Positions 1 to 64,000 of a stretch of DNA of 64,000 bases are shown in pieces. A program made the translations under genes and the position numbers. The stretch's first letter is position 1. The number at the start of each line of letters is the position of its first letter. The stretch is from Methanolobus sediminis (lineage in GTDB: Archaea > Halobacteriota > Methanosarcinia > Methanosarcinales > Methanosarcinaceae), in NCBI RefSeq assembly GCF_031312595.1, contig NZ_CP133592.1, positions 248,001 to 312,000 of the forward strand, given 5' to 3'. The notes under the pieces are model-generated. The model saw only the letters and a list, made by a program, of their open reading frames with translations. It did not search any database and was not told where the DNA came from.

Positions 1-2
1 AT

Positions 3-89
3 GATGTTGCAGTTGTTGATCCAAACGAATGTGTCGATTGTGGTGACTGCGTTGACATCTGTCCAGTGGAAGCAATCACATTAGAGTGA
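3..89 (+). CDS. 4Fe-4S ferredoxin, C-terminal fragment (gene enters from the left edge)
   Basis: The first 89 bases read in frame as the end of a bacterial-type ferredoxin domain, ending in a TGA stop at 87-89. The four cysteines of one [4Fe-4S] cluster are visible in 'CVDCGDCVDICPVEAI', in the usual C-x2-C-x2-C-x3-C-P spacing. Only 28 codons lie inside the window, so the size and number of clusters of the whole protein cannot be told; it could be a free ferredoxin or the last domain of a larger redox protein. A T-rich tract right after the stop (about 92-107) is the kind of signal that ends archaeal transcription. Confidence 0.8.
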   Translation, partial: DVAVVDPNECVDCGDCVDICPVEAITLE

Positions 90-137
90 TGCTTTTTTCT
101 TTTTATCCTGAAATGAATTACTGTTTTACTCTGTTTT

Positions 138-1358
138 TTAACAGCTAAGTTTCTCCATACAAGCTGCAAGTCTTTTGATTCCCTCTTCAATGTCATCAGG
201 ATCAGAATTAGAATAGTTCAATCTCAGCGTGTTAGAACCTGCTCCTTCAATAGTATAGAACGGACTACCCGGAACAAAGGCAACATTCTCTTTTATTGCC
301 AGGTCAAACAAGTCCATAGAAGAAACGCCTTCCGGCAATGTTACCCAGACAAACATACCGCCTTCAGGTTTTGTATAGCTGATGCCTTCCGGGAAATATC
401 TGGACATCATGTCAACCATATGGTCACGCCTTGAACCGTATGCCGTTTTGATCTTTGAGATATGCCCGTCAACGTCATTGTCCATAAGATACTGGGAGAT
501 AATCCTCTGGGACAGGTAATTAGAATGAAGATCAGCCGCCTGCTTAACAACAAGGAGTTTTTCCATTATATCATTCTTTGCGCATATCCACCCAAGCCGC
601 AGTCCCGGAGCAATTATTTTTGAAAAGGATCCCATCAGAATTGTGTTTTCCAGATAATTCCTGATAGTAGGTACATCCTCACCTGCAAACCTCAGTTCAC
701 CGTAGGCATTGTCCTCAACACAGACAACCCCGTGTTTATCAAGAACTTTGGCAGTTGCCTCCCTTTTTTCTTGTGAGTAGGTAACACCTGAAGGATTCTG
801 GAATGTGGGAACCGTGTAGAAAAGCTTTGCATCACTTTCTTCCAGAGTTTTATCAAGAGCATCAATATCTATTCCATCATCCAGAAGTGGAACTTCCCTG
901 AACTCCGGTTCGAATATTGAGAAAGACTGTATAGCACCGAGATAACCAGGACTCTCTATGACAACCCTGTCCCCTTTGTTAAGGAAAACCTTGCCAATGA
1001 GATCCAGACTCTGCTGTGAACCGTTTGTTATCAGGATCTCAGAAGGATCTATCTTAAGTCCGCTTTTTTCAAGATATCTCTGTGCAATGAATTCACGTAA
1101 AGGCAAATAGCCCTCTGTAGTACTATATTGCAGGACATTCGCAGCATCCTCTGACATGACCTTCGCAGCCGCTGCTGCAAGTTCCTCTGCCGGGAATAAT
1201 GCAGGGTTTGGCAGTCCTCCGGCGAACGATATGATCTCCGGCTGCTGTGTGACTTTCAAGATCTCCCTGATGAAGGACTTTTTGCTGTTCTCCATCCTGT
1301 CAGCAAATCTATAAAATTGTACTGGTTTCTCTATCAAAGTATTTTCATCTGTTGCCAT
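138..1358 (-). CDS. PLP-dependent class I/II aminotransferase (2-aminoadipate/aromatic/valine-pyruvate type)
   Basis: This is a 406-residue fold-type I aminotransferase of the large PLP family that includes 2-aminoadipate transaminase LysN and the MocR-like enzymes. Visible motifs are the substrate-loop 'ISFAGGLPNPALFP' near residue 45, the 'TNGSQQSLDLIGKVF' cofactor phosphate region, 'PTFQNPSGVTYS' with the Asn and Pro of the PLP pocket, 'VEDNAYGEL' with the Asp that holds the pyridine nitrogen, and the Schiff-base lysine in 'MGSFSKIIAPGLRLGW' around residue 248. Length is normal for the family. It is transcribed alone, away from the AbrB gene behind it. The amino acid substrate cannot be fixed from sequence; aromatic or branched-chain amino acids and 2-aminoadipate are all possible. 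Confidence 0.9.
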   Translation of the reverse strand: MATDENTLIEKPVQFYRFADRMENSKKSFIREILKVTQQPEIISFAGGLPNPALFPAEELAAAAAKVMSEDAANVLQYSTTEGYLPLREFIAQRYLEKSGLKIDPSEILITNGSQQSLDLIGKVFLNKGDRVVIESPGYLGAIQSFSIFEPEFREVPLLDDGIDIDALDKTLEESDAKLFYTVPTFQNPSGVTYSQEKREATAKVLDKHGVVCVEDNAYGELRFAGEDVPTIRNYLENTILMGSFSKIIAPGLRLGWICAKNDIMEKLLVVKQAADLHSNYLSQRIISQYLMDNDVDGHISKIKTAYGSRRDHMVDMMSRYFPEGISYTKPEGGMFVWVTLPEGVSSMDLFDLAIKENVAFVPGSPFYTIEGAGSNTLRLNYSNSDPDDIEEGIKRLAACMEKLSC

Positions 1359-1392
1359 TGTACCATCTGGTTGATAGTTGTTAATACTAAGG

Positions 1393-1414
1393 TTAATATT
1401 AAAATAAATATTAA
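1393..1414. promoter_or_regulatory. Inverted repeat between divergent genes, candidate operator
   Basis: TTAATATT, a 6-bp spacer, then AATATTAA form a perfect 8-bp inverted repeat in the 77-bp gap between the aminotransferase (leftward) and the AbrB-type gene (rightward). It lies 22 bp before the AbrB start codon. Such sites often bind dimeric regulators, and AbrB-family proteins often regulate themselves, but AT-rich repeats also arise by chance. Confidence 0.35.
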
Positions 1415-1435
1415 TTTTAGCATGGTGATATAATC

Positions 1436-1594
1436 ATGCCAAAGTTACAGCAAAATGGCAGTCAATATATTTTAACCATACCCAAAGAGATCGTTGAGCT
1501 TGAAGGATGGAAAAAGGGACAGGATATTAAACTTCGTAGGATTAGTGCTAAAGGGGAAGAGTATATAGCACTCATACCGCAGGAGGAATTATAA
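1436..1594 (+). CDS. AbrB/SpoVT-like DNA-binding protein, 52 aa
   Basis: A 52-residue protein with the swapped-hairpin AbrB pattern: 'GSQYILTIPKEIVELEGWKKGQ' is the usual 'xxxltIPkeivexlgwkkGd' core, followed by a strand ending 'YIALIPQEEL'. Archaeal members act as transcription regulators or as the antidote half of toxin-antitoxin pairs. No toxin gene follows; the next gene on this strand starts about 320 bp later. A second, unrelated AbrB-type gene lies in the integrated element at 9271. The gene sits just outside the AT-rich accessory cassette and shares a short divergent control region with the aminotransferase. The family call is firm; the target is unknown. Confidence 0.75.
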   Translation: MPKLQQNGSQYILTIPKEIVELEGWKKGQDIKLRRISAKGEEYIALIPQEEL

Positions 1595-1912
1595 GGGCTA
1601 CCAATGCCTACAAACAATTTTAGATACTCCCTTTATTTGGAGTACTCTATATCCGTTTTCATATTATAGGATGTTTATGAAGCAGTTGCCGCATAATAAT
1701 TCAAATTATTAGTAATCAATTACCAAAATATGCATTTTTAATTTCGTACTTGCTTTTCTTTATATCCATTCATAACACTATAATAGTTAAGTTGGTGGTT
1801 AAGCGGTGGCTGTAGAAAAGAAAATAGAAAAAACTTATAAATATAATATGATAATTAACTGTAAAAAAAATTAAAATCTAGTATATATCAAATGTACCTG
1901 TTGGAGAGACAA
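1595..1912. promoter_or_regulatory. Intergenic stretch with promoter of the DUF262-ATPase cassette
   Basis: This 318-bp AT-rich gap has no convincing gene. A small inverted repeat (TACTCC...GGAGTA, about 1625-1645) after the AbrB gene may be its terminator. A strong TATA-like element, 'cttataaatata', lies at 1834-1845, and the Shine-Dalgarno-like GGAGAG at 1903-1908 sits 4 bases before the ATG at 1913. I searched by eye for a copy of sequences next to the integrase (11.4-11.6 kb) that would mark an attachment site and found none. Confidence 0.5.
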
Positions 1913-2953
1913 ATGAAAATAGATCCTACAGACCAAGACATAAAACAGATTTTTGATCGAATTGAAGAAGGAATCTATGATTTACAACCTGATTTCCAAA
2001 GAGAAATTGTTTGGAATAAACAAAAACAGCAAAAATTAATAGATTCTATTATGAGACAATGGCATGTCCCACCCATCCATTTGGTAAGAATAGAAGGCAA
2101 AAACAAATTCGAAGTATTGGATGGAAAGCAGCGCCTTTCTGCCATATACAGTTTCATGAAGGATGAATTCAAATTCGATTCTAATTTAGTTCTAGGGTCT
2201 GAAGAATTAATGATAATTGACAAAAAATACTACTCCGAATTTCCAACTGAGATGAAATTTAGGTTTGATTTTACTCGGATTCGTATATTAGAAGTTTCAG
2301 ATATTAAAATGGATGAAGCGACTGAATTATTCTTAAGACTTAATTTAGGGGTTACTGTTTCAACTTCAGAGAAAAGAAATTGTATATATGGACCAACCAA
2401 AGATTTCTTGAGGGAAATACTTCAGAATCACCCAGCTCTTTTTTCTAAAGAAACGTTAGGATTTTCGAATCTTAGAATGGCATATCAAGATGCATTGGAT
2501 AAAATATATTTTCTAGAAAAGAATGGAAGTCTTGACTCAAAACCAGATGCAAGAGCTTTAGAAAAGATGTATTTTGAAGATGTTGTGCCCGGTGAAGTAA
2601 AAGCAAATCTTATCGAAAATTTAGATTCTCTTGAAAGTATCTTAGATGGTTTTAAATATAAATTAACGAAATCCACCCTCATGAGCTATTATTGGTTTTT
2701 AAGAGAACAGAAAAAAGGTCATACAATAGATGAAATGAAAATGGCTGATTTCTTAAAAGCTTTTGAAGAATGGAGACTTGAACAGAAAAATATTCTCGAA
2801 GCAAACTATATGCCACATCCATATTATCTAGAATTTGAAAATTTATTAAGTGAAGGATGGATTGATCCTTCTTCTCTTAAAGGAAGAAATAAGATATTGA
2901 ATGCTTTTTACAAGCAATATTTAGATAATGGCGATTTTGGAAGTTCAGTATGA
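1913..2953 (+). CDS. DUF262 (ParB/GmrSD-N-like) protein, candidate defence component
   Basis: A 346-residue protein with a DUF262 domain at the N terminus: 'LQPDFQREIVWN' (residues 24-35) and 'VLDGKQRLSAI' (68-78) are the two hallmark motifs, including the DGxQR signature linked to nucleotide hydrolysis in GmrSD and Ssp-type proteins. No HNH/DUF1524 nuclease follows, so unlike full GmrSD it seems to carry the sensor/NTPase part only. The start at 1913 is chosen over the ATG at 1892 because GGAGAG precedes it at the right distance. Its stop overlaps the start of the next gene (ATGA, 2950-2953), so the two are almost surely co-translated and work together. The gene is clearly more AT-rich than the chromosome around it, which suggests transfer. 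A role in phage or plasmid defence is inference. Confidence 0.8.
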   Translation: MKIDPTDQDIKQIFDRIEEGIYDLQPDFQREIVWNKQKQQKLIDSIMRQWHVPPIHLVRIEGKNKFEVLDGKQRLSAIYSFMKDEFKFDSNLVLGSEELMIIDKKYYSEFPTEMKFRFDFTRIRILEVSDIKMDEATELFLRLNLGVTVSTSEKRNCIYGPTKDFLREILQNHPALFSKETLGFSNLRMAYQDALDKIYFLEKNGSLDSKPDARALEKMYFEDVVPGEVKANLIENLDSLESILDGFKYKLTKSTLMSYYWFLREQKKGHTIDEMKMADFLKAFEEWRLEQKNILEANYMPHPYYLEFENLLSEGWIDPSSLKGRNKILNAFYKQYLDNGDFGSSV

Positions 2954-4626
2954 TTACATCAAAGTTTAATGACAATATAAGACACTCCCTCCAAAAATGG
3001 AACAAAAAGAAGTATCCATTAAAAGAAGTATACATTGAAAATATATTCAATTGGAAAAAAACATCTATTATTTTTAATTCCCCTGTTACGGTTATTACAG
3101 GAAAAAATGGAAGTGGAAAATCAACTTTAATTAATGCATTAAAACTTTTATATAATCTTCAAAATGAACGCGATGAATTTGGAATATTATCAAATATTGA
3201 AGATTATCAAATTATTCTTGAAAATCAAAATGATGAAAAAATAGTAGTAAAAAACAAAAAAATAGAACATATGGGCTTTAATTTACCCCATTTAATAGAT
3301 TTAAGTTTTAATGCCAAAAATCACAACTTTTTTAAAAATAGTTCTGGAGTCGATATGAATATTTATTTGGATACTCTGGAGCAATATGACTCAATAGCAA
3401 TTTACCCTGCTAATCTTTTAATTATGAGAGAATTAATTGGAAAACAAATTGTATCTGCTCAAAAAATTATTGATGAAGAAAATCCTGAAATTGAATATTA
3501 TCATATAGAACTTAATGATGGTACTACATATGATTCTTACACAATGGGATCTGGAGAATTCTTTGTAAATCAACTTTTGTGGTCATTTGAAAAATTACCG
3601 AGTAACAGCATTGTTTTAATAGAAGAAATGGAAAATTATCTTCATCCAGGTGTCCAAAAAAAGTTAATAGAAATACTATATGAAATTGCAGTAAGGAAGG
3701 AGATACAGTTTCTACTAACGAGTCATTCTCCTACTATTATAGAATATATTGATGAAAAATCCCGCACTCTTGTAAAAACAAATTCAGAGTCAATTGTTAA
3801 CTGCATTAATAATTGTACTGAATGGGTCGCAAAAGATATTCTAGGAGAGGACAATGAAGTTGTGGAAGTATTGGTGGAAGATCAAAAAGCATTGGATTTA
3901 GTAAAAGCAATTATTTCTAAAAAAAATGCTCAGATGTTAAAGCAATTATCTTTTAAAATTTGTGGTGGGGAATCGAGTATTGTAAAGTATATAACCTTAA
4001 CTACAAAACTTACCATAATATCTTCAAGAACAATAGGTGTTCTGGATGGGGATATATCGTTTACCAAAATAATATCCTCGTTTAAAGTACCAGGATCAGA
4101 ACCACCTGAATTACTAATTATAAGATATGCCGAACAAAATTATAATCGAATTGCAGAAAAATTAGAAATTGAAGAAGACAAAGTAAAAGACAGTTTTAGC
4201 TCTGCAAAGACGATTCAAGATCATCATGAATGGGTTACCAAGATTTCCTGTGATTTAGGCGTAGATAAGGATAATTTATGGAAAATAGTGTCATCAATGT
4301 GGGTATTTAATAATTCAGAAATACCTTTGTTAAGCTTACCAGGATCAGAACCACCTGAAATACTAATTCTCAAATGTGCCGAACAGAATTACAATCGAAT
4401 TGCAGAAAAATTAGAAATTGAAGAAGACAAAGTAAAAGACAGTTTTAGCTCTGCAAAGACGATTCAAGATCATCATGAGTGGGTTACCAAGATTTCCTGT
4501 GATTTAGGCGTAGATAATGATTATTTATGGAAAACATTGTCATTAATATGGGTATCCGATAATCCAGAATTAGTAGATGAATTTTATCGTTCTTTTAGTA
4601 GTAGTTTTGGAAAACTGATGTGTTGA
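2950..4626 (+). CDS. SMC/OLD-like ABC ATPase with TOPRIM-like domain and duplicated C-terminal segment
   Basis: A 558-residue protein. The ABC-type ATPase core is complete: Walker A 'GKNGSGKST' (51-59), signature-like 'MGSGEF' (199-204), Walker B 'IVLIEEMENYLHPG' (221-234) and the H-loop 'LLTSHSP' (255-261). After it comes a TOPRIM-like region: 'VEVLVEDQKA' with Glu310 and 'GVLDGDIS' with Asp366 and Asp368, the acidic residues expected in OLD nucleases and in the DUF4435/AriB part of PARIS. The tail holds two near-identical 83-residue units starting 'PGSEPPE' (381 and 464). It is translationally coupled to the DUF262 gene. The layout resembles OLD, Gabija or PARIS ATPase-nucleases, but pairing with DUF262 is not a system I can name. 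A nuclease role is inference from the TOPRIM residues. Confidence 0.8.
   Translation: MITSKFNDNIRHSLQKWNKKKYPLKEVYIENIFNWKKTSIIFNSPVTVITGKNGSGKSTLINALKLLYNLQNERDEFGILSNIEDYQIILENQNDEKIVVKNKKIEHMGFNLPHLIDLSFNAKNHNFFKNSSGVDMNIYLDTLEQYDSIAIYPANLLIMRELIGKQIVSAQKIIDEENPEIEYYHIELNDGTTYDSYTMGSGEFFVNQLLWSFEKLPSNSIVLIEEMENYLHPGVQKKLIEILYEIAVRKEIQFLLTSHSPTIIEYIDEKSRTLVKTNSESIVNCINNCTEWVAKDILGEDNEVVEVLVEDQKALDLVKAIISKKNAQMLKQLSFKICGGESSIVKYITLTTKLTIISSRTIGVLDGDISFTKIISSFKVPGSEPPELLIIRYAEQNYNRIAEKLEIEEDKVKDSFSSAKTIQDHHEWVTKISCDLGVDKDNLWKIVSSMWVFNNSEIPLLSLPGSEPPEILILKCAEQNYNRIAEKLEIEEDKVKDSFSSAKTIQDHHEWVTKISCDLGVDNDYLWKTLSLIWVSDNPELVDEFYRSFSSSFGKLMC
4090..4587 (+). repeat. 249-bp in-frame tandem duplication inside the ATPase gene
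   Basis: Copy 1 (4090-4338) and copy 2 (4339-4587) start with the same 'ccaggatcagaaccacctg' and are 249 bp (83 codons) apart, so the frame is kept. In the central 150 bp only about five to seven bases differ, several of them synonymous; the ends have drifted more. This looks like a recent duplication already under some selection for protein sequence, or one being homogenised. It could also be an assembly or strain-variable repeat. Confidence 0.95.
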
Positions 4627-4927
4627 ATATCTGGTTGTGTAAAATAGACTTAATACTAATGCATGTAAATACATTTTGTGTCTTTTGTTTTTAATCTTTG
4701 TCAATATGATGATTTTTTGTCCTCCTTCTTGAGAGAATTAATCGGACATTGACATAAAAACTAAAATTATTTAAACTGCACCACACGACTGCTTATTTTG
4801 TGAAATATTCCCCATAGTATTATAGGTAACAAAAGTTGTGTCTGTCGTGTCGGGTTTTCGAGAATGTTATTAAAGCTCATGTTGTTGGTTTTGATTATAT
4901 AAACCGGACATTCGGTATGAATGGGCA
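4627..4927. other. Intergenic gap between the cassette and the integrated element
   Basis: About 300 bp between two converging genes, with no gene that I can support. A short motif occurs twice, 'atcggacattgaca' (about 4739) and 'aaccggacattcgg' (about 4902), and ACACGAC...GTCGTGT (about 4783-4850) form a loose inverted repeat. The stretch may hold the end of the mobile element, but I found no matching attachment sequence beside the integrase. Confidence 0.4.
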
Positions 4928-5407
4928 TCATATATAACAGTCATATTCTTCATAACACGGGTTTGCTTTTGCAGATAATTCATATGGCTTAAATTTACTT
5001 TTTTGACCAGTGACTTTTTCTAATACCTCAAGGTCCCGTGAAGTAAACATTTCTCCTGCTTCAATGCGAGGCAAAGTTTCATACTTTAGATAATCTCTAT
5101 ATCCTGGAGATTTGACCATGTTTAAAGCCATAGATAGATAAGCTTCTTTTGAGCTGTTAAAATGTTTTCTATCAATTCCAAACTTGCTAATACAGCAATT
5201 GCCAATTTGTAATGTTTTGTCATTGGATTTGTTATGGACTATTCTGATATCCCTTATTACATGTCCACAAATACAGGTAGCGGGTGGCTCATCTTTTTCT
5301 AAAATTGTTTGTTCACCATAAAAAATCCATTCTTTTATGGCTTCTTTATAATTATCTGATACTGAGTTTAACAATATTTCTGAAATAAAATTTTGTGTGT
5401 AGCCCAT
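4928..5407 (-). CDS. Uncharacterised 159-aa protein with a cysteine (zinc-like) site
   Basis: I do not recognise this protein. It has an N-terminal helical part, then 'CICGHVIRDIRIVHNKS' followed 30 residues later by 'IGNCCISKFG', a C-x-C-(about 25)-C-C arrangement that could bind zinc, and a C-terminal acidic-helical part rich in Lys and Glu. Proteins of this look are common as unannotated cargo in archaeal plasmids and proviruses and often contain 'lxIGnxCixkf'-type zinc fingers. It is on the same strand as the replication gene but is separated from it by a hairpin terminator, so it is probably its own transcript; 'ctatactatataaaaaaag' at 5462-5480 could hold the TATA box. No function is proposed beyond possible nucleic-acid binding. 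Confidence 0.65.
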   Translation of the reverse strand: MGYTQNFISEILLNSVSDNYKEAIKEWIFYGEQTILEKDEPPATCICGHVIRDIRIVHNKSNDKTLQIGNCCISKFGIDRKHFNSSKEAYLSMALNMVKSPGYRDYLKYETLPRIEAGEMFTSRDLEVLEKVTGQKSKFKPYELSAKANPCYEEYDCYI

Positions 5408-5552
5408 CGATTATAACACCCACGTTTTAAGTTACAGATTATTCATGTAAGAAATTAAACCACTATACTATATAAAAAAAGTGTAAGCGAGGTGAAAGTA
5501 TTTTTTGGTTTGTTTTTGTGAACTGTTTACAATATTCAGAAAACACATAGAA

Positions 5553-5571
5553 GGAGAATTGATTTTTCTCC
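5553..5571 (-). terminator. Hairpin at the end of the replication operon
   Basis: GGAGAA (5553-5558) and TTCTCC (5566-5571) form a 6-bp stem ten bases past the stop of the last small reading frame of the leftward operon. T-richness downstream is modest, so efficiency is uncertain. Confidence 0.45.
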
Positions 5572-5580
5572 CCTTTATGC

Positions 5581-5742
5581 TCAGTCGTTACCCGCAGGAA
5601 GTTTATCTTTATCTAAGATCACATAACCGTGTGATTCCAGATAACTGATAATGTCCTCTATTTTGAAGCTATCAATATCTAGCTGTGGCCTCTTTTTCTT
5701 CTGTTGGTATTCCTGCAATGCGTTTAACTGTGTTTGTAACAC
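5581..5742 (-). CDS. Possible 53-aa small protein overlapping the 3' end of the replication gene
   Basis: A reading frame in the +1 register relative to the primase gene starts at a GTG (5742) preceded by AGAAG, overlaps the primase end by 71 bp and runs to TGA at 5581, just before a hairpin. The part beyond the overlap reads like a real protein: 'DIDSFKIEDIISYLESHGY' then 'VILDKDKLPAGND', an amphipathic helix and short strand. No homolog comes to mind. It could be a translationally coupled last gene of the operon, or an alternative C terminus of the primase made by +1 frameshifting. Chance is not excluded because the frame is short. Confidence 0.4.
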   Translation of the reverse strand: MLQTQLNALQEYQQKKKRPQLDIDSFKIEDIISYLESHGYVILDKDKLPAGND

Positions 5743-8254
5743 CTTCTATGTTGTCATATTTCATCTTATGGCAGTATTCCATTGAAATCGGCACAACATC
5801 GGAACATGTTATTGATTTATTCATGACTCTTTGCCAATCCTTGCAGAAACGAGCAATTTTTAACAGGACAGAATCTTCAATTTTCACAGATTTCACGTTT
5901 TTCACGTTTTTCACACTTTCACATGAAGAATCAAAAACCTCCCCGCACATATAGATATAATTTGTGTGTTCATGGCAATTGATATCGTTTTCACTTTTTT
6001 CACACGTTTTTTTATCCTCCGTGTGAATATGTGAAATGTGTGAAATTGGTGAATTTTGTGAAAAAGTCCGTTTATCGTCATTCAAAACCAACCATTGTTT
6101 TTTGCTGCCATTCTGAACAACTGACTTTATTTCTCCAGATTCCAGCATGGTTTCAACGACTTCATCAAACTCACGTTTTTTAAGTCTTGAGTATTTTAAA
6201 AGGTCACTTCTCCCTAGTGTTCCGGCATTCTTGAGTAATACGCTTCTCACTTTCTCGATCTGGTTATTTTTGACATCTTCCTGAAGCCTGTGTACAGTTT
6301 CAACAAACATCGGGAGGAAATACTCAATAACTATCCTACATGATTCTTGCATTGTTTGTAACTGTATGCAATGTGACGGTTCATTTTTGCCGAGTTCTAG
6401 TAGCATAGCAATTTTGAGAATATGAACCTGATTTCTAGCCCAGCCCATGCTTAGAGTATTGTCACCTGAATCTAATACGGTTTCTTCCATAGTTTCAGTT
6501 ACCTTGTTATAGTACTCGAATGCTTCAGGGATCACATCAAATTCTAATTCATCAATCCCTTTCATATGGTCCCACATTGTGATAACTCTCGTAACAATAC
6601 TCGCAAATGCTGTCCGATCTTCCTCATTTGCCAATTGTAACGGTTTTCTAGGTCGCTTATATTTTGGGTGGCAAAACAGGAATCTGGGGCCGTACCCCGT
6701 GTTCACATCTTCTAAAGTCATATTTGCTGCAAAATTATCTGGCGTTGTTCCGTATAGTTTCGTGATAAAAGGATTTTCGATAACAACCTCACGTTTTTTG
6801 TTACCTTTTTCCTTTGCTAAGGTCTTTCTATAATCGGCACAGTCATACAATGCACATTCGCATTCAAATATACCATCATTGTACTTTTTATGCATCTTTT
6901 GAAGCAGTCCAACAACTTCATCTCTTATGAAATTACAATGTGGTGTATCCTGTAGCAATTCAAGGTATCCCTCTAGTGAATAATCATCGTTGTAAAGCTT
7001 CGTTTGAGTACATGACTCATAGACTAATTTCGTTTTATCTAATGCAGTTGATTTTCTGCTCACACTAGACAGGCCTAAGATAAAGAACCATAAATTAGGG
7101 TTTATCGTTCCTTGCTGCAATTTCAGGCTAACCTTACCTTGTGTACATGCAGACAACAACCACAGCCCAGACACAAAAATATAGTCCTTATACGTATCAG
7201 ACAAACCGGAAAGCCATTTAACATACTCATTTAAAAAATGGTCATTATCAACGTTAATTATCAATCTTAAATCGTTGATCTCTGCACCCATTTCCTTTAT
7301 TTCTTCAAGTGAGTATGTTTTTATGTTTTCTTCTCCCCATTCCTCATATGCTGGCTCTTCCTCACCTGAATAAAACTCAGATAAAACCGAATCCGCCTTA
7401 ATAGTGCTTGTCTTTGCAGGAATGGCTTTTATCTGACTGATTTCATATATTGAGTATCTTTCACTGTATGAATCACCAAAAGCAAGCTTGCACATTAACA
7501 ATAATTCTGCATCTGTAGCACCATTAACTTTTAGTTCTGCAAATAGATGTAAAGTGCGCTGCCTGCCATCCATATTGTGAAAAACTGTCAAATCATGATA
7601 CCAGGGATTAGGAATTTTATTACCTTCTTTGTCCTTCCCTAAGTCCTCTTTAACAAAAACAGCGTTAAAAAACTCTTTAAACGTCCTTCTGCACTTATTT
7701 AAAGTTGTTTTCAATTGTTCAAATGTATAAAGAAGGTCTTTAATTCTGCCTATCACAGCAGGCGGGATATCGGGCCGTTTGGTCAAATCACCATCAATAT
7801 GGTAAACCTCACCTGATACATGAACGGAAGGTGATAGTACAACGTTACCAGCTTCACCAAGTAGATCTATTCCCAATGGCTTTGAATGCTTAAGCTCAAA
7901 GTCAGGATTGAATTTAAACATCCAATGCCAACGACCAGGAGTTCTAAATTGCTTCACCCAGTCGGATGTATCAATGTCTTTTAGTATGTCGTCCCACATT
8001 CCTTTTACATACCAATCAACATCTATCACCATTAAATCAGACAATTTTCCACAAACAGCACCTATGTTGTAACTTTGGTTCAATATGTAGCGTGTTACCT
8101 CGGCATCACTCATAGGTTCTTTTAACTTTGACCAATCCTTCTTCACTGGACGCTTTCCGGCAGATGTCCCGGTGCTGTTTGGCGGTGTAAGGGGGTGTGT
8201 AATAATCCCTGCATTGCTGTAAGTCGTTGCAGCTTCTGCTATAATACTACTCAT
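5672..8254 (-). CDS. Prim-pol / DUF3987-type helicase replication protein of a mobile element
   Basis: An 860-residue replication protein. The N-terminal ~180 residues match bifunctional DNA primase/polymerases of archaeal plasmids and viruses: 'GKRPVKKDW' (33-41), 'VIDVDWY' with Asp78 and Asp80 as metal ligands, 'RTPGRWHWMFKF' with the conserved His, and 'VLSPSVHVSG'. The middle holds a helicase-like P-loop, 'ILGLSSVSRKSTALDK' near residue 395, in the DUF3987 style where GxxxxxKS/T is kept, followed by 'LLQDTPHCNFIRDEVVGLL' as the Walker B region. The C terminus has a winged-helix segment ('GRSDLLKYSRLKKREFDEVV') and a polar tail. It overlaps the gene before it by 8 bp. It would prime and unwind the element for replication. 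Compare the pRN1/pTN2-like Rep proteins; exact family needs a profile search. Confidence 0.8.
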   Translation of the reverse strand: MSSIIAEAATTYSNAGIITHPLTPPNSTGTSAGKRPVKKDWSKLKEPMSDAEVTRYILNQSYNIGAVCGKLSDLMVIDVDWYVKGMWDDILKDIDTSDWVKQFRTPGRWHWMFKFNPDFELKHSKPLGIDLLGEAGNVVLSPSVHVSGEVYHIDGDLTKRPDIPPAVIGRIKDLLYTFEQLKTTLNKCRRTFKEFFNAVFVKEDLGKDKEGNKIPNPWYHDLTVFHNMDGRQRTLHLFAELKVNGATDAELLLMCKLAFGDSYSERYSIYEISQIKAIPAKTSTIKADSVLSEFYSGEEEPAYEEWGEENIKTYSLEEIKEMGAEINDLRLIINVDNDHFLNEYVKWLSGLSDTYKDYIFVSGLWLLSACTQGKVSLKLQQGTINPNLWFFILGLSSVSRKSTALDKTKLVYESCTQTKLYNDDYSLEGYLELLQDTPHCNFIRDEVVGLLQKMHKKYNDGIFECECALYDCADYRKTLAKEKGNKKREVVIENPFITKLYGTTPDNFAANMTLEDVNTGYGPRFLFCHPKYKRPRKPLQLANEEDRTAFASIVTRVITMWDHMKGIDELEFDVIPEAFEYYNKVTETMEETVLDSGDNTLSMGWARNQVHILKIAMLLELGKNEPSHCIQLQTMQESCRIVIEYFLPMFVETVHRLQEDVKNNQIEKVRSVLLKNAGTLGRSDLLKYSRLKKREFDEVVETMLESGEIKSVVQNGSKKQWLVLNDDKRTFSQNSPISHISHIHTEDKKTCEKSENDINCHEHTNYIYMCGEVFDSSCESVKNVKNVKSVKIEDSVLLKIARFCKDWQRVMNKSITCSDVVPISMEYCHKMKYDNIEGVTNTVKRIAGIPTEEKEATARY

Positions 8255-8759
8255 TGTATCCCCTTGCTTCCTGCATTCTGAGTAGGTAACACTCCCGGAA
8301 GTAATCAGCTAACCGTCTGCCATCATTATCGGTACATATAGCTCCCCTTTTTCTAAGAAAACTAGCTATACGTGGACTAAATGCCCTTGCAGTATCAACC
8401 CACACAGTATAAACGCTTCCTGGACCGTCTATATATGTTATTTGTACATTTTCATGGATGTCGTAATCCATTTTTTCACTAATCGCTGAGAGGATAGCAG
8501 GTGCAGAGGTAATACGATACCAACCAAACCGAGTCTTTGAAGCGTATCGCCTATGTACTCCATCTTCGGTTATTTTGTACCCCGCAGGCCCCATACTACC
8601 ACATAATTTATAACGCCGTGATCTATCCGGCATTATCACTTGTTCAAAGGTTGGATTTATGTAGTTTGGGTACTCATCAATGACTACATTATAGTCAAAG
8701 TCTGGGTGTTCTATTTCCTCCCTGTGACACCCACTTTTTTCTCCATTTTCTCCAATCAT
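8247..8759 (-). CDS. Uncharacterised 170-aa element protein
   Basis: I do not recognise this protein. It opens with a charged stretch containing His and Cys ('GENGEKSGCHREEIEHPD'), then mixed alpha/beta sequence with 'RSRRYKLCGSMGPAGYKITE', 'SKTRFGWYRITSAPAIL' and 'VYTVWVDTARAFSPRIASFL'. The last part is Arg-rich. It lies in the replication operon, overlapping the gene upstream by 4 bp (ATGA) and the replication gene by 8 bp, so its product is made together with the primase-helicase and may assist it. The tightness of coupling is the best argument that it is real and functional. Confidence 0.7.
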   Translation of the reverse strand: MIGENGEKSGCHREEIEHPDFDYNVVIDEYPNYINPTFEQVIMPDRSRRYKLCGSMGPAGYKITEDGVHRRYASKTRFGWYRITSAPAILSAISEKMDYDIHENVQITYIDGPGSVYTVWVDTARAFSPRIASFLRKRGAICTDNDGRRLADYFRECYLLRMQEARGYNE

Positions 8760-9094
8760 TCAGAACACCCCCCGGGTGTTACTATTCTTTTTTGTTTATC
8801 ATTCTCTGAGCCACTAGCAAACCCGATTTTTTTCAACCTCGCTTTGTATTCTGCCTGTTCTTCCGGGGTCTTGCTCCCCCATGCTTTCAATGCTGCAAAC
8901 TCCCGGCGTGTCATACCACCCAGCTTAAAAACTCCATGATATCGTTCTGCAATCCTTAATCTGTACACTTTCCCGAGAGTACATTTCCCCTCTATGTCTC
9001 TTGGGTCTGTGCAAATGTCTGGATACTCTGGGTCTAAAGGACAATTGTTCACACTGCACTTTTTGAACCGGGGACAATCAAAAAAAGGTTTCAT
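8756..9094 (-). CDS. Uncharacterised 112-aa cysteine-rich element protein
   Basis: The N-terminal 40 residues carry five cysteines: 'DCPRFKKCSVNNCPLDPEY', then 'ICTDPRD' and 'GKCTLGKVYRLRIAER', which suggests a small metal-binding module. The rest is a charged helix ('TRREFAALKAWGSKTPEEQA', 'YKARLKKIG'). No known family comes to mind. It is coupled by ATGA overlaps to both neighbours in the replication operon (9091-9094 and 8756-8759). A role in DNA binding or as a replication accessory protein is only a guess. Confidence 0.65.
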   Translation of the reverse strand: MKPFFDCPRFKKCSVNNCPLDPEYPDICTDPRDIEGKCTLGKVYRLRIAERYHGVFKLGGMTRREFAALKAWGSKTPEEQAEYKARLKKIGFASGSENDKQKRIVTPGGCSE

Positions 9095-9255
9095 GCCTGG
9101 ACCTCCGCAAGCTCTATAACTTTACTTACAAGAGCTTTCTCTATCGGACTCCCAAAATTCAAAAAATAATCAATAGACTCTTTTCTATCCTTGCAAAAGT
9201 CCTTAGCCCACACATACAACGATGGGTCTATATTCGATGGTGTCATGTTTTCCAT
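9091..9255 (-). CDS. 54-aa small element protein
   Basis: A 54-codon gene fills the gap between the AbrB-type regulator and the cysteine-rich protein. It begins with ATG at 9255, preceded by GAGGG, and ends in TGA that overlaps the next ATG (9091-9094). The product is mostly helical: 'NIDPSLYVWAKDFCKDRKES' then 'IDYFLNFGSPIEKALVSKVI'. The precise ATGA coupling and the good ribosome site support it despite its size. Function unknown. Confidence 0.65.
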   Translation of the reverse strand: MENMTPSNIDPSLYVWAKDFCKDRKESIDYFLNFGSPIEKALVSKVIELAEVQA

Positions 9256-9270
9256 GCTGGACCCTCTTGT

Positions 9271-9453
9271 TTATTCGGTCTGGCTGGCCCCTGGAACATC
9301 TTGCCGGGTGTCAGGGGTCATGACAATTTTGTTTTTTTCAAGTTCTATACACAGTGGGGTGCCTGCAACAATTCCAAGAGAAGCTGCAAACTGACTTGGA
9401 ATTGAAACAAGCAGACTACCACCAATAGGCCGTGTCTTTCTTGTTAGGGGCAT
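9271..9453 (-). CDS. AbrB/MazE-like regulator of the element
   Basis: A 60-residue AbrB-family protein: 'MPLTRKTRPIGGSLLVSIPS' then 'QFAASLGIVAGTPLCIELEK' is the classic 'gsllvsIPkxlaxxlgixxGxxv' fold, with a strand after it. I use the ATG at 9453, because the frame upstream (to 9477) runs into the shared promoter. It is the first gene of the leftward replication operon and faces a winged-helix regulator across about 56 bp, the layout of a genetic switch that controls maintenance of a plasmid or provirus. Binding to its own promoter is likely from the family but not shown. Confidence 0.8.
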   Translation of the reverse strand: MPLTRKTRPIGGSLLVSIPSQFAASLGIVAGTPLCIELEKNKIVMTPDTRQDVPGASQTE

Positions 9454-9478
9454 ACAAACATATATTACAATCAGCATC

Positions 9479-9510
9479 TATAAATATACCTACCAACATG
9501 TTTGTTAGTA
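9479..9510. promoter_or_regulatory. Shared divergent promoter with palindromic TATA-like element
   Basis: 'tataaatata' (9479-9488) reads as a TATA box on both strands. On the plus strand it lies 26 bp before the ATG at 9510, the spacing of a leaderless mRNA; on the minus strand about 31 bp before the AbrB start at 9453. 'aacatgtt' (9495-9502) inside 'accaacatgtttgttag' is a short palindrome that may be an operator. Confidence 0.5.
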
Positions 9511-10205
9511 TGTCGGGGATTATTGATCATTTTACAAAAAGAACCGTTGGAATGCAAATAATTGAACTGCTTAATGACAATGGGCCAATGAGGTTTAGTG
9601 ATTTCAAAAAGGCGATGGGCAACCCCAGCGATATAATAATTACACGAGAACTAAAAAAACTGTGGCAAATGGAACCCCCGTTAATAAATAAAAGTTCTGA
9701 CAAGACATATTCTTTAAATGAAAAACATCCAGAGATTGACGACCTATTAAGAGCTTTTAACATAGTCCCTTCAAATAAGGCAATTATTCCCGTTCTCTCC
9801 ATAACCGACCCAGATAATGATCTTACAATTGGTGTGGCTGTTACCACATCACCTACAAAGTATCTTGATTCTTGTTTGTGCACCATTGCTGCCAGTGATG
9901 GTTTTACAGAATTTATGGGGGCAATGTATCATGATTTTGTTCTTGCAAAAGTACATGCCGTTATAATAAACATGATTGAAACCGGAGAATTACAAAAAAC
10001 AGATGTGTTTACCGATGATGGAACCATAATTGATGATTCCGAAACTGTACAAAACATATGGAATGAGATAGTTACAGATGGCTTGGAAATACACATTGTA
10101 CCCGACAAAAAGGGTATTTGGAAGAAGGCCCTTAGGCCACACACCGAAAAACAGAAAAAACAGATGGAAGAAATTAATAGACTGTTTGTTAAAAAAAATG
10201 AGTAA
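9510..10205 (+). CDS. Winged-helix transcription regulator with C-terminal effector-like domain
   Basis: A 231-residue protein. Residues 1-75 form a winged helix: 'MSGIIDHFTKRTVGMQIIEL' then 'LNDNGPMRFSDFKKAMGNPS' and 'ITRELKKLWQMEPPLINKSS' with a wing strand, similar to HxlR/ArsR-like regulators. The C-terminal 150 residues, starting near 'VPSNKAIIPVLSITDPDND', are alpha/beta and not recognised. I set the start at ATG 9510 because the TATA box lies 26 bp upstream; in-frame ATGs at 9432 and 9498 would put the start inside or before the promoter. It is the only rightward gene in the element and faces the AbrB regulator, so it probably acts in a decision between quiet and active states. The ending at 10205 is 4 bp from the convergent integrase stop. 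Confidence 0.7.
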   Translation: MSGIIDHFTKRTVGMQIIELLNDNGPMRFSDFKKAMGNPSDIIITRELKKLWQMEPPLINKSSDKTYSLNEKHPEIDDLLRAFNIVPSNKAIIPVLSITDPDNDLTIGVAVTTSPTKYLDSCLCTIAASDGFTEFMGAMYHDFVLAKVHAVIINMIETGELQKTDVFTDDGTIIDDSETVQNIWNEIVTDGLEIHIVPDKKGIWKKALRPHTEKQKKQMEEINRLFVKKNE

Positions 10206-10209
10206 AGAA

Positions 10210-11406
10210 TTACTCATTGCTTTGTTTAGTCGCACTTAAGGCACTTAATAACAGTTCGGGGTGTTGTTTCAATTTTTCAAGTATAGCATCTATGGTTTGT
10301 TCGTTTGTGCTTACTGTATCTGTCGTTAATGGTAAACCACAGAAACCACAGAACATAGCATCTGGTGGTATCATCTTGTGACATCTGGGGCACTCTTCAG
10401 CCTTCAAACGTGTATCTCTCTTCTCTATCTCAATTCCATTCTTTGCAAGTACGGCAGCTTCCATATCACGACCTGATAAATGAACATATACGCTTGCCAT
10501 ATTGGAATCTGGAACCCATCCGAGATATTGTTTCATTTGTTGTTCTGTAAAGTCTCTTGCTAGCTCTGTGGCTTGTGCATGTCTAAAAGCATGAGGATTT
10601 ACAGGTTTCTTGATTCCTGCCCTCCTCCCTGCTGTTTTAAGGACAGAACGGAATGATGAAACGCTTAACTGTGCGTGTGGTGGTCGAAGCTGACACCATA
10701 AGAATGCTTCACGGTTATTCCTCTCTGGGTGGGTCGTTAGCCATTGATTTAGGTACATTGAAGAGAAGACAACCAATATCCTGCGTGCTCCAGTCTTCCC
10801 CTGTGGAAATTGGATATACATGCCCTTTTCGTGTGGTTCAACGTGTTTTAATTTTAGGCTTAACATTTCACTTAATCGAGCACCTGACTCATATAACAAG
10901 GAGATAAGGGCTTTATCCCTAGGATTAAGAGCATTATCAATTAAAGTTGAAATTTCATCCCTTGTAAGAAGATCATCTGGTAGCTTTGTCTGTGACCGTC
11001 TATTCCCTGTCTTGATGCTTTTTGCAAGCTCATCCATATTTGCAAACTTCAAAAGCGTCTTAAGTCGGACCTTATAGACCTTTTTAGACGTGGCTGATAA
11101 ATCAAGTCCTTCAATTGAAATGAGTATCTCTTCTATGTCCTCATAGTTAAGCTCATTAACTGGCTTGATTATGAACTGACCGAATGTGCGTAATGCAGTG
11201 ACATGGTTTCGGATAGTATAAGGAGATGAACCGGATATTTTGTAAGAATTAATGTAACGAGTGTACAGTTTAACATTGGATTCGGGTGTTGTGCTTGCAA
11301 TTAAATCTTTAAAAAGTCCATCTGCCGATGCCCTGACTCTTTCTTCCTCGCTATCATACAGCCTTTTTTCTTCATTCGGTTTGGTTTTGTCTGACACAGT
11401 TATCAC
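10210..11406 (-). CDS. Tyrosine recombinase/integrase with C-terminal zinc ribbon
   Basis: A 398-residue tyrosine recombinase. The N-terminal SAM-like core-binding domain covers about residues 40-125 ('SSPYTIRNHVTALRTFGQFI'). The catalytic domain shows Arg in 'YESGARLSEMLSL' (near 174), Lys in the beta-hairpin 'QFPQGKTGARRI', 'HAFRHAQATELA' (H-x-x-R, near 272), and the nucleophile Tyr in 'ASVYVHLSGRD' (near 306). A C-terminal zinc ribbon follows: 'CPRCHKMIPPDAMFCGFCG'. This fused ribbon is common in archaeal XerA/integrase-like recombinases of plasmids and proviruses in Methanosarcinales. It is the likely integrase of the element whose replication genes lie next to it. No tRNA or direct repeats for an attachment site were seen, so the site of integration is undefined. 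Confidence 0.9.
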   Translation of the reverse strand: MITVSDKTKPNEEKRLYDSEEERVRASADGLFKDLIASTTPESNVKLYTRYINSYKISGSSPYTIRNHVTALRTFGQFIIKPVNELNYEDIEEILISIEGLDLSATSKKVYKVRLKTLLKFANMDELAKSIKTGNRRSQTKLPDDLLTRDEISTLIDNALNPRDKALISLLYESGARLSEMLSLKLKHVEPHEKGMYIQFPQGKTGARRILVVFSSMYLNQWLTTHPERNNREAFLWCQLRPPHAQLSVSSFRSVLKTAGRRAGIKKPVNPHAFRHAQATELARDFTEQQMKQYLGWVPDSNMASVYVHLSGRDMEAAVLAKNGIEIEKRDTRLKAEECPRCHKMIPPDAMFCGFCGLPLTTDTVSTNEQTIDAILEKLKQHPELLLSALSATKQSNE

Positions 11407-11407
11407 C

Positions 11408-11429
11408 TACTACAATGTAAAATGTAGTA
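11408..11429. promoter_or_regulatory. Inverted repeat next to the integrase start, candidate operator or recombination core
   Basis: TACTACA (11408-11414) and TGTAGTA (11423-11429) are perfect 7-bp arms with an 8-bp spacer, placed one base before the integrase start codon. Tyrosine recombinases bind such short arms with 6-8 bp spacers, so this could be a crossover site; it could equally be a self-regulatory operator. Confidence 0.45.
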
Positions 11430-11558
11430 CAATAACCTATCTTATGTCAGCAAATATAGTAACCATGAAATTGGCTTCAAGTCCTGATACATTTTAAATC
11501 TTTTCATCAGTAGAATACCAGCTCATTCTTGATTATATTATAGCGGAAAGGATTTTAC

Positions 11559-11602
11559 AAAAAAAGATAATCAGAATGCCATCTTGTAGAAAATAGCATT
11601 CT
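11559..11602 (-). terminator. Terminator hairpin downstream of the large beta-rich protein gene
   Basis: Read leftward, AGAATGC...GCATTCT (arms 11596-11602 and 11573-11579) form a 7-bp stem followed by a run of seven T (11565-11559). It lies 37 bp past the stop of the gene at 11639 and likely also insulates the integrase. Confidence 0.65.
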
Positions 11603-11638
11603 TCGCTTTTGAAATATGGATTCTGATTTTACTATTCC

Positions 11639-13927
11639 TTACTTGTCAAGTATCACAACATGCAAGGAATTACCGCGCCATATACTGAGAGTGTCGAACT
11701 CCCAGTTGCTTGCAAGTCCTCCTGTAGCATTGAATGCCCTGCTACGTCCTTCAAGGTAGAAGCGGTATCCACCTTCATCCACTGTAGATGGAACAGTCAC
11801 AGTCCAGTCCAGCACTTTATTATTGTCATCAACAGCCTGATGCCAGTAACTATCACTTCCAACAGAACCCGAACAACCTGTGAAACTGATTCCAATATCT
11901 CTCAGATGGCTTGCAGCTACATTATACTGTACCTTCAGTTCAATATCGCTACCTGCAGTCCTCTTGATGATTGGACAATGGAGAGGAGCTTCTTCCCAGG
12001 CGCCTCCAGCTTCCCTGTATTCCAGTTTAAGGAAATCCACAGGTGAAGGTTTACTGTTATCTATAACTACCTTTACAGTATCCAGAGCAGCAGCTATTGG
12101 GTTGTGGGCTGCATCATAGAGTTCCATACGAATCTCATATTTCCCATCAGGATAACGATGAGTTCTCCAGTTTATCAGCGTATGATATGGGAAATAATCA
12201 TTTGGCGGAGTAAGCACTTCATAGAATCCGTTTGAATCAGGCTTCACATGATGCGAAGCACCTGCACTTATGTTGTAAACATACCATGATTCGGTAAAGT
12301 GCGTCTCTGTGCCACCTTCATACTTGTAGAAGACCTTATAATATGATGCCGTTCCATATTCAGGACATCCTACGATACGAATAGTCTTACAGAGTGGGGT
12401 TTCAGCATCCGGTCTGACAATATGAGGCAATGGGAATGCTATGAACTGTTTCGGTCTGTTAACTCCCTTCACATAACCTTCGGAATCAAAGTACATCGGA
12501 TCGATGGCAATGTCATTGAAACCCACAATTCCTGCCTTTGTACATGGCTGATATGACTGACCGCATGGAACACAAATGGCATTAGGCCATGCTTCTATCT
12601 GCACATCGGTTGTGGATTCGCTGAGGTTCCAGTTCACATCGAAATAGCCTTCATCATAGATTGTCTCCAGAACTCCATCTCCATCGATATCCTGCTCAAC
12701 CTTGAATACTATGTCTGGAACATCCAGGAAAAGGTTCCATTCCGGCACAATTTCCGGCCAGCATCGAAGGAGTCTTACCATTGGCTTTGAAATCCTTATC
12801 TGAGCCATGGTCGATGCAACATCTTTTTTGTTCTTGCCGAGCATTTCTATCAGAAGGTCATCATCCGGAAGCGATGGTGGAGTGATTGATCCAGGGAACG
12901 CAGGTTTGTCAAGGACAGAGGATTTGTCTTGGCTTACAGGTTCGAAAAGTGAATTCTTCCTGAACAGGTTTTCACGAACTGCTTCAAATCTGGATTTGGT
13001 GAAGAAATCACTTTTTGTGCTACTGAGATTGATATGGGAACTGAGTTCTTTCTTTATTTCCGCATAAATTGTCTCAATGGCATTCTCATTAGTAGATTTC
13101 AGGTTCCTGTATTCTGTTTCTTTTATCACAGGTTCATTTGGAGGCCAGGGCTCCGGTCTGGGCTTGACCCGCATTTCAGGAAGCTTTTCCAGTTCAGGAT
13201 AATAACGTATATCCGGTTTGACACCAAGATCAATTGCTTCAATTACTGAAGGCCGTCTCAGAATTTCCCACAGGCAGCGGTAGCGCAATCTCCACCTGAG
13301 AACCGCATCAATATCAAAATAAGGGATATTCACACAGAAGTAACCACATTCATCGGTTTTTACTGTGGCTATCTCTTCCCTGCGGTGTGGGAAGAAAGGA
13401 TATATCCATCCCCATGGATGACCTGGATAAGGATACCACCAGAAAAAGTTCAGGTCAACATCATATACATGAACCGTTGCTCCTGGAACAGGACATTGCT
13501 CACCTGTGGTAGGATCAGTCTTGAAGACACGACCACAGACCTTGTGTTTAAGCTGCAATAATCCAAGAACACGGTCTACTGGTTTTAAAACAATATCATC
13601 TTCTTTCAAAATCCCATTGCGAGAGAGAACAGTTTCTTTGCTAATACTGGCAACCGATGCGTTCTCAGATGATGCAAGCCTTAGTATCTGGGTTCCCTGT
13701 TTCATTTCATCAGGAACAATAGCTATTTTTGAGTTTTCGGGCATCTTTGAAGCATCCAGATTTAACGACACATCCACTTTATCTGTTGTGAGCTTCTTCT
13801 CTGCCAGTATCTTTACTTCATTCCCATCATCTGTAAACACTACAGCTTTCAGTGGAACAGGCGAATTTTTTACACCTTCGACCTTTGCTGCAATCTTAAC
13901 CCCTGTTGTTCTTTTGTATCTTGCCAT
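11639..13927 (-). CDS. Large beta-rich protein with carboxypeptidase-regulatory-like domain
   Basis: A 762-residue protein without a signal peptide or membrane segment. The start at 13927 (MARYKRT) follows GGGTGAT at good distance; the longer frame to 13963 lacks one. After a basic N terminus, 'VCGRVFKTDPTTGEQCPVPG' then 'ATVHVYDVD' is a carboxypeptidase-regulatory (CarboxypepD_reg) beta-sandwich (about 145-175), interrupted by a striking aromatic loop 'FFWWYPYPGHPWGWIYPFFP'. The middle is Pro/Glu-rich linker; 'VFKVEQDIDGDGVLETIYDE' looks like a calcium-binding loop; the C-terminal 200 residues are Ig-like strands ending in 'NEFDTL'-type sequence. Proteins of this design occur sporadically in bacteria and archaea; I know of no assigned role. 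Its own terminator marks it as a single-gene transcript. Confidence 0.7.
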   Translation of the reverse strand: MARYKRTTGVKIAAKVEGVKNSPVPLKAVVFTDDGNEVKILAEKKLTTDKVDVSLNLDASKMPENSKIAIVPDEMKQGTQILRLASSENASVASISKETVLSRNGILKEDDIVLKPVDRVLGLLQLKHKVCGRVFKTDPTTGEQCPVPGATVHVYDVDLNFFWWYPYPGHPWGWIYPFFPHRREEIATVKTDECGYFCVNIPYFDIDAVLRWRLRYRCLWEILRRPSVIEAIDLGVKPDIRYYPELEKLPEMRVKPRPEPWPPNEPVIKETEYRNLKSTNENAIETIYAEIKKELSSHINLSSTKSDFFTKSRFEAVRENLFRKNSLFEPVSQDKSSVLDKPAFPGSITPPSLPDDDLLIEMLGKNKKDVASTMAQIRISKPMVRLLRCWPEIVPEWNLFLDVPDIVFKVEQDIDGDGVLETIYDEGYFDVNWNLSESTTDVQIEAWPNAICVPCGQSYQPCTKAGIVGFNDIAIDPMYFDSEGYVKGVNRPKQFIAFPLPHIVRPDAETPLCKTIRIVGCPEYGTASYYKVFYKYEGGTETHFTESWYVYNISAGASHHVKPDSNGFYEVLTPPNDYFPYHTLINWRTHRYPDGKYEIRMELYDAAHNPIAAALDTVKVVIDNSKPSPVDFLKLEYREAGGAWEEAPLHCPIIKRTAGSDIELKVQYNVAASHLRDIGISFTGCSGSVGSDSYWHQAVDDNNKVLDWTVTVPSTVDEGGYRFYLEGRSRAFNATGGLASNWEFDTLSIWRGNSLHVVILDK

Positions 13928-14244
13928 ACATATCACCCTATCTATGTGCGAAAACAGGCTCAATGCACAAAATAAAATACAAACTGCTGAGCTGGATATT
14001 TAATAAAGGATTCATGATGAGATGGTCTGATTTTTGAACATACAGATCATGATACCTGTAACTACCCGGCAAACCAATATAAGACACTTAGACCTGCTTC
14101 CCCACGAAACGGTATCTCTACATATATAAATACAGTTATAGTTGTATTTAAAATATCCGTACAAAAATAATATCAACAGTCCAGTTATTATATGCATTCA
14201 TTTTTAACTTAATGAACTCTATTATATACCTATAAACTAAAGTA
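13928..14244. other. Divergent intergenic region
   Basis: This 317-bp gap separates the large beta-rich protein (leftward) from a membrane kinase-like gene (rightward) and should hold both promoters. 'tatatacctataaac' at about 14222-14236 is a likely TATA region for the rightward gene. A 61-codon frame inside (14012-14197, minus) is AT-rich and shows no protein-like pattern, so I leave it out. Confidence 0.4.
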
Positions 14245-14835
14245 GTGCCAATGACCGGCATTTCTTTTGCAAATGAAGTGATGAGAAAAGGAGTTCACTT
14301 TACGTCAATACTCATAGTGCTTGTTTATGCATTTATGGGAAAGCAGGCGTGTCAGGTACTTTTAATAACATATCTTGTGCTGATACTGAGCATCGAACAC
14401 CTAAGACTTGACAGGGGATTCAAACTCCCTGTTTTGCATGTTGTTTTGCGCCAGAAAGAAAAAGCTGCTATCGGTTCATATGTCTATTTCACGATAGGTG
14501 CATTGATTGTAGTTTCTGTTTTCAGCAAAAATATAGCCTTTGCAGCTATTCTTATGACAACATTTGGGGACATGAGTGCCGCACTTATCGGAAAGAGATT
14601 TGGAAGGATAAGAATCAGTAATGGTAAAAGTCTTGAGGGTTGCGTAGCTGAATTTGTAGTAGATTTCACAATAGCTGTTCTGTTACTTGAAAATCCTTTT
14701 ATTTCACTTCTTATGGCATTTACTGCAACCTATGTTGAAACCACATTTGTGAAGATAGACGATAACCTGGTTATCCCCATATTCTCCGCTTCCATTGCAG
14801 AACTTGCATTTCTGATATTGCCAATGTTATTATAA
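14245..14835 (+). CDS. CTP-dependent polyprenol/diacylglycerol kinase-like membrane protein
   Basis: A 196-residue integral membrane protein with about six to seven hydrophobic helices. The family signature of dolichol/phytol/diacylglycerol kinases and CDP-DAG synthase-like proteins is present: 'MRKGVHFTSILIVLVYAF' at the N terminus, 'TTFGDMSAALIGKRFGR' and 'SNGKSLEGCVAEFVVD'. These enzymes use CTP to phosphorylate isoprenoid alcohols or lipids; in an archaeon the likely substrates are dolichol-like lipid carriers or archaeol-type lipids. The start is GTG 14245 or ATG 14251; neither has a strong ribosome site. It is a single gene in this window. Substrate assignment is inference. Confidence 0.8.
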   Translation: MPMTGISFANEVMRKGVHFTSILIVLVYAFMGKQACQVLLITYLVLILSIEHLRLDRGFKLPVLHVVLRQKEKAAIGSYVYFTIGALIVVSVFSKNIAFAAILMTTFGDMSAALIGKRFGRIRISNGKSLEGCVAEFVVDFTIAVLLLENPFISLLMAFTATYVETTFVKIDDNLVIPIFSASIAELAFLILPMLL

Positions 14836-14989
14836 AATTGAGATATTGTGTGAACAAAAATGTTCATTAACCGTTGATTTAACATATGGGAAACTCTACA
14901 AAAAATACAGATTATGATAGCATATAAATTTGCATATTATTTTTACTCATCAGAATCCTTTAATACTCATGAAATCAATTAATTAGAGT

Positions 14990-15253
14990 ATGACTGAGAA
15001 CAAGAAAGATGAAAAAGAATTAGCAGAAGAGATGGAAGGAAAGAATTCCTCAAGGCTGTTAGTTGAGAATACATTCTACAAGCAATTTAGTGCTGAAACT
15101 CCTTCAACACCAGGTTTTAAAATTGAATTTACACAACACAAATCTGCAGGCTTGCAGAGTGCATCTGATATGTGGATCGATAAAGACCGACTCTTTGAAG
15201 GCGTCAGAGATCAGAAAGACATTGACAAACTAAGGAAGATGTCAGGTCTTTAA
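14990..15253 (+). CDS. Uncharacterised 87-aa hydrophilic protein
   Basis: A small charged protein without cysteines or membrane segments. The first 25 residues are highly charged ('MTENKKDEKELAEEMEGKNS'), followed by 'NTFYKQFSAETPSTPGFKIE' and a C-terminal Asp/Lys-rich helix ending 'DIDKLRKMSGL'. It starts soon after a TATA-rich stretch (about 14950-14975, 'tactcatgaaatcaattaat' before the ATG) and is followed by a T-rich end. Codon use matches the chromosome. I do not recognise it; it may be a lineage-specific conserved protein of methanogens. Confidence 0.65.
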   Translation: MTENKKDEKELAEEMEGKNSSRLLVENTFYKQFSAETPSTPGFKIEFTQHKSAGLQSASDMWIDKDRLFEGVRDQKDIDKLRKMSGL

Positions 15254-15396
15254 GTCTATCTTTTAACTTCATTTTTATCTTTTTTAACGACAATCTACTT
15301 TACAGATAAAAAATAATTTTAACACCTCTTTCCTTATTTAGATCCAGGCATTATATCAAGCCAGCTTGATTTATAGGCAAGAATATTTTTTGATAA

Positions 15397-15421
15397 GGTA
15401 TTTATACAACGCGATAATACC
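15397..15421. promoter_or_regulatory. Promoter-linked inverted repeat upstream of the 59-aa gene
   Basis: GGTATT (15397-15402) and AATACC (15416-15421) flank a 13-bp spacer and overlap the TATA-like 'ggtatttatac'. The gene starts 43 bp further on after an agaggt ribosome site. It is a candidate operator or 5' leader hairpin. Confidence 0.35.
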
Positions 15422-15463
15422 TAATTATATAATCAACTAAATTACTCAAAAGAGGTTAAAAAT

Positions 15464-15643
15464 ATGGCACCATGGGAATATGATATCAAGGCTGTTCGCT
15501 ACGGTGAGTGGGACAGCACTAAGGAAGACCTGAACAAGATTGGCATAGAAGGCTGGGAGCTTATCCGTTTCTCAGATGATATAGATGACAATGGAATGAT
15601 TAAAGCATTCTTCAAAAGGCCTGTTGACTGCCTTGAAGTCTAA
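15464..15643 (+). CDS. DUF4177-like small protein, 59 aa
   Basis: A 59-residue protein, 'MAPWEYDIKAVRYGEWDSTK' then 'EDLNKIGIEGWELIRFSDDI', ending '...MIKAFFKRPVDCLEV'. The pattern 'W.Y.i........l.ln.lg.eGWElv......g....fkR' is that of DUF4177, a small beta-alpha-beta domain found widely in bacteria and archaea with no settled function. The ATG follows 'aagaggtt', a fair ribosome site. It appears to be transcribed alone from the TATA region at about 15400. Confidence 0.75.
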   Translation: MAPWEYDIKAVRYGEWDSTKEDLNKIGIEGWELIRFSDDIDDNGMIKAFFKRPVDCLEV

Positions 15644-15802
15644 TCCTTTTCTTTCTTTTATTTCATAAACTATACTTGTTTTATTGGTTTTAAATAAGAA
15701 GCTGATAAGCTAAACATTTGGAACTTTAAAAAATTATTCAATTTATAGTATGCGGAAATATAGATTATACTAAAAAAACAAAATATTTAAATAGAATGAA
15801 GA

Positions 15803-15825
15803 CGGTAAAGGGAATCTGTTTACCG
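15803..15825 (+). promoter_or_regulatory. Promoter and leader hairpin for the membrane-protein gene
   Basis: 'atatttaaata' (15783-15793) is a TATA-like box. About 15-20 bp after it CGGTAAA (15803-15809) and TTTACCG (15819-15825) form a perfect 7-bp stem with a 9-base loop, near the expected transcript start. It could be an operator or an mRNA 5' stem; the coding start is 60 bp further on. Confidence 0.4.
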
Positions 15826-15884
15826 GGCATGATAAAATAGGAGCTTTGTAGACAAAAGAAAATAAAACAGGTAGATAGGTAAAT

Positions 15885-16307
15885 ATGACTGAAACTGTTA
15901 CAAATTTGAGCACAATACACATCCCAGAGGGTTACAGCCTCAAGAGGATACAGTTCTATTTCTGGTTAGGACTGTTATCAGCTGTATTCCTGAGATTGAT
16001 AATAATTGCAGATTATTACAACGGGATATTGTCAAAAGCTCTGTTCTACCTGGGAGTACTGGGATATCTTGTATTCTTCGCACACAGGTATCACGTTGCA
16101 ACACGCAGGGTTGGAGTTTTGAGAAACCTTGAGTTGCTCAGTAAGATAGAGAGTAGAACTCCTTTGAGTGAAGAGGATTACCGCGGATTGCAATATATAA
16201 TGTGGAGTCTTTCCGTTTCAAAGGAGAGAATGAATTACCTGGTAATATTTGCCTTCTCGGTAATAGCAATTGTATTATCACTGGCACTTGACCTGGGTAT
16301 TGTTTGA
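15885..16307 (+). CDS. Uncharacterised membrane protein, three transmembrane helices
   Basis: A 140-residue protein with hydrophobic helices at about 27-48 ('YFWLGLLSAVFLRLIIIADY'), 50-68 ('LSKALFYLGVLGYLVFFA') and 117-138 ('YLVIFAFSVIAIVLSLALDL'). Between helix 2 and 3 lies a charged cytoplasmic-like stretch 'HRYHVATRRVGVLRNLELLS'. No catalytic motif is visible. It is followed after 69 bp by the truncated corrinoid-protein fragment, which may belong to the same transcript. Function unknown. Confidence 0.7.
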   Translation: MTETVTNLSTIHIPEGYSLKRIQFYFWLGLLSAVFLRLIIIADYYNGILSKALFYLGVLGYLVFFAHRYHVATRRVGVLRNLELLSKIESRTPLSEEDYRGLQYIMWSLSVSKERMNYLVIFAFSVIAIVLSLALDLGIV

Positions 16308-16376
16308 AGAACAAAAATAAAGAATCAGAAAAATGACCTAATAAAACGAAAAACACCAAAGAAACAGGTGAGATAT

Positions 16377-16685
16377 ATGAACCCAACAAAGGAAGAGATC
16401 TTTGACAAGGCAAAGCATGCTGTAATGGATCTCGATGAAATTGCCGTCGAAAAGATAGCCCACGAAGCCCTGGAAGCAGGAGTTAGTCCGGTAGAACTGA
16501 TAGAACTCGGATTTGTGGAAGGCATGAAAGCCGTGGGAGACCTTTTTGAGGAAGGCAAGTCACAACTTGCAGAAATATTTGAAGCATCACACATTGTAGA
16601 GTCAGGTATCAACGTACTCAGACCTGCGATCATGGGTTCTAAAAATGATGTATGCCTTTTCGGCAACCTGGTTGTCGGAATGTAA
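16377..16685 (+). pseudogene. Truncated methyltransferase corrinoid protein (helical N-terminal domain only)
   Basis: The 102 residues match the N-terminal four-helix cap (B12-binding-2) of MtmC/MtbC/MttC-type corrinoid proteins: 'EEIFDKAKHAVMDLDEIAVE', 'HEALEAGVSPVELIELGFVE' and 'MKAVGDLFEEGKSQLAEIFE'. Intact proteins are about 210-220 residues, with a following Rossmann domain that holds cobalamin through a DxHxxG motif. Here the frame stops right where that domain should begin ('VCLFGNLVVGM'), and nothing resembling it follows in any frame. The ATG at 16377 is preceded by aggtga, so translation may still occur. It is probably a decayed or deleted gene; a free cap domain with a new role is the alternative. 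Confidence 0.7.
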
Positions 16686-16702
16686 TTCCTAATTACACCA
16701 TT

Positions 16703-16723
16703 TGTTCTGTCTCTGACAGAACA
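16703..16723 (+). terminator. Strong hairpin after the corrinoid fragment
   Basis: TGTTCTGTC (16703-16711), loop tct, GACAGAACA (16715-16723): a perfect 9-bp stem, followed within 15 bp by a T/C-rich run ('cttctttttctcc'). It lies 18 bp after the fragment's stop codon. Confidence 0.7.
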
Positions 16724-17025
16724 CTACCTCCTTCTTTTTCTCCTCCATTTTTTAAATTACTAATCAAATTACAGGTCATCTGCTATTTGAAAAAAATTAA
16801 ATATAACTTTTGCAGCAGGCAAAGTTATTTATTCCAATGCGGGTTTTTATACCCTAGTTCGATAATCCTGAAAACATGTATCATAAGTTTACAGATGCAG
16901 CGACCTATGATGAATAGGACTCCCACTAAATATACTACTATATCATCCATATCATCCCGGTATAAACACCGGTTTCAACTTTGCAGATAATTGCTTAATT
17001 TAATTACATTTGAACAGGTGACATT
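16724..17025. other. Intergenic region before aconitase
   Basis: About 300 bp without a supported gene; it should hold the aconitase promoter. A 112-codon frame that crosses this gap (16652-16990) has a Ser/Pro/Cys-rich, low-complexity translation and overlaps the terminator, so I reject it. The aconitase ATG is preceded by aggtgac. Confidence 0.4.
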
Positions 17026-19806
17026 ATGAAATGTGCTGATCTTAAAGATCCTTTTGGATCCAGACAAACTATTAATATAGATAACAAAGAGGTAACATTC
17101 TATAGCTTAAAAAAGCTTGAGGAAGCAGGAATTGCCAATATTTCAAAGTTACCTTACTCTATAAGAGTACTGCTTGAAGCTGTTCTGAGAAATGTTGACG
17201 GAAAAGTAATCACAGAAGATGATGTCAAGAATCTAGCAAGCTGGAGTCCTGACGGCGTACTTGCAGTTGATATCCCATTCATTCCTTCAAGAGTAATAAT
17301 GCAGGACTTCACAGGTGTACCTGCAGTAGTAGACATCGCAGCTATCAGATCTGCCATGGAAAGACTGGGAGGCGACCCATCTGCTATTAACCCTGTCATC
17401 CCTGCAGACCTTGTTATCGATCACTCCATTCAGGTTGACTATTATGGAACATCATATGCACGTAACTGCAATGAGAAATATGAGTTCCACCGCAACACTG
17501 AAAGATACGAGCTGCTTCACTGGGCACAGAACGCTTTTGACAACCTGAAGGTTGTTCCACCTGCAAGTGGTATCATCCACCAGGTCAACCTTGAGTACCT
17601 TGCATCTGTCGTTCACATGAAAGAAAAATGTGGCGAACTTGTTGCCTACCCTGATACCCTTGTCGGAACTGACTCCCACACCACCATGATCAATGGACTT
17701 GGTGTGCTTGGATGGGGAGTTGGTGGTATTGAGGCTGAAGCTGTAATGCTCGGACAGCCATATTACATGCCAATTCCTGAAGTAGTCGGATTCAAACTCA
17801 CAGGAGAATTAAGAGAAGGAGTATCATCCACTGACCTTGTACTCACAGTAGTACAGATGCTCAGGAAACATGGCGTTGTCGGAAAGTTTGTGGAATTCTA
17901 CGGACCAGGATACAAAGCTCTTGAACTCACCGAGAGGGCCGTACTTGCTAACATGGCACCTGAATATGGTGCAACGATGGGATTCTGTCCTGTAGATGAA
18001 GTGACACTTGAATACATGACAATGACAGGCAGAACTGCAGAACAGGTCGACCTTGTCAGGAATTACTGTAAAAAGCAGGGCCTTTTCCTTGAAAATGACG
18101 CACCTGAGCCGGAATTCACATCAACACTGGAACTTGACATCAGCACAGTAGAACCATCCCTTGCAGGACCAAAGCGACCACAGGACCGCATACCAATTCC
18201 TGAAATGTCAAGAGCATTCCACCAGACTATGAAGGAAGTATTCGCTGCAAAGAGTGGAAAAATAGCATGCGAAACTGATGCAGACTACGGACGCTGGCTC
18301 AGTGAAGGTGGTTACAGTGTTTCAGAGATCACACATCCACACCACACCGGAATTACAAAAATAAAATGTGCAGATGACGTTGTTGCTGTAACACACGGCT
18401 CAGTTGTCATTGCATCCATCACATCATGTACTAACACATCCAGCCCTGCACTCATGATCGGAGCAGGACTGCTTGCCAAGAAAGCTGTTGAAAAGGGACT
18501 TAAGGTCAAACCATTTGTCAAGACAAGCCTTGCACCAGGTTCCCGCGTAGTTACTGACTACCTTGAGGAAGCAGGTCTTATGCCATACCTCGATGCACTG
18601 GGATTCCACCTTGTAGGGTACGGATGTCTCACATGTATCGGCAACAGCGGCCCCTTAAGAGAAGCTGTTTCAAACGAAATAGAGAACAAAGACCTCACTG
18701 TTGCAGCAGTTCTCAGCGGTAACAGGAACTTTGAAGGCAGGATCAACTCACAGGTAAAAGCAAACTATCTTGCATCCCCAATGCTTGTTGTAGCATACGC
18801 ACTTGCAGGAACAGTTGACATTGACCTCACAAAGGAGCCAATTGCCTGTGACCCTAACGGACAGCCAGTTTACCTGAAGGACATCTGGCCAGGTAAGGAA
18901 GAGCTTAATGAATGCATCCGTGGTGCTGTTACACCTGAGATGTTCAAAGCACAATACTCCAATGTTTACAATGGAACTGAACTCTGGAGGGAACTTGATG
19001 CTCCTGAAGGTCTGCTTTATGACTGGGATGCGGATTCCACTTACATACAGGAACCACCATTCTTCAAGGATTTCCCACTTGATGTGGACGGCCTTGCCGA
19101 CATCAAAGGAGCAAAAGCACTTGCACTCCTTGGAGACAGTATCACTACCGACCACATATCACCGGCAGGATCAATTCCTTCAAGCTATCCTGCAGGAGAG
19201 TACCTTATTGCAAAGGGCGTTGATGAGAAGAACTTCAACTCATATGGTTCAAGGCGTGGAAACCACGAAGTAATGATGAGGGGAACATTTGGAAATGTAC
19301 GCCTCAAGAATAAGCTTGCTGGTAAGGAAGGTTCATGGACAGTTTACCTCCCTGAAGACAAGGAAATGCCAATCTATGACGCTGCAATGAAGTACATTGA
19401 CCAGAAGATCCCACTGGTAATTGTAGCAGGAAAGGAATACGGTACCGGAAGTTCACGTGACTGGGCAGCAAAGGGAACACAGCTTCTTGGAATTAAAGCT
19501 GTTATTGCAGAATCCTTTGAGAGGATCCACCGCAGCAACCTTGTAGGTATGGGTGTATTGCCACTTCAGTTTAAGAGTGGAGAATCTGCAGAAACACTCG
19601 GACTTACCGGAAAAGAGACATATGACATAACCGGAATTGAAGCACTCAAGCCATTCGGAGAACTTACTGTTATAGCAAAGTCCGATGATGGTGGAGAAAA
19701 GACCTTCAATGTGGATGTCCGTCTTAACTCCGAAATTGAGATCGAATACTATATGAATGGAGGAATTCTGCATAAGTTCCTCAGAGACAGAGTAAAGGGT
19801 GAATGA
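17026..19806 (+). CDS. acnA: Aconitate hydratase (AcnA type)
   Basis: A 926-residue monomeric aconitase of the AcnA/IRP1 class, of normal length. It isomerises citrate to isocitrate through aconitate on a [4Fe-4S] cluster. Cluster cysteines are in 'SITSCTNTSSPALMIG' and 'YGCLTCIGNSGPL'; substrate-binding motifs 'GTDSHTTMINGLGVLGWGVG' and, in the swivel domain, 'GKEYGTGSSRDWAAKG' are intact. The ribosome site aggtgac precedes the ATG. Citrate synthase follows after 176 bp on the same strand, so the pair feeds the oxidative branch to 2-oxoglutarate for biosynthesis, typical of Methanosarcinaceae. Isocitrate dehydrogenase is not in the window. Confidence 0.97.
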   Translation: MKCADLKDPFGSRQTINIDNKEVTFYSLKKLEEAGIANISKLPYSIRVLLEAVLRNVDGKVITEDDVKNLASWSPDGVLAVDIPFIPSRVIMQDFTGVPAVVDIAAIRSAMERLGGDPSAINPVIPADLVIDHSIQVDYYGTSYARNCNEKYEFHRNTERYELLHWAQNAFDNLKVVPPASGIIHQVNLEYLASVVHMKEKCGELVAYPDTLVGTDSHTTMINGLGVLGWGVGGIEAEAVMLGQPYYMPIPEVVGFKLTGELREGVSSTDLVLTVVQMLRKHGVVGKFVEFYGPGYKALELTERAVLANMAPEYGATMGFCPVDEVTLEYMTMTGRTAEQVDLVRNYCKKQGLFLENDAPEPEFTSTLELDISTVEPSLAGPKRPQDRIPIPEMSRAFHQTMKEVFAAKSGKIACETDADYGRWLSEGGYSVSEITHPHHTGITKIKCADDVVAVTHGSVVIASITSCTNTSSPALMIGAGLLAKKAVEKGLKVKPFVKTSLAPGSRVVTDYLEEAGLMPYLDALGFHLVGYGCLTCIGNSGPLREAVSNEIENKDLTVAAVLSGNRNFEGRINSQVKANYLASPMLVVAYALAGTVDIDLTKEPIACDPNGQPVYLKDIWPGKEELNECIRGAVTPEMFKAQYSNVYNGTELWRELDAPEGLLYDWDADSTYIQEPPFFKDFPLDVDGLADIKGAKALALLGDSITTDHISPAGSIPSSYPAGEYLIAKGVDEKNFNSYGSRRGNHEVMMRGTFGNVRLKNKLAGKEGSWTVYLPEDKEMPIYDAAMKYIDQKIPLVIVAGKEYGTGSSRDWAAKGTQLLGIKAVIAESFERIHRSNLVGMGVLPLQFKSGESAETLGLTGKETYDITGIEALKPFGELTVIAKSDDGGEKTFNVDVRLNSEIEIEYYMNGGILHKFLRDRVKGE

Positions 19807-19982
19807 AAATTCACTCCCCAACCTCGTTTTGATTTTTTTGTTTGATTTTACAAATGAATATTATAATTCATATTGAATTCAAGCAAACTTTAATATATGG
19901 ACAATTGAAAGGTATTAGTACATATTTTCTCATTGAACATATTCTATCAAAACGTACATTAGACCTATCGGGGATTTTTTAA

Positions 19983-21080
19983 ATGAAAGAGATGAAAAAA
20001 GGCCTGGAAGGCGTAGTAGCTTTGGATACCAAAATTTCCTATATTGATGGTATCCAGGGAATCCTGAAGTATAGGGGTGTCAATATAGAAGATCTGGCTG
20101 ATCTCTCTTATGATGCTGTTTCCTATCTGCTCATCACTGGAAAGATGCCCGATGAAGCAGAATTATCTGAATATTCCCGGATGCTTGTAGAGAATCGTCA
20201 CATAAATGGAAAGCTTATCGAAGTGCTTAAGGATTTTGATTTTGGCGTAGAAGCACTGGATGGCCTGCGAACCGCTATATCCTGTACAGCACATTTTGAT
20301 GAAAAGAACAATCACCATACTCCTGAAGCAAACAGGAATAAAGCCATAAGACTTGTTGCTAAATTCCCGACAATTGTTGCAGCACTGCACAGGGCAAGTT
20401 TTGGCGATAAACCTATCGAACCCATGAACAACTTATCCCATGGAGCAAACTTCCTGTACATGCTAAGTGGAAAGATTCCTACAGAACTTGAAGCTGAAGC
20501 AATGGAAAAGGACCTCATACTCAGTGCAGAGCATGAACTTAACCCTTCTACATTCTCATTAAGAATAGCTGCATCAACAATATCTGACATGTATTCCGCC
20601 GTCATATGCGGTCTTTGCACACTGAAAGGACCACTCCATGGCGGTGCCAGAAAAGGTGTAATGGATATGCTTGATGAAATAGGTAGCATCGACAATGCAA
20701 GAGATTATGCACTTGGAAAACTTGAACGCAAGGAAAAGATCATGGGATTTGGCCACCGTGTATACAAAACACTTGACCCAAGGGCAAGGATATACAAGGA
20801 TGTTGCCAAAAGACTTGCAGAAGAGAATGGCGATACTTCATGGTTTGACATGGCAGAAGAACTTGAACATATCCTCTACCACGAATTCATAGAGATAAGA
20901 GGAAAACCAATTTATCCAAATGTGGATTTCTATTCCGCAGTGGTATACAAATACCTTGACATTCCTGCTGAACTGGCAACTTCCATCTTTGCAATGGGAA
21001 GGGTTTCAGGCTGGATAGCGCACTGCATGGAACAATACTCTGACAACAGAGTTATCAGGCCGAGGGCACACACTGTGTGA
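19983..21080 (+). CDS. Citrate synthase
   Basis: A 365-residue citrate synthase of the short, archaeal/Gram-positive type. It condenses oxaloacetate and acetyl-CoA. Catalytic motifs are 'NNLSHGANFLYML' and 'HEL-NPSTFSLRIAAST' for the first His region, 'GPLHGGARKGVMDML' for the second, and 'GFGHRVYKTLDPRA' with 'PNVDFYSAVVYKYL' for the catalytic Asp. The ATG follows 'cggggattttttaa'; 176 bp separate it from aconitase, with TATA-like 'tttaatatatgg' at about 19890 suggesting its own promoter. Its 3' end overlaps the convergent SRPBCC gene by 26 bp, a tail-to-tail overlap that leaves no room for a separate terminator. Confidence 0.95.
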   Translation: MKEMKKGLEGVVALDTKISYIDGIQGILKYRGVNIEDLADLSYDAVSYLLITGKMPDEAELSEYSRMLVENRHINGKLIEVLKDFDFGVEALDGLRTAISCTAHFDEKNNHHTPEANRNKAIRLVAKFPTIVAALHRASFGDKPIEPMNNLSHGANFLYMLSGKIPTELEAEAMEKDLILSAEHELNPSTFSLRIAASTISDMYSAVICGLCTLKGPLHGGARKGVMDMLDEIGSIDNARDYALGKLERKEKIMGFGHRVYKTLDPRARIYKDVAKRLAEENGDTSWFDMAEELEHILYHEFIEIRGKPIYPNVDFYSAVVYKYLDIPAELATSIFAMGRVSGWIAHCMEQYSDNRVIRPRAHTV

Positions 21081-21525
21081 GCCCCTGTCTGTTTCTTTTT
21101 TCACATTCATTTTTAAGACTTGCATTCATTTTCTCAAACCCTGCACGGGTTTTCTCACCTACTACATATAGTATGAGAGGAGCAAGTATACCTTTGAACC
21201 TTTCACATTGAATTAGCCTTGTACGACCGTTTTCAAGTTCTTCAAGCCTGAAAGCATGTTCTCCGTCAAAGATTCCTTTTACCCAGAGGTTTCCTTTCCA
21301 TCTGAATTCATTTACAGGTTCTATTTTTGTAAGAACAGGAGTTATGTCAACTCCTTTTGTCCCGGGAGGGTGGAGGTGAACATCAAGTTTAGAACCAATC
21401 TCAAGTTTACCTTTTATTTTTGTGATAAAAGGATTCCATGTTTCAAAATTATCAAAATCTGTCAGGAGGTCCCAGACCTCATTGATAGGAGTTTCAATTA
21501 CTATATCAGTACATATCTTATGCAT
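21055..21525 (-). CDS. SRPBCC (START/Bet v1-like) domain protein
   Basis: A 156-residue protein of the polyketide-cyclase/SRPBCC superfamily: 'TDIVIETPINEVWDLLTDFD' then 'NFETWNPFITKIKGKLEIGS' is the typical N-terminal strand-helix-'W.p' pattern, and the family's long C-terminal helix starts at 'GILAPLILYVV'. These proteins bind hydrophobic ligands in a deep pocket. I place the start at 21525 (MHKICTD) because GGAGGTTATCC precedes it at the right distance. The C-terminal tail is encoded across the end of the citrate synthase gene. The ligand and role are unknown. Confidence 0.8.
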   Translation of the reverse strand: MHKICTDIVIETPINEVWDLLTDFDNFETWNPFITKIKGKLEIGSKLDVHLHPPGTKGVDITPVLTKIEPVNEFRWKGNLWVKGIFDGEHAFRLEELENGRTRLIQCERFKGILAPLILYVVGEKTRAGFEKMNASLKNECEKRNRQGLTQCVPSA

Positions 21526-21920
21526 TGTGAGGATAACCTCCGGAAAAAAGGACAAAATAAAAAGAAAATAATAGATTGTTCACACTAATTACCTACTTTA
21601 TTCCTTTGCTGTTTTGGCGCTAATCAAATATATATTTTTAGATGATATAAAATGAGAATACATAAATTACAATATCACCTACGTAATAAAAAGGAGCAAG
21701 TACGAAATTTAGTCATAAACATGTAATAGTCGCCTATGTTCGCTAATAGTGTACATGATTTAAAAACCTTGCTATATTTCTCAGTATAGGCTATGTCATA
21801 GGATTGATTTATTGTATGGGTCTGGCAGATCTATGATGCATACAACAACTAAGTTCTACACTAAAACACCTTCTACTTTTTTAAGTAATAGATACCATTT
21901 ATTATAGATAGTGGAAAGAA
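21526..21920. other. Intergenic region, nothing recognised
   Basis: About 395 bp of AT-rich sequence between the SRPBCC gene (leftward) and a secreted-type protein gene (rightward). It must contain the promoters of both; TATA-like tracts occur at about 21627 ('aaatatatattttt'), 21645 and 21900 ('tttattatag'). I see no gene, RNA or clear repeat. Confidence 0.4.
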
Positions 21921-22481
21921 ATGCGGGATAAAAAATATTCAATGATTCTGGTTTTTTTCATTTTCATAGCAATTGCAATCTCAATGATAGCCATAATGAC
22001 AGAGAATGTCTATGAACCCGAAATAGAAATGATAAACATAGACAACATCGAAAAAAGCACATCAGGAATCACAGATGTGTGGCCATTTAAAACAATGATC
22101 ATAACTCTTGACCCGGATGAATTCAATGATACCGCAAATGAAGGAATTATTAAGTTATCACTGCCAGATAATGAACTTGAACTGCATTTAGCAGAACAGA
22201 GTATCACTGAAGAACAACGAAAGATCAAAATTATTAACGAATCCGGAATCTTTATACTTGGCGGACCGGAGTTCCATACATACAAAGGAAAAGTTGCAGG
22301 ATATGAGAACAGCACCGTATCACTCACTATTCATAGAAATATCCTTTTCGGGACCATTGATATCGAAGAGAATCCTTATCACATAGAAGTGACAAGAAAA
22401 TCAATAGAAGGAAAAATGATACTGGCTCTTTATAGACAGGCTGATGTGATTGAACAGAATATAAAGCCAGCAACACTTTGA
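21921..22481 (+). CDS. Membrane-anchored/secreted protein resembling a metallopeptidase propeptide
   Basis: A 186-residue protein with an N-terminal signal anchor ('MILVFFIFIAIAISMIAIMT', residues 8-27) and a beta-rich outside domain. The run 'GPEFHTYKGKVAGYENSTVS' then 'LTIHRNILFGTIDIEENPYH' resembles the propeptide of secreted reprolysin-like M12 metallopeptidases ('y.G.v.g...S.v.ls...g..G.i......y.iep'). No HExxH catalytic domain follows here or in the next frame, so this is a stand-alone prodomain-like protein or the remnant of a longer protease. It is monocistronic. Assignment is by pattern memory only. Confidence 0.6.
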   Translation: MRDKKYSMILVFFIFIAIAISMIAIMTENVYEPEIEMINIDNIEKSTSGITDVWPFKTMIITLDPDEFNDTANEGIIKLSLPDNELELHLAEQSITEEQRKIKIINESGIFILGGPEFHTYKGKVAGYENSTVSLTIHRNILFGTIDIEENPYHIEVTRKSIEGKMILALYRQADVIEQNIKPATL

Positions 22482-22511
22482 AAATAGATAGTTGTGCACT
22501 AAAAAAGGATA

Positions 22512-22916
22512 TCAGAATATCTCACTGATTCCGGTAACCTTTTCTCCCTTGGCACCTTGAACTGTAACTTCAAAATTCTTGAACTTCGGAACTCCGGTGC
22601 CTCCGGTTTCATCAGGTACAAGAGAATTTGACCATGGACTGTTGACCATGTAAGCAATCCCTGTGTGTGACTCTTCATAATCAGACTTCAGAGCTGTGAC
22701 AACAACTCTTCCCGAGCTGTTCTTAATAATAACAGTATCCCCATCTTTGATAGCAAGTTTTGCAATGTCCTTAGGATCCAGTTTAATAACAGCTGAAGAC
22801 TTCTCGTATTCCTCTCCAAAACGGGATGTTTCCTGTGCAGTATTCTGGAACACATCTCTATACGTAACGACCTTCAGTTTTATTTCTGGTGCAGCAAGGA
22901 ATTGTCCGAATCCCAT
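22512..22916 (-). CDS. fwdD: Formylmethanofuran dehydrogenase subunit D
   Basis: A 134-residue protein of the molybdopterin-dinucleotide-binding (MopB C-terminal) double-psi barrel type: 'RFGEEYEKSSAVIKLDPKDI' then 'AKLAIKDGDTVIIKNSSGRV' and 'GIAYMVNSPWSNSLVPDETG', which is the FwdD/FmdD signature. It closes over the tungsto- or molybdopterin of subunit B in the enzyme that fixes or releases CO2 at formylmethanofuran, the first step of CO2 reduction or last of methyl oxidation. Its ATG overlaps the fwdB stop (ATGA), so both are coupled. Subunits A and C are not in the window. Confidence 0.9.
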   Translation of the reverse strand: MGFGQFLAAPEIKLKVVTYRDVFQNTAQETSRFGEEYEKSSAVIKLDPKDIAKLAIKDGDTVIIKNSSGRVVVTALKSDYEESHTGIAYMVNSPWSNSLVPDETGGTGVPKFKNFEVTVQGAKGEKVTGISEIF

Positions 22917-24166
22917 CAGATCGCCTCCGTGATTTTCCTGAGAATCTCAGCATCCGTGAGATTTTCAGTATCAAGTATCTTTTTAAGCTCGACCTCAACA
23001 CCATCCATACGAACTGCAGTTCCACCTGACTGTACACCTCCAAAAGCACAAGGAATCGTTACTTTTGCCTTTGAAGATGTGAGATTCCTGCATGGATCAA
23101 TTGCAATCATCGGAATCTCTGCAAGATATCGTGAAACCGACAATGGAAGACTTGATAGTGGATCTGAGCCTAAGATAAGTGCAGCATCAACGGTTTTATT
23201 CCTGAGAGTTTCAACAACGGAAAACTCTGATCCATGTTCTGCTTCACCTGCTTCTGAACTGAATTTTGTACGATTGATAAATCCTGTCTCCTCGTAAAGA
23301 TTCTGGTTAAAACCTCTCATATTATACTGACCAACCATTGGCATGAGATTGAAATTTGAAACTTCGTTGAGTTTATCCATTAATCTGAAAAGAGGTTCAA
23401 GATCTTCCAGTGAATATATGAGTCCAAGTCCGACACAAATCACACCAAACTTTGCCTTTTTCAGCACATTAGCAAGTTCAAGTATTCTCTTTGCATCAAA
23501 TCCGAAAGATGTCTTTGGGACCTTACTGGATAGAGCACTTACAAGTGCATCCATAAACTCTGCATCACCACCCATCGGTATCTGGTAGAAACGGTTATCA
23601 CCACAGATTACTGCAGTCTCGGATTTCCTGACATCAACACAAATAGCGGTCCTGTCCTCTTCCCATCCCCTCTGGCGTTCCTTACCTCTTGGGAAATATG
23701 AATATCGCGAAAGGTGACGAGGATGCGAATTTGAAGGATCTGCACCCCAGAATATGATTACATCAGCTTTGTGTCTGATATCATCCAGTGTGCATGTTTT
23801 GAGTTTTTCCTGAAGTATTGCCTCTATTATCGGGCCCTGGCAAAAAGATGAAGTATCATCAAGATATGCACCGATCTTTTTTGCAAGACCGATGGACAGT
23901 TTCTGAGCTTCTGAACTTGAGTTTCCATGACCGAAGATCAAAGGATTCTCTGCTTTCCCAAGAATCTCAGCGGCTTTTGCAATTGCAGAATCCACATCGG
24001 CTTTTTCACCATCCACAGTGCATTCCAGAGGGTCACTGCAACCTTTCATGCGTGCAACGCCTTTACGACATGCAGCATGAACAGTTTTCATTTTGCCATT
24101 TTCTGTTTCAACTTCTATGTCATCACAGAGAAGCGCACAGCCTGTACAAACATAATATTCACTCAA
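22916..24166 (-). CDS. fwdB: Formylmethanofuran dehydrogenase subunit B
   Basis: A 416-residue catalytic subunit that holds the [4Fe-4S] cluster and the bis-pterin W/Mo centre. The N-terminal cluster cysteines are in 'VCTGCALLCDDIEVE' (residues 7, 10, 14) with a fourth near 33 ('HAACRKGV'). The metal ligand is probably Cys109 in 'DDTSSFCQGPIIEAIL'; it is a cysteine, not selenocysteine. Later motifs 'IFWGADPSNSHPRHLSRYSY' and 'MRGFNQNLYEETGF' are standard for FwdB/FmdB. The order here is FTR, Fe-S protein, fwdB, fwdD on one strand. Tungsten versus molybdenum type cannot be settled from this alone. Confidence 0.95.
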   Translation of the reverse strand: MSEYYVCTGCALLCDDIEVETENGKMKTVHAACRKGVARMKGCSDPLECTVDGEKADVDSAIAKAAEILGKAENPLIFGHGNSSSEAQKLSIGLAKKIGAYLDDTSSFCQGPIIEAILQEKLKTCTLDDIRHKADVIIFWGADPSNSHPRHLSRYSYFPRGKERQRGWEEDRTAICVDVRKSETAVICGDNRFYQIPMGGDAEFMDALVSALSSKVPKTSFGFDAKRILELANVLKKAKFGVICVGLGLIYSLEDLEPLFRLMDKLNEVSNFNLMPMVGQYNMRGFNQNLYEETGFINRTKFSSEAGEAEHGSEFSVVETLRNKTVDAALILGSDPLSSLPLSVSRYLAEIPMIAIDPCRNLTSSKAKVTIPCAFGGVQSGGTAVRMDGVEVELKKILDTENLTDAEILRKITEAI

Positions 24167-24199
24167 ATCATCACCACATTTAAAAAGAAGAATAAGAGC

Positions 24200-24661
24200 T
24201 CATACGAACTCAATGGCCTTAGTAGGACATGTATCTATGCAGGCAACACAGAGAATCCTGTTCTCACCAAAACGACGACACTCCTGGACATTGCGGGCTT
24301 TAACAATACCATCTTCAACCTTGAAGATTACTTTATCAGATGTCGGTGCTTTTCCACTGCCAGCTCCCAGCGGGTCGTTGGCTACATTCACAGGACATGC
24401 AACAACACAGTTTCCGCATCCTATGCATTTGTCCTCATGAACGATAAGACCTGTATCGGTTACACCACTTACAGGAGCAATCATCTCTGAAAGCTTATCG
24501 TAACCTGCCTTGTACTTAGCATCATTTGCAAGAGGAGGACAATCATCTACACTGACCTTGCGTGCCAGCAGATCCACCGCAAATGCCATGCATGTACTTT
24601 TTCCACATTCCTTACAATTCGTTTTTGGAAGCAGCTGGTATATTTCCATTACATTTGCCAT
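24200..24661 (-). CDS. Fe-S protein with CODH-type Fe-S domain and ferredoxin clusters (fwd-linked)
   Basis: A 153-residue electron carrier. The N terminus 'LLPKTNCKECGKSTCMAFAV' with a later Cys ('DDCPPLAN') is the 4Fe-4S domain of PF04060, as in the CODH/ACS gamma subunit. It is followed by a ferredoxin motif 'CIGCGNCVVACPVN' and a second, atypical one 'CRRFGENRILCVACIDTCPT'. Placed 33 bp ahead of fwdB it very likely passes electrons to formylmethanofuran dehydrogenase, in the role of an FwdG/FwdF-like subunit. The start is ATG 24661 or 24664; a GTG at 24670 lies inside the GGGTGAT ribosome site. Confidence 0.8.
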   Translation of the reverse strand: MANVMEIYQLLPKTNCKECGKSTCMAFAVDLLARKVSVDDCPPLANDAKYKAGYDKLSEMIAPVSGVTDTGLIVHEDKCIGCGNCVVACPVNVANDPLGAGSGKAPTSDKVIFKVEDGIVKARNVQECRRFGENRILCVACIDTCPTKAIEFV

Positions 24662-24747
24662 CATTATCACCCATCGACTATGCTAAGCTGATTACAATTG
24701 ATTCGTTTTTGTTTAGTTTTAGTTGATTTTTGTTATTTGTAGAAGAT

Positions 24748-25026
24748 TCAGACTTTGAAAAACAATGAACAGTGACAGTTTCCATCGTTCTCTATCTCAT
24801 CCTCATGGTAAACACATGGACAAATGATCTTGCGGTCTTCTTCTTCATCCCCTGTTCTCAACCTGCATGGACAATACTGTTTCCCATGTGCGTGTTTATT
24901 TTTGGAAAGACCTTCAATGACCATCATAAGCATTTCTTCGTCAGGATTGAGAATAAAACCTTTTTTCTTTGCGTATTTTGCTGCCCATTCGTGAGTCTTT
25001 TCCATTATTGGTGCAAGGTCTGTCAT
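24748..25026 (-). CDS. Ferredoxin-thioredoxin reductase catalytic subunit
   Basis: A 92-residue FTR beta-type protein. The seven-cysteine pattern of the family is seen as 'YCPCRLRTG', 'IICPCVYHED' and 'NCHCSLFF': CPC, CPC and CHC pairs that hold a [4Fe-4S] cluster next to a redox disulfide. It reduces thioredoxin with electrons from ferredoxin. The usual plant-type variable subunit is absent, as in other methanogens. It lies upstream of the fwd genes on the same strand, 78 bp before the Fe-S protein gene; whether it is co-transcribed is not clear. Confidence 0.93.
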   Translation of the reverse strand: MTDLAPIMEKTHEWAAKYAKKKGFILNPDEEMLMMVIEGLSKNKHAHGKQYCPCRLRTGDEEEDRKIICPCVYHEDEIENDGNCHCSLFFKV

Positions 25027-25189
25027 AGATAATCTCCGATAGAATGAATTATAGTATGATTGGTATATTCAGGATATCATTATTTAACGCCTTCGACTAA
25101 ATGCAACCTTTAGTTGTCTGAATTAAATTATATTATTAAACTACTTTTTTATAAATGAAAGTATAAATATAATGTAAGATAGACTTTAT

Positions 25190-25290
25190 TTTGCACAGTG
25201 GGGGAAGAGAATATATCTAACTGTGCCTCCTATAGCCTGATAAAGTTCTCCAAGCAACCACCTTCCATGGACCTTGTCAGGCTATCTAAT
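25190..25290 (+). ncRNA. Candidate structured RNA (two adjacent hairpins behind a TATA box)
   Basis: In the 390-bp gap between the FTR and cupin genes, GCACAGT (25193-25199) pairs with ACTGTGC (25220-25226), and right after it ATAGCCTGA (25232-25240) pairs with TCAGGCTAT (25277-25285), extended inward by a G-U and two A-T pairs. A TATA-like 'gtataaatat' (25161-25170) lies about 25 bp before the first stem, the archaeal promoter distance. The stretch is richer in G+C than its flanks. No gene explains it. It may be a small RNA on the plus strand; the minus strand would fold too. This rests on reading by eye, without covariation data. Confidence 0.45.
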
Positions 25291-25371
25291 AATAGACTGT
25301 TTTACCTGTTAGAAGAAACAAATCCTAACTTATTAAGTTAGAACAAAGAACTGAAAATAGTAGTTATATAA

Positions 25372-25415
25372 AAACAAAAAAAGAAATGAATCCCGGAAAA
25401 TCATAAATTTCCCGG
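25372..25415 (-). terminator. Terminator of the cupin gene
   Basis: Just past the cupin stop, CCGG arms (25412-25415 and 25393-25396) with flanking TTT/AAA pairs and one bulged base form a stem, followed in the leftward direction by T-rich 'TTTCTTTTTTTG' (about 25374-25385). Confidence 0.6.
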
Positions 25416-25416
25416 T

Positions 25417-25755
25417 TTACATCATTTTTGTCTGTTCGGTCTGGCGTGGTACTTTTACCACAAGGAAACGGAACAGACTGTCGCTTTCATTCATGAGCCT
25501 GTGAGGGATCTTTGCAGGGCTGTCCACCAGCATATCCTTTGTGATAGTCTGTTGCTCATCACCGATCTCAACAATACCCTCGCCTTCAAGAACATAAAAG
25601 AAGACATCTACAGGTGTTGAATGCTTTTTAAGAGCTTCACCTGGTTTAAGCTGCATGTGCATAACCTGGGCGTGTTCGGTATCATAGAGCTTGTGAACTG
25701 TGACTCCGTGAGGATTATCTTTTTTCTCTGCATTATTGTAGCTTGTTATTTTCAT
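25417..25755 (-). CDS. Cupin domain protein
   Basis: A 112-residue single-domain cupin. Motif 1 reads 'MQLKPGEALKKHSTPVDVFF' then 'YVLEGEGIVEIGDE' (G-x5-H-x-H-like, with only one His plus Thr/Pro, so metal binding may be weaker), and motif 2 'VDSPAKIPHRLMNES' (G/P-x-H-x3-N pattern). It lies 82 bp downstream of the hybrid cluster protein gene on the same strand and may be co-transcribed with it, which would suggest a link to nitrosative or oxidative stress; a hairpin ends the transcript. The ligand is unknown. Confidence 0.85.
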   Translation of the reverse strand: MKITSYNNAEKKDNPHGVTVHKLYDTEHAQVMHMQLKPGEALKKHSTPVDVFFYVLEGEGIVEIGDEQQTITKDMLVDSPAKIPHRLMNESDSLFRFLVVKVPRQTEQTKMM

Positions 25756-25837
25756 ATATACACTTCCTTAAATAAATAAAAATAAGGGTTTTAATATGGT
25801 TTTAATGTAAAAGTTCCTGAGAACTGCTATGAAATAT

Positions 25838-27523
25838 TTAAATGAGGGTCTTGAGATCCTCATCTACTGTGGTGTTTGGCATGATGTTGAAGTTCTCAAC
25901 AAGCACATTCAGGACATTTGGTGAGACAAATGCCGGGAGTTTCGGACCAAGCATGATGTTCTTAACACCAAGGCTCAGCAGTGCAAGCAGAACAAGGCAT
26001 GCTTTCTGCTCATACCAGGCAATATTGTATGCTACCGGCAGATCGTTGATATCCTCAACACCAAATGCTTTGGCAAGAGCCTGTGCAATAACGACAAGTG
26101 AATATGAATCATTACACTGACCTGCATCAATAACCCTTGGAATTCCACCGATATCCCCCAGATCAAGTTTATTGTAGCGGTATTTTGCACATCCTGCTGT
26201 AAGGATCACGGTGTCATCAGGCAGAGCTTCTGCAAAGTCTGTGTAGTAGCTTCTCTCCTTGTGTCTTCCGTCACAACCTGCCATTACAACAAACTTCTTG
26301 ATCTGTCCACCTTTTACAGCCTCAATTATCTTGTCGGCAACAGAAAGTGCTGATACGTGACCAAAGCCGCCCATGATAGTACCTTCTTCAAGCTGCTGCG
26401 GTGGCTGGCATGTCTTTGCCTGTTCAATGATAGCAGAGAAATCCTTACCTCCATCCTCACCAGCGTTAATATGAGTGACACCGTCAAAGCCAACAATTCC
26501 GGTGGTATATATCCTGTCGATATATGTGTCCTTAGGAGGCACGATACAGTTGGTTGTCATAAATATAGGACCGTTGAACTTTTCGAACTCTTCCTTTTGT
26601 CTCCACCATGAACCACCGTAATTTCCTACGAAGTTATCATATTTCTTGAAAGCTGGATAGGAGTTTGCAGGAAGCATTTCACCGTGAGTGTAAACATCAA
26701 CACCTGTACCTTTTGTCTGCTCAAGGAGTTGTTCCAGATCGTGCAGATCGTGGCCACTTATAAGAATTCCAGGATTGCTACCTACACCAATGTTAACTGC
26801 TGTTGGTTCTGGGTTTCCATAGGTTGTGGTGTTTGCCTTGTCAAGCAGGGCAAGCGTTGTAACACCAACTGAACCACATTCAAGTACCATTGGAACGAGT
26901 TCATCAACACCCAGGTGGTCATCCATTGTAGCAAGGAGTGCTTTTTCAATAAATGCCATTATGTTGTCATCCTTGTATCCAAGGACATTTGCATGGTGAG
27001 CATAAGCAGCCATTCCTTTGAGACCATACATCAGAAGTTCCCTGAGGGAGCGAATATCCTCATTTTCTGTGGCAAGAATTCCAGTGTTGATATTAGCAAG
27101 TGTAGCAGGAGTGACCTTTGCCATTACAGGCAGATCCTCACCAGCATTTGGAGCAGCACCCAGAAGTTTCTCCTTTATCCACTGTGGGAAAGATGAAACT
27201 GACTTTTCTGTAATGACTTTTTCATCAAGTAGCCTCTTTTTGATACCATCCTTGATCTCAAAGCCTTCGTTGATAAGCCTTTTAATGTCATCCTCACTGA
27301 AATTAGTATTAGTTATAGTTGCAAACAATCCGTCAAGAATGAACTCATCGGTCTTTGCATCATTGAGGCTGTTTGCCCTTGCTTTAGAGTTATAGAATGC
27401 TATACTTTTCAGGACATAAATCAGATTATCCTGAAGGTCAGCAACTTCTCCTTTTTTTCCACATACACCGTTCTTTGTACAGCCAGTACCATTCATAGTT
27501 TCTTCACATTGATAGCAGAACAT
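25838..27523 (-). CDS. hcp: Hybrid cluster protein (hydroxylamine reductase)
   Basis: A 561-residue Hcp when started at MFCYQCEET (27523), preceded by GGTGAATAAA; the longer frame to 27694 is not supported. Cys3, 6, 15 and 21 in '[20 protein letters not shown]' hold the proximal [4Fe-4S] cluster. Hybrid-cluster ligands appear in '[12 protein letters not shown]', '[12 protein letters not shown]', '[12 protein letters not shown]', '[14 protein letters not shown]' and '[11 protein letters not shown]'. The protein protects against nitrogen oxides (NO reductase and S-nitrosylase activity in bacteria) and reduces hydroxylamine in vitro. No hcr reductase partner lies nearby. The 294 bp before the start hold only control sequence as far as I can see. 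Confidence 0.95.
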
Positions 27524-27817
27524 TTTATTCACCATGCTTCCTATATAGGTATCTTTTCGATACCAGTATATTGTGGATACTTGCATATAAGAAGGACAGT
27601 TTCCAATTGGATACTGCATACGAAATACTCTCATAAACCTAGTGAGGCAAAACATTGTAACTAGTAAAAATTGCGTTCCAGACCCAGATGTCACTCTTCA
27701 TTCCCATACATATACCCATATGAAGTTGGAGCTTGAGCTTTATAAATTTATCTTGTATAAAACAGGCGTATGCAAAATACGAGATAATAAGAATATCCAA
27801 CCTGCGAACCCAGTTTT

Positions 27818-28525
27818 TCACCGTATCCTTTCAAACAGCGGCAACTCATCAGGATGATAACCTTCCCTTAAAAAGTAGTTCTTAAACTTACCACTTGTTT
27901 CCACTTCAAGGCAATCTATATCCTCAAGTGTCCTGATATGCGAACTCACTGCACCCTTGGAAAGACCGAGTTTTTCGCAAAGCTCCATATTGGTAATTCC
28001 AGGTTGCTCATATATCATGCGGCATACTTTCTTGCATGTTGAACCTGGCAAATGTGGTTCGATACGTCTGTGGTTCTTGTTCCACAGGGCACTTTCATTC
28101 CTGAACAGGCTCACATAGTTCCCGTTCCTGAACATAAGGATCTTGCCTGCATCCTTGAGATTGCTCACATGATACCGTACAGTCCCACGCTTGATGCCAA
28201 GATCACTCTCTATTATATTTACTGTACTACCGGGATTATCCTCAATGAACTGGAGTATCTTCTGACGATTCTCATTATTGGGGTCTTTTTTAGCCCACGC
28301 TGTAAGAAGAGCGATGAGTTTCCAACCGAGGCCGAGGATGATAGCTCCGACTGCTATGATTTTAAAATATAATGGAAGATCCCAGAAATGATATGTCCCT
28401 TGGAAACCAGTTGTATCTTTCTGTGAATCAAATGTTGAACCATGTGGTTGAACATAAGGTTCCCCGGCAGAAGGTACAACTACAACCAAAAAAAGAATAA
28501 GAAATATGTATGATAATTTATACAT
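27818..28525 (-). CDS. Membrane-anchored regulator with two winged-helix domains
   Basis: A 235-residue protein with an N-terminal signal-like helix ('MYKLSYIFLILFLVVVVPSA'), a short outer loop, a second membrane helix ('YFKIIAVGAIILGLGWKLIA', about 54-73) and two cytoplasmic winged helices: 'ENRQKILQFIEDNPGSTVNI' (about 83-135) and 'TCKKVCRMIYEQPGITNMEL' (about 160-215), the latter ending '...DCLEVETSGKFKNYFLREG'. This layout is common in Methanosarcinaceae, where such proteins are thought to link an outside signal to transcription. It lies between hcp and a small secreted protein, all leftward. I start at 28525; upstream codons to 28627 overlap the secreted protein gene. Confidence 0.8.
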   Translation of the reverse strand: MYKLSYIFLILFLVVVVPSAGEPYVQPHGSTFDSQKDTTGFQGTYHFWDLPLYFKIIAVGAIILGLGWKLIALLTAWAKKDPNNENRQKILQFIEDNPGSTVNIIESDLGIKRGTVRYHVSNLKDAGKILMFRNGNYVSLFRNESALWNKNHRRIEPHLPGSTCKKVCRMIYEQPGITNMELCEKLGLSKGAVSSHIRTLEDIDCLEVETSGKFKNYFLREGYHPDELPLFERIR

Positions 28526-28541
28526 ACATAATCTATGTACT

Positions 28542-28958
28542 TTAAATAGAATAATCTTCTGTCCCACTAACGGAATAACCATATACACGACAAGTCCAAG
28601 TTCCCTGTTCAATTCCAGAATTATCAACTACATCTATATTGATGCGTCCATCTCTTTTTCCATCTGCAGAGTCATAATAATAACCAATTAAATTGTAACT
28701 TGGATCGTATATGTAAAGTTTCAATGAATCTGTCTTATCACCCCAATTCAAGTCAACATTGAAACTTTGAACACTACTAGTAATTGGTTTGTAGTGCCAA
28801 TTTGTCTGGCCCTGAGTAATTGTGTAGCTTACGGATAATATGCCAATACCACTATCAGACCCGGATGATACTGCATCTATTGCTGTTTCGGATGAGCTTG
28901 CACTTGCGACGGAAACGCAGAGCAAGAATACTAGAAATGCTATTGCTATTCTTTTCAT
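28542..28958 (-). CDS. Small secreted beta-sandwich protein
   Basis: A 138-residue exported protein. The signal peptide 'MKRIAIAFLVFLLCVSVASA' starts at ATG 28958; a longer frame begins at 28982. The mature part 'SVSYTITQGQTNWHYKPITS', 'FNVDLNWGDKTDSLKLYIYD' and 'IEQGTWTCRVYGYSVSGTED' is a jelly-roll/PPC-like (bacterial pre-peptidase C-terminal) fold, usually a binding module. Its stop lies 16 bp before the start of the membrane regulator, so the two probably form an operon; the secreted domain may present a signal to that regulator. This functional link is inference from position. Confidence 0.7.
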   Translation of the reverse strand: MKRIAIAFLVFLLCVSVASASSSETAIDAVSSGSDSGIGILSVSYTITQGQTNWHYKPITSSVQSFNVDLNWGDKTDSLKLYIYDPSYNLIGYYYDSADGKRDGRINIDVVDNSGIEQGTWTCRVYGYSVSGTEDYSI

Positions 28959-29009
28959 GTTTGTACTCCTACTAGCTTTCACTAGTTATTCAAAAAGATG
29001 AAAAATAGT

Positions 29010-29042
29010 ACTATATAACTTTTCTAGCCATGGTTTAAACTA
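29010..29042. promoter_or_regulatory. TATA box with GCCATGGTTTAAACT motif (divergent copy)
   Basis: 'actatataac' (29010-29019) next to GCCATGGTTTAAACTA (29027-29042). The motif is a shortened relative of the two longer copies further right. Here the TATA can serve the leftward secreted-protein gene (start 28958), with the motif in the upstream activator position, or a rightward transcript. Confidence 0.4.
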
Positions 29043-29093
29043 AAAAAAAGTAACTTTAAGAAGGAAGTTTATTGCGGAGTAGTAGTTGTTAGG

Positions 29094-29150
29094 TGGAATG
29101 AGAGAGTGAGAGGACATAAAAATGTCCTCCGCACATCCCTCAATTTCCGT
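29094..29150 (+). other. Long hairpin 1 in the hdrA2 upstream region
   Basis: GAGGACAT (29110-29117), loop aaaa, ATGTCCTC (29122-29129) is a perfect 8-bp stem. Outside it GGAA/TTCC and TGAG/CTCA arms extend the fold with bulges. It may be part of a small RNA, a leader, or a terminator for a short transcript begun at the 29010 promoter. Confidence 0.5.
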
Positions 29151-29195
29151 GCAGGTTTGTGCTGGTTGGGTACAAACAATTCAAAGAAGTCATAA

Positions 29196-29231
29196 TTATA
29201 ATAAAACCATTATGGCCATCGTTTAAACTGA
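29196..29231 (+). promoter_or_regulatory. Promoter-operator repeat, copy A
   Basis: A 36-bp sequence that contains a TATA-like 'ttataata' and, directly after it, CCATTATGGCCATCGTTT then AAACTGA with the palindrome ATGGCCAT. It recurs 252 bp downstream (29448-29483) with three differences in 36. The motif sits where polymerase would start, suggesting a regulator that blocks or guides initiation. Confidence 0.6.
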
Positions 29232-29353
29232 AAAATTTTGAATAACCAAACCTATCGGTAATTTCACAATAACTTACAGTTAATATTCGCTTATAATAAA
29301 TGTAAATCCGGGTAACTTGCACATTCAGAATTTAAGTTGAAAGCAAAAACAGA

Positions 29354-29400
29354 CAACTAGGAGGGAAGAGGATAATATTAATCCCCAATTCCCAGTTGTT
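29354..29400 (+). other. Long hairpin 2 in the hdrA2 upstream region
   Basis: Three nested arms pair in order: ACAACT/AGTTGT (29354-29359 with 29395-29400), GGGAA/TTCCC (29364-29368 with 29390-29394) and GGAT/ATCC (29371-29374 with 29382-29385), giving 15 base pairs around a small loop. It lies between promoter copies A and B and could be a structured RNA or a terminator. Confidence 0.55.
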
Positions 29401-29447
29401 TCCCGCACATATGCACAGGAAGGTAAAACAGTTAATAACAGGAATGT

Positions 29448-29483
29448 TTATAATATAACCATTATGGCCATTGTTCAAACTGA
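29448..29483 (+). promoter_or_regulatory. Promoter-operator repeat, copy B, of hdrA2
   Basis: Second copy of the 36-bp TATA plus CCATTATGGCCATTGTTC/AAACTGA module. It is the copy nearest to hdrA2 (ATG 29615), leaving a leader of about 140 bases that includes another hairpin (CAGC..ATTAT / ATAAT..GCTG, 29506-29535). Confidence 0.6.
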
Positions 29484-29614
29484 TTTATATGGTCAAGACA
29501 TTTTTCAGCTAATTATCAAAAATAATCAATTGCTGATGTTATTGCTATAGTGAAAATCATGCAAAACTATATCTTTATCCAGACCATCATCTCACTCTAT
29601 AGGGAGCCAACAAT

Positions 29615-31969
29615 ATGCGAATCGGAGTTTATATCTGCCATTGCGGACTGAATATCGCACACACCATCAACGTAGAATCACTCAGAGATAAGGTCAGTGA
29701 ACTAAATGATGTTGCGGTGGTCAAGAACATACAGTTCATGTGTTCCGATTCGGGACAGGACTCCATTGTCCAGGACATAACCGACCTTGATCTTAATCAC
29801 ATACTTGTTGCAGCCTGTTCCCCTCACCTGCATGAGCAGACTTTTAAGAGAGTGCTTGAAAAAGCAGGTCTCAATCCATTTATGCTGGAAATGGTCAATA
29901 TCCGTGAGCAGTGCTCCTGGGTCCACATGGATAATCCGCAGATGGCAACCCAGAAGGCATTCGACCTCATCCGAATGGGTATTGCCAGGCTCAAACTACT
30001 TGACCCGTTACAGCTAAAAAAAGTTCCTGTCAGAAAAGATGTAATGGTGATTGGTGGAGGCGTTGCTGGAATTGAAGCCGCACTCACACTTGCAAATTCC
30101 GGTCATCATGTAATAATGGTTGAGAAAGAACCCACCATCGGCGGAAAGATGGCACTGCTCAATGAGGTTTTTCCAACCAATGACTGTTCTATCTGTGTAC
30201 TGGCACCAAAGATGACAGATGTGAACCAGCACCCGAACATTGATCTCATAACACTTGCAGAAGTTACCGAAGTAAGCGGCCCTGTTGGAAATTTTAACGT
30301 AACGGTAACCAGAAAACCAAGATATGTTGACGAAGATAAATGCAAAGGCTGTGTGGATGAATGCGGACGTGTATGTCCTGTAGAAGTTCCAAACCGATTT
30401 GATTCAGGTCTTGGAAAAACAAAAGCAATCAACATGCCAATTCCACAGGCAGTTCCTCAGGTAGTTTATATTGACAATGAATACTGCGTAGGATGCGGAC
30501 TATGCAAACTGGCATGTCCTGCCGATGCTATTAACTACCACCAGAAAGAGGAAAAACTCGAATTCACTGTGGGAGCGATCATACTTTCAACCGGCTACAG
30601 TCATTTCGATGCAAGCAGGAAGCCGGAATATGGTTACGGAATCTACCCTGATGTAATTACCAATATGGAACTGGAACGCCTGCTAAACGCTGCCGGGCCC
30701 ACAAAAGGCAGGGTACTTTCACCTTCAACACTCACGGTTCCTGAAAAAGTATCCTTTATCCAGTGTGTAGGTTCAAGGGATGAACAGGTTGGAAATCCAT
30801 ACTGTTCAAGGGTATGCTGCATGTCGAGCATGAAAAATGCCCAGCTGCTCAAGGAAAGATACCCTGATGTTGATATTACAATCCATTACATTGATGTCCG
30901 TGCATCCGGTGAGATGTACGAGGAATACTACATACGCAGCCAGGAAATGGGAATAAATTTCGTCCGTGGAAAAGTCGGAGAAATTCTTAAGGATTCTGAT
31001 GGCAAACTGAAACTTAGATATGAGGACACATTAAGCAGCGAACTGTTCGAAGAACCAACAGACCTTGTTGTCCTTGCAACCGGAATGGAGAACGTCAAAG
31101 ATGCTGACAAGATTTCAAGGGTATTGAATCTTACAAGACGTACAGACCGTTTCTTCTCCATCGCTCACCCGAAAATGAGACCGGTGGATTCACACGTAAA
31201 AGGAATATACATAGCAGGATGCGCATCCGGTCCTAAAGAGATACAGGTTTCCATTGCACAGGGAAGTGGAGCAGCAGCCAAAGCAATGCAGTTGCTTTCA
31301 AAGGGTGAGCTTGAAATGGACCCACTCAGTGCCCACGTGAATCCTGACAAATGTATTGGATGTGGAATTTGTGTCGATGTCTGTAAATTCAATAAGATCA
31401 CAATGATCGACCGCAAAGCAGTGGTTGACGAACTCTCATGCATGGGATGCGGAGCTTGCAGTGCATCGTGTCCTGCTGATGCCATATGGATGCGTAACAG
31501 CACCGATGCACAGATAATGGCCCAAATACATGCTGCAACAGAAGTCAAATCAGAATCACCACTAATAGTTGCTTTCCTCTGCAACTGGTGCAGTTACACA
31601 TGTGCTGACCTTGCAGGAACTTCAAGGATACAGTACCCGACCAACATCCGCGTAATCCGCGTCATGTGTGCAGGACGTGTTGACCCTTCTTTTGTTCTCG
31701 AAGCACTGGAACATGGTGCAGACGGAGTGCTAGTCGCAGGCTGTCGTCTTGGAGAGTGCCACTATATTTTCGCAAATTATAATGCAAAACAAAGGATGGA
31801 AGCTTTAAAAGAAGTCCTTGCAGATGTCGGAATAGACCCTGGACGTCTCAGTGTTGAATGGATATCAGCTTCCGAAGGCGAAAGGTTTGCAAATTCCATC
31901 GAAGGCTTTGTTGATTACCTGAAGAAGATCGGCCCTATAGGTTCTGAACTTAAGGAGGCTGAACAATGA
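29615..31969 (+). CDS. hdrA2: HdrA2-type heterodisulfide reductase subunit A fused to MvhD
   Basis: A 784-residue flavo-iron-sulfur protein. N-terminal HdrA cysteines 'GVYICHCGLNI', FAD-binding 'VMVIGGGVAGIEAALTLANS', the HdrA cluster block 'NDCSICVLAPKM', ferredoxin motifs 'CKGCVDECGRVCP', 'CVGCGLCKLACP', 'CIGCGICVDVCK' and 'CMGCGACSASCP', then from about residue 650 an MvhD domain with 'FLCNWCSYTCAD', 'MCAGRVDP' and 'GCRLGECHYIFAN'. This fusion matches the HdrA2 of Methanosarcina, which with HdrB2C2 bifurcates electrons between ferredoxin, F420 and heterodisulfide. The polyferredoxin gene overlaps its end by 4 bp (ATGA). No HdrB/C follows on this strand; those at 38.7-40.2 kb could serve. 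Confidence 0.93.
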   Translation: MRIGVYICHCGLNIAHTINVESLRDKVSELNDVAVVKNIQFMCSDSGQDSIVQDITDLDLNHILVAACSPHLHEQTFKRVLEKAGLNPFMLEMVNIREQCSWVHMDNPQMATQKAFDLIRMGIARLKLLDPLQLKKVPVRKDVMVIGGGVAGIEAALTLANSGHHVIMVEKEPTIGGKMALLNEVFPTNDCSICVLAPKMTDVNQHPNIDLITLAEVTEVSGPVGNFNVTVTRKPRYVDEDKCKGCVDECGRVCPVEVPNRFDSGLGKTKAINMPIPQAVPQVVYIDNEYCVGCGLCKLACPADAINYHQKEEKLEFTVGAIILSTGYSHFDASRKPEYGYGIYPDVITNMELERLLNAAGPTKGRVLSPSTLTVPEKVSFIQCVGSRDEQVGNPYCSRVCCMSSMKNAQLLKERYPDVDITIHYIDVRASGEMYEEYYIRSQEMGINFVRGKVGEILKDSDGKLKLRYEDTLSSELFEEPTDLVVLATGMENVKDADKISRVLNLTRRTDRFFSIAHPKMRPVDSHVKGIYIAGCASGPKEIQVSIAQGSGAAAKAMQLLSKGELEMDPLSAHVNPDKCIGCGICVDVCKFNKITMIDRKAVVDELSCMGCGACSASCPADAIWMRNSTDAQIMAQIHAATEVKSESPLIVAFLCNWCSYTCADLAGTSRIQYPTNIRVIRVMCAGRVDPSFVLEALEHGADGVLVAGCRLGECHYIFANYNAKQRMEALKEVLADVGIDPGRLSVEWISASEGERFANSIEGFVDYLKKIGPIGSELKEAEQ

Positions 31970-33270
31970 CCGAAGAGTGCAGGGAGAATTCACTCTGTGT
32001 TGAGAAAGACATGGATATGGATGGCTCACATTTCATCTACCGTCAGATAAGCAGCAAATCCATTAAGTTCCTTGATTTTGATTACAAAAGATGTGTTGGC
32101 TGTGGAATTTGTGTAGATATCTGCCCGACCAAAGCCCTGGAACTTGGCCCTATACAGGAAATATCCACTGGCCTGGATGCACCACCTGTGATGATGGACC
32201 TTGAGAAATGCACATTCTGTTCCATGTGTGCCAATTTCTGTCCGGTTCATGCTTTCAAAATGACAGAAGAAGGTGAACTTCCTGAGAAGGAAGAGTTCCC
32301 TACATTCGATTCATATGTAAGGATGAACGAGAAATGCCTTCCATGCGCACTCTGCAAGGCTGCATGTCCTGAGGAAGCCATTGAAGTAGAATTCACTTTC
32401 CCGAAGAAAGAAGAGATTGCACCATTTAAGGACGGTGCAGAAGGCGAGATTGAGATCGATACCGAGAAATGTAATTTCTGCGGACTCTGCGCTGAACTCT
32501 GTGAAGCATTCCTTCTTATTGAAAAGGAGAAAACTCCAACTGACCCGCAACCATTTGATATGCTCCTGGTTGACGAGGAAAAATGTGATTACTGTGTGCT
32601 CTGCCAGGATCTATGTCCTGAAGATGCCATCAAGGTCAAAGGTGAGAAACGAGGCGAAGCTCCTGAGATCGAAGGGAACGTTACAGTAGATGACGATAAA
32701 TGTACACGCTGCACCTGGTGTCAGGTTGTCTGTCCTTATGACGCTGTGGATATTAAAAAGCAATTCGAAGGCGAGCTAAGTCTGATTGAAGTTAACGTTG
32801 ACAAGTGTGACCCACAGGGCTGTCATGGGTGTTTTAATGTCTGCCCTTCTCATTTATGGTATGTACCGGAAGAAGGAGCAAAGATAGCAGCAAAGTCTGA
32901 CTACTGTACTTATTGTGGTGCATGTGTCAATGCATGTCCCAAAGATGTCATGACAGTTTCCAGAACAAAGGTGAATCACACACCTGTCACTGATTCTCCG
33001 TGGGCAGAACAGTGGAATGATGCAATAGACTCCATGATTACCGGAAAGAGAAAACATCCTGATGTTTCCAGAACCCTTGATGTTGAGCCTGAAGCACACA
33101 AGGAACACGTTGAAGTTGAACTACCACAGGTTGATGGTTCACTGCTAAAGCTTGCAAAAGAGCGTATAGAAAAGGCAAAGCCATTGCTTGATAATGTAAA
33201 ACTGCGAATGATGATCGAAAAGGAGGATCCTGAAAAGGTCAGTAATGAAATTAAAAAGAGGTTGAACTGA
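31966..33270 (+). CDS. Polyferredoxin with eight 4Fe-4S motifs (FwdF/MvhB-like)
   Basis: A 434-residue electron wire. Eight cysteine motifs are visible in order: 'CVGCGICVDICP', 'CTFCSMCANFCP', 'CLPCALCKAACP', 'CNFCGLCAELCE', 'CDYCVLCQDLCP', 'CTRCTWCQVVCP', 'CDPQGCHGCFNVCP' (with longer spacing) and 'CTYCGACVNACP'. That is the cluster count of FwdF. The last ~110 residues are charged and helical without cysteines. Overlap with hdrA2 by 4 bp means both are made together, so it most likely links HdrA2 to another redox enzyme such as formylmethanofuran dehydrogenase or a ferredoxin-using complex. The partner is not shown by sequence. Confidence 0.9.
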   Translation: MTEECRENSLCVEKDMDMDGSHFIYRQISSKSIKFLDFDYKRCVGCGICVDICPTKALELGPIQEISTGLDAPPVMMDLEKCTFCSMCANFCPVHAFKMTEEGELPEKEEFPTFDSYVRMNEKCLPCALCKAACPEEAIEVEFTFPKKEEIAPFKDGAEGEIEIDTEKCNFCGLCAELCEAFLLIEKEKTPTDPQPFDMLLVDEEKCDYCVLCQDLCPEDAIKVKGEKRGEAPEIEGNVTVDDDKCTRCTWCQVVCPYDAVDIKKQFEGELSLIEVNVDKCDPQGCHGCFNVCPSHLWYVPEEGAKIAAKSDYCTYCGACVNACPKDVMTVSRTKVNHTPVTDSPWAEQWNDAIDSMITGKRKHPDVSRTLDVEPEAHKEHVEVELPQVDGSLLKLAKERIEKAKPLLDNVKLRMMIEKEDPEKVSNEIKKRLN

Positions 33271-33300
33271 ACTTTTCACGGATCATTTGGTCAAAAACTA

Positions 33301-33366
33301 ACTGAAATTAAAGAAAGCAAGAATTGAACGACTTCTCAGCTTTCATCTATTTTCAGTCATTTTTTA
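33301..33366. terminator. Bidirectional terminator between convergent hdr clusters
   Basis: ACTGAAA (33301-33307) with TTTCAGT (33351-33357), and inside it GAAAGC (33313-33318) with GCTTTC (33339-33344), form a nested stem. T-rich 'cattttttaatg' follows on the plus side. It stops the polyferredoxin transcript and, in reverse, the second hdr cluster. Confidence 0.6.
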
Positions 33367-33552
33367 ATGTGATTGAGCATACCTTTCTGCAAGTGTTGCC
33401 CTTTTAAGTTTGAACTGAACTCTCTGCTGATCCCACTGGTATTTTTCAGCAAGGAACCTTATGAGCCTCTTCTTGGAAGCTCCCTTGAGTTCGTTCTTTG
33501 TCATCATTTCCTCAATGAACTGTTTCTGCTGTTCGCTGTCAAGTTCTGGCAT
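33364..33552 (-). CDS. 62-aa helical protein, last gene of the hdr-fdhA-like cluster
   Basis: A short, basic, helical protein: 'MPELDSEQQKQFIEEMMTKN' then 'ELKGASKKRLIRFLAEKYQW' and 'DQQRVQFKLKRATLAERYAQ'. The start at 33552 overlaps the stop of the molybdopterin subunit (TAATG) and follows GGAGGG by 6 bases, so it is coupled to the complex. No family is recognised. It may be a small assembly factor or subunit; the coupling is the only evidence. Confidence 0.7.
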   Translation of the reverse strand: MPELDSEQQKQFIEEMMTKNELKGASKKRLIRFLAEKYQWDQQRVQFKLKRATLAERYAQSH

Positions 33553-35012
33553 TAGCATCCCTCCATTGATACGATAGTTGATGTTCCTCTAGCTACAGGA
33601 AGTTTCTTTGCTGTAAGCACAAGACCGTTCGGAAGTGCTTCCACTCTGAATCTCATCTTAAGCTCGCCTCTGTTACTCTTCAGATTTACACATCCACCTT
33701 TCTTCAGGCCGAGTTTCCTGACTGTGTTCCTGTTAAGGAGAACAAAATCATTGTCATCCTGCTGGTCAAACCACATGAAAGGATTATAGAGATACTTTAA
33801 CTCGTACATGCCTTCTGGAATTTCAGGTGAAGAAACACCATCTACAGAAACTGAACATTCAGTAACAACTGACCTTTTTTCTTTCTGAGCTTCAATTGCT
33901 TTGAGCACAAGATAGTTCATCTCATCATAAGTGAAAGCTTTTCCACCGATACCAGCATTAAGCAATGAAAGTGCATCCACACCGGCTTTTCCTGCACCGC
34001 TGTTCTCCAGAAGTTTTCCTTCAGTATTAAGGAAAGTACCGGCTTTACTGTAAACAGGTTCACTGGCAATCACAACGTTCGCAAATTCAGTAATTGGGCT
34101 GCTTCTTGAACTGATAACGATCAGGTTATTGAGCTTCTTCAATGATTCAACAGCAGCTTCATTATCAGGCATAAGTTCGATTGGATCGCTATCCAAAACT
34201 ACAAGTGTCCTGATATTTCCAAGCTCAATATCCTCAAGCAGTTCTGCAAGACCTACCTTCTTACTTTCCTGGTCTCCTGAAAGTCCAGTTCCAAAACTGT
34301 TCATGAAAGGTCTCATGAACTGAATCTTTGCATAGGTCTTCTGAGCAAGAGCAAGAAGGCTCTTTGCCAGCATTATATCTGAATTTGGATGGATATCTGC
34401 AATTATCAATGACTCGCTGTCGAGTTTCAGTTCATCATGGTTCTCTGGTTTCAAATCAAGAGTTTCATCAGCCAGGTTTAATGGTTGTGTTCCAACAGCC
34501 ACTATACTTGCACCATTTTTCTTAGCTGCAAGTAGTCTTCTGACAATAAGAGGATACTGGACGTAAGGGTCAATGAAAAGCACGATTCTTTTTGCATTTT
34601 CAATCTCAACAAGTGATGCCATAGGAACATTCAGACACTCTGAACTTACACCAGTCTGAACAATAGTCTCTAATGTAGCAGCCAGCTTTGTAAATGCCAT
34701 CTGTTCTTCATTGGTAGTATTTCCAACGGATAACAGAGCAATACTGCTGCTGTCAGCTTCCTTTAATATCTCAACTGCTGCCTTGATAGCAGTTTCAGCC
34801 ACAGCACTTGATCCATTTACCAGATTTACAGCATTGTTCTCTTTAGCATAGTAATGTGGAAGCTTCATTCCAAATCTGCAAAGTTTTCCCAGATTTACAG
34901 GACTGCTTTTCATGTGATCAATACTTAATTTACCATCAGCATTTTTCCTGATGTAAAGTCCGCATCCTATACCACATCCTGGGCAGATAGTCTGGTATAT
35001 TGTTTCCTTCAT
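33552..35012 (-). CDS. Shortened molybdopterin oxidoreductase, FdhA-like subunit of an Hdr complex
   Basis: A 486-residue member of the formate dehydrogenase alpha/NuoG family. The N-terminal cluster site is intact: 'TICPGCGIGCGLYIRK' and 'LGKLCRFGMK'. The middle keeps the pterin-binding Rossmann-like repeats ('IALLSVGNTTNEEQMAFTKL', 'TLVVLDSDPIELMPDNEAAV') and the C terminus the dinucleotide-binding barrel ('DFVLLNRNTVRKLGLKKGGC'). Typical FdhA is about 680-700 residues, so around 200 are missing. The usual Sec/Cys plus His-Gly pair is not evident: the aligned site reads 'SSECLNVPMASL' (Cys126). It may be an electron-transfer or pterin-free relic subunit, or act on something other than formate. 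It overlaps the F420-type subunit gene by 4 bp. Confidence 0.85.
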   Translation of the reverse strand: MKETIYQTICPGCGIGCGLYIRKNADGKLSIDHMKSSPVNLGKLCRFGMKLPHYYAKENNAVNLVNGSSAVAETAIKAAVEILKEADSSSIALLSVGNTTNEEQMAFTKLAATLETIVQTGVSSECLNVPMASLVEIENAKRIVLFIDPYVQYPLIVRRLLAAKKNGASIVAVGTQPLNLADETLDLKPENHDELKLDSESLIIADIHPNSDIMLAKSLLALAQKTYAKIQFMRPFMNSFGTGLSGDQESKKVGLAELLEDIELGNIRTLVVLDSDPIELMPDNEAAVESLKKLNNLIVISSRSSPITEFANVVIASEPVYSKAGTFLNTEGKLLENSGAGKAGVDALSLLNAGIGGKAFTYDEMNYLVLKAIEAQKEKRSVVTECSVSVDGVSSPEIPEGMYELKYLYNPFMWFDQQDDNDFVLLNRNTVRKLGLKKGGCVNLKSNRGELKMRFRVEALPNGLVLTAKKLPVARGTSTIVSMEGC

Positions 35013-36160
35013 CTTGGCATCACCTCCAGGAATGGGGGCCTCTCAAGTGTCATTCCGGCCTTGTAGTTGTACTTTTTCTGCGACTTGTCTGCAAAACGCC
35101 TGAAGATAGTTGTTAATGGTATATCCACTGGACAGACATCAGTACACTGACCACAGCCAATACAACTATCAGACAGATGCATCAGACGAACCATGTGGAA
35201 CATGCTCATCCTGTAATTATCCTCAAGATTATGATACATTGTACACTTTGAATCCTCACCGCAGGTACATACAGGACAGACTTCCTTACAGGCACCGCAG
35301 TTAATACAATCGGCAAATTGTTCCATGTAATACTGGGTACGTTCCCCGTCAGGAATTTCAGTGAATATCTTCTCTGACCACTTTTCACCCATGGAAAGCA
35401 TGACATTGTTCACTTTTTCTCTGATAGCTATGGCCTTTTCACTTGCGGGCTCTATCTCTATGTAGCCTGCATCAATGGCATTCTCAAGAAGACGGACACC
35501 TTTCTCGTTCATTACTTCACAGAAGGTTGCGTTTCCAGAAAGCTCACCGATAACACCCCAGTTACCACATGCAAGATCAGCGTTGACAGGGATCTTGACA
35601 TCACAGTAACGGCAGCTTACACGCCTACCGTATCCAGCTTCCTCAAGCTCATCAATGGAAATGCCCTTTTCCTCACCGGACTTTGTCCTGAATATGAGAT
35701 TTCCTTTCTCGATATTCTCACCTTTGACATCCTCGGGGTCGATATCGTACATATTGATGAGCATCTCCTGGGTCTGAACAGGGTACATTGTTCCTCCGCA
35801 GTTCAGGCCAATAAGATATGTGTTGTCAATATTGACCTCGTTACGCTTTGCCTGCTCAATAACACCCCTGATATCACAGGGTTTTCCAGGCATGGCAACG
35901 TTCTTGCCAACAGCATACTTTGCAAGGTTCACAGGAACAGTGTGCATACTGCCTGCTGATGCAAGTACGTCTTCAACATCACTGGTGATTATTGGTATTG
36001 CCTCGTACTCGTTGATGTGTTTGAGAACAACAACTTCTTCCACAAGTCCCTTTTCAAGAGCTGCTGCAAGAATTGCCGTAACAAGACCACCGGAAGCTCC
36101 CTTGTTGCGAACTCCAGGGTCGGTTGAATAACCTATAACTTTGTCTCCGACTTCTATCAT
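35009..36160 (-). CDS. F420-binding FrhB/FdhB-type subunit with two 4Fe-4S clusters
   Basis: A 383-residue flavoprotein of the FrhB/FdhB/FpoF family: '[20 protein letters not shown]', '[17 protein letters not shown]', '[12 protein letters not shown]' and '[20 protein letters not shown]' are the FAD and F420 site motifs. A C-terminal extension has '[14 protein letters not shown]' and '[16 protein letters not shown]'. It oxidises or reduces coenzyme F420 and passes electrons through its clusters. It lies one base after mvhD and is coupled to the FdhA-like gene, so it should feed the HdrA of this cluster with F420H2 electrons. Confidence 0.9.
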
Positions 36161-36161
36161 T

Positions 36162-36593
36162 TTAGTTCACCCCTTCTGGTTTGAGCGGGCTTGGCCCGAG
36201 TTTTCTTACCTGCTCAGTTACTTCCCTGACAAAGTTGGCAAACTTTTCACCTTCACTGGCACTTATCCAGCTCAGGTGGAGTCTTTCAGGTTCAAGACCG
36301 AGTTCCTTTATCATGTCTTCCATGAAATCGTACCTGACCTGAGTCTTGTAATTTCCATTAACGTAGTGACAATCTCCAAGGTGGCATCCTGTTACAAGAA
36401 CTGCATCAGCACCTTCAAGGAATGCATTGAACACATGTAACGGGTCAATTCTTCCAGAACACATGACACGAATAATACGGAGTGAGGCAGGCTGCTGAAA
36501 TCTTCCCATTCCTGCAGTGTCAGCCCCACCATAACTACACCAGTTACAGCAGAATGCGACTATCTTTGGTTCCCATTGTTTATTCTCTGTCAT
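36162..36593 (-). CDS. mvhD: MvhD-like [2Fe-2S] electron-transfer subunit
   Basis: A 143-residue MvhD/HdrA-linker protein. Cysteines '[19 protein letters not shown]', '[13 protein letters not shown]' and '[14 protein letters not shown]' hold its [2Fe-2S] cluster. It bridges HdrA with its electron donor (hydrogenase or Fdh/FrhB subunit). The start is ATG 36593 or 36599; the HdrA stop and the first ATG overlap as TAATG, and gaggag just before them is the ribosome site. In the neighbouring hdrA2 gene the same domain is fused to HdrA, so this window has both forms. Confidence 0.92.
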
Positions 36594-36598
36594 TTTCA

Positions 36599-38596
36599 TT
36601 ACTCCTCGAAAGTGAATACATTCTTTACCTGTGCCAGCAGCTGGTCATTCCTGAAATGGTTCTGCTGCAATGCACCGGTTGGACAGGCTACTGCACATGT
36701 TCCACAGCCTTTGCAGAGTGCCTTGATAATATTCAGTTTTCCCTCCTCGATCGAAAGAGCCTGGAAAGGACACATTGGCACACAAATACCACAAGCAACA
36801 CAGATGTCATGATTCACTTCAACGGTGATTCCTTCAGTGATTGCCTTACCCTGCGCCAGATAACGTGATGCACGGGCTGCACATGCACTTCCCTGTGAAA
36901 CTGAATACGGGATGTCCTTTGGTCCCTGACTGACACCGCCTATGAAAATGCCATCCAGTGTGGTGTCAACAGGCTTGAGCTTTGGATGTGCTTCCATCAG
37001 AAAACCATCAGCTGCCCTGCTGACTTTAAGGATCTGCCTGATGCGTTCAGTACTTTCACTTGAAACAGCACCGACACTGAGAACCAGCAAATCAAGATCA
37101 AGGTTGATGATATCGTTGGTAAGCGTGTCCTCAACACGGACTTTCACACCACCATCATCATTCTCTGTGACTTTTCCAGGTTTACCCCTGATGAAGCGGA
37201 TTCCCATGTCTCTTGCCCTGTCGTAGAATTCCTCGTAGTTCCTGAACGGAGTTCTCATGTCCATGTACATGATATAAACTTCAGAATCCGGGTATTTCTC
37301 CCTGATAAGCTGGGCATCCTTGAGGGCATACATACAGCAGAAACTGGAACAATATCTGTTACGTTTCTTGTCCCTGCTTCCTACACACTGGATAAAACCT
37401 ACCTTCTTCGGTGGTTTTACATCACTTGGCCTGACAACCTTACCCATTGTAGGTCCGCTGGCATTTATCAGGCGTTCGAGTTCCATGCCTGTAATTACAT
37501 TATCATAAAGTCCATAGCCGAAATCATGGGTTGGCTCAGGGTCATAAACATCAAAACCTGCTGTGACAACTATGACTCCAATATCAAGTTCAGAGAAGGT
37601 GTCTTCCTGTTCCATTATAATAGAATTACTGCTGCATGCTCTGGAACAGGCGCCACAGTCGATGCAAACAGACTTATCAATAACAGCTCTGAGAGGAACT
37701 GCCTGCGGGAACGGGATATAGATCGCTTTGCGGGTACCGATTCCTTCGTTGAACTCTATATTCGGAACTTCGACAGGACATTTCTGGACACAGAGTCCAC
37801 AGCCTGTACATGTATTAGTGTCAACATAGCGTGCTTTGTGTCTGACCTTTACCTTGAAGTTTCCAACATAACCGTCCACTTCTTCTACTTCGGAGTAGGT
37901 CATAAGCTCGATATTCTTGTTTCTTGCAACCTCTACCATCTTCGGACCAAGGATACAGATACTGCAGTCGTTGGTCGGGAAGGTCTTGTCAAGCTGTGCC
38001 ATCTTTCCACCGATTGATGGATTCTTTTCAACAAGATAGACCTTGTAACCCATTTCTGCGATGTCAAGGGCAGACTGCATACCTGCAACACCGGCACCGA
38101 TGACCAGTGCTGTGTTTGTTACCGGAACCTCATTGGACTGCAATGGTTCAAGTTTTGAAGCTCTGGAAACTCCCATGCGTACAAGTTCGCATGCTTTCCC
38201 AGTTGCAGCTTCCTTTTCCTGCATGTGTATCCAGCTGCAGTGTTCCCTGATATTTACGAACTCAAAAAGATAAGGATTAAGTCCTGCTTCTTCCACGCAG
38301 GCCCTGAATATCGGTTCGTGGGTCTTAGGTGTACATGCTGCAACAAGCACACGGTTGAGATTATTGTCCTTAATTGCCTGCTTGATCTCGGACTGGCCGG
38401 AGTCGCTGCAGGTGTATTTGTTAACCGAAGAGCGTATTACATCAGGAAGTGTGCCTGCATAATCTGCCACTGCCTGGCAGTCAATGACACCTCCTATATT
38501 TACTCCGCATTCACAGATGAATACACCAATTCTTGGTTCATCCATTTCATCTGTGTTTTTAGTATCATTATTTATTTCACTCTGAGCCAAATTCAT
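36599..38596 (-). CDS. hdrA: Heterodisulfide reductase subunit A (stand-alone type)
   Basis: A 665-residue HdrA. Visible are '[13 protein letters not shown]' at the N terminus, FAD-binding '[20 protein letters not shown]', the conserved block '[20 protein letters not shown]', ferredoxin motifs '[12 protein letters not shown]', '[12 protein letters not shown]', '[12 protein letters not shown]' and '[12 protein letters not shown]', and '[16 protein letters not shown]'. It lacks the MvhD fusion, which is encoded separately right after it. HdrA carries the bifurcating flavin. A 140-bp gap with a hairpin and TATA box separates it from hdrB, so it may have its own promoter besides read-through. Start by GTG (38599) or ATG (38596). 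Confidence 0.95.
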
Positions 38597-38608
38597 CACC
38601 CTTTTTTC

Positions 38609-38700
38609 ATGGCGTAGACTATCGCCATTTAAAAATAAAAGTAAAAATTACGTTTTTCCGTTTTTGTGTTGTCAGCTTTTAGTTTCGTTTTTCCGTTTTG
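38609..38700 (-). promoter_or_regulatory. hdrA promoter region with leader hairpin and direct repeats
   Basis: In the gap between hdrB and hdrA, ATGGCG (38609-38614) and CGCCAT (38623-38628) form a hairpin just before the ribosome site. Leftward TATA-like 'TTTATTTTTAAATG' is at about 38627-38640. Further upstream 'cgtttttccgttttt' (38651-38665) and 'cgtttttccgttttg' (38686-38700) are a direct repeat 35 bp apart, a candidate regulator site. Confidence 0.4.
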
Positions 38701-38735
38701 TCGTTTTGTAATAGTAAAGAAGATCGAGGATAAAT

Positions 38736-39638
38736 TCAGGCCGTGACAAAGCCTTCCTTTATCCTTTGAATGAACACAGCAGTGTCTGTGCTGTTAAGGT
38801 TAATTCCGAGTTCTTCAGATGAAAAACCCATTGCAAGTCCCAGAAGCTGTGTGTAGTGTAGTACCGGGATCTCATAATTTGTGCAGGAATTCTTATTGAT
38901 GTCCTGCTGTCCTGTATCGAACTGGAGATGGCAGAACGGACATGCATTGACAATGCAGTCCACCTGTGCTTCGGTCATATTCTGGAGCTTTTTCTCAGTT
39001 ATCCTGAGAGTTGCATCCTGAACTGCAGCCCTTGCTCCCCCACCGGCTCCGCAACACATCATCTTATCTTCGTACTCAACACTCCTGGCGCCTGTGGCCT
39101 CCACGAGTTCATCGAAGAATGTGATGTGATCGGTGACAAGTTCGGAATCGTTTTCCTTCAAAGGTTGTACAAGATGGCATCCGTAGTGAACTGCAACCCT
39201 GAGGTCCAGTGGATTGGAAACCATTTCCCTGATACCGTCAACACCAATGTCCTGATAGAGATACTCTATTATATGGCGGACATCGTGCTTGCCCCTAAAC
39301 TCATGACCGGTTTCAAAGAGCTTTTCATTGACTTCCTTTTTCAGTCCGGAATCTTTTTTCAGTTCAGTTTCAGCTTCTTTCAGTGTGCTGTAACATCCGT
39401 TACATATTGTGAGCAGATCGTCGTCCATTTCCTCGGAGAGAGCAATGTTTCTGGAAGCAAGTGTCAGCCAGGTTGTTTTGTCAAAAGACCTGAACACTCC
39501 AGGAGCCGGACAACATGATGCGCCTTCAAGGTCGTCAAGCTCTATACCAAGCTTTGAAAAGGTCTTTTTTGTAGCAGCCTCAATACCAGGATAGCGGTTA
39601 GGTGCCACACAACCAAGGAAAAGGGACAGATTGCTCAT
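38736..39638 (-). CDS. hdrB: Heterodisulfide reductase subunit B
   Basis: A 300-residue HdrB with two CCG domains, each holding a non-cubane [4Fe-4S] cluster where CoM-S-S-CoB is cleaved. Domain 1: 'LFLGCVAPNRYPGIE' to 'ASCCPAPGVFRS' and 'ICNGCYSTLKEAE'; domain 2: 'VHYGCHLVQPLKEN' to 'KMMCCGAGGGARAA' and 'VNACPFCHLQFDTGQ'. All expected cysteines are there. It overlaps hdrC by 4 bp. The C terminus is somewhat longer than usual and ends 'IQRIKEGFVTA'. Confidence 0.95.
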   Translation of the reverse strand: MSNLSLFLGCVAPNRYPGIEAATKKTFSKLGIELDDLEGASCCPAPGVFRSFDKTTWLTLASRNIALSEEMDDDLLTICNGCYSTLKEAETELKKDSGLKKEVNEKLFETGHEFRGKHDVRHIIEYLYQDIGVDGIREMVSNPLDLRVAVHYGCHLVQPLKENDSELVTDHITFFDELVEATGARSVEYEDKMMCCGAGGGARAAVQDATLRITEKKLQNMTEAQVDCIVNACPFCHLQFDTGQQDINKNSCTNYEIPVLHYTQLLGLAMGFSSEELGINLNSTDTAVFIQRIKEGFVTA

Positions 39639-40177
39639 GCTTTCTCCTCAGCTGCCTGCTGCTGGGTGAAGCATGCCTGTTGCACCATTGTTGTATTTTC
39701 AGGGATTGTCTCAACTTTGGATTCTGCAACGAGATTATCAAAACCTGTAAGTCTCATCAGAGTCTTGATCTCACTTAGGCCTTCAATTGAAGCCTGTACT
39801 GTAGGTGGCCTTTCATCAAGACCTAGTAATGCTCTTTTTTCCATGGCATCTGCGTTGGTTGGTACAGCATGGCCGTAGTTTATGAGCATCTGACCTACTT
39901 TTTTATGGGCCTCAAGCATCTTTCCTTTATGAACGGCCTTTTCTCTGATAGCCAGAACTGCATCCACAAGATTCACACCCTGCGGGCAGTTATCCTGGCA
40001 TTTATAACAGGTGGTACAGTAAAATATGAATGGAGTGATCATACTCTCTTCACTTTCAAGACCCAGCTTTTCCATCTGGAGGAACCTGCGGATCCTGTAA
40101 GTTTGTTCCTGTTCTCCCATCGGACAGACAGATGTACATTGACCACATTGGTAGCAGCGTTCTATATTGGATATCAT
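39635..40177 (-). CDS. hdrC: Heterodisulfide reductase subunit C
   Basis: A 180-residue soluble-type HdrC with two ferredoxin motifs, 'CYQCGQCTSVCPMG' and 'CTTCYKCQDNCPQGVNLVDA', that pass electrons from HdrA to HdrB. The absence of membrane helices sets it apart from the HdrE/D pair used for membrane energy conservation in Methanosarcina. It is the first gene of the cluster; the promoter with palindromes lies at 40205-40239. Confidence 0.94.
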   Translation of the reverse strand: MISNIERCYQCGQCTSVCPMGEQEQTYRIRRFLQMEKLGLESEESMITPFIFYCTTCYKCQDNCPQGVNLVDAVLAIREKAVHKGKMLEAHKKVGQMLINYGHAVPTNADAMEKRALLGLDERPPTVQASIEGLSEIKTLMRLTGFDNLVAESKVETIPENTTMVQQACFTQQQAAEEKA

Positions 40178-40204
40178 TTTAGATCCCTGTGTATTTCGGA
40201 TTTG

Positions 40205-40239
40205 TCATGATTGTTTCATATATATCATGATTAATCATG
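40205..40239 (-). promoter_or_regulatory. hdrC promoter with TCATGATT repeats and a 14-bp palindrome
   Basis: The leftward TATA region 'catatatat' (40217-40225) is flanked by TCATGATT (40205-40212) on one side and the perfect palindrome CATGATTAATCATG (40226-40239) on the other. Repeats around a TATA box suggest a repressor or activator of the hdr cluster. The rest of the 322-bp gap to gatE holds a TATA-like 'actttatac' (40431-40439) for the rightward gene and nothing else seen. Confidence 0.45.
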
Positions 40240-40499
40240 GATTTTAACATGCTTTTCTATAGAATTGTAACATATAAACGCTTCGCATGTCGTTTTCATT
40301 ATTTCTCATAATCAGTCATTAAGAACCATATACTCAAATTAGTTTCAATTGAAAAATAGACAATTTTGGTTTTCTCGCTGTTAACTTCCCAAAGAATGCG
40401 GCACGTGAAAAAACCGGATTTGCAACAATAACTTTATACATCCTGAGGCTGTTTGATGTGTAAACCGACGTATGCGAAACTAACTTGGTGAGATCATCC

Positions 40500-42401
40500 A
40501 TGAGTGACAAATTCGATTACAGAGAACTTGGCCTGAAATGCGGGCTTGAAATCCACCAGCAACTTGACTCAAAATGTAAGTTGTTCTGCAATTGCCCGAC
40601 ACAGATTAGAAACATAGAAGAATCAAACCATGAATTCTTCCGTTATCTCCGCCCAACAGCCAGTGAAATGGGAGAAACTGACAGGGCTGCCCTTGAACAG
40701 TCCAAGCTCAGACGTAAGTATATCTATAAGGCATACGACACGACCTGTCTTGTAGAGAATGATGATGAACCTCCAACAGAGGTCAACAGGGAAGCTCTGG
40801 GGATAGCTCTGAGTATCACTAAACTGCTGAACATGGTTCCTGTTGACCAGGTACACATGATGCGTAAAATAGTGGTTGACGGTTCCAACACATCCGGTTT
40901 CCAGAGAACAGCTTTCCTTGCAAAGGATGGACACCTTGACACTTCAGTCGGACCAGTAGGTGTCGGCGTGCTCTGTCTTGAGGAAGAGGCATGCCAGAAG
41001 ATCGAAGACCAGGGAGATTCTATAATATACTCCCTTGATCGTCTTGGTATCCCACTTGTTGAGATTGGAACCGACCCTGATATAATCTCACCACAGCATG
41101 CAAAGGAAACTGCACAGCAGATCGGTATGCTGCTTCGTTCCACAGGAAAGGTCAAGCGTGGACTTGGAACCATACGTCAGGATGTAAACATTTCAATCGC
41201 AAAGGGTGCGCGTGTAGAACTGAAAGGTGTACAGGCACTCGATATGATAGAGACAATTGTAGAGCGTGAGGTCGAGCGCCAGGTCAATCTCATTGCAATG
41301 AGAGATGAACTGCTTGAGCGCAATGCATCCGTATGCGACACTATTTTCGATGTGACCGAGCTTTTCAAGGAAACACAGTCCAAGGTCATCAAAAAGACTA
41401 TCAAGAAAGGCAAGGTCTATGCAGTCCTTCTTCGTGGATTTGATGGATATGTCGGCAGGGAAGTACAACCGGGAAGACGTCTTGGTACAGAATTCTCAGA
41501 CCGTGCAAAAACATCAGGTGTTGGAGGAATATTCCACACGGATGAACTTCCTGCTTACGGTGTTTCCGAAGAGGAAGTACAGGCAATGCGTGCTGAAGTT
41601 GGTGCTGAAGAGAACGATGCTGTTGTAATGGTGGCTGACCGCGAGGAACGTGCATGGGGAGCTATGGAGAGTGTTATAATCCGTGCAAAGGAAGCTCTTG
41701 AAGGCGTTCCGGAGGAAACTCGCAGGGCACTTCCTGATGGAAATAACTCCTACCTCAGACCACTTCCGGGAGCAGCAAGGATGTATCCTGAAACCGATGT
41801 TCCACAGGTCAACATCTCAAAAGAATACTTCGAATCCGTTGAAATGCCTGAACTGCTTACAGAACGTGCAAAGCGTTTTGAGTCTGAGTTCGGACTTCAC
41901 AGGGAACTTGCAGAGAAGATTGCTTATTCCACCTACCTCCCGCTCTTTGAAGAGATCATGGGAATCCTTGGTGACAATGAGAATGTCAACGCAACACTTG
42001 TTGTCAGAACACTTACCGGAACACTGCCAGAACTGAAACGTGACGGTGTTGAGATCGATAATCTTGAAGATAAACACTTCATTGATGTCTGTACCTTTAT
42101 AGCAGATGGCGGAGTAGCAAAGGAAGCAATCGATGCTTTACTTCGTGCACTTGCATGTGAGCCTGAACTCTGTGCAAAGGATGCGGCTGAGAAGTTAGGT
42201 CTTGGAAGTATTGACCTGTCTGATGTCGAAAGCATGGTTGAGGCAATTATCAACGAACGTCAGGATTTCGTGAAGGAAAAAGGCATGGCTGCAGTTGGGC
42301 CTCTTATGGGAGTTGTCATGGCCGAGGTCAGAGGAAAAGTCGACGGCAAGACCATAAGCGAAATATTAAAACAAAAGATTAATAAATATATAAATGTATA
42401 A
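40500..42401 (+). CDS. gatE: Glu-tRNA(Gln) amidotransferase subunit E
   Basis: A 633-residue GatE. With the asparaginase-like GatD it turns Glu-tRNA(Gln) into Gln-tRNA(Gln) in archaea. The GatB/E catalytic cradle is clear: '[20 protein letters not shown]', '[18 protein letters not shown]', '[12 protein letters not shown]', '[12 protein letters not shown]' and '[20 protein letters not shown]'. Then comes an AspRS-like insertion ('[14 protein letters not shown]') and the YqeY-like tail. ATG 40500 is chosen because ggtgagatc lies just before it; a GTG at 40485 is in frame. gatD is not in the window. Confidence 0.96.
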
Positions 42402-43518
42402 TATATATTTGATGTGGTCGCTTTTTACTATTCAGTCCCGGGAATTGATCAACAGGGAATTAATAAGCAGGAAGATCATAACTAGAAATCTTCTCCTGCT
42501 CTCTTTTTTGATATTGTTTGTCTCATATGCGTCAGCAGCTCCTATTATAGAGAGTGATGTAAAACTCACTAATACAACAAATGCCAACCATCCTTCATGG
42601 AGTCCTGATGGCAAGAAAATAGTGTATGCTGCTAACCAGGCAATATGGATTATGAACAGCGACGGTTCCGGGCAGAAGAAGCTCTATGATGGCATGGCAT
42701 GGGAAGGAGAACCTGTCTTTAATGAAGATGGTTCAAAGATCTATTTTGCAGCCGAGAGCAAAAAGGCATTTTCCGCACGCTACATCAGTATCCATGTGAT
42801 GAATACTGACGGCAGTGACGGTGTGAAACTTACTGAAACTGCAGATTCCCGAAACCCTGCTGTAAGTCCTGATGGAAGCAGGCTGGTATATGCTTCTAGG
42901 GAATCCGGTAACTATGACATATGGATCATGTCACCTGACGGATCAGATAAGGAAAGACTTACAGATGCCAGCGGTGATGAAAGCTCTCCTGCATGGAGCC
43001 CTGACGGGAACACTATTGTTTATTCCGCAATGGGGGACCTTTTTTCAATTGATGTTAATGCTGTCAGACCTGTACAACTTACAAGTGATACATATAGTAA
43101 TATAGAACCGTCCTACAGCCCGGATGGAAACTCCATTATCTATGCATCCAATATTGGCGGAGATTATGACCTATGGATTACAAGTACTGATGGCAGTTCA
43201 CATATGAAACTTACCAGTGACATTTCAGACGAGAAAGCTCCTGCATGGAATCCTGAAGGAACTAAAATCGCTTATACATCCAACAAGGATGGAGAATTCA
43301 ACATCTGGGTAATAACCGTAAAGGAAAATAGTATTGAACTTGAGGAAGTTGAATATGATGCTCCAGAGGTCAGTGAAAAGGTCATCAACAATGAATATAT
43401 CCTTAAACTGCGTGACTATGCAGCAAACAACCCCAGAGAGTTCATTGGTATAGTTCTTTTGGGATCATTCCTGTTTGTATTCCTTATAGTAGGTACATTC
43501 CTGTATAAGATCTCATAA
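42394..43518 (+). CDS. Membrane-tethered TolB/WD40-like beta-propeller protein
   Basis: A 374-residue exported protein. A hydrophobic N-terminal helix ('[17 protein letters not shown]') leads into at least five to six PD40 repeats with '[15 protein letters not shown]', '[15 protein letters not shown]', '[15 protein letters not shown]', '[15 protein letters not shown]' and '[15 protein letters not shown]'. A C-terminal helix ('[20 protein letters not shown]') anchors it. Such TolB-like propellers are common outside the Methanosarcina membrane and bind proteins or sugars. The frame opens 8 bp before the gatE stop; ATG 42412 is an equally good start. Confidence 0.85.
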
Positions 43519-43611
43519 TCTTTAAAAATCCACATTCACTCTCTCTAAAAACTAAGGATGCCATCGCAACGCTTATAGCCTATTCCTTACATGTATTCGC
43601 AGGTTCAAAAG

Positions 43612-44709
43612 ATGAATGCAGTATTAGGATTAGAAGATGGGACAATTATAAAAGGCACCGGCTTCGGTGCTGAAGGTATCGTTTCCGGCGAACTTGTTTT
43701 CACAACTCAATATACTGGCTATGAGGAGGCTCTAACAGACCCTTCATATAAAGGCCAGATCCTTATGTTTACTTATCCTCTCATCGGGAATTACGGTGTC
43801 AGTGGCAACTGTATGGAGTCCGATGCTGTTAAGGCTGAAGGTCTTGTGGTCAGGGAGGCATGTCCCAAGCCATCTCACCACTTAGGAAAGAAGACTATCT
43901 ATCAGCTTATGGAGGAAGAAGGCAAGCCCGGTATCGCAGGCGTGGACACACGTATGCTTACAATTAAAACACGAGAACATGGAACTATGCGTGCAGCCCT
44001 CATCAATGGCAGTGATGACGGTGAGGAGGCAGTAAGAATTGCCCGTGCACAAAAAAGCATTTCTGATATTGATTTTATTTCACAGGTAACCTGTCCTAAG
44101 CCTTTCAAGCTTGAAAGCCCAAGCAGGGATCCTAACAACCCGTTAAATGTAGTACTTGTTGACTGCGGTCGTAAGCTCAGTATTGAAAGGAGCCTTCTGG
44201 CAAGGGGTATGGATGTAACTGTAGTACCAGGAAACTCATCCATCTCAACCATAGAATCATATGACCCTGACCTCCTGTTCATATCGAACGGACCGGGAGA
44301 CCCATTGCAGGCACAGGATGCAATTTCTGCAGTAAAGCACTTCACAGGTGAGCTGCCAATTGTAGGAATCTGCCTTGGTCACCAGATCATGTCCCTTGCG
44401 CTTGGAGCAGAGACATACAAGCTTAAGTTCGGACACAGGGGAGCAAACCAGCCTGTAAAGGACCTTGAGACCGGAATTGTACACATCACTTCCCAGAACC
44501 ATGGTTTTGCAGTTGATGGTGACTCCTTTGAAGAGGCTGAAGTTACTGTGACACAGTATAATACTAATGACAAGACAGTGGAAGGTATAGCACACAAGTA
44601 TCTGGATATGTTCAGCGTGCAGTACCATCCGGATGCACACCCCGGACCGCTTGATTCTGAAAAGATCTTCTTTGAAAAGGTTCTCAAACTTGCAGGAGGC
44701 AAGAAATAA
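43612..44709 (+). CDS. carA: Carbamoyl-phosphate synthase small subunit
   Basis: A 365-residue glutaminase subunit. The N-terminal CPSase small-chain domain begins '[20 protein letters not shown]'; the class I glutamine amidotransferase triad is in '[20 protein letters not shown]' (Cys nucleophile) and '[18 protein letters not shown]' (His, with Glu in the last part). It supplies ammonia to CarB for arginine and pyrimidine synthesis. The start is at 43612 by family alignment; the frame runs to 43591. The stop overlaps the carB start (TAATG). Confidence 0.95.
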
Positions 44710-47700
44710 TGCCAAAACGTGAAGACATTAAAAAAGTACTCCTGATAGGTTCAGGACCTATTATGATCGGACAGGGTGCAGAGTTCGACTTCTCTGGAAG
44801 TCAGGCATGCAGGTCCCTTAAGGAAGAGGGACTGGAAGTAGTGCTTGTTAACTCTAATCCTGCGACCATTATGACCGACCCGGAGATGGCAGATGCAGTT
44901 TACATCGAACCTATCGAAGTAAAGGCAGTAGAGAGGATCATAGCCAAGGAGAGGCCAGACGGTATCATTGCAGGTATCGGTGGTCAGACAGGTCTTAACA
45001 TCACGAGTGAACTTGCTGAGGCAGGAATTCTTGAGAAATACAATGTTCAGCTCCTTGGAACAAACCTTGAAGCTATCAAGAATACCGAGGACCGTGAACT
45101 GTTCAAGCAGACCATGGAAAGCATTGGCGAGAAAGTCCCACGCAGCAAAGCAATTTCCACACTCAAAGAAGCAGAAGAGCTTATTGACGAGCTCGGATTA
45201 CCACTAATCATCCGTCCTGCATACACCCTCGGTGGTGCTGGAGGAGGAATTGCACATTCAAAAGAAGAACTCCTTGAGATCACTGAAAGGGGACTTCGCC
45301 GCAGTCGTATCAGCCAGGTGCTTATTGAGGAAAGTGTCCTTGGCTGGAAGGAATTCGAATATGAGGTCATGCGTGATGCAAATGATACATGTATAGTAAT
45401 ATGTAACATGGAAAACCTCGACCCTATGGGTGTTCACACAGGTGAGTCCATTGTAGTTACACCATCACAGACACTCAACGATGAAGAGCACCAGATGCTC
45501 AGGACTGCAGCTATCAAGATCATCAGGACATTCGGTATCGAAGGTGGATGTAACATCCAGTTCGCTGCAAAGGATGGCGACTACCGTATTGTGGAAGTAA
45601 ACCCACGTGTTTCACGTTCATCAGCCCTTGCGTCAAAAGCAACAGGTTATCCGATTGCCAGGGTAACAGCCAAGATAGCTATCGGAATGGCATTGGATGA
45701 GATCCTCAATGATGTCACAAAGAAGACACCTGCATCATTCGAGCCTACAATTGACTACATCGTTACCAAGATCCCAAGGTGGCCATTTGACAAGTTTGTC
45801 AATGCTGACAAGACACTGACAACTGCCATGAAGAGTACCGGAGAGGTAATGGCGATTGGCCGTACCATTGAAGAATCACTTCTGAAGGCTGTACGTTCCC
45901 TTGATATCAAGATGGACTTCGGTACGGATGAGTGGTCTGAAAACGAAACGAGAATGCTGCTCAAAACTCCTACAAGTGAGCGTCTTTTTGTAATGTATCA
46001 TGCACTCTGTAATGGTTTTTCAGTAGAGGAAGTTTCAAGCCTTACAGGTATTGATATCTTCTTCATCAGGAAGCTTAAGAATATCATTGACATGGAAGAC
46101 ATGGTTAGGGAAGAAGGATTCTCCGGAGCAATATCCGATGATCTTCTTCGTGAAGCAAAACAGACAGGTTTTACTGATGCACGCATTGCAGAACTCACAG
46201 GCAAGACCCGAGTGGAGATCAATGACCAGAGGCGGGCTGCAGGAATTATCTCTACCTATAAGATGGTAGATACATGTGCAGCAGAGTTCGCTGCAGAAAC
46301 TCCATATTATTACTCATGTTACGAGCAGATGTGTGAAGCTGACCCATCCGACCGCAAGAAGATCCTTATTCTTGGTTCCGGTCCGATACGAATCGGACAG
46401 GGAATCGAGTTCGACTACTGTACTGTACATGCAGTAGCTGCAATTCGCGAGGCAGGAATTGAAGCTCACATTATCAACAACAATCCTGAGACGGTATCCA
46501 CTGATTATGATACATCAGACAAGCTCTTCTTCGAACCTCTCACACTTGAAGATGTGATGAATGTAATCGATAAGGAGAATCCTGATGCAGTGCTTGTGCA
46601 ATTCGGAGGACAGACCTCAGTAAACCTTGCACTCCCACTTGAGAGGGAACTTAAGAGACGTAGTGACCTTAAGACCGTGATCCTTGGAACATCACCTGAA
46701 GATATCGATGTTGCAGAGGATCGTGAGAAGTTCAATCTCAGGATGAGCAAGCTTGGTATCAACCAGCCAGACGCAGGTTATGCAACCTCACAGGACCAGG
46801 CAATTGAAATCGCTACAAGAATTGGTTATCCGGTACTTGTACGTCCTTCATATGTTCTTGGCGGACGTGCAATGGAGATAGTCTACGACCAGACTGACCT
46901 TGAGAGGTACATGCGTGAAGCTGTAAAGGTTTCACCTGAGCATCCAATCCTTATTGATGACTTCCTTGAGGGAGCAGTAGAGATAGATGTTGATGCAGTG
47001 TGTGACGGTAAAGATGTGCTTATCGGAGCAATTATGGAACACATCGAGGAAGCAGGTGTTCACTCAGGTGACTCCGCATGTGTGATTCCTCCACAGTCAC
47101 TTTCTGAAGAAGTGCTTGAAACCGTACGTGATTACACCCGTAAGATCGCTCTTGCACTTAATGTAAAGGGTCTTGTAAATATCCAGATGGCACAGAAAGG
47201 TGACAAGATCTATGTCCTTGAAGCAAACCCACGTTCTAGCAGGACAATCCCATTCGTATCCAAGGCTGTAGGACTGCCACTGGCAAAGATCGCGGCCCGT
47301 GTTATCATGGGAGAGACACTTGAAGAGCAGGGTTATTCAACATGTGACGAACCAAAGATCAAGCATGTTGCTGTTAAGGAAGTTCTCCTGCCATTTGACA
47401 AGCTCCCTGGTGCAGACCCGCTACTTGGTCCGGAGATGAAGAGTACCGGAGAGGTAATGGGTGTTGATTCTGATTACGGAAGGGCATTCTTCAAGGCACA
47501 GCTTAGTGCTGACAACCTTCTGCCACTTACAGGAAAGGTCTTTTTGTCCGTGAAGGATGAAGACAGAGATGAGCTACTTGAAGTAGCACAGAAACTTGTG
47601 AGTGCAGGCATCGAGCTCCTTGGTACAAAAGGTACTGCAGATTTCCTTTCTGAGCATGGAGTTGAGATGGGAATTGTCAGGAAAGTGCATGATGGCAGCC

Positions 47701-47933
47701 CGAATGTCATTGACATGATGCGCAGATACGAAGTTGCACTGGTCATTAACACACCGGAAGACAAACTCTCACGCGAGGACGGTTCAAGGATCCGCCGTGC
47801 AGCAGTTGACTTCAAGGTACCTTACATCACCACTATCCAGGCAGCAATTGCAGCAGCTAACGCCATCGTTGCAATGAAGCAGGGTGAAGGCGAAGTAAAA
47901 TCAATCAATGAATATCACAGGGAGATGGCTTAA
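44709..47933 (+). CDS. carB: Carbamoyl-phosphate synthase large subunit
   Basis: A 1074-residue, full-length CarB. Two homologous ATP-grasp halves are seen: '[20 protein letters not shown]' and '[20 protein letters not shown]' open them; '[20 protein letters not shown]' and '[20 protein letters not shown]' are their glycine-rich loops; an oligomerisation domain lies between and an MGS-like allosteric domain ends the protein ('[20 protein letters not shown]'). It makes carbamoyl phosphate from bicarbonate, ammonia and two ATP. It is coupled to carA and followed within 40 bp by argG. Confidence 0.97.
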
Positions 47934-47973
47934 GTCTCCAAATTTCTTTATTTATTTTTCAGGATCAGATACT

Positions 47974-49155
47974 ATGACAAAGAAAGTAGTACTTGCTTAT
48001 TCAGGCGGGCTTGACACTTCAGTGTGTATCCCGCTGCTCAAAGAGGAATACGGCTACGATGAAGTAGTTACAGTTGCCGTTGATGTGGGACAGCCTGAAG
48101 CTGATGTCAAACAGGCTACAGAGAAGGCACAGAAGATCAGCAACAAGCATTTCACACTTGATGTTCGTGAAGAGTTTGTCAATGATTACATTTTCCCTCT
48201 TATCAAAGCCAATGGCGACTATGAAGGATACGTAATGGGAACATCCATTGCACGTCCACTTATCGCTAAGAAGGTCGTTGAGATCGCAGAGCAGGAAGGT
48301 GCTGTTGCACTTGCACACGGCTGTACCGGAAAGGGTAACGACCAGCTTCGTTTCGAGGCTGTTTTCCGTCTCACTGACATGGATGTTATTGCACCAATGA
48401 GGGACATGAACCTCACACGTGACTGGGAAATTGAATATGCAAAGAAACATGGCATACCTGTCAGTGTTACAACCGCAAAGCCATGGAGTGTTGACGAAAA
48501 CATATGGAGCCGCAGTATCGAAGGTGGTAAGCTTGAAGACCCTGGATTTATCCCACCAGAGGAGATCTACCAGTGGACTGTTTCCCCTGAAGCAGCTCCT
48601 GAAGGCCAGACACTTGTGATCGGTTTTGAGAACGGTGTTCCTGTTTCACTTGACGGCGAGAAGATGACCGGTGTTGACCTTATCATCAAGCTCAACGAGA
48701 TTGCAGGTTCCCACGGTGTTGGCAGAACAGACATGATAGAGGACCGTGTTCTCGGACTTAAGGCACGTGAGAATTACGAGCACCCTGCAGCAACAGTATT
48801 GCTCACAGCCCACAAGGACCTTGAGAAGCTTGTGCTCACCAGAGCTGAGCTGAAATTCAAGAAAAATGTGGACGAGCAGTGGTCAGAACTTGCCTACTAC
48901 GGCCTTGTGGACGAGCCACTCTATGCAGACCTCAATGCTTTCATAAACAAGACGCAGGAACGTGTCACAGGTACTGTGACCGTGAAACTGCACAAAGGCA
49001 GTGTGATCATTCTTGCACGTACATCCCCGTATGCACTCTATTCAGAAGACCTTGTGTCCTTTGACAGTGCAACCATCAACCAGAAGGATGCCGAGGGCTT
49101 TGCAAAGTACCATGGTTTCCAGGCAAGGATGTATAAGAAGGTTGTTGAGAAGTAA
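47974..49155 (+). CDS. argG: Argininosuccinate synthase
   Basis: A 393-residue ArgG joining citrulline and aspartate at the cost of ATP. The N-type ATP pyrophosphatase loop '[20 protein letters not shown]' opens the protein; '[20 protein letters not shown]', '[17 protein letters not shown]' and '[20 protein letters not shown]' are the substrate-binding motifs. The start is the ATG at 47974 by family alignment; the frame upstream overlaps carB. With carA and carB it forms an arginine-directed operon, ended by a strong hairpin. Confidence 0.97.
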
Positions 49156-49162
49156 TTTTAAT

Positions 49163-49200
49163 TATGTGTGCCGATGGAGGCATGCATACTCTTTTTTATT
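49163..49200 (+). terminator. Hairpin terminator of the car-arg operon
   Basis: TATGTGTGCC (49163-49172) pairs with GGCATGCATA (49179-49188) through ten pairs, two of them G-U, around a six-base loop, followed by 'ctcttttttattttt'. It lies 8 bp after the argG stop. Confidence 0.75.
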
Positions 49201-49376
49201 TTTCATTTTAGTTGGATCTTTAACTAATCGATAGATTTTATTCTTACAGAGATGGTGCAAAAATCTACGATTTTTCCCGGCGTATCCATTCACTTACTAG
49301 TAAAACACAAAGTGCCTCGTTTCCTTTCCCACTAACTTCAAAACAATTTTGTGAGAAAAATCAAACTACTGCTCTT

Positions 49377-49961
49377 TCATTCCACTGGCTCATACCTGAA
49401 CCCGAACCCCAGGTCCTTCAAAGCCAGCAGGGCCATGAACATCACACAGAATATAAAGAACACCGAAACAAAACATGCAAAATTATAGTAGAAGAAATTC
49501 ACACCTGAAAGTTTCACGTTCATGAATGCGAAAATGCTAAGCGGCTCATTGTAGACCGGATACAGGTAAGTAAGTCCGCCATCTGCAATATCATCCAGTA
49601 AGAGATGTGAAAGGAAGGCAGCTTCTGCAAAGATACCTATTGATGAAGCTTTGGAAATATTCCTGTATACAAGATATCCAAGCAGGAACGCTAGTATGAA
49701 TGCCACAAGTCCAAAGAACAAAGAATGGGTCGGAACCGAACCTATCCTGGTGTGCTGAAGAGTACCATGTAAAACATAATTCCACACCGCAGGTACATCA
49801 GGGAACACAGAACCTACGCTGCCCACAAAGAGCAGTAAACCTAGATGTTTAACATCCTTTATGCTCATCTCTCTCCTGAAACCACTTCCTGCTATTGCAA
49901 ATATTCCCACAAGGGACACGCAGAAAATAAAGAAGGACAGATGAAACGCTGGATACGGCAT
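49377..49961 (-). CDS. YdjM/DUF457-like membrane-bound metal-dependent hydrolase
   Basis: A 194-residue integral membrane protein with five or so helices. The family's His/Asp motifs are seen in 'GSVFPDVPAVWNYVLHG', 'SVPTHSLFFGLVAFILAFLL' and 'AAFLSHLLLDDIADGGLTYL', matching the 'PD', 'tHS' and 'sHLllD' metal-ligand sites of LexA-binding YdjM-type hydrolases. The first helix starts right at the N terminus ('FHLSFFIFCVSLVGIFAIAG'). Substrates of the family are not well known. It is transcribed away from the glycan genes, and the 259-bp gap between has TATA-rich sequence for both sides. Confidence 0.8.
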   Translation of the reverse strand: MPYPAFHLSFFIFCVSLVGIFAIAGSGFRREMSIKDVKHLGLLLFVGSVGSVFPDVPAVWNYVLHGTLQHTRIGSVPTHSLFFGLVAFILAFLLGYLVYRNISKASSIGIFAEAAFLSHLLLDDIADGGLTYLYPVYNEPLSIFAFMNVKLSGVNFFYYNFACFVSVFFIFCVMFMALLALKDLGFGFRYEPVE

Positions 49962-50220
49962 GCATTAGTATATTAATCAAAATTATATAAATTTGGTGTT
50001 CTCACATGTATGAGACTGAAACCTCACAGCTTTTTTTGATGAAAAGGACAAGGAATAACAAAATCTTCAGAAGAACGATGTTTTTTCTTATACAATGACT
50101 GCATTACCATCCTATTAGATAAGATATTCTGCCATCAATGATTAACATATACTGAATGCCTAATTATGCATATACTGAATAAATATATATGAACATAAAA
50201 CAATACTCCTCAGAGGAATT

Positions 50221-50889
50221 ATGCAAAACAATACATATATTCACAGGTCTGCTAAACTTTATGGCTCCAGCAGCGTCGGCAAAGGATCGGTAGTACTTGA
50301 AAATGTAATACTTGGATATCCTCAGCACAGCATACTTATGGAGATCACAAAGGCTGATGACGTTGACATAGAAAACTATGACCAGCCAGGTGCTGTGATA
50401 GGCGACAATGCTTTCATAAGGGCAGGTACGACCATCTTCAGCAATGTAAGAGCAGGGAATAATTTCAAGACCGGACATAATGCCATGATAAGAGAGAACA
50501 CCACAATAGGTGATAATGTCCTCATTGGAACAAATGTGATAATAGACGGCACTGTTACTATAGGCAGCAATGTCAGCATCCAGGGCAATGTGTACATTCC
50601 CACGCATGTAACCATTGAAGATAAGGTCTTTATCGGACCATGTGCTGTGCTTGCTAACGATAAATATCCTGTAAGAGGAGAATATCATCCCGAAGGTCCT
50701 GTGATCAGGAAAGGTGCTTCAATTGGTGCAAATACAACACTGGTTCCAGGAGTTGAAATTGGTGAGGGAGCCATGGTAGCTGCGGGAGCATTAGTCACAA
50801 AGGACGTACCTGCATGGAAACTCGCCATTGGATGTCCTGCAAAGATCATTGACCTTCCTGAAAAAATAGAAACATTGAATAACATATAA
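50221..50889 (+). CDS. Hexapeptide-repeat N-acetyltransferase, WbpD-like
   Basis: A 222-residue left-handed beta-helix acyltransferase. Hexapeptide repeats such as '[20 protein letters not shown]', '[20 protein letters not shown]' and '[20 protein letters not shown]' are continuous; '[20 protein letters not shown]' is the active-site turn. The family (WbpD) acetylates the 3-amino group of UDP-2-acetamido-3-amino-2,3-dideoxyglucuronate. The three following genes encode the earlier steps, which supports this call. The ATG follows gaggaatt, with a TATA-like 'aataaatatatatg' at about 50178-50191. Confidence 0.88.
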
Positions 50890-50943
50890 ACCTAGTGAAA
50901 CTTTCCAGTATAATTTAAATAATCTCTGAGACTTGTGATATCC

Positions 50944-52029
50944 ATGATACCCATTGCAAAACCACAGCTTGATGAAGCTGAAATTGAAGCCGTTAATGAA
51001 GTGCTACGCTCGGGAATAATCGCTGAAGGACCGCGTGTTGCAGAGTTTGAACAGGAATTTGCCGATTACACAGGAACAGAATATGCTGTGGCTGTGAATT
51101 CCGGAACTGCTGCCTTACATGCTGCTTTGCTTGCACATGGGATCGGAAAAGGTGACGAGGTCATTACAAGCTCTTTCAGTTTTATAGCCACAGCAAATTC
51201 AGTACTTTTCACAGGTGCAAAGCCCGTATTTGCAGATATAAGACCAGACACTTTTAATCTGGACCCGCAGCTTATAGAAGATAAGATAACACCTGCTACA
51301 AAAGCTATCATGCCGGTACACCTCTATGGCCAATCTGCGGACATGGGATCAATTGTCGACATTGCAGAGGATCATGACTTGATTTTAATTGAAGATGCAT
51401 GCCAGGCACACGGAGCCAGCTATAAAGGAAAAAAGGTGGGTTCCTTCGGCACAGGTGCATTTAGTTTCTATCCTACCAAGAATATGACCACCAGTGAAGG
51501 TGGGATCATCACCACCAATAATAAAGAAGTCGCTGACAGGGCACGCATGATACGTGCACACGGTTCCAAACAGCGTTATCTTCATGAAATGCTGGGATAC
51601 AACCTGAGAATGACAGACATATCTGCTGCAATCGGAATGGTACAACTAAAAAGACTCCCTTCCTATATAGAAGCAAGGCAGAGAAATGCAAAAATACTTA
51701 CTGATAAACTTCAGGACATAGAGGGCATAGAGTGTCCGACAGTCAGTGAAAGCTGTGAGCACGTATTCCACCAATACACCATACGTACTAAGAACAGAGA
51801 CCAGTTGGCAGACTACCTGAAAGAGAAAGAAATTGGTTCTGGAATATACTATCCAATACCCATCCACAGACAGCCCTATTATAAGGAGCTTGGATACAAC
51901 GATAATCTTCTGGTTACGGAAAAGGTCTCAAGGGAAGTACTCTCACTACCGGTTCACCCTGCTGTGACCGGGGATGATATCACCACAATAAGTAATGCAA
52001 TAAAGCAGTGGAGTGATGCAAAATGTTAA
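50944..52029 (+). CDS. DegT/DnrJ/EryC1 aminotransferase, WbpE-like
   Basis: A 361-residue PLP sugar aminotransferase. Characteristic motifs are 'NSGTAALHAALLAHGIGKGD', 'VITSSFSFIATANSVLFTGA', 'LIEDACQAHGASYKGKKVGS', 'FSFYPTKNMTTSEGGIITTN' (Lys forming the Schiff base) and 'GYNLRMTDISAAIGMVQL'. WbpE puts an amino group on the 3-keto of UDP-2-acetamido-2-deoxy-ribo-hexuluronate. I use ATG 50944, after gtgatatcc. The gene overlaps the Gfo/Idh oxidoreductase gene by 7 bp. Confidence 0.9.
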   Translation: MIPIAKPQLDEAEIEAVNEVLRSGIIAEGPRVAEFEQEFADYTGTEYAVAVNSGTAALHAALLAHGIGKGDEVITSSFSFIATANSVLFTGAKPVFADIRPDTFNLDPQLIEDKITPATKAIMPVHLYGQSADMGSIVDIAEDHDLILIEDACQAHGASYKGKKVGSFGTGAFSFYPTKNMTTSEGGIITTNNKEVADRARMIRAHGSKQRYLHEMLGYNLRMTDISAAIGMVQLKRLPSYIEARQRNAKILTDKLQDIEGIECPTVSESCEHVFHQYTIRTKNRDQLADYLKEKEIGSGIYYPIPIHRQPYYKELGYNDNLLVTEKVSREVLSLPVHPAVTGDDITTISNAIKQWSDAKC

Positions 52030-52961
52030 GAGTGGGCGTTATCGGTGCCGGTGCCATGGGTAAGAACCACATACGTATCTACAGTGAGATGCCGGGTGTA
52101 GAACTTGCAGGCATTTCGGATATCGATAAGGATCTTGTGGAAAGTCTTGCACAGCAGTATAATACTAATGCTTTTACAGATTACAAAGAAATGCTGGCAT
52201 CGGGAATTGATGCAGTAAGCATAGTTGTTCCTACCAAGATGCATCGCCAGGTTGCTACTGATGCTATTGAAGCAGGTGCACATGTACTTGTAGAAAAACC
52301 CATTGCAGACACCGTTGAAAATGCAGATGCGATCATTGATGCAGCTAAGAAAAATGGACGGCTTGTAATGGTTGGACACATTGAAAGGTTCAATCCTGCT
52401 GTCATAAAGCTCAAAGAGATAATCGAATCAGGTCTGCTCGGGAAGATAGTTTCTATATCTACCAGGAGAGTTGGACCCTATAATCCAAGGATAAGAGATG
52501 TTGGTGTTATTCTGGACATCGGTGTACATGACATAGATGTAATATCATATCTTTATGGCAGTGATGTAAATCAGGTCTATGCAGTAGCCGGGGCAGATAT
52601 TCATTCCTTTGAGGATCATGCAACCATACATATGAGACTGGATCACGAATTCTCCGGTCTTGTTGAGGTCAACTGGCTCACACCACACAAGGTAAGAAAG
52701 CTTACAGCTGTTGGTGTTGGCGGTGTTGCTTATCTAGATTATATTGACCAGACAGTGGAACTTCATGACAGTGGCTGGATAAGGAAAGCAAAGATCGAAC
52801 AGAAAGAACCACTTAAGAACGAACTTGAATATTTCATTGATTGTATCAATAACGGTAAACAGCCAAATCCTTCAGGAACTGATGGAAAGCATGCACTGAA
52901 AGTAAGTCTTGCGGCTATTAGTTCGTACAAAGAAGCAAAAATGATAGATATTAAGGAATGA
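52023..52961 (+). CDS. Gfo/Idh/MocA oxidoreductase, WbpB-like
   Basis: A 312-residue NAD(P)-dependent dehydrogenase. The Rossmann start 'VGVIGAGAMGKNHIRIYSEM', 'HVLVEKPIADTVENADAIID' (catalytic Lys of the EKP motif) and 'VILDIGVHDIDVISYLYG' (the G-x-H-x-x-D site) are intact. In the WbpBE pair this enzyme oxidises C3 of UDP-GlcNAcA. It overlaps both neighbours (7 bp and 4 bp), so the four genes form a coupled operon. Confidence 0.9.
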   Translation: MLRVGVIGAGAMGKNHIRIYSEMPGVELAGISDIDKDLVESLAQQYNTNAFTDYKEMLASGIDAVSIVVPTKMHRQVATDAIEAGAHVLVEKPIADTVENADAIIDAAKKNGRLVMVGHIERFNPAVIKLKEIIESGLLGKIVSISTRRVGPYNPRIRDVGVILDIGVHDIDVISYLYGSDVNQVYAVAGADIHSFEDHATIHMRLDHEFSGLVEVNWLTPHKVRKLTAVGVGGVAYLDYIDQTVELHDSGWIRKAKIEQKEPLKNELEYFIDCINNGKQPNPSGTDGKHALKVSLAAISSYKEAKMIDIKE

Positions 52962-54403
52962 TGATCATGAGCCAGAAACTCGAGACTATTTTGAAAGAGA
53001 AAGGACCTATAAAGAAAATAGGCGTCATAGGAATGGGTTATGTGGGTATCCCTGCAGCATCCCTTTTTGCTGATTCTGATAAGTTTGACCATGTGCTTGG
53101 ATTCCAGAGAGACTCCCCTTCATCAGGTTATAAGATAGAAATGCTCAACCGTGGTGAAAGTCCGCTTAAAGGTGAGGAACCCGGACTTGAGGAGCTTCTG
53201 AAAAAGGTCACTGATGCAGGCAAATTCGAATGCACACCGGACTTTTCCAGAATATCCGAACTTGATGCAGTTACACTGGCCATCCAGACACCTTTTGCAG
53301 ACCCAAAGGCACTGGAACCCGACTTTGGAGCACTTAAAGAAGGTATCCGTAATGTAGGCAGATACCTTAAACCGGGAATCCTTGTAGTTCTTGAATCAAC
53401 GATCACACCTGGTACAACTGATGGGATGGCCAGGGAAATCCTCGAGGAAGAATCGGGCCTTAAGGCAGGAGAGGACTTTGCTCTTGCACATGCACCTGAA
53501 AGAGTAATGGTTGGAAGATTGCTCCGTAATATCCAGGAACATGACAGGATCGTGGGTGGTATTGATAAGGTAAGCACTGACAGGGCAGTTGAACTCTATT
53601 CACCGGTGCTGACAAAGGGCAGGGTCATACCAATGAGCGCAACTGCTGCTGAAGTTACAAAGACCGCGGAGAACACATTCAGGGATTTGCAAATTGCAGC
53701 AGCGAACCAGCTTGCTCTTTACTGTGAAGCAATGGGAATCAATGTCTATGATGTAAGGGCCGGTATCGACAGCCTGAAAGGCGAAGGCATAACAAGAGCC
53801 ATACTCTGGCCAGGTGCCGGTGTTGGTGGGCACTGCCTTACCAAGGACACGTATCACCTTGAACGCGGTGTGAAACTGGGAACCGAAGCTCTTGATTACC
53901 CGCAGGATGCAGAGTCTATCTATGTTCTTGCACGCAGGGTCAACGACTTCATGCCTGTGCACATGTACAACCTCACCGTTGCCGCACTTAAGAGGATAAA
54001 CATGGACATAAAAGGAGCAAAAATAGCCATGCTTGGATGGGCGTTCATCAATGACTCTGACGATGCACGCAACCCACCATCAGAACCTTACAGGGACATG
54101 ATCCTTGAAGCCGGAGCAGAACTTAAGGTGCATGACCCGCATGTGCTCAGTTACCCTGATGTCGAGCTGCTCAAAGACTCAAATGAGACCATCAAAGGTG
54201 CAGATGCAGTTGTTATCTTTACAGGCCATAAAGAGTATTTTAGCCTGAAACCAGAGGATATAAAGAAACTCACAGGCAAAGAAAACACTGTGATCATAGA
54301 CGGCAGGAATGTCATCGATCCTGACACATTCATTAATGCAGGATTCGTGTACAAGGGCATCGGCCGTGGTGACAAGAACAGCCATCCGATTGCTGGCCAG
54401 TAA
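52958..54403 (+). CDS. UDP-N-acetyl-hexosamine 6-dehydrogenase, WbpA/WecC-like
   Basis: A 481-residue nucleotide-sugar dehydrogenase. NAD site 'KKIGVIGMGYVGIPAASLFA', 'TPGTTDGMAREILEEESG', 'MSATAAEVTKTAENTFRDLQ' (catalytic Lys and Asn) and 'GAGVGGHCLTKDTYHLERGV' (nucleophile Cys) are present. It oxidises C6 of UDP-GlcNAc (WbpA) or UDP-ManNAc (WecC) to the uronic acid; the presence of WbpB-, E- and D-like genes favours UDP-GlcNAc. Start is ATG 52958 or 52967. Its stop lies one base from the convergent VanZ-like gene, with no room for a terminator. Confidence 0.9.
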   Translation: MMIMSQKLETILKEKGPIKKIGVIGMGYVGIPAASLFADSDKFDHVLGFQRDSPSSGYKIEMLNRGESPLKGEEPGLEELLKKVTDAGKFECTPDFSRISELDAVTLAIQTPFADPKALEPDFGALKEGIRNVGRYLKPGILVVLESTITPGTTDGMAREILEEESGLKAGEDFALAHAPERVMVGRLLRNIQEHDRIVGGIDKVSTDRAVELYSPVLTKGRVIPMSATAAEVTKTAENTFRDLQIAAANQLALYCEAMGINVYDVRAGIDSLKGEGITRAILWPGAGVGGHCLTKDTYHLERGVKLGTEALDYPQDAESIYVLARRVNDFMPVHMYNLTVAALKRINMDIKGAKIAMLGWAFINDSDDARNPPSEPYRDMILEAGAELKVHDPHVLSYPDVELLKDSNETIKGADAVVIFTGHKEYFSLKPEDIKKLTGKENTVIIDGRNVIDPDTFINAGFVYKGIGRGDKNSHPIAGQ

Positions 54404-54404
54404 T

Positions 54405-55067
54405 CTATTTTTCAGCGGGATATGTTTCCCGGCCATCTTTTTTCTTTTTACGGCGCAGATTTATCAGTATCAGAATCACGAAAATGATCTGTGCGATCGT
54501 TAGCCCTATACCATCTGCCATCAAATCATATACACTGGATGTACGACCTGGCACAAAGGATTGGTGGAACTCATCAGAGATGCCATAAAAGACACCAAGA
54601 ACCACAGCTATTATGGCTGCATATTTTCTGAGAAATACATTATCAGAATTTTGGAATGTCAGGTGCAGAAGTACACCAAGACCGAAATAGAGAAACATAT
54701 GAGCAACCTTATCCATGTGCATATATGCGTATTCTGCAATGTCTATCACAAAATTAAGACCAAGACTTTTTGCAATGTCTGCCAGTTCATACATGATTGG
54801 GATCTTGAAATACGAAGACGGAACACTGAGATTGGCCTGTGCGGACAGGTAGAATATAAAACCTGCATAAAGGACTGTCAGAGCTATTAGAATCTCTTTT
54901 TTATGCTTCATATAATCAAAGTGTTGTACCAATGAAACCTGTTTAAGAATGAACTGGATGAAGTAAAGGAAATAAAGGACAAAAAGTGCAATATACTTAT
55001 TTTTAAGAAGATTCTGCATGGTTCCATCGTATAAATGTTGTACTAAGTTATAATAATTATCCGCCAT
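54405..55067 (-). CDS. VanZ family membrane protein
   Basis: A 220-residue protein with about five membrane helices. The VanZ signature is complete: 'MDKVAHMFLYFGLGVLLHLT' and 'YGISDEFHQSFVPGRTSSVY' then 'DLMADGIGLTIAQIIF'. VanZ-like proteins occur in many prokaryotes, with a teicoplanin-resistance link only in enterococci; the archaeal role is unknown but may concern surface polymers. The first 50 residues form an extra segment before the domain ('NLLKNKYIALFVLYFLYFIQ'). Its start adjoins the stop of the epimerase gene on the same strand, so the two are coupled. Confidence 0.85.
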   Translation of the reverse strand: MADNYYNLVQHLYDGTMQNLLKNKYIALFVLYFLYFIQFILKQVSLVQHFDYMKHKKEILIALTVLYAGFIFYLSAQANLSVPSSYFKIPIMYELADIAKSLGLNFVIDIAEYAYMHMDKVAHMFLYFGLGVLLHLTFQNSDNVFLRKYAAIIAVVLGVFYGISDEFHQSFVPGRTSSVYDLMADGIGLTIAQIIFVILILINLRRKKKKDGRETYPAEK

Positions 55068-55966
55068 CAGCCAATAATCTCTTCAAGACCTTTATAAAGA
55101 TTAATCTTCGGTTCAAAACCGATAGCTTTGGCCATTGTGATACAGGATGAACTGTGTTTAATGTCACCTGTCATAGGATCTTTATACTCTATATCCATGG
55201 AATTGTCAAATATGTCCATAAGAATCTGTGCCAGTTCATCTATACGTGTGACCATACCGGTCCCGACATTATAGACATCACCGTCCCCGCCAGCACCGTT
55301 AGCAAGTAGTGTGATCATATCAACTACATCATGTGCAGAGACAAAATCCCTGGTGTTTGAACCGTCACCAAAAATAATAGGAGGAAGACCTTCCTTTAAC
55401 CTGCCTATGAATTTCGAGATCACACCTGAATAGGGATTGGACGGATCCTGTCTCGGGCTATATATATTAAAGGGTCTTATGCTGACAGTTGGAAGACCAT
55501 ATGCATGATGATACATACTACAGTATTTCTCACCACAAAGCTTGCTGGCACCGTATGGTGACATGGGATTCTGAGGGTGTTTTTCATCAATTGGAAGGTA
55601 TTGCGGATCCCCATAAACTGCAGCAGAACTTATGTAAACAAAACGTTCAATGTCGCCGGATCTGGCCCCTTCAAGAAGATTCAGGGTTCCAAATACATTG
55701 TTGTCCGCATCAAATAAAGGCTCTGACATGGAATGAGCAACGCTGATCTGGGCTGCGGTATGGATTATAATATCATTTTGAGATGCAAGTTCCCTGGCAA
55801 TAGGAGATCTTATGTCATCCTTTACAAAACTAACATTTGAAGGTAGATCTGGTTCCTTACCGGAAGACAGGTTATCCAGTACTGTAACGTCATAGTTGTC
55901 ATGCATAGTATCAACCAGATAACTACCTATCTGACCGATACCACCGGTAATAAGAACCTTCTTCAT
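55067..55966 (-). CDS. NAD-dependent sugar epimerase (UDP-glucose 4-epimerase family)
   Basis: A 299-residue short-chain dehydrogenase of the GalE/WbpP group. Motifs are 'VLITGGIGQIGSYLVDTMHD' (NAD site), 'VYISSAAVYGDPQYLPIDEK' (Ser), 'PYGASKLCGEKYCSMYH' (Y-x3-K) and 'SIRPFNIYSPRQDPSNPYSG'. It probably interconverts UDP-glucose/galactose or the N-acetyl forms for surface glycans. GTG 55972 or ATG 55966 starts it; the TATA box at about 55984-55996 is 25 bp before the ATG, so the mRNA may be leaderless. A palindrome sits in between. Confidence 0.9.
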   Translation of the reverse strand: MKKVLITGGIGQIGSYLVDTMHDNYDVTVLDNLSSGKEPDLPSNVSFVKDDIRSPIARELASQNDIIIHTAAQISVAHSMSEPLFDADNNVFGTLNLLEGARSGDIERFVYISSAAVYGDPQYLPIDEKHPQNPMSPYGASKLCGEKYCSMYHHAYGLPTVSIRPFNIYSPRQDPSNPYSGVISKFIGRLKEGLPPIIFGDGSNTRDFVSAHDVVDMITLLANGAGGDGDVYNVGTGMVTRIDELAQILMDIFDNSMDIEYKDPMTGDIKHSSSCITMAKAIGFEPKINLYKGLEEIIG

Positions 55967-55984
55967 GTTCACTAAATTGTGAAC
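55967..55984 (-). promoter_or_regulatory. Palindromic operator candidate at the epimerase start
   Basis: GTTCAC (55967-55972), taaatt, GTGAAC (55979-55984) is a perfect 6-bp inverted repeat between the TATA box (minus strand, about 55984-55996) and the ATG at 55966, a place where a bound repressor would block initiation. Confidence 0.45.
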
Positions 55985-56088
55985 TTTATATATAACAGTA
56001 CCTCTACAACTAAAATAACCAGAAGTTAAAATAAATACTGAACAAAGTAATTAAAACAATAAAAATATCAAAAAAAGAAAATTTGGAC

Positions 56089-56247
56089 TTAGCACACAGT
56101 CTTTACCTGTTCTAAGCCCCTGGAGACAGTTTCAAATGTTGCACGTTCCATGCAGTGGAGAGTACAGTACATCTCCTCCCGGGCATAGTTCTCGTAAACA
56201 TAGATGGGACTGCCACACATTGAGCATTTCTTCTCTATTAATTTCAT
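56089..56247 (-). CDS. 52-aa zinc-finger-like protein
   Basis: A small protein with 'KKCSMCGSPIYVYENYARE' and 'MYCTLHCMERATFETVSRGL', giving C-x2-C then C-x3-C, a treble-clef or zinc-ribbon-like site. The ATG at 56247 follows aggtggt at 5 bases, a strong ribosome site. It ends about 120 bp before the epimerase start on the same strand, so it may be in the same transcript or separate. No function can be given; small zinc-binding proteins of this sort are frequent in methanogens. Confidence 0.75.
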   Translation of the reverse strand: MKLIEKKCSMCGSPIYVYENYAREEMYCTLHCMERATFETVSRGLEQVKTVC

Positions 56248-56648
56248 TTGTACCACCTGTAGCTCCGATGCATACCATTATGTAGAGTAGACACCAGATT
56301 ACTAACTATTATACTGTGACAATAACCCAATTGCCAAATTAGAATGGATGACAATACTATATAAATTTATGTCTGATGCAATAAATTATGCTCATTATTA
56401 TGATGAGATATCACTAATTTACAAATAAGGAAAACAATAATATAAAATAGATACTAGTTCAAAAAGACAAGTTGCATAGTAGATAACATAAAAGATATTC
56501 AAATATAACGAATACAAAACAGTAAATACATATACAATAAATGTATAAATTCAAACCAGAGGGACAGTCTGTTTTAAGCTCACCTGTCAAACTAACTTAT
56601 CGATATAATAAAGCGAGAATATACATCATGATTCTGAGGATTTGAACT
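56248..56648. other. AT-rich divergent intergenic region
   Basis: About 400 bp with no gene seen. It holds a rightward TATA-like 'cgatataataaag' (about 56599-56611) for the phosphoglycosyltransferase gene and AT-rich tracts at 56340-56540 that may serve the leftward zinc-finger gene. No clear repeat or RNA fold was found. Confidence 0.4.
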
Positions 56649-57629
56649 ATGCTGGATCTGTATTCATCTTCGACACTTCTAACCTTGATTCTTGGAAGCA
56701 CTTTTTTAGTGCCGTTCCTGGCTACATATGTATCAATGCCCTATTTTATAAGAAAGCTTACGGATAAGGGCATCATCGTCAGGGATTATTATAAGAGAAA
56801 AGTAACCATGATACCTGAGAGAGGAGGCATAGCCATCATCCTTGTGGCAATGGTATGTTTCTCCCTGAACACTCTGTTTTTCAAATTCTCGTCAACAAAT
56901 TATGTTATTCTTATTGTTATTGCCATGTTCGGCTTATTTGGAATACTTGACGATATGGTCGATATTGGCAGAGTAACAAAACTGCTTCTTATGTACTATT
57001 GTTCATATCCACTGATCCAATATGCCACCCATACGGCCTTCACACTCCCAAGTGCCGGCAATATTGAACTGGGAATTCTTTACCTGCAGTTCATTGTGCC
57101 TACTTATGTCCTTGTTGCATCTAACCTTGTGAACATGCACTCGGGTTTCAATGGTCTTGCTTCGGGATTGTCTGTTATTGTCCTCATATCTTTGATAATA
57201 AAATCCATACTTTTAGGTGATGTGGACAACATCTTTTCCGTTGTCAGTGTTACAGGGGCAACACTTGGCTATTATATGTACGACAAATATCCTTCAAAGA
57301 TATTCTGGGGAAACGTGGGATCACTCACCATAGGAGCAGCCATTGGAACTATAATAGTTGTTCAGGGTTTTATCATCAGTGGGTTCATCATGCTTATCCC
57401 ACATACAGTAAACTTCCTCATGTACGCCTACTGGAGAGTTATGAAATTCCCGGTAGCTAAATTTGGAAAAGAGAGAGAAGACGGAACTCTTGAAGTCCCA
57501 AATGCACTCACACTCAAATGGGTTCTTCCTTATTATCGCAGAGTAACTGAAAGGCAAGCCACATGGGCAATGTACGCCCTTACAATGCTATTCTGTGCAA
57601 TTGGAATACTCTTCCCCGGAAGGATCTGA
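56649..57629 (+). CDS. Polyprenyl-phosphate GlcNAc-1-phosphate transferase (GT4, AglH/WecA-like)
   Basis: A 326-residue membrane enzyme with about ten helices. Family motifs are 'MIPERGGIAIILVAMVCF' (the P-(E)-R/K-GG-xx start), 'FGLFGILDDMVDIG' (the DD pair), 'NLVNMHSGFNGLASGLSVIV' (N-x-x-N-x-x-x-G-x-N/D-G) and 'WGNVGSLTIGAAIGTIIVV' (the N-x-G-S/D loop). It moves GlcNAc-1-P or a related sugar onto dolichyl phosphate, the first step of N-glycan assembly in methanogens (AglH). Position beside the uronic-acid operon and the secreted glycoprotein fits this role. Confidence 0.92.
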   Translation: MLDLYSSSTLLTLILGSTFLVPFLATYVSMPYFIRKLTDKGIIVRDYYKRKVTMIPERGGIAIILVAMVCFSLNTLFFKFSSTNYVILIVIAMFGLFGILDDMVDIGRVTKLLLMYYCSYPLIQYATHTAFTLPSAGNIELGILYLQFIVPTYVLVASNLVNMHSGFNGLASGLSVIVLISLIIKSILLGDVDNIFSVVSVTGATLGYYMYDKYPSKIFWGNVGSLTIGAAIGTIIVVQGFIISGFIMLIPHTVNFLMYAYWRVMKFPVAKFGKEREDGTLEVPNALTLKWVLPYYRRVTERQATWAMYALTMLFCAIGILFPGRI

Positions 57630-58290
57630 GCAGCTACAATAGAAGCTAAGGGATTTTTTACTTGCATTTTTTACATATGATATGCACAATTCCAGCCTGG
57701 CCAACTTCTGCCAGACTAATCTCTTTATCTACAATCAATAATACAATGTATGTTGATTTTTGATCCCTGTAGAAATTCTGCCATTAAAACTTTGAAGTAA
57801 GTAGTCCGGCTTTGTCAGGCCAATAGCCTGAAGACTGAAATGAATGTAACAATCTTCTATACAGCAGCATAAGAATATCACATGTGTGGTAGTATAATTG
57901 CGTTGTTATCAGTTTGCAAACTGATATATCGTAGGCCATGAATAGCTTGAGTAAGCCCGAAGGGTCCGGCGAAGCCAGCGTTTTCCCATAAGGCGAAACA
58001 AAATAATCTGTATAATACTCCGGTAAATTTTCTTTTTAGAACTCTGTATAATTAGTAACATAAATGCAATAATCTAATGAATAATCTTCTGTGTAGCAGC
58101 ATCGAAATATTCCGCATGCAGTGGATGATTACTTTGTTTTTACATCTCAGATTGTTTTTGTGAAAATGAAAAGCAGCAAAGTTTATGTTACTCATATTAA
58201 TAGGAATTCTACAGCCAAGTTTTGTATTCTGCGCCATGCCAGTATACAAACAGTAATTGACGGGCAGTATCAGAAAAGAGAACAGAAATT
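57630..58290. repeat. Non-coding stretch with diverged repeat, palindrome and GC-rich hairpins
   Basis: No gene is supported in this 660-bp gap. It holds TCAGGC/GCCTGA (about 57816-57831), a perfect 20-bp palindrome TATCAGTTTG/CAAACTGATA (57907-57926), then a GC-rich stretch (57955-58000) with GGCGAAGCC and GTTTTC...GAAAC stems. A sequence near 57850-57890 ('aatcttctatacagcagcat') recurs diverged near 58083-58120 ('aatcttctgtgtagcagcat'). It could be a decayed mobile element end or a non-coding RNA. Confidence 0.45.
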
Positions 58291-58292
58291 GA

Positions 58293-58322
58293 ATAAAAAA
58301 GAAGTGTGCCCCGAAAGGGGGC
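58293..58322 (-). terminator. Terminator of the giant secreted protein gene
   Basis: Read leftward, GCCCC...GGGGC arms (58318-58322 and 58308-58312) form a hairpin followed by a run of T (58300-58295), 19 bp past the stop codon. Confidence 0.75.
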
Positions 58323-58340
58323 CCTTTAATTGATCCTTGT

Positions 58341-61300
58341 TTAAACAGTTTCACCGAAGTGACCTGAGACTATTGAAAGGTCCTGAATGTTCACAGTACC
58401 ATCCTGGTTCACATCCCAGCGAGGGAGATCTGTTGTGTAAGTTTTACCATAGTTCTGACCAACAAGAGTAATGTCAAGTACATTGACAATTCCATCCTCA
58501 TTTACATCCCATCTTGGCTGCAGGTCTGTGATGGTTATTGTACTTGATGAGCTTACCTCTTCTGTACCATCACTTACCGTTACCTTGATTGTATGTGTAC
58601 CTGCAGATTCATAGTCTGTTGTCCATGAATAACTGGCAGATGTGCTTACCTGTACACCGTCGATCTCAATGATATAACTCAGTGAATCTCCATCTGCATC
58701 ATTTGCAGCTACATTCACATCAATGGTTGAACCTTCCTCAAATACAGAGCTATCTGCTGGCTCAAAGAGAGTTATCTCAGGCATGTGGTTCATTGGTGTC
58801 ACGGTTATGTTCACATTTACCGTGTCTGTGAGATATGCGTCTGTGACTTCAAATGATGCAACATATGAACCAGCATCACCCTCTGATGGTGTCCAGCTGA
58901 AACTTCCTCCATTGAAAGTTGCACCGAATGGAAGTGTTGTAGCTGTGTATGTAAGTTCATCAGCATCTGCATCGGTTGCACTTACTGTGAAACTCAGGCC
59001 CTGTCCCTCAACTACAGTCTGTGATGAAACAGATGTGAACTGCGGAGCTGTGTCAATAAGAACTGTTGCATTGGATACTGTATATCCTGCAGGATTGGAG
59101 TTTGCATCACTAAGGATCACATCGGAAAGTCCAAGATCAAGTATACCGGAACTACTGCCAGCTACCATCTCAATGGTGGCCATTGCACCCGGAGATATGA
59201 TGCTTCCACTACCTACTATGGCTGCATAGACTTTATCCAGTAGTCCTGCTGCATTGTCAATACTGTCATACTGGAAGGTTGTTGCAAGTCCACTTGATGT
59301 GAACATGTCACCTTCACTTACTGTAGAGATGCTTGCAAGCTGACTGTACTGCAGATCGAACTGTGAGCCTGTAAGAGCCTGGGTTGGATCTATGTATACA
59401 TCCAGACTAAATGATTCTCCCGGAGCTACTGTTGTAGTTGACGGGGAGATCGAGATGGAGGAGTATTCAGATTCTGCTGCTGCAGAGACTATTACTGTCC
59501 ATGTCCTTGAGATGGTTCCTGCTGCTGCAGTTCCATCAAAAGTTACAGTATGAGTACCTTCTGTAGTCCATGATTCCACATGATCGGTTGTACCAGCCTC
59601 AACCTCTACACCATCAAGAGACCAGACAGCACTTGTGAATTCCTGACTTGTATCTACAGAGAACGTTGCGGATTCACCTGTTGTTGCTGTAAGGGATGTT
59701 GCTGATGGAGTGAATGATAGGCCTGTGCCGGAAAAGACTGGCTCTTCGTCGGTGGTTTCTTCAGTTATTTCCCATGTCTGCACAACAGCACCATTTGCAT
59801 TGGAACCTGTAAACATTATAGTATTTGTTCCAGATAATATGTCCCATGTATAATCCATTGATCCTGATAATACAAGATTTCCATTTATGTACCATTTCAT
59901 GGTTGTAAGTTCCTCATCAGTCCATACCTGAAATTTCTTCTTCTCACCTAGTTCAAACGGATTGTCTGGACTTGGTGCATATCCTGTAATCTGAGGTCCA
60001 GTTGAACTCGAATCGGGAATAATGGCCGTGATAGTGTATGATGGGATATTTGGATCCTTACGGTACCAAGAGGAGTCAGGAGTGATGTCTGATAAAATTA
60101 CATTGTTGCCATATTTGCTATTTATAGATAATTCATGAGAAAAATAATAATTTGTACCGGCACTGTTTTTATAAAACTCAGCTAAAGCCAATGAATTAGA
60201 TCTATTGATTACCGGAGAAGATAATTTCCCATCTAATTCAGTCACAAAAGTATTTTTGTCGTTTCCTAACCCATCTACAGAAATAGATAGTGGAGTGTCA
60301 AAAATATTAGAAACAGAAACTATAGCTGATGAAATAGGAGTTCCTTCTGTATCTTTTACCAGTACATCAGGATAATAATAAAATAGTGTTTCAGAACTGT
60401 TATATCGAGTATCCAGAACTAAAGAGTCATATTTTACATTAATAAATTTTGAATTAGTACTGTATAGAAGGTAGATATTTGGATATCCCTGATTGCAAAG
60501 ATTGCTGTCAATTATATAACCATTTGTTACGTCAGTACTTACATCATATAATTCAGAAAATGAATCAGAATAGGTAAAAATGATACCTTCAGTATTAGAA
60601 TAAGCTGTAGCATTTATAACAGTTAAATTAGTAATTGCAGATGCTGTTACGACGGAGTCACCTGTTTCAGAATATATATTTTCAAAAATGATATCATGAA
60701 CACCGACTCCCACCCTATAACTCGAACCTGGCGTTGAACCATACGATTTCATGTTTTTAAGAGTTACATTGTAAGTTCCATTAGCTGCACCTGGCCCTGT
60801 TATCAATACATTATTACTTATTGAATCGTAAATGTTCATATTTTCTACTAAAATATCATTGCATCCATGTAAATCAAGACCATTGTGACCTGAATTGTAA
60901 ACTGTAATGTTAGAGATGATAATATTTGAAGATCCACCAGTTGCTTCTATACTACTCCAACCAGTTCCATTTACATAGATATCATGCATAGAAGAATTAT
61001 TGCTTCTACCATCATAGATTACTGCATAAAGTCCAGTTGCAGGAGTCTTGTAATTTCCAACATTAATTACTTTTACATTGAATATTTCTGTATTATCACA
61101 ATTATAGCAGGATATCGCACTATGAGAAACATCACTAACAGATATGTTATAGATTTTTATGCCATCTGAGTTGAAAACTTTTAATCCGCCCCAACCATCC
61201 TTTATCGTTAAATTATAAACATCTGTTTTAATCGAGTCTAACCGGATACCACCAGAATTATTGAAATAAACATTATTTAACAATCCATTCGTTCCAATTT

Positions 61301-61652
61301 CGGTGCCACCTCGTATTTCAGTATTACTAATATAAAACGGATAACTATAAGCTAGACTTTCTGATTTATTAATAATTAATACATCACAATCTGTATTATT
61401 TATATACATCTTCGAATCTTTATATAGATAAATTGATGCATTTAAGTACCAAGTATTCCCATCTCTAGAAAGAACATTTGGATTATTTAACGTTTCATTT
61501 AACCAAGTTAAGTTTACACCTTGATCCTCATAACTTATGATAATGTTATTTGTAGTTGGATAGTAAACTGCAGAACCGTTTGCTGTGTTTAAAAATAAAA
61601 ACAACATAGAAATTATGATGAAGCTTTTTGAAAGTATGGACATGTTGAACAT
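58341..61652 (-). CDS. Giant secreted protein: beta-helix, Ig-like, cohesin and dockerin modules
   Basis: A 1103-residue exported protein starting at ATG 61652 after aggtgattt. A signal peptide ('SILSKSFIIISMLFLFLNTA') is followed by a right-handed beta-helix (about 60-400; 'SSNIIISNITVYNSGHNGLD'), a beta-rich linker, two Ig-like repeats ('ELTTMKWYINGNLVLSGSMD' and 'EFTSAVWSLDGVEVEAGTTD'), a cohesin domain (about 740-870; 'VAPGESFSLDVYIDPTQALT'), a putative-Ig/cadherin-like domain, a PKD-like domain and a C-terminal type I dockerin with paired 'RWDVNEDGIVNVLDITLVGQ' and 'RWDVNQDGTVNIQDLSIVSG' calcium loops. Many N-x-S/T sites occur in the helix. The 5' half (after about 60,000) is visibly richer in A+T than the 3' half, so the gene looks like a fusion of parts with different histories. 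Role: cell-surface adhesion or glycan binding, inferred. Confidence 0.88.
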   Translation of the reverse strand: MFNMSILSKSFIIISMLFLFLNTANGSAVYYPTTNNIIISYEDQGVNLTWLNETLNNPNVLSRDGNTWYLNASIYLYKDSKMYINNTDCDVLIINKSESLAYSYPFYISNTEIRGGTEIGTNGLLNNVYFNNSGGIRLDSIKTDVYNLTIKDGWGGLKVFNSDGIKIYNISVSDVSHSAISCYNCDNTEIFNVKVINVGNYKTPATGLYAVIYDGRSNNSSMHDIYVNGTGWSSIEATGGSSNIIISNITVYNSGHNGLDLHGCNDILVENMNIYDSISNNVLITGPGAANGTYNVTLKNMKSYGSTPGSSYRVGVGVHDIIFENIYSETGDSVVTASAITNLTVINATAYSNTEGIIFTYSDSFSELYDVSTDVTNGYIIDSNLCNQGYPNIYLLYSTNSKFINVKYDSLVLDTRYNSSETLFYYYPDVLVKDTEGTPISSAIVSVSNIFDTPLSISVDGLGNDKNTFVTELDGKLSSPVINRSNSLALAEFYKNSAGTNYYFSHELSINSKYGNNVILSDITPDSSWYRKDPNIPSYTITAIIPDSSSTGPQITGYAPSPDNPFELGEKKKFQVWTDEELTTMKWYINGNLVLSGSMDYTWDILSGTNTIMFTGSNANGAVVQTWEITEETTDEEPVFSGTGLSFTPSATSLTATTGESATFSVDTSQEFTSAVWSLDGVEVEAGTTDHVESWTTEGTHTVTFDGTAAAGTISRTWTVIVSAAAESEYSSISISPSTTTVAPGESFSLDVYIDPTQALTGSQFDLQYSQLASISTVSEGDMFTSSGLATTFQYDSIDNAAGLLDKVYAAIVGSGSIISPGAMATIEMVAGSSSGILDLGLSDVILSDANSNPAGYTVSNATVLIDTAPQFTSVSSQTVVEGQGLSFTVSATDADADELTYTATTLPFGATFNGGSFSWTPSEGDAGSYVASFEVTDAYLTDTVNVNITVTPMNHMPEITLFEPADSSVFEEGSTIDVNVAANDADGDSLSYIIEIDGVQVSTSASYSWTTDYESAGTHTIKVTVSDGTEEVSSSSTITITDLQPRWDVNEDGIVNVLDITLVGQNYGKTYTTDLPRWDVNQDGTVNIQDLSIVSGHFGETV

Positions 61653-62495
61653 GAAATCACCTGGTATTGTTTGTATATGCACACAAATATAAATTACACC
61701 TACATATTTGTGCTATTTCTGGCCCTACATGAAATCTCATTTGAATAATATAGATGAATTGACATGTATGTCAAAGTTGTGCAGTAACAACTTAAATATA
61801 ACTTTTTTAATCGGTATTGATAGCGTTTTGCCCTAATTTCTTCACCATATTTTCTCTTCAGACCATAGTTTCTATTGTGATGCAATTCTTTGTTTGATTT
61901 TATCCATTAATTCTACAATATTAATTATATCTCAATAATCCACATTAAGTTATTCACTCAACAAAACCAATGCCAATTGCCGGTGCTGAGTGTACTTCCT
62001 TTTAGGATATCTGCACCTATATATATGAAGATGTGAGTTTCCTGATACAGCTAGAATCCCATCAACAAATATTAAGTACTTATTTGACAAAACACAATCT
62101 ACCTAGTTGTGTTTTCGGTAGTAGACATTGATAAAAGGACTAATCATATTTAAATCGTTATGTCTAAATATATTTGGAAGTGGACGTTATACAAAACTAC
62201 TTTTCTTTTAATTGGATAAGATTATATGTAAACCATAGACATTTGCATATCTATCGTTGTACATTAAATACATATTTTATACTCAAAAATGAATATCGTT
62301 AATTTAATGATACCTAATAGTATACACACTTTCCAATCACCATAATTGCTTTGGTTTGAATATAGTTTTAATCTGCCATATATCACAAGCATATAGGATA
62401 TGTAATACCTTGGAAAAATCCTGAACGTCCACGGTACAATCCAGAGATAGACTTATTACTAAACTTTTTATAAAATAAATGCTTTGGAATGTAAA
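61653..62495. other. Long AT-rich intergenic region
   Basis: About 840 bp between the giant secreted protein gene and a rightward glycosyltransferase gene. A 61-codon frame inside (61700-61885, minus) looks like noise. Near the right end 'ttttataaaataaat' (about 62468-62482) is a TATA box some 25 bp before ATG 62496, suggesting a leaderless mRNA. Nothing else was recognised. Confidence 0.4.
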
Positions 62496-63416
62496 ATGCC
62501 TGAAGTATCTGTAGTAATTCCATTGTATAATAAAGCTTCCTATATTGAAAGAGCCTTGAATTCTGTTTTAAATCAAAATATCACAGATATCGAAATAATT
62601 GTTGTAGATGATGGATCAACCGACAATGGCCCTGAACTCGTAAAACAGTTTAATGACCCACGTATTATATATGTTAAGCAAAAAAATTCAGGTGTTTCAG
62701 CAGCACGCAACAAAGGAATTATAAAATCAAAAGCAGATTTAATTGCATTTCTAGATTCTGATGATGAATGGATGCCTCATTTTCTTGAAACGGTATTATA
62801 TTTGAAAGAAAAATATCCGCAAGCAGGCTTGTATGCAACCGCATTAAAGACATGTAACGAGGAAAACAGTTGCTTAATTCCAAATCATAGTTATTTGCCG
62901 TTTGAAAATCAAGAAGGAATTATAGATAATTATTTCTCGATAGCTATAAAGGATTTTTATTTTGGATCATCTTCGGTATTGATACCTAAAAATATTTTTA
63001 GGGAAGTAGGTATATTTGAAAATGGAGTATGGTGGGGTGAAGACCTAGATATGTGGGGGAGAATTGCTTTAAAGTATCCAATTGCATTTAGTAAGGAAAT
63101 TGGTGCCATATATCATCTAAACTCTTCGAATAGAGCCGGTAACAGAGAAGATATTGTGGACGAACATATTTTTATTCCTAAAGCAAAAAGTGCTATAAGA
63201 CAAAGAGAAGTATCGGAAGAAATGAAGTACTCATTACAAAAGTATATCATTTTCTTGGAATATATTCGGCTTTCACGTAATATTAGAAATGAACATATAA
63301 ATGGAGATTTGCTGAAATTTATTTTAAATAATAATGCACGTTATAATTATAAAATTATTATATTACTGCTTGTTACTATATATAAGATGATACGAAAATA
63401 TTGTTTTAATCATTAG
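62496..63416 (+). CDS. Family 2 glycosyltransferase
   Basis: A 306-residue GT-A glycosyltransferase: 'MPEVSVVIPLYNKASYIERA', 'IEIIVVDDGSTDNGPELVKQ' (nucleotide site), 'VSAARNKGIIKSKADLIAFL' then 'DSDDEWMPHFL' (the DxD) and 'WWGEDLDMWGRIALKYP' (catalytic ED). No membrane helices except a weak hydrophobic C terminus ('IIILLLVTIYKMIRKY'). It adds a sugar from UDP- or GDP-sugar to a glycan, probably in the surface-glycan locus that fills this end of the window. The gene is AT-rich, as common for exchanged glycan genes. The ATG at 62496 is chosen from TATA spacing; 62484 is in frame. Confidence 0.92.
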   Translation: MPEVSVVIPLYNKASYIERALNSVLNQNITDIEIIVVDDGSTDNGPELVKQFNDPRIIYVKQKNSGVSAARNKGIIKSKADLIAFLDSDDEWMPHFLETVLYLKEKYPQAGLYATALKTCNEENSCLIPNHSYLPFENQEGIIDNYFSIAIKDFYFGSSSVLIPKNIFREVGIFENGVWWGEDLDMWGRIALKYPIAFSKEIGAIYHLNSSNRAGNREDIVDEHIFIPKAKSAIRQREVSEEMKYSLQKYIIFLEYIRLSRNIRNEHINGDLLKFILNNNARYNYKIIILLLVTIYKMIRKYCFNH

Positions 63417-63573
63417 TATATTTGCTTTGTAGAACATCACCTATTAATATACGCATATGACTGCTATCAAATAGACAACAAGTTCATAGAGATGAATAAC
63501 TATTTTCAGTATATATAAACTCAAAAGTCCACAATTAATACAAAATTATCTACACAATCCAAATAAGAACTCA

Positions 63574-64000
63574 TTAAGTCAATATTTGCTTTAAATACTT
63601 CCCAGCATTCATTGCCTTTTCTTTCATGATTGGCACTTGATAATTAAGATGCTCTACAATTTCCTTTTCATTTAAATTTATTAAACTCATTTTTTCAATT
63701 ACTTTATCTTGATCTAAGTTTTTGGGAGATAAACAATATGAATCATGTCCAAATAAGTCTTTATTAATACCTATTGCTTTCATACTATATGCAAAACTTA
63801 ATGTAGGAATACCTGAGGACAATGCAGCAATAGTTGAATGTGTTCGTGCACCAGCAAAAAAAGAAAGTTGGCTTATAATCCATTTTGTTTCAGAAGCATT
63901 ATAAATGGGATCAATAAGTATTAGCTTCTTAGTATCTTTTATATGAGAAAGCATATTTTTCATAAATACATAATCATTAGAATATGGAGTTGTAACATGA
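63574..64000 (-). CDS. Polysaccharide pyruvyl transferase family protein, C-terminal part (runs off the window)
   Basis: The 142 visible codons stay open to the window edge, so the gene starts beyond 64,000. The motif 'FFAGARTHSTIAALSSGIPT' then 'LSFAYSMKAIGINKDLFG' is the signature of the pyruvyl transferase family (WcaK/CsaB), in which the 'R.H..i.a...g.P.....y..K' run binds the donor. The N-terminal 'IYNASETKWIISQLSF' precedes it as usual. These enzymes put pyruvate ketals on surface polysaccharides. It is AT-rich like the GT2 gene facing it, and both probably belong to a variable glycan locus. Confidence 0.8.
   Translation of the reverse strand, partial: HVTTPYSNDYVFMKNMLSHIKDTKKLILIDPIYNASETKWIISQLSFFAGARTHSTIAALSSGIPTLSFAYSMKAIGINKDLFGHDSYCLSPKNLDQDKVIEKMSLINLNEKEIVEHLNYQVPIMKEKAMNAGKYLKQILT

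Follow-up and report, generated by a model that had tools for sequence, protein, structure and literature searches.

The pair and its carrier element

The window, by which we mean the whole 64,000-nucleotide stretch analysed here, comes from NZ_CP133592.1 of the methanogen Methanolobus sediminis and holds two adjacent genes, P1 and P2, whose reading frames are both open and intact. The original prediction singled them out as an AT-rich pair joined by an ATGA overlap, and this description holds: the GC content of the pair is 27-32% as compared to about 41% in the window, and the two genes overlap at 2950-2953. The features of the pair and of the element around it are listed below.

1298..1308, no strand: left att-like direct repeat, 11 bp, TGTCAGCAAAT (BLASTN against siblings)
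1913..2953, plus strand: P1, DUF262 protein of 346 aa; GmrSD_N, predicted ParB/Srx-type NTPase fold, all-helical C-terminal domain
2950..2953, plus strand: ATGA start/stop overlap of P1 and P2 (from the sequence)
2950..4626, plus strand: P2, 558 aa; OLD-like ABC ATPase (about 1-300), TOPRIM (about 300-380), HxW C-terminal helical domain
3877..3879, plus strand: codon of TOPRIM Glu310, invariant in 33/33
4045..4053, plus strand: codons of TOPRIM Asp366-Gly-Asp368, with D366 and D368 invariant in 33/33
4071..4319, plus strand: duplicated C-terminal 83-aa segment of P2, first copy (PGSEPPE...DHHEW)
4320..4568, plus strand: duplicated C-terminal 83-aa segment of P2, second copy
5672..8254, minus strand: Prim-Pol/DUF3987 replication protein of the carrier (Pfam; related proteins in sibling genomes)
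10210..11406, minus strand: tyrosine integrase of the carrier (Pfam Phage_integrase, 2e-24)
11445..11455, no strand: right att-like direct repeat, 11 bp, TGTCAGCAAAT (BLASTN against siblings)

Profile searches, which had been proposed as a check, agree with the first reading of both proteins. P1 had been described as carrying DUF262 motifs and no HNH domain; Pfam places GmrSD_N on it at 5.8e-21 and finds no HNH/DUF1524 domain, and the motifs QREIVW, DGKQR and FxRLN are all present. Across the family alignment QR, W34, DG-QR, F140-x-RLN, E153, R155 and N156 are invariant (numbering from 1913). An in-frame ATG at 1892 was dropped as the start of P1 in favour of 1913, because the Met at 1913 is kept in 32 of 34 relatives, GGAGA lies just 5' of it, and the archaeal homologue L174 has an identical GGAGA-CACAA-ATG start context.

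For P2, the predicted full set of ABC ATPase motifs was recovered, namely Walker A GKNGSGKST, signature GSGE, Walker B LIEE and H-loop SHS, together with the acidic residues Glu310, Asp366 and Asp368. Pfam matches it to AAA_21 (6.7e-23) and also to AAA_15, and its best PADLOC profile is HEC-04 (141 bits, 1.1e-41). The core residues are invariant in a 33-member alignment: G51, N53, G54, G56, K57, G202, E203, W211, E226, H259, E310, D311, D366, D368, P381 and H426. AlphaFold2 models of P1 (pLDDT 87) and P2 (pLDDT 88) were compared by Foldseek, with Noc/ParB CTPase domains as the best matches of the former (probability 1.00, E 1.3e-3) and the retron-Eco8 effector, GajA and Thermus OLD (TsOLD) as those of the latter (E about 1e-11), at TM-scores so modest (0.2-0.35) that these structural likenesses hold at the level of fold only.

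The window's P2 has a peculiarity of its own, in that its C-terminal segment is present as two in-frame tandem copies of 90% nucleotide identity. They differ at 25 nucleotides, 22 of which lie within non-synonymous codons, and are identical at the centre; the copies are thus recent, with ends that diverge fast or have been exchanged. No such tandem duplication was found in L174, the archaeal pair nearest to the window's (P1 62% identical), or in the other relatives aligned with P2, where the segment is single, and it could have altered or impaired the P2 copy of the M. sediminis window. We note that the P2 of L174 (3816-5393), with its single C-terminal segment, does have a three-fold FDLEPPEPD-type repeat in its ATPase part.

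The carrier of the pair is a 10.15-kb integrative element. In five congeneric genomes (L272-L276) the empty site is intact, the sequence of 1-1307, with the aminotransferase gene, running straight into that of 11445 onward (BLASTN), and it is on the basis of these empty sites and of the repeat at both ends that we regard P1-P2 as cargo. The original prediction had placed the pair beside a mobile element; the mobile element is confirmed and the placement corrected, since the att-like repeats and the empty site put the pair inside it. The element was inserted into this aminotransferase gene at its 5' end (1298-1358) and gives it a new N-terminus.

In 24 congeneric genomes no close homologue of P1 was found; one of them has a weak match (E 2e-8), which is to a DUF262 protein that does bear an HNH domain. 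Related Prim-Pol/DUF3987 integrative elements in siblings (L281 4949-13099, L278 and L279) hold other cargo in the place of the pair, and none of the related elements L278-L281 gave a match to P1-P2. In L281, two DNA methyltransferase-like genes, as read from the sequence, occupy the side where the window has the pair.

P1 and P2 form a co-inherited, mobile pair

When IMG/VR was searched with a small DUF262 alignment, three matches stood out (E about 1e-50), and in all three a P2-type gene lies directly downstream. With P1 and these three proteins, chosen as the best DUF262 matches, a collection of 85,000 species' genomes was scanned, yielding 80 loci among the matches listed, with a gap in score. 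Above the gap stand at least 33 genome loci and the 3 viral-contig loci, every one of them with P2 downstream on the same strand (36/36). Below it, a P2-type gene was found in none of the 47 distant DUF262 loci listed when the next two ORFs were checked, and the ATPases identified beside these listed loci are Menshen NsnB. The expectation that homologues occur as a pair is thus borne out among the matches listed, where the gene-neighbourhood comparison across archaea and bacteria has P2 directly downstream in every close locus. The junctions are mostly 4-bp overlaps, the rest overlapping slightly more or nearly abutting. A single-sequence scan of viral contigs with P2 gave no match, and the plasmid, phage and E. 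coli collections yielded DUF262 or ATPase relatives, none of which, by the level or coverage of the match, pointed to a P1-P2 pair.

The carriers comprise two archaea (the window and L174), Pseudomonadota, Bacillota, Actinomycetota, Verrucomicrobiota and Hydrogenedentota, with Pseudomonas thivervalensis DSM 13194, Shewanella marina and Paenibacillus oceani among the cultured ones. Trees of P1 and P2 built from 34 pairs have 22 of 31 splits in common, and the patristic distances are correlated (Mantel r 0.69, a value that none of 5000 permutations reached). Because the trees agree in this way in spite of the mixture of host phyla, P1-P2 travels as a unit: it is an obligate, co-inherited and horizontally mobile pair of archaea and at least five bacterial phyla. 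The P2 proteins of L095 and L180 are identical. In all of 33 loci the pair is poorer in GC than its distal flanks, the difference being 2 to 22 points. Two apparently decayed copies, L189 with a frameshifted P1 and L204 with a truncated P2, suggest turnover.

As to a possible defence-island setting, a descriptive listing of the two ORFs closest to the pair on either flank includes reverse transcriptases that match retron/DRT-type models, endonucleases of the Mrr kind, type II methylases and a SMODS-associated SLATT_4 gene, along with resolvases and the conjugation gene TrbI.

In the DUF262 tree all 15 pair members tested form one clade (support 100/99), nearest to DUF262 proteins that are partnered with SIR2. 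The type of partner, whether SIR2, HEPN, NsnB/C or P2, largely follows the DUF262 clade, and this tracking supports a division of labour between sensor and effector.

Two further groups of DUF262 loci were observed. Plasmid DUF262 proteins of Sinorhizobium and Hymenobacter (L046 5004-6906 and L058 4001-5879) are coupled to a SIR2_2 gene; they align along most of P1 and lie near the pair clade in the tree. At L050, L052, L054, L081, L083 and L227, mostly archaeal, a DUF262 gene is followed by a RiboL-PSP/MAE_28990 HEPN gene in an arrangement like that of PD-T4-2, and in L050 and L052 the HEPN partner has no match among the PADLOC models.

A proposed mechanism and its rivals

We favour, as reasonably probable, the reading of P1-P2 as a candidate immune system against viruses (or MGEs), made up of two genes that ride as cargo on a mobile element, in which P1 gates the P2 nuclease. 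P1 would use the binding or hydrolysis of NTP to recognise a cue of foreign DNA or infection, which by analogy with GmrSD and SspE might be modified DNA, and would then gate, or license, a P2 dimer. The ATPase state of P2 would in turn set free the TOPRIM, as a metal-dependent nuclease, to attack nucleic acid, either DNA (as for OLD and Gabija) or tRNA (as for PARIS AriB), so that the invader is restricted or growth is stopped by abortive infection. There are precedents for both halves of this scheme: sensing by DUF262 has analogies in SspE, BrxU and GrwAB (PMC10952713; PMC12137116), and the TOPRIM effector of Gabija acts on DNA (PMC10952713), while AriB of PARIS, which works with an OLD-like ATPase, cuts tRNA (PMC12409363).

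The original suggestion that the DUF262 protein senses and the TOPRIM cuts fits the folds and the residues, and from these we infer it. For P1 the sensor role stays at that level because stand-alone relatives of P2 (IbfA) defend without a DUF262 protein.

The first of several alternatives makes a toxin of the P2 nuclease, which might cut tRNA as AriB does, and sees in P1 mainly an inhibitor, a chaperone or a trigger-binding lid of P2 instead of a sensor of DNA modification, defence then consisting in the release of P2. The overlapping operon with P1 in first place would suit such an arrangement, as would the ability of TOPRIM nucleases with OLD-like ATPases to cut tRNA (PMC12409363) and the action of stand-alone IbfA by abortive infection (PMC12111858). 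We nonetheless think it unlikely, as the NTPase signature of P1 (QR, DGQQR, FxRLN) is intact and invariant, and a mere inhibitor would not need one. Less probable still is a housekeeping role, in which a ParB-like protein and an SMC/OLD-like ATPase would serve the upkeep or the exclusion of elements, in competition between mobile elements, and not the protection of the host. The predicted ParB-like fold of P1, the location of the pair inside an integrative element and the presence of members in predicted viral contigs are all compatible with this idea; against it, the contexts of the carriers vary widely between loci and across several phyla, the pair has no match in the related elements L278-L281, and the catalytic residues of the TOPRIM are invariant.

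It has also to be asked whether the pair is a shortened Menshen, that is, NsnAB with the TOPRIM fused to NsnB. Menshen couples a DUF262 protein with an OLD-like protein (PMC10952713), and NsnA is the best PADLOC match of P1. In a genuine Menshen of the same order (L051), however, NsnA, NsnB and NsnC score 386, 365 and 228 bits; in the window the match to NsnA reaches 108 bits and covers the DUF262 part only, as compared to the full length in L051, that of P2 to NsnB is 63 bits and local, and NsnC has no match in P2. The gene after P2, which begins some 300 bp further along and is oppositely oriented, matched no Pfam or NCBIfam family and gave no PADLOC match to NsnC. The trees are equally discordant with this reading, the NsnA clade being separate from that of P1 with the same support (100/99 each) and P2 grouping away from NsnB at 100/100. 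On the scores, the trees and the absent NsnC we rejected it, and consider it highly improbable.

Taking P1-P2 as a gated nuclease system, we tentatively entertain a wider idea, for which we would claim something short of an even chance. The pair would represent an undescribed, cross-domain form of two-gene immunity, in which a DUF262 protein, acting as an NTPase switch with a ParB fold, directly licenses an ATPase-TOPRIM nuclease of the OLD family; DUF262 would be a modular platform whose effector (SIR2, HEPN, NsnB/C or ATPase-TOPRIM) is exchanged by clade, and IbfA/HEC-04 might be sensor-less offshoots of it. What began as a loose remark on domains, a DUF262 beside an OLD-type nuclease, is now a defined and conserved two-gene family with cultured carriers, and since these carriers are named, sensing by DUF262 and licensing of the TOPRIM are directly testable. 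The pair also points to DUF262 as a common module for sensing, with effectors that are swapped.

Comparison with known systems

The original prediction had listed no characterised system consisting of just a DUF262 protein and an ATPase-TOPRIM protein, and indeed no model of PADLOC (2023), NCBIfam (2026) or Pfam covers P1-P2. The paper on defence systems found to name both DUF262 and TOPRIM has only Menshen, Dazbog and PD-T4-2 as DUF262 systems without DUF1524 (PMC10952713). The pair is therefore probably, if not certainly, new as a DUF262-based defence candidate with an OLD-family effector, given a partial coverage of the literature.

Among systems that share the first gene, Menshen (NsnABC) likewise has an OLD-like ABC ATPase after its DUF262 protein, but comprises three genes including NsnC, has a shorter NsnB without the TOPRIM segment and belongs to a distinct DUF262 clade. 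GmrSD, BrxU and SspE have in common with P1 a DUF262 with QR, DGQQR and FxxxN motifs, whereas P1 has no DUF1524/HNH and the nuclease is a separate TOPRIM in P2; a GmrSD-type IV restriction system was rejected, as a DUF1524/His-Me nuclease domain is present in neither protein. In PD-T4-2, DUF262-SIR2 and DUF262-HEPN a DUF262 protein is again followed by a one-gene effector, which is HEPN or SIR2 rather than an ATPase-TOPRIM, and the DUF262 proteins are of other clades; PD-T4-2 itself was rejected because the partner in the window is an ATPase-TOPRIM, not HEPN.

Other likenesses are on the side of P2. Its fold, an ABC ATPase with a TOPRIM, is that of OLD, GajA and the retron-Eco8 effector, and the E...DxD residues of OLD are present; here a DUF262 protein takes the place of the UvrD helicase (GajB) or the retron as partner, and Gabija was rejected on the same ground, the neighbour being DUF262 with no GajB UvrD-like helicase. 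PARIS (AriA/AriB) also combines an OLD-like ATPase with a TOPRIM nuclease, which in P2 are joined in one polypeptide and accompanied by an extra DUF262 gene. A PARIS/DUF4435 reading of the P2 C-terminus was rejected, as the TOPRIM segment has no match to AriB.

The closest likeness is to HEC-04/IbfA, the best match of P2, which has the same ATPase-TOPRIM architecture and with which most of the catalytic motifs align. IbfA, a member of the Hma-embedded candidate family HEC-04 from R64/pUA1135 plasmids, was found by experiment to be antiphage as a single gene, by abortive infection (PMC12111858). This is the principal difference: among the loci listed the P2 clade always follows a DUF262 gene, and a DUF262 partner is absent from the ten stand-alone HEC-04/IbfA-type relatives examined. 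In the P2 tree, whose outgroup is distant, the stand-alone nucleases (L254 2929-4485, L047 4782-6377, L092 and L093), gathered by their similarity to the window's P2 or a near relative, form one branch beside the archaeal pairs (93/94). As that branch adjoins the archaeal pairs, DUF262 may have been lost in the IbfA lineage, although the choice of the set by similarity and the distant outgroup limit this reading; it would be a possible evolutionary link between the two-gene family and the stand-alone IbfA/HEC-04 nucleases.
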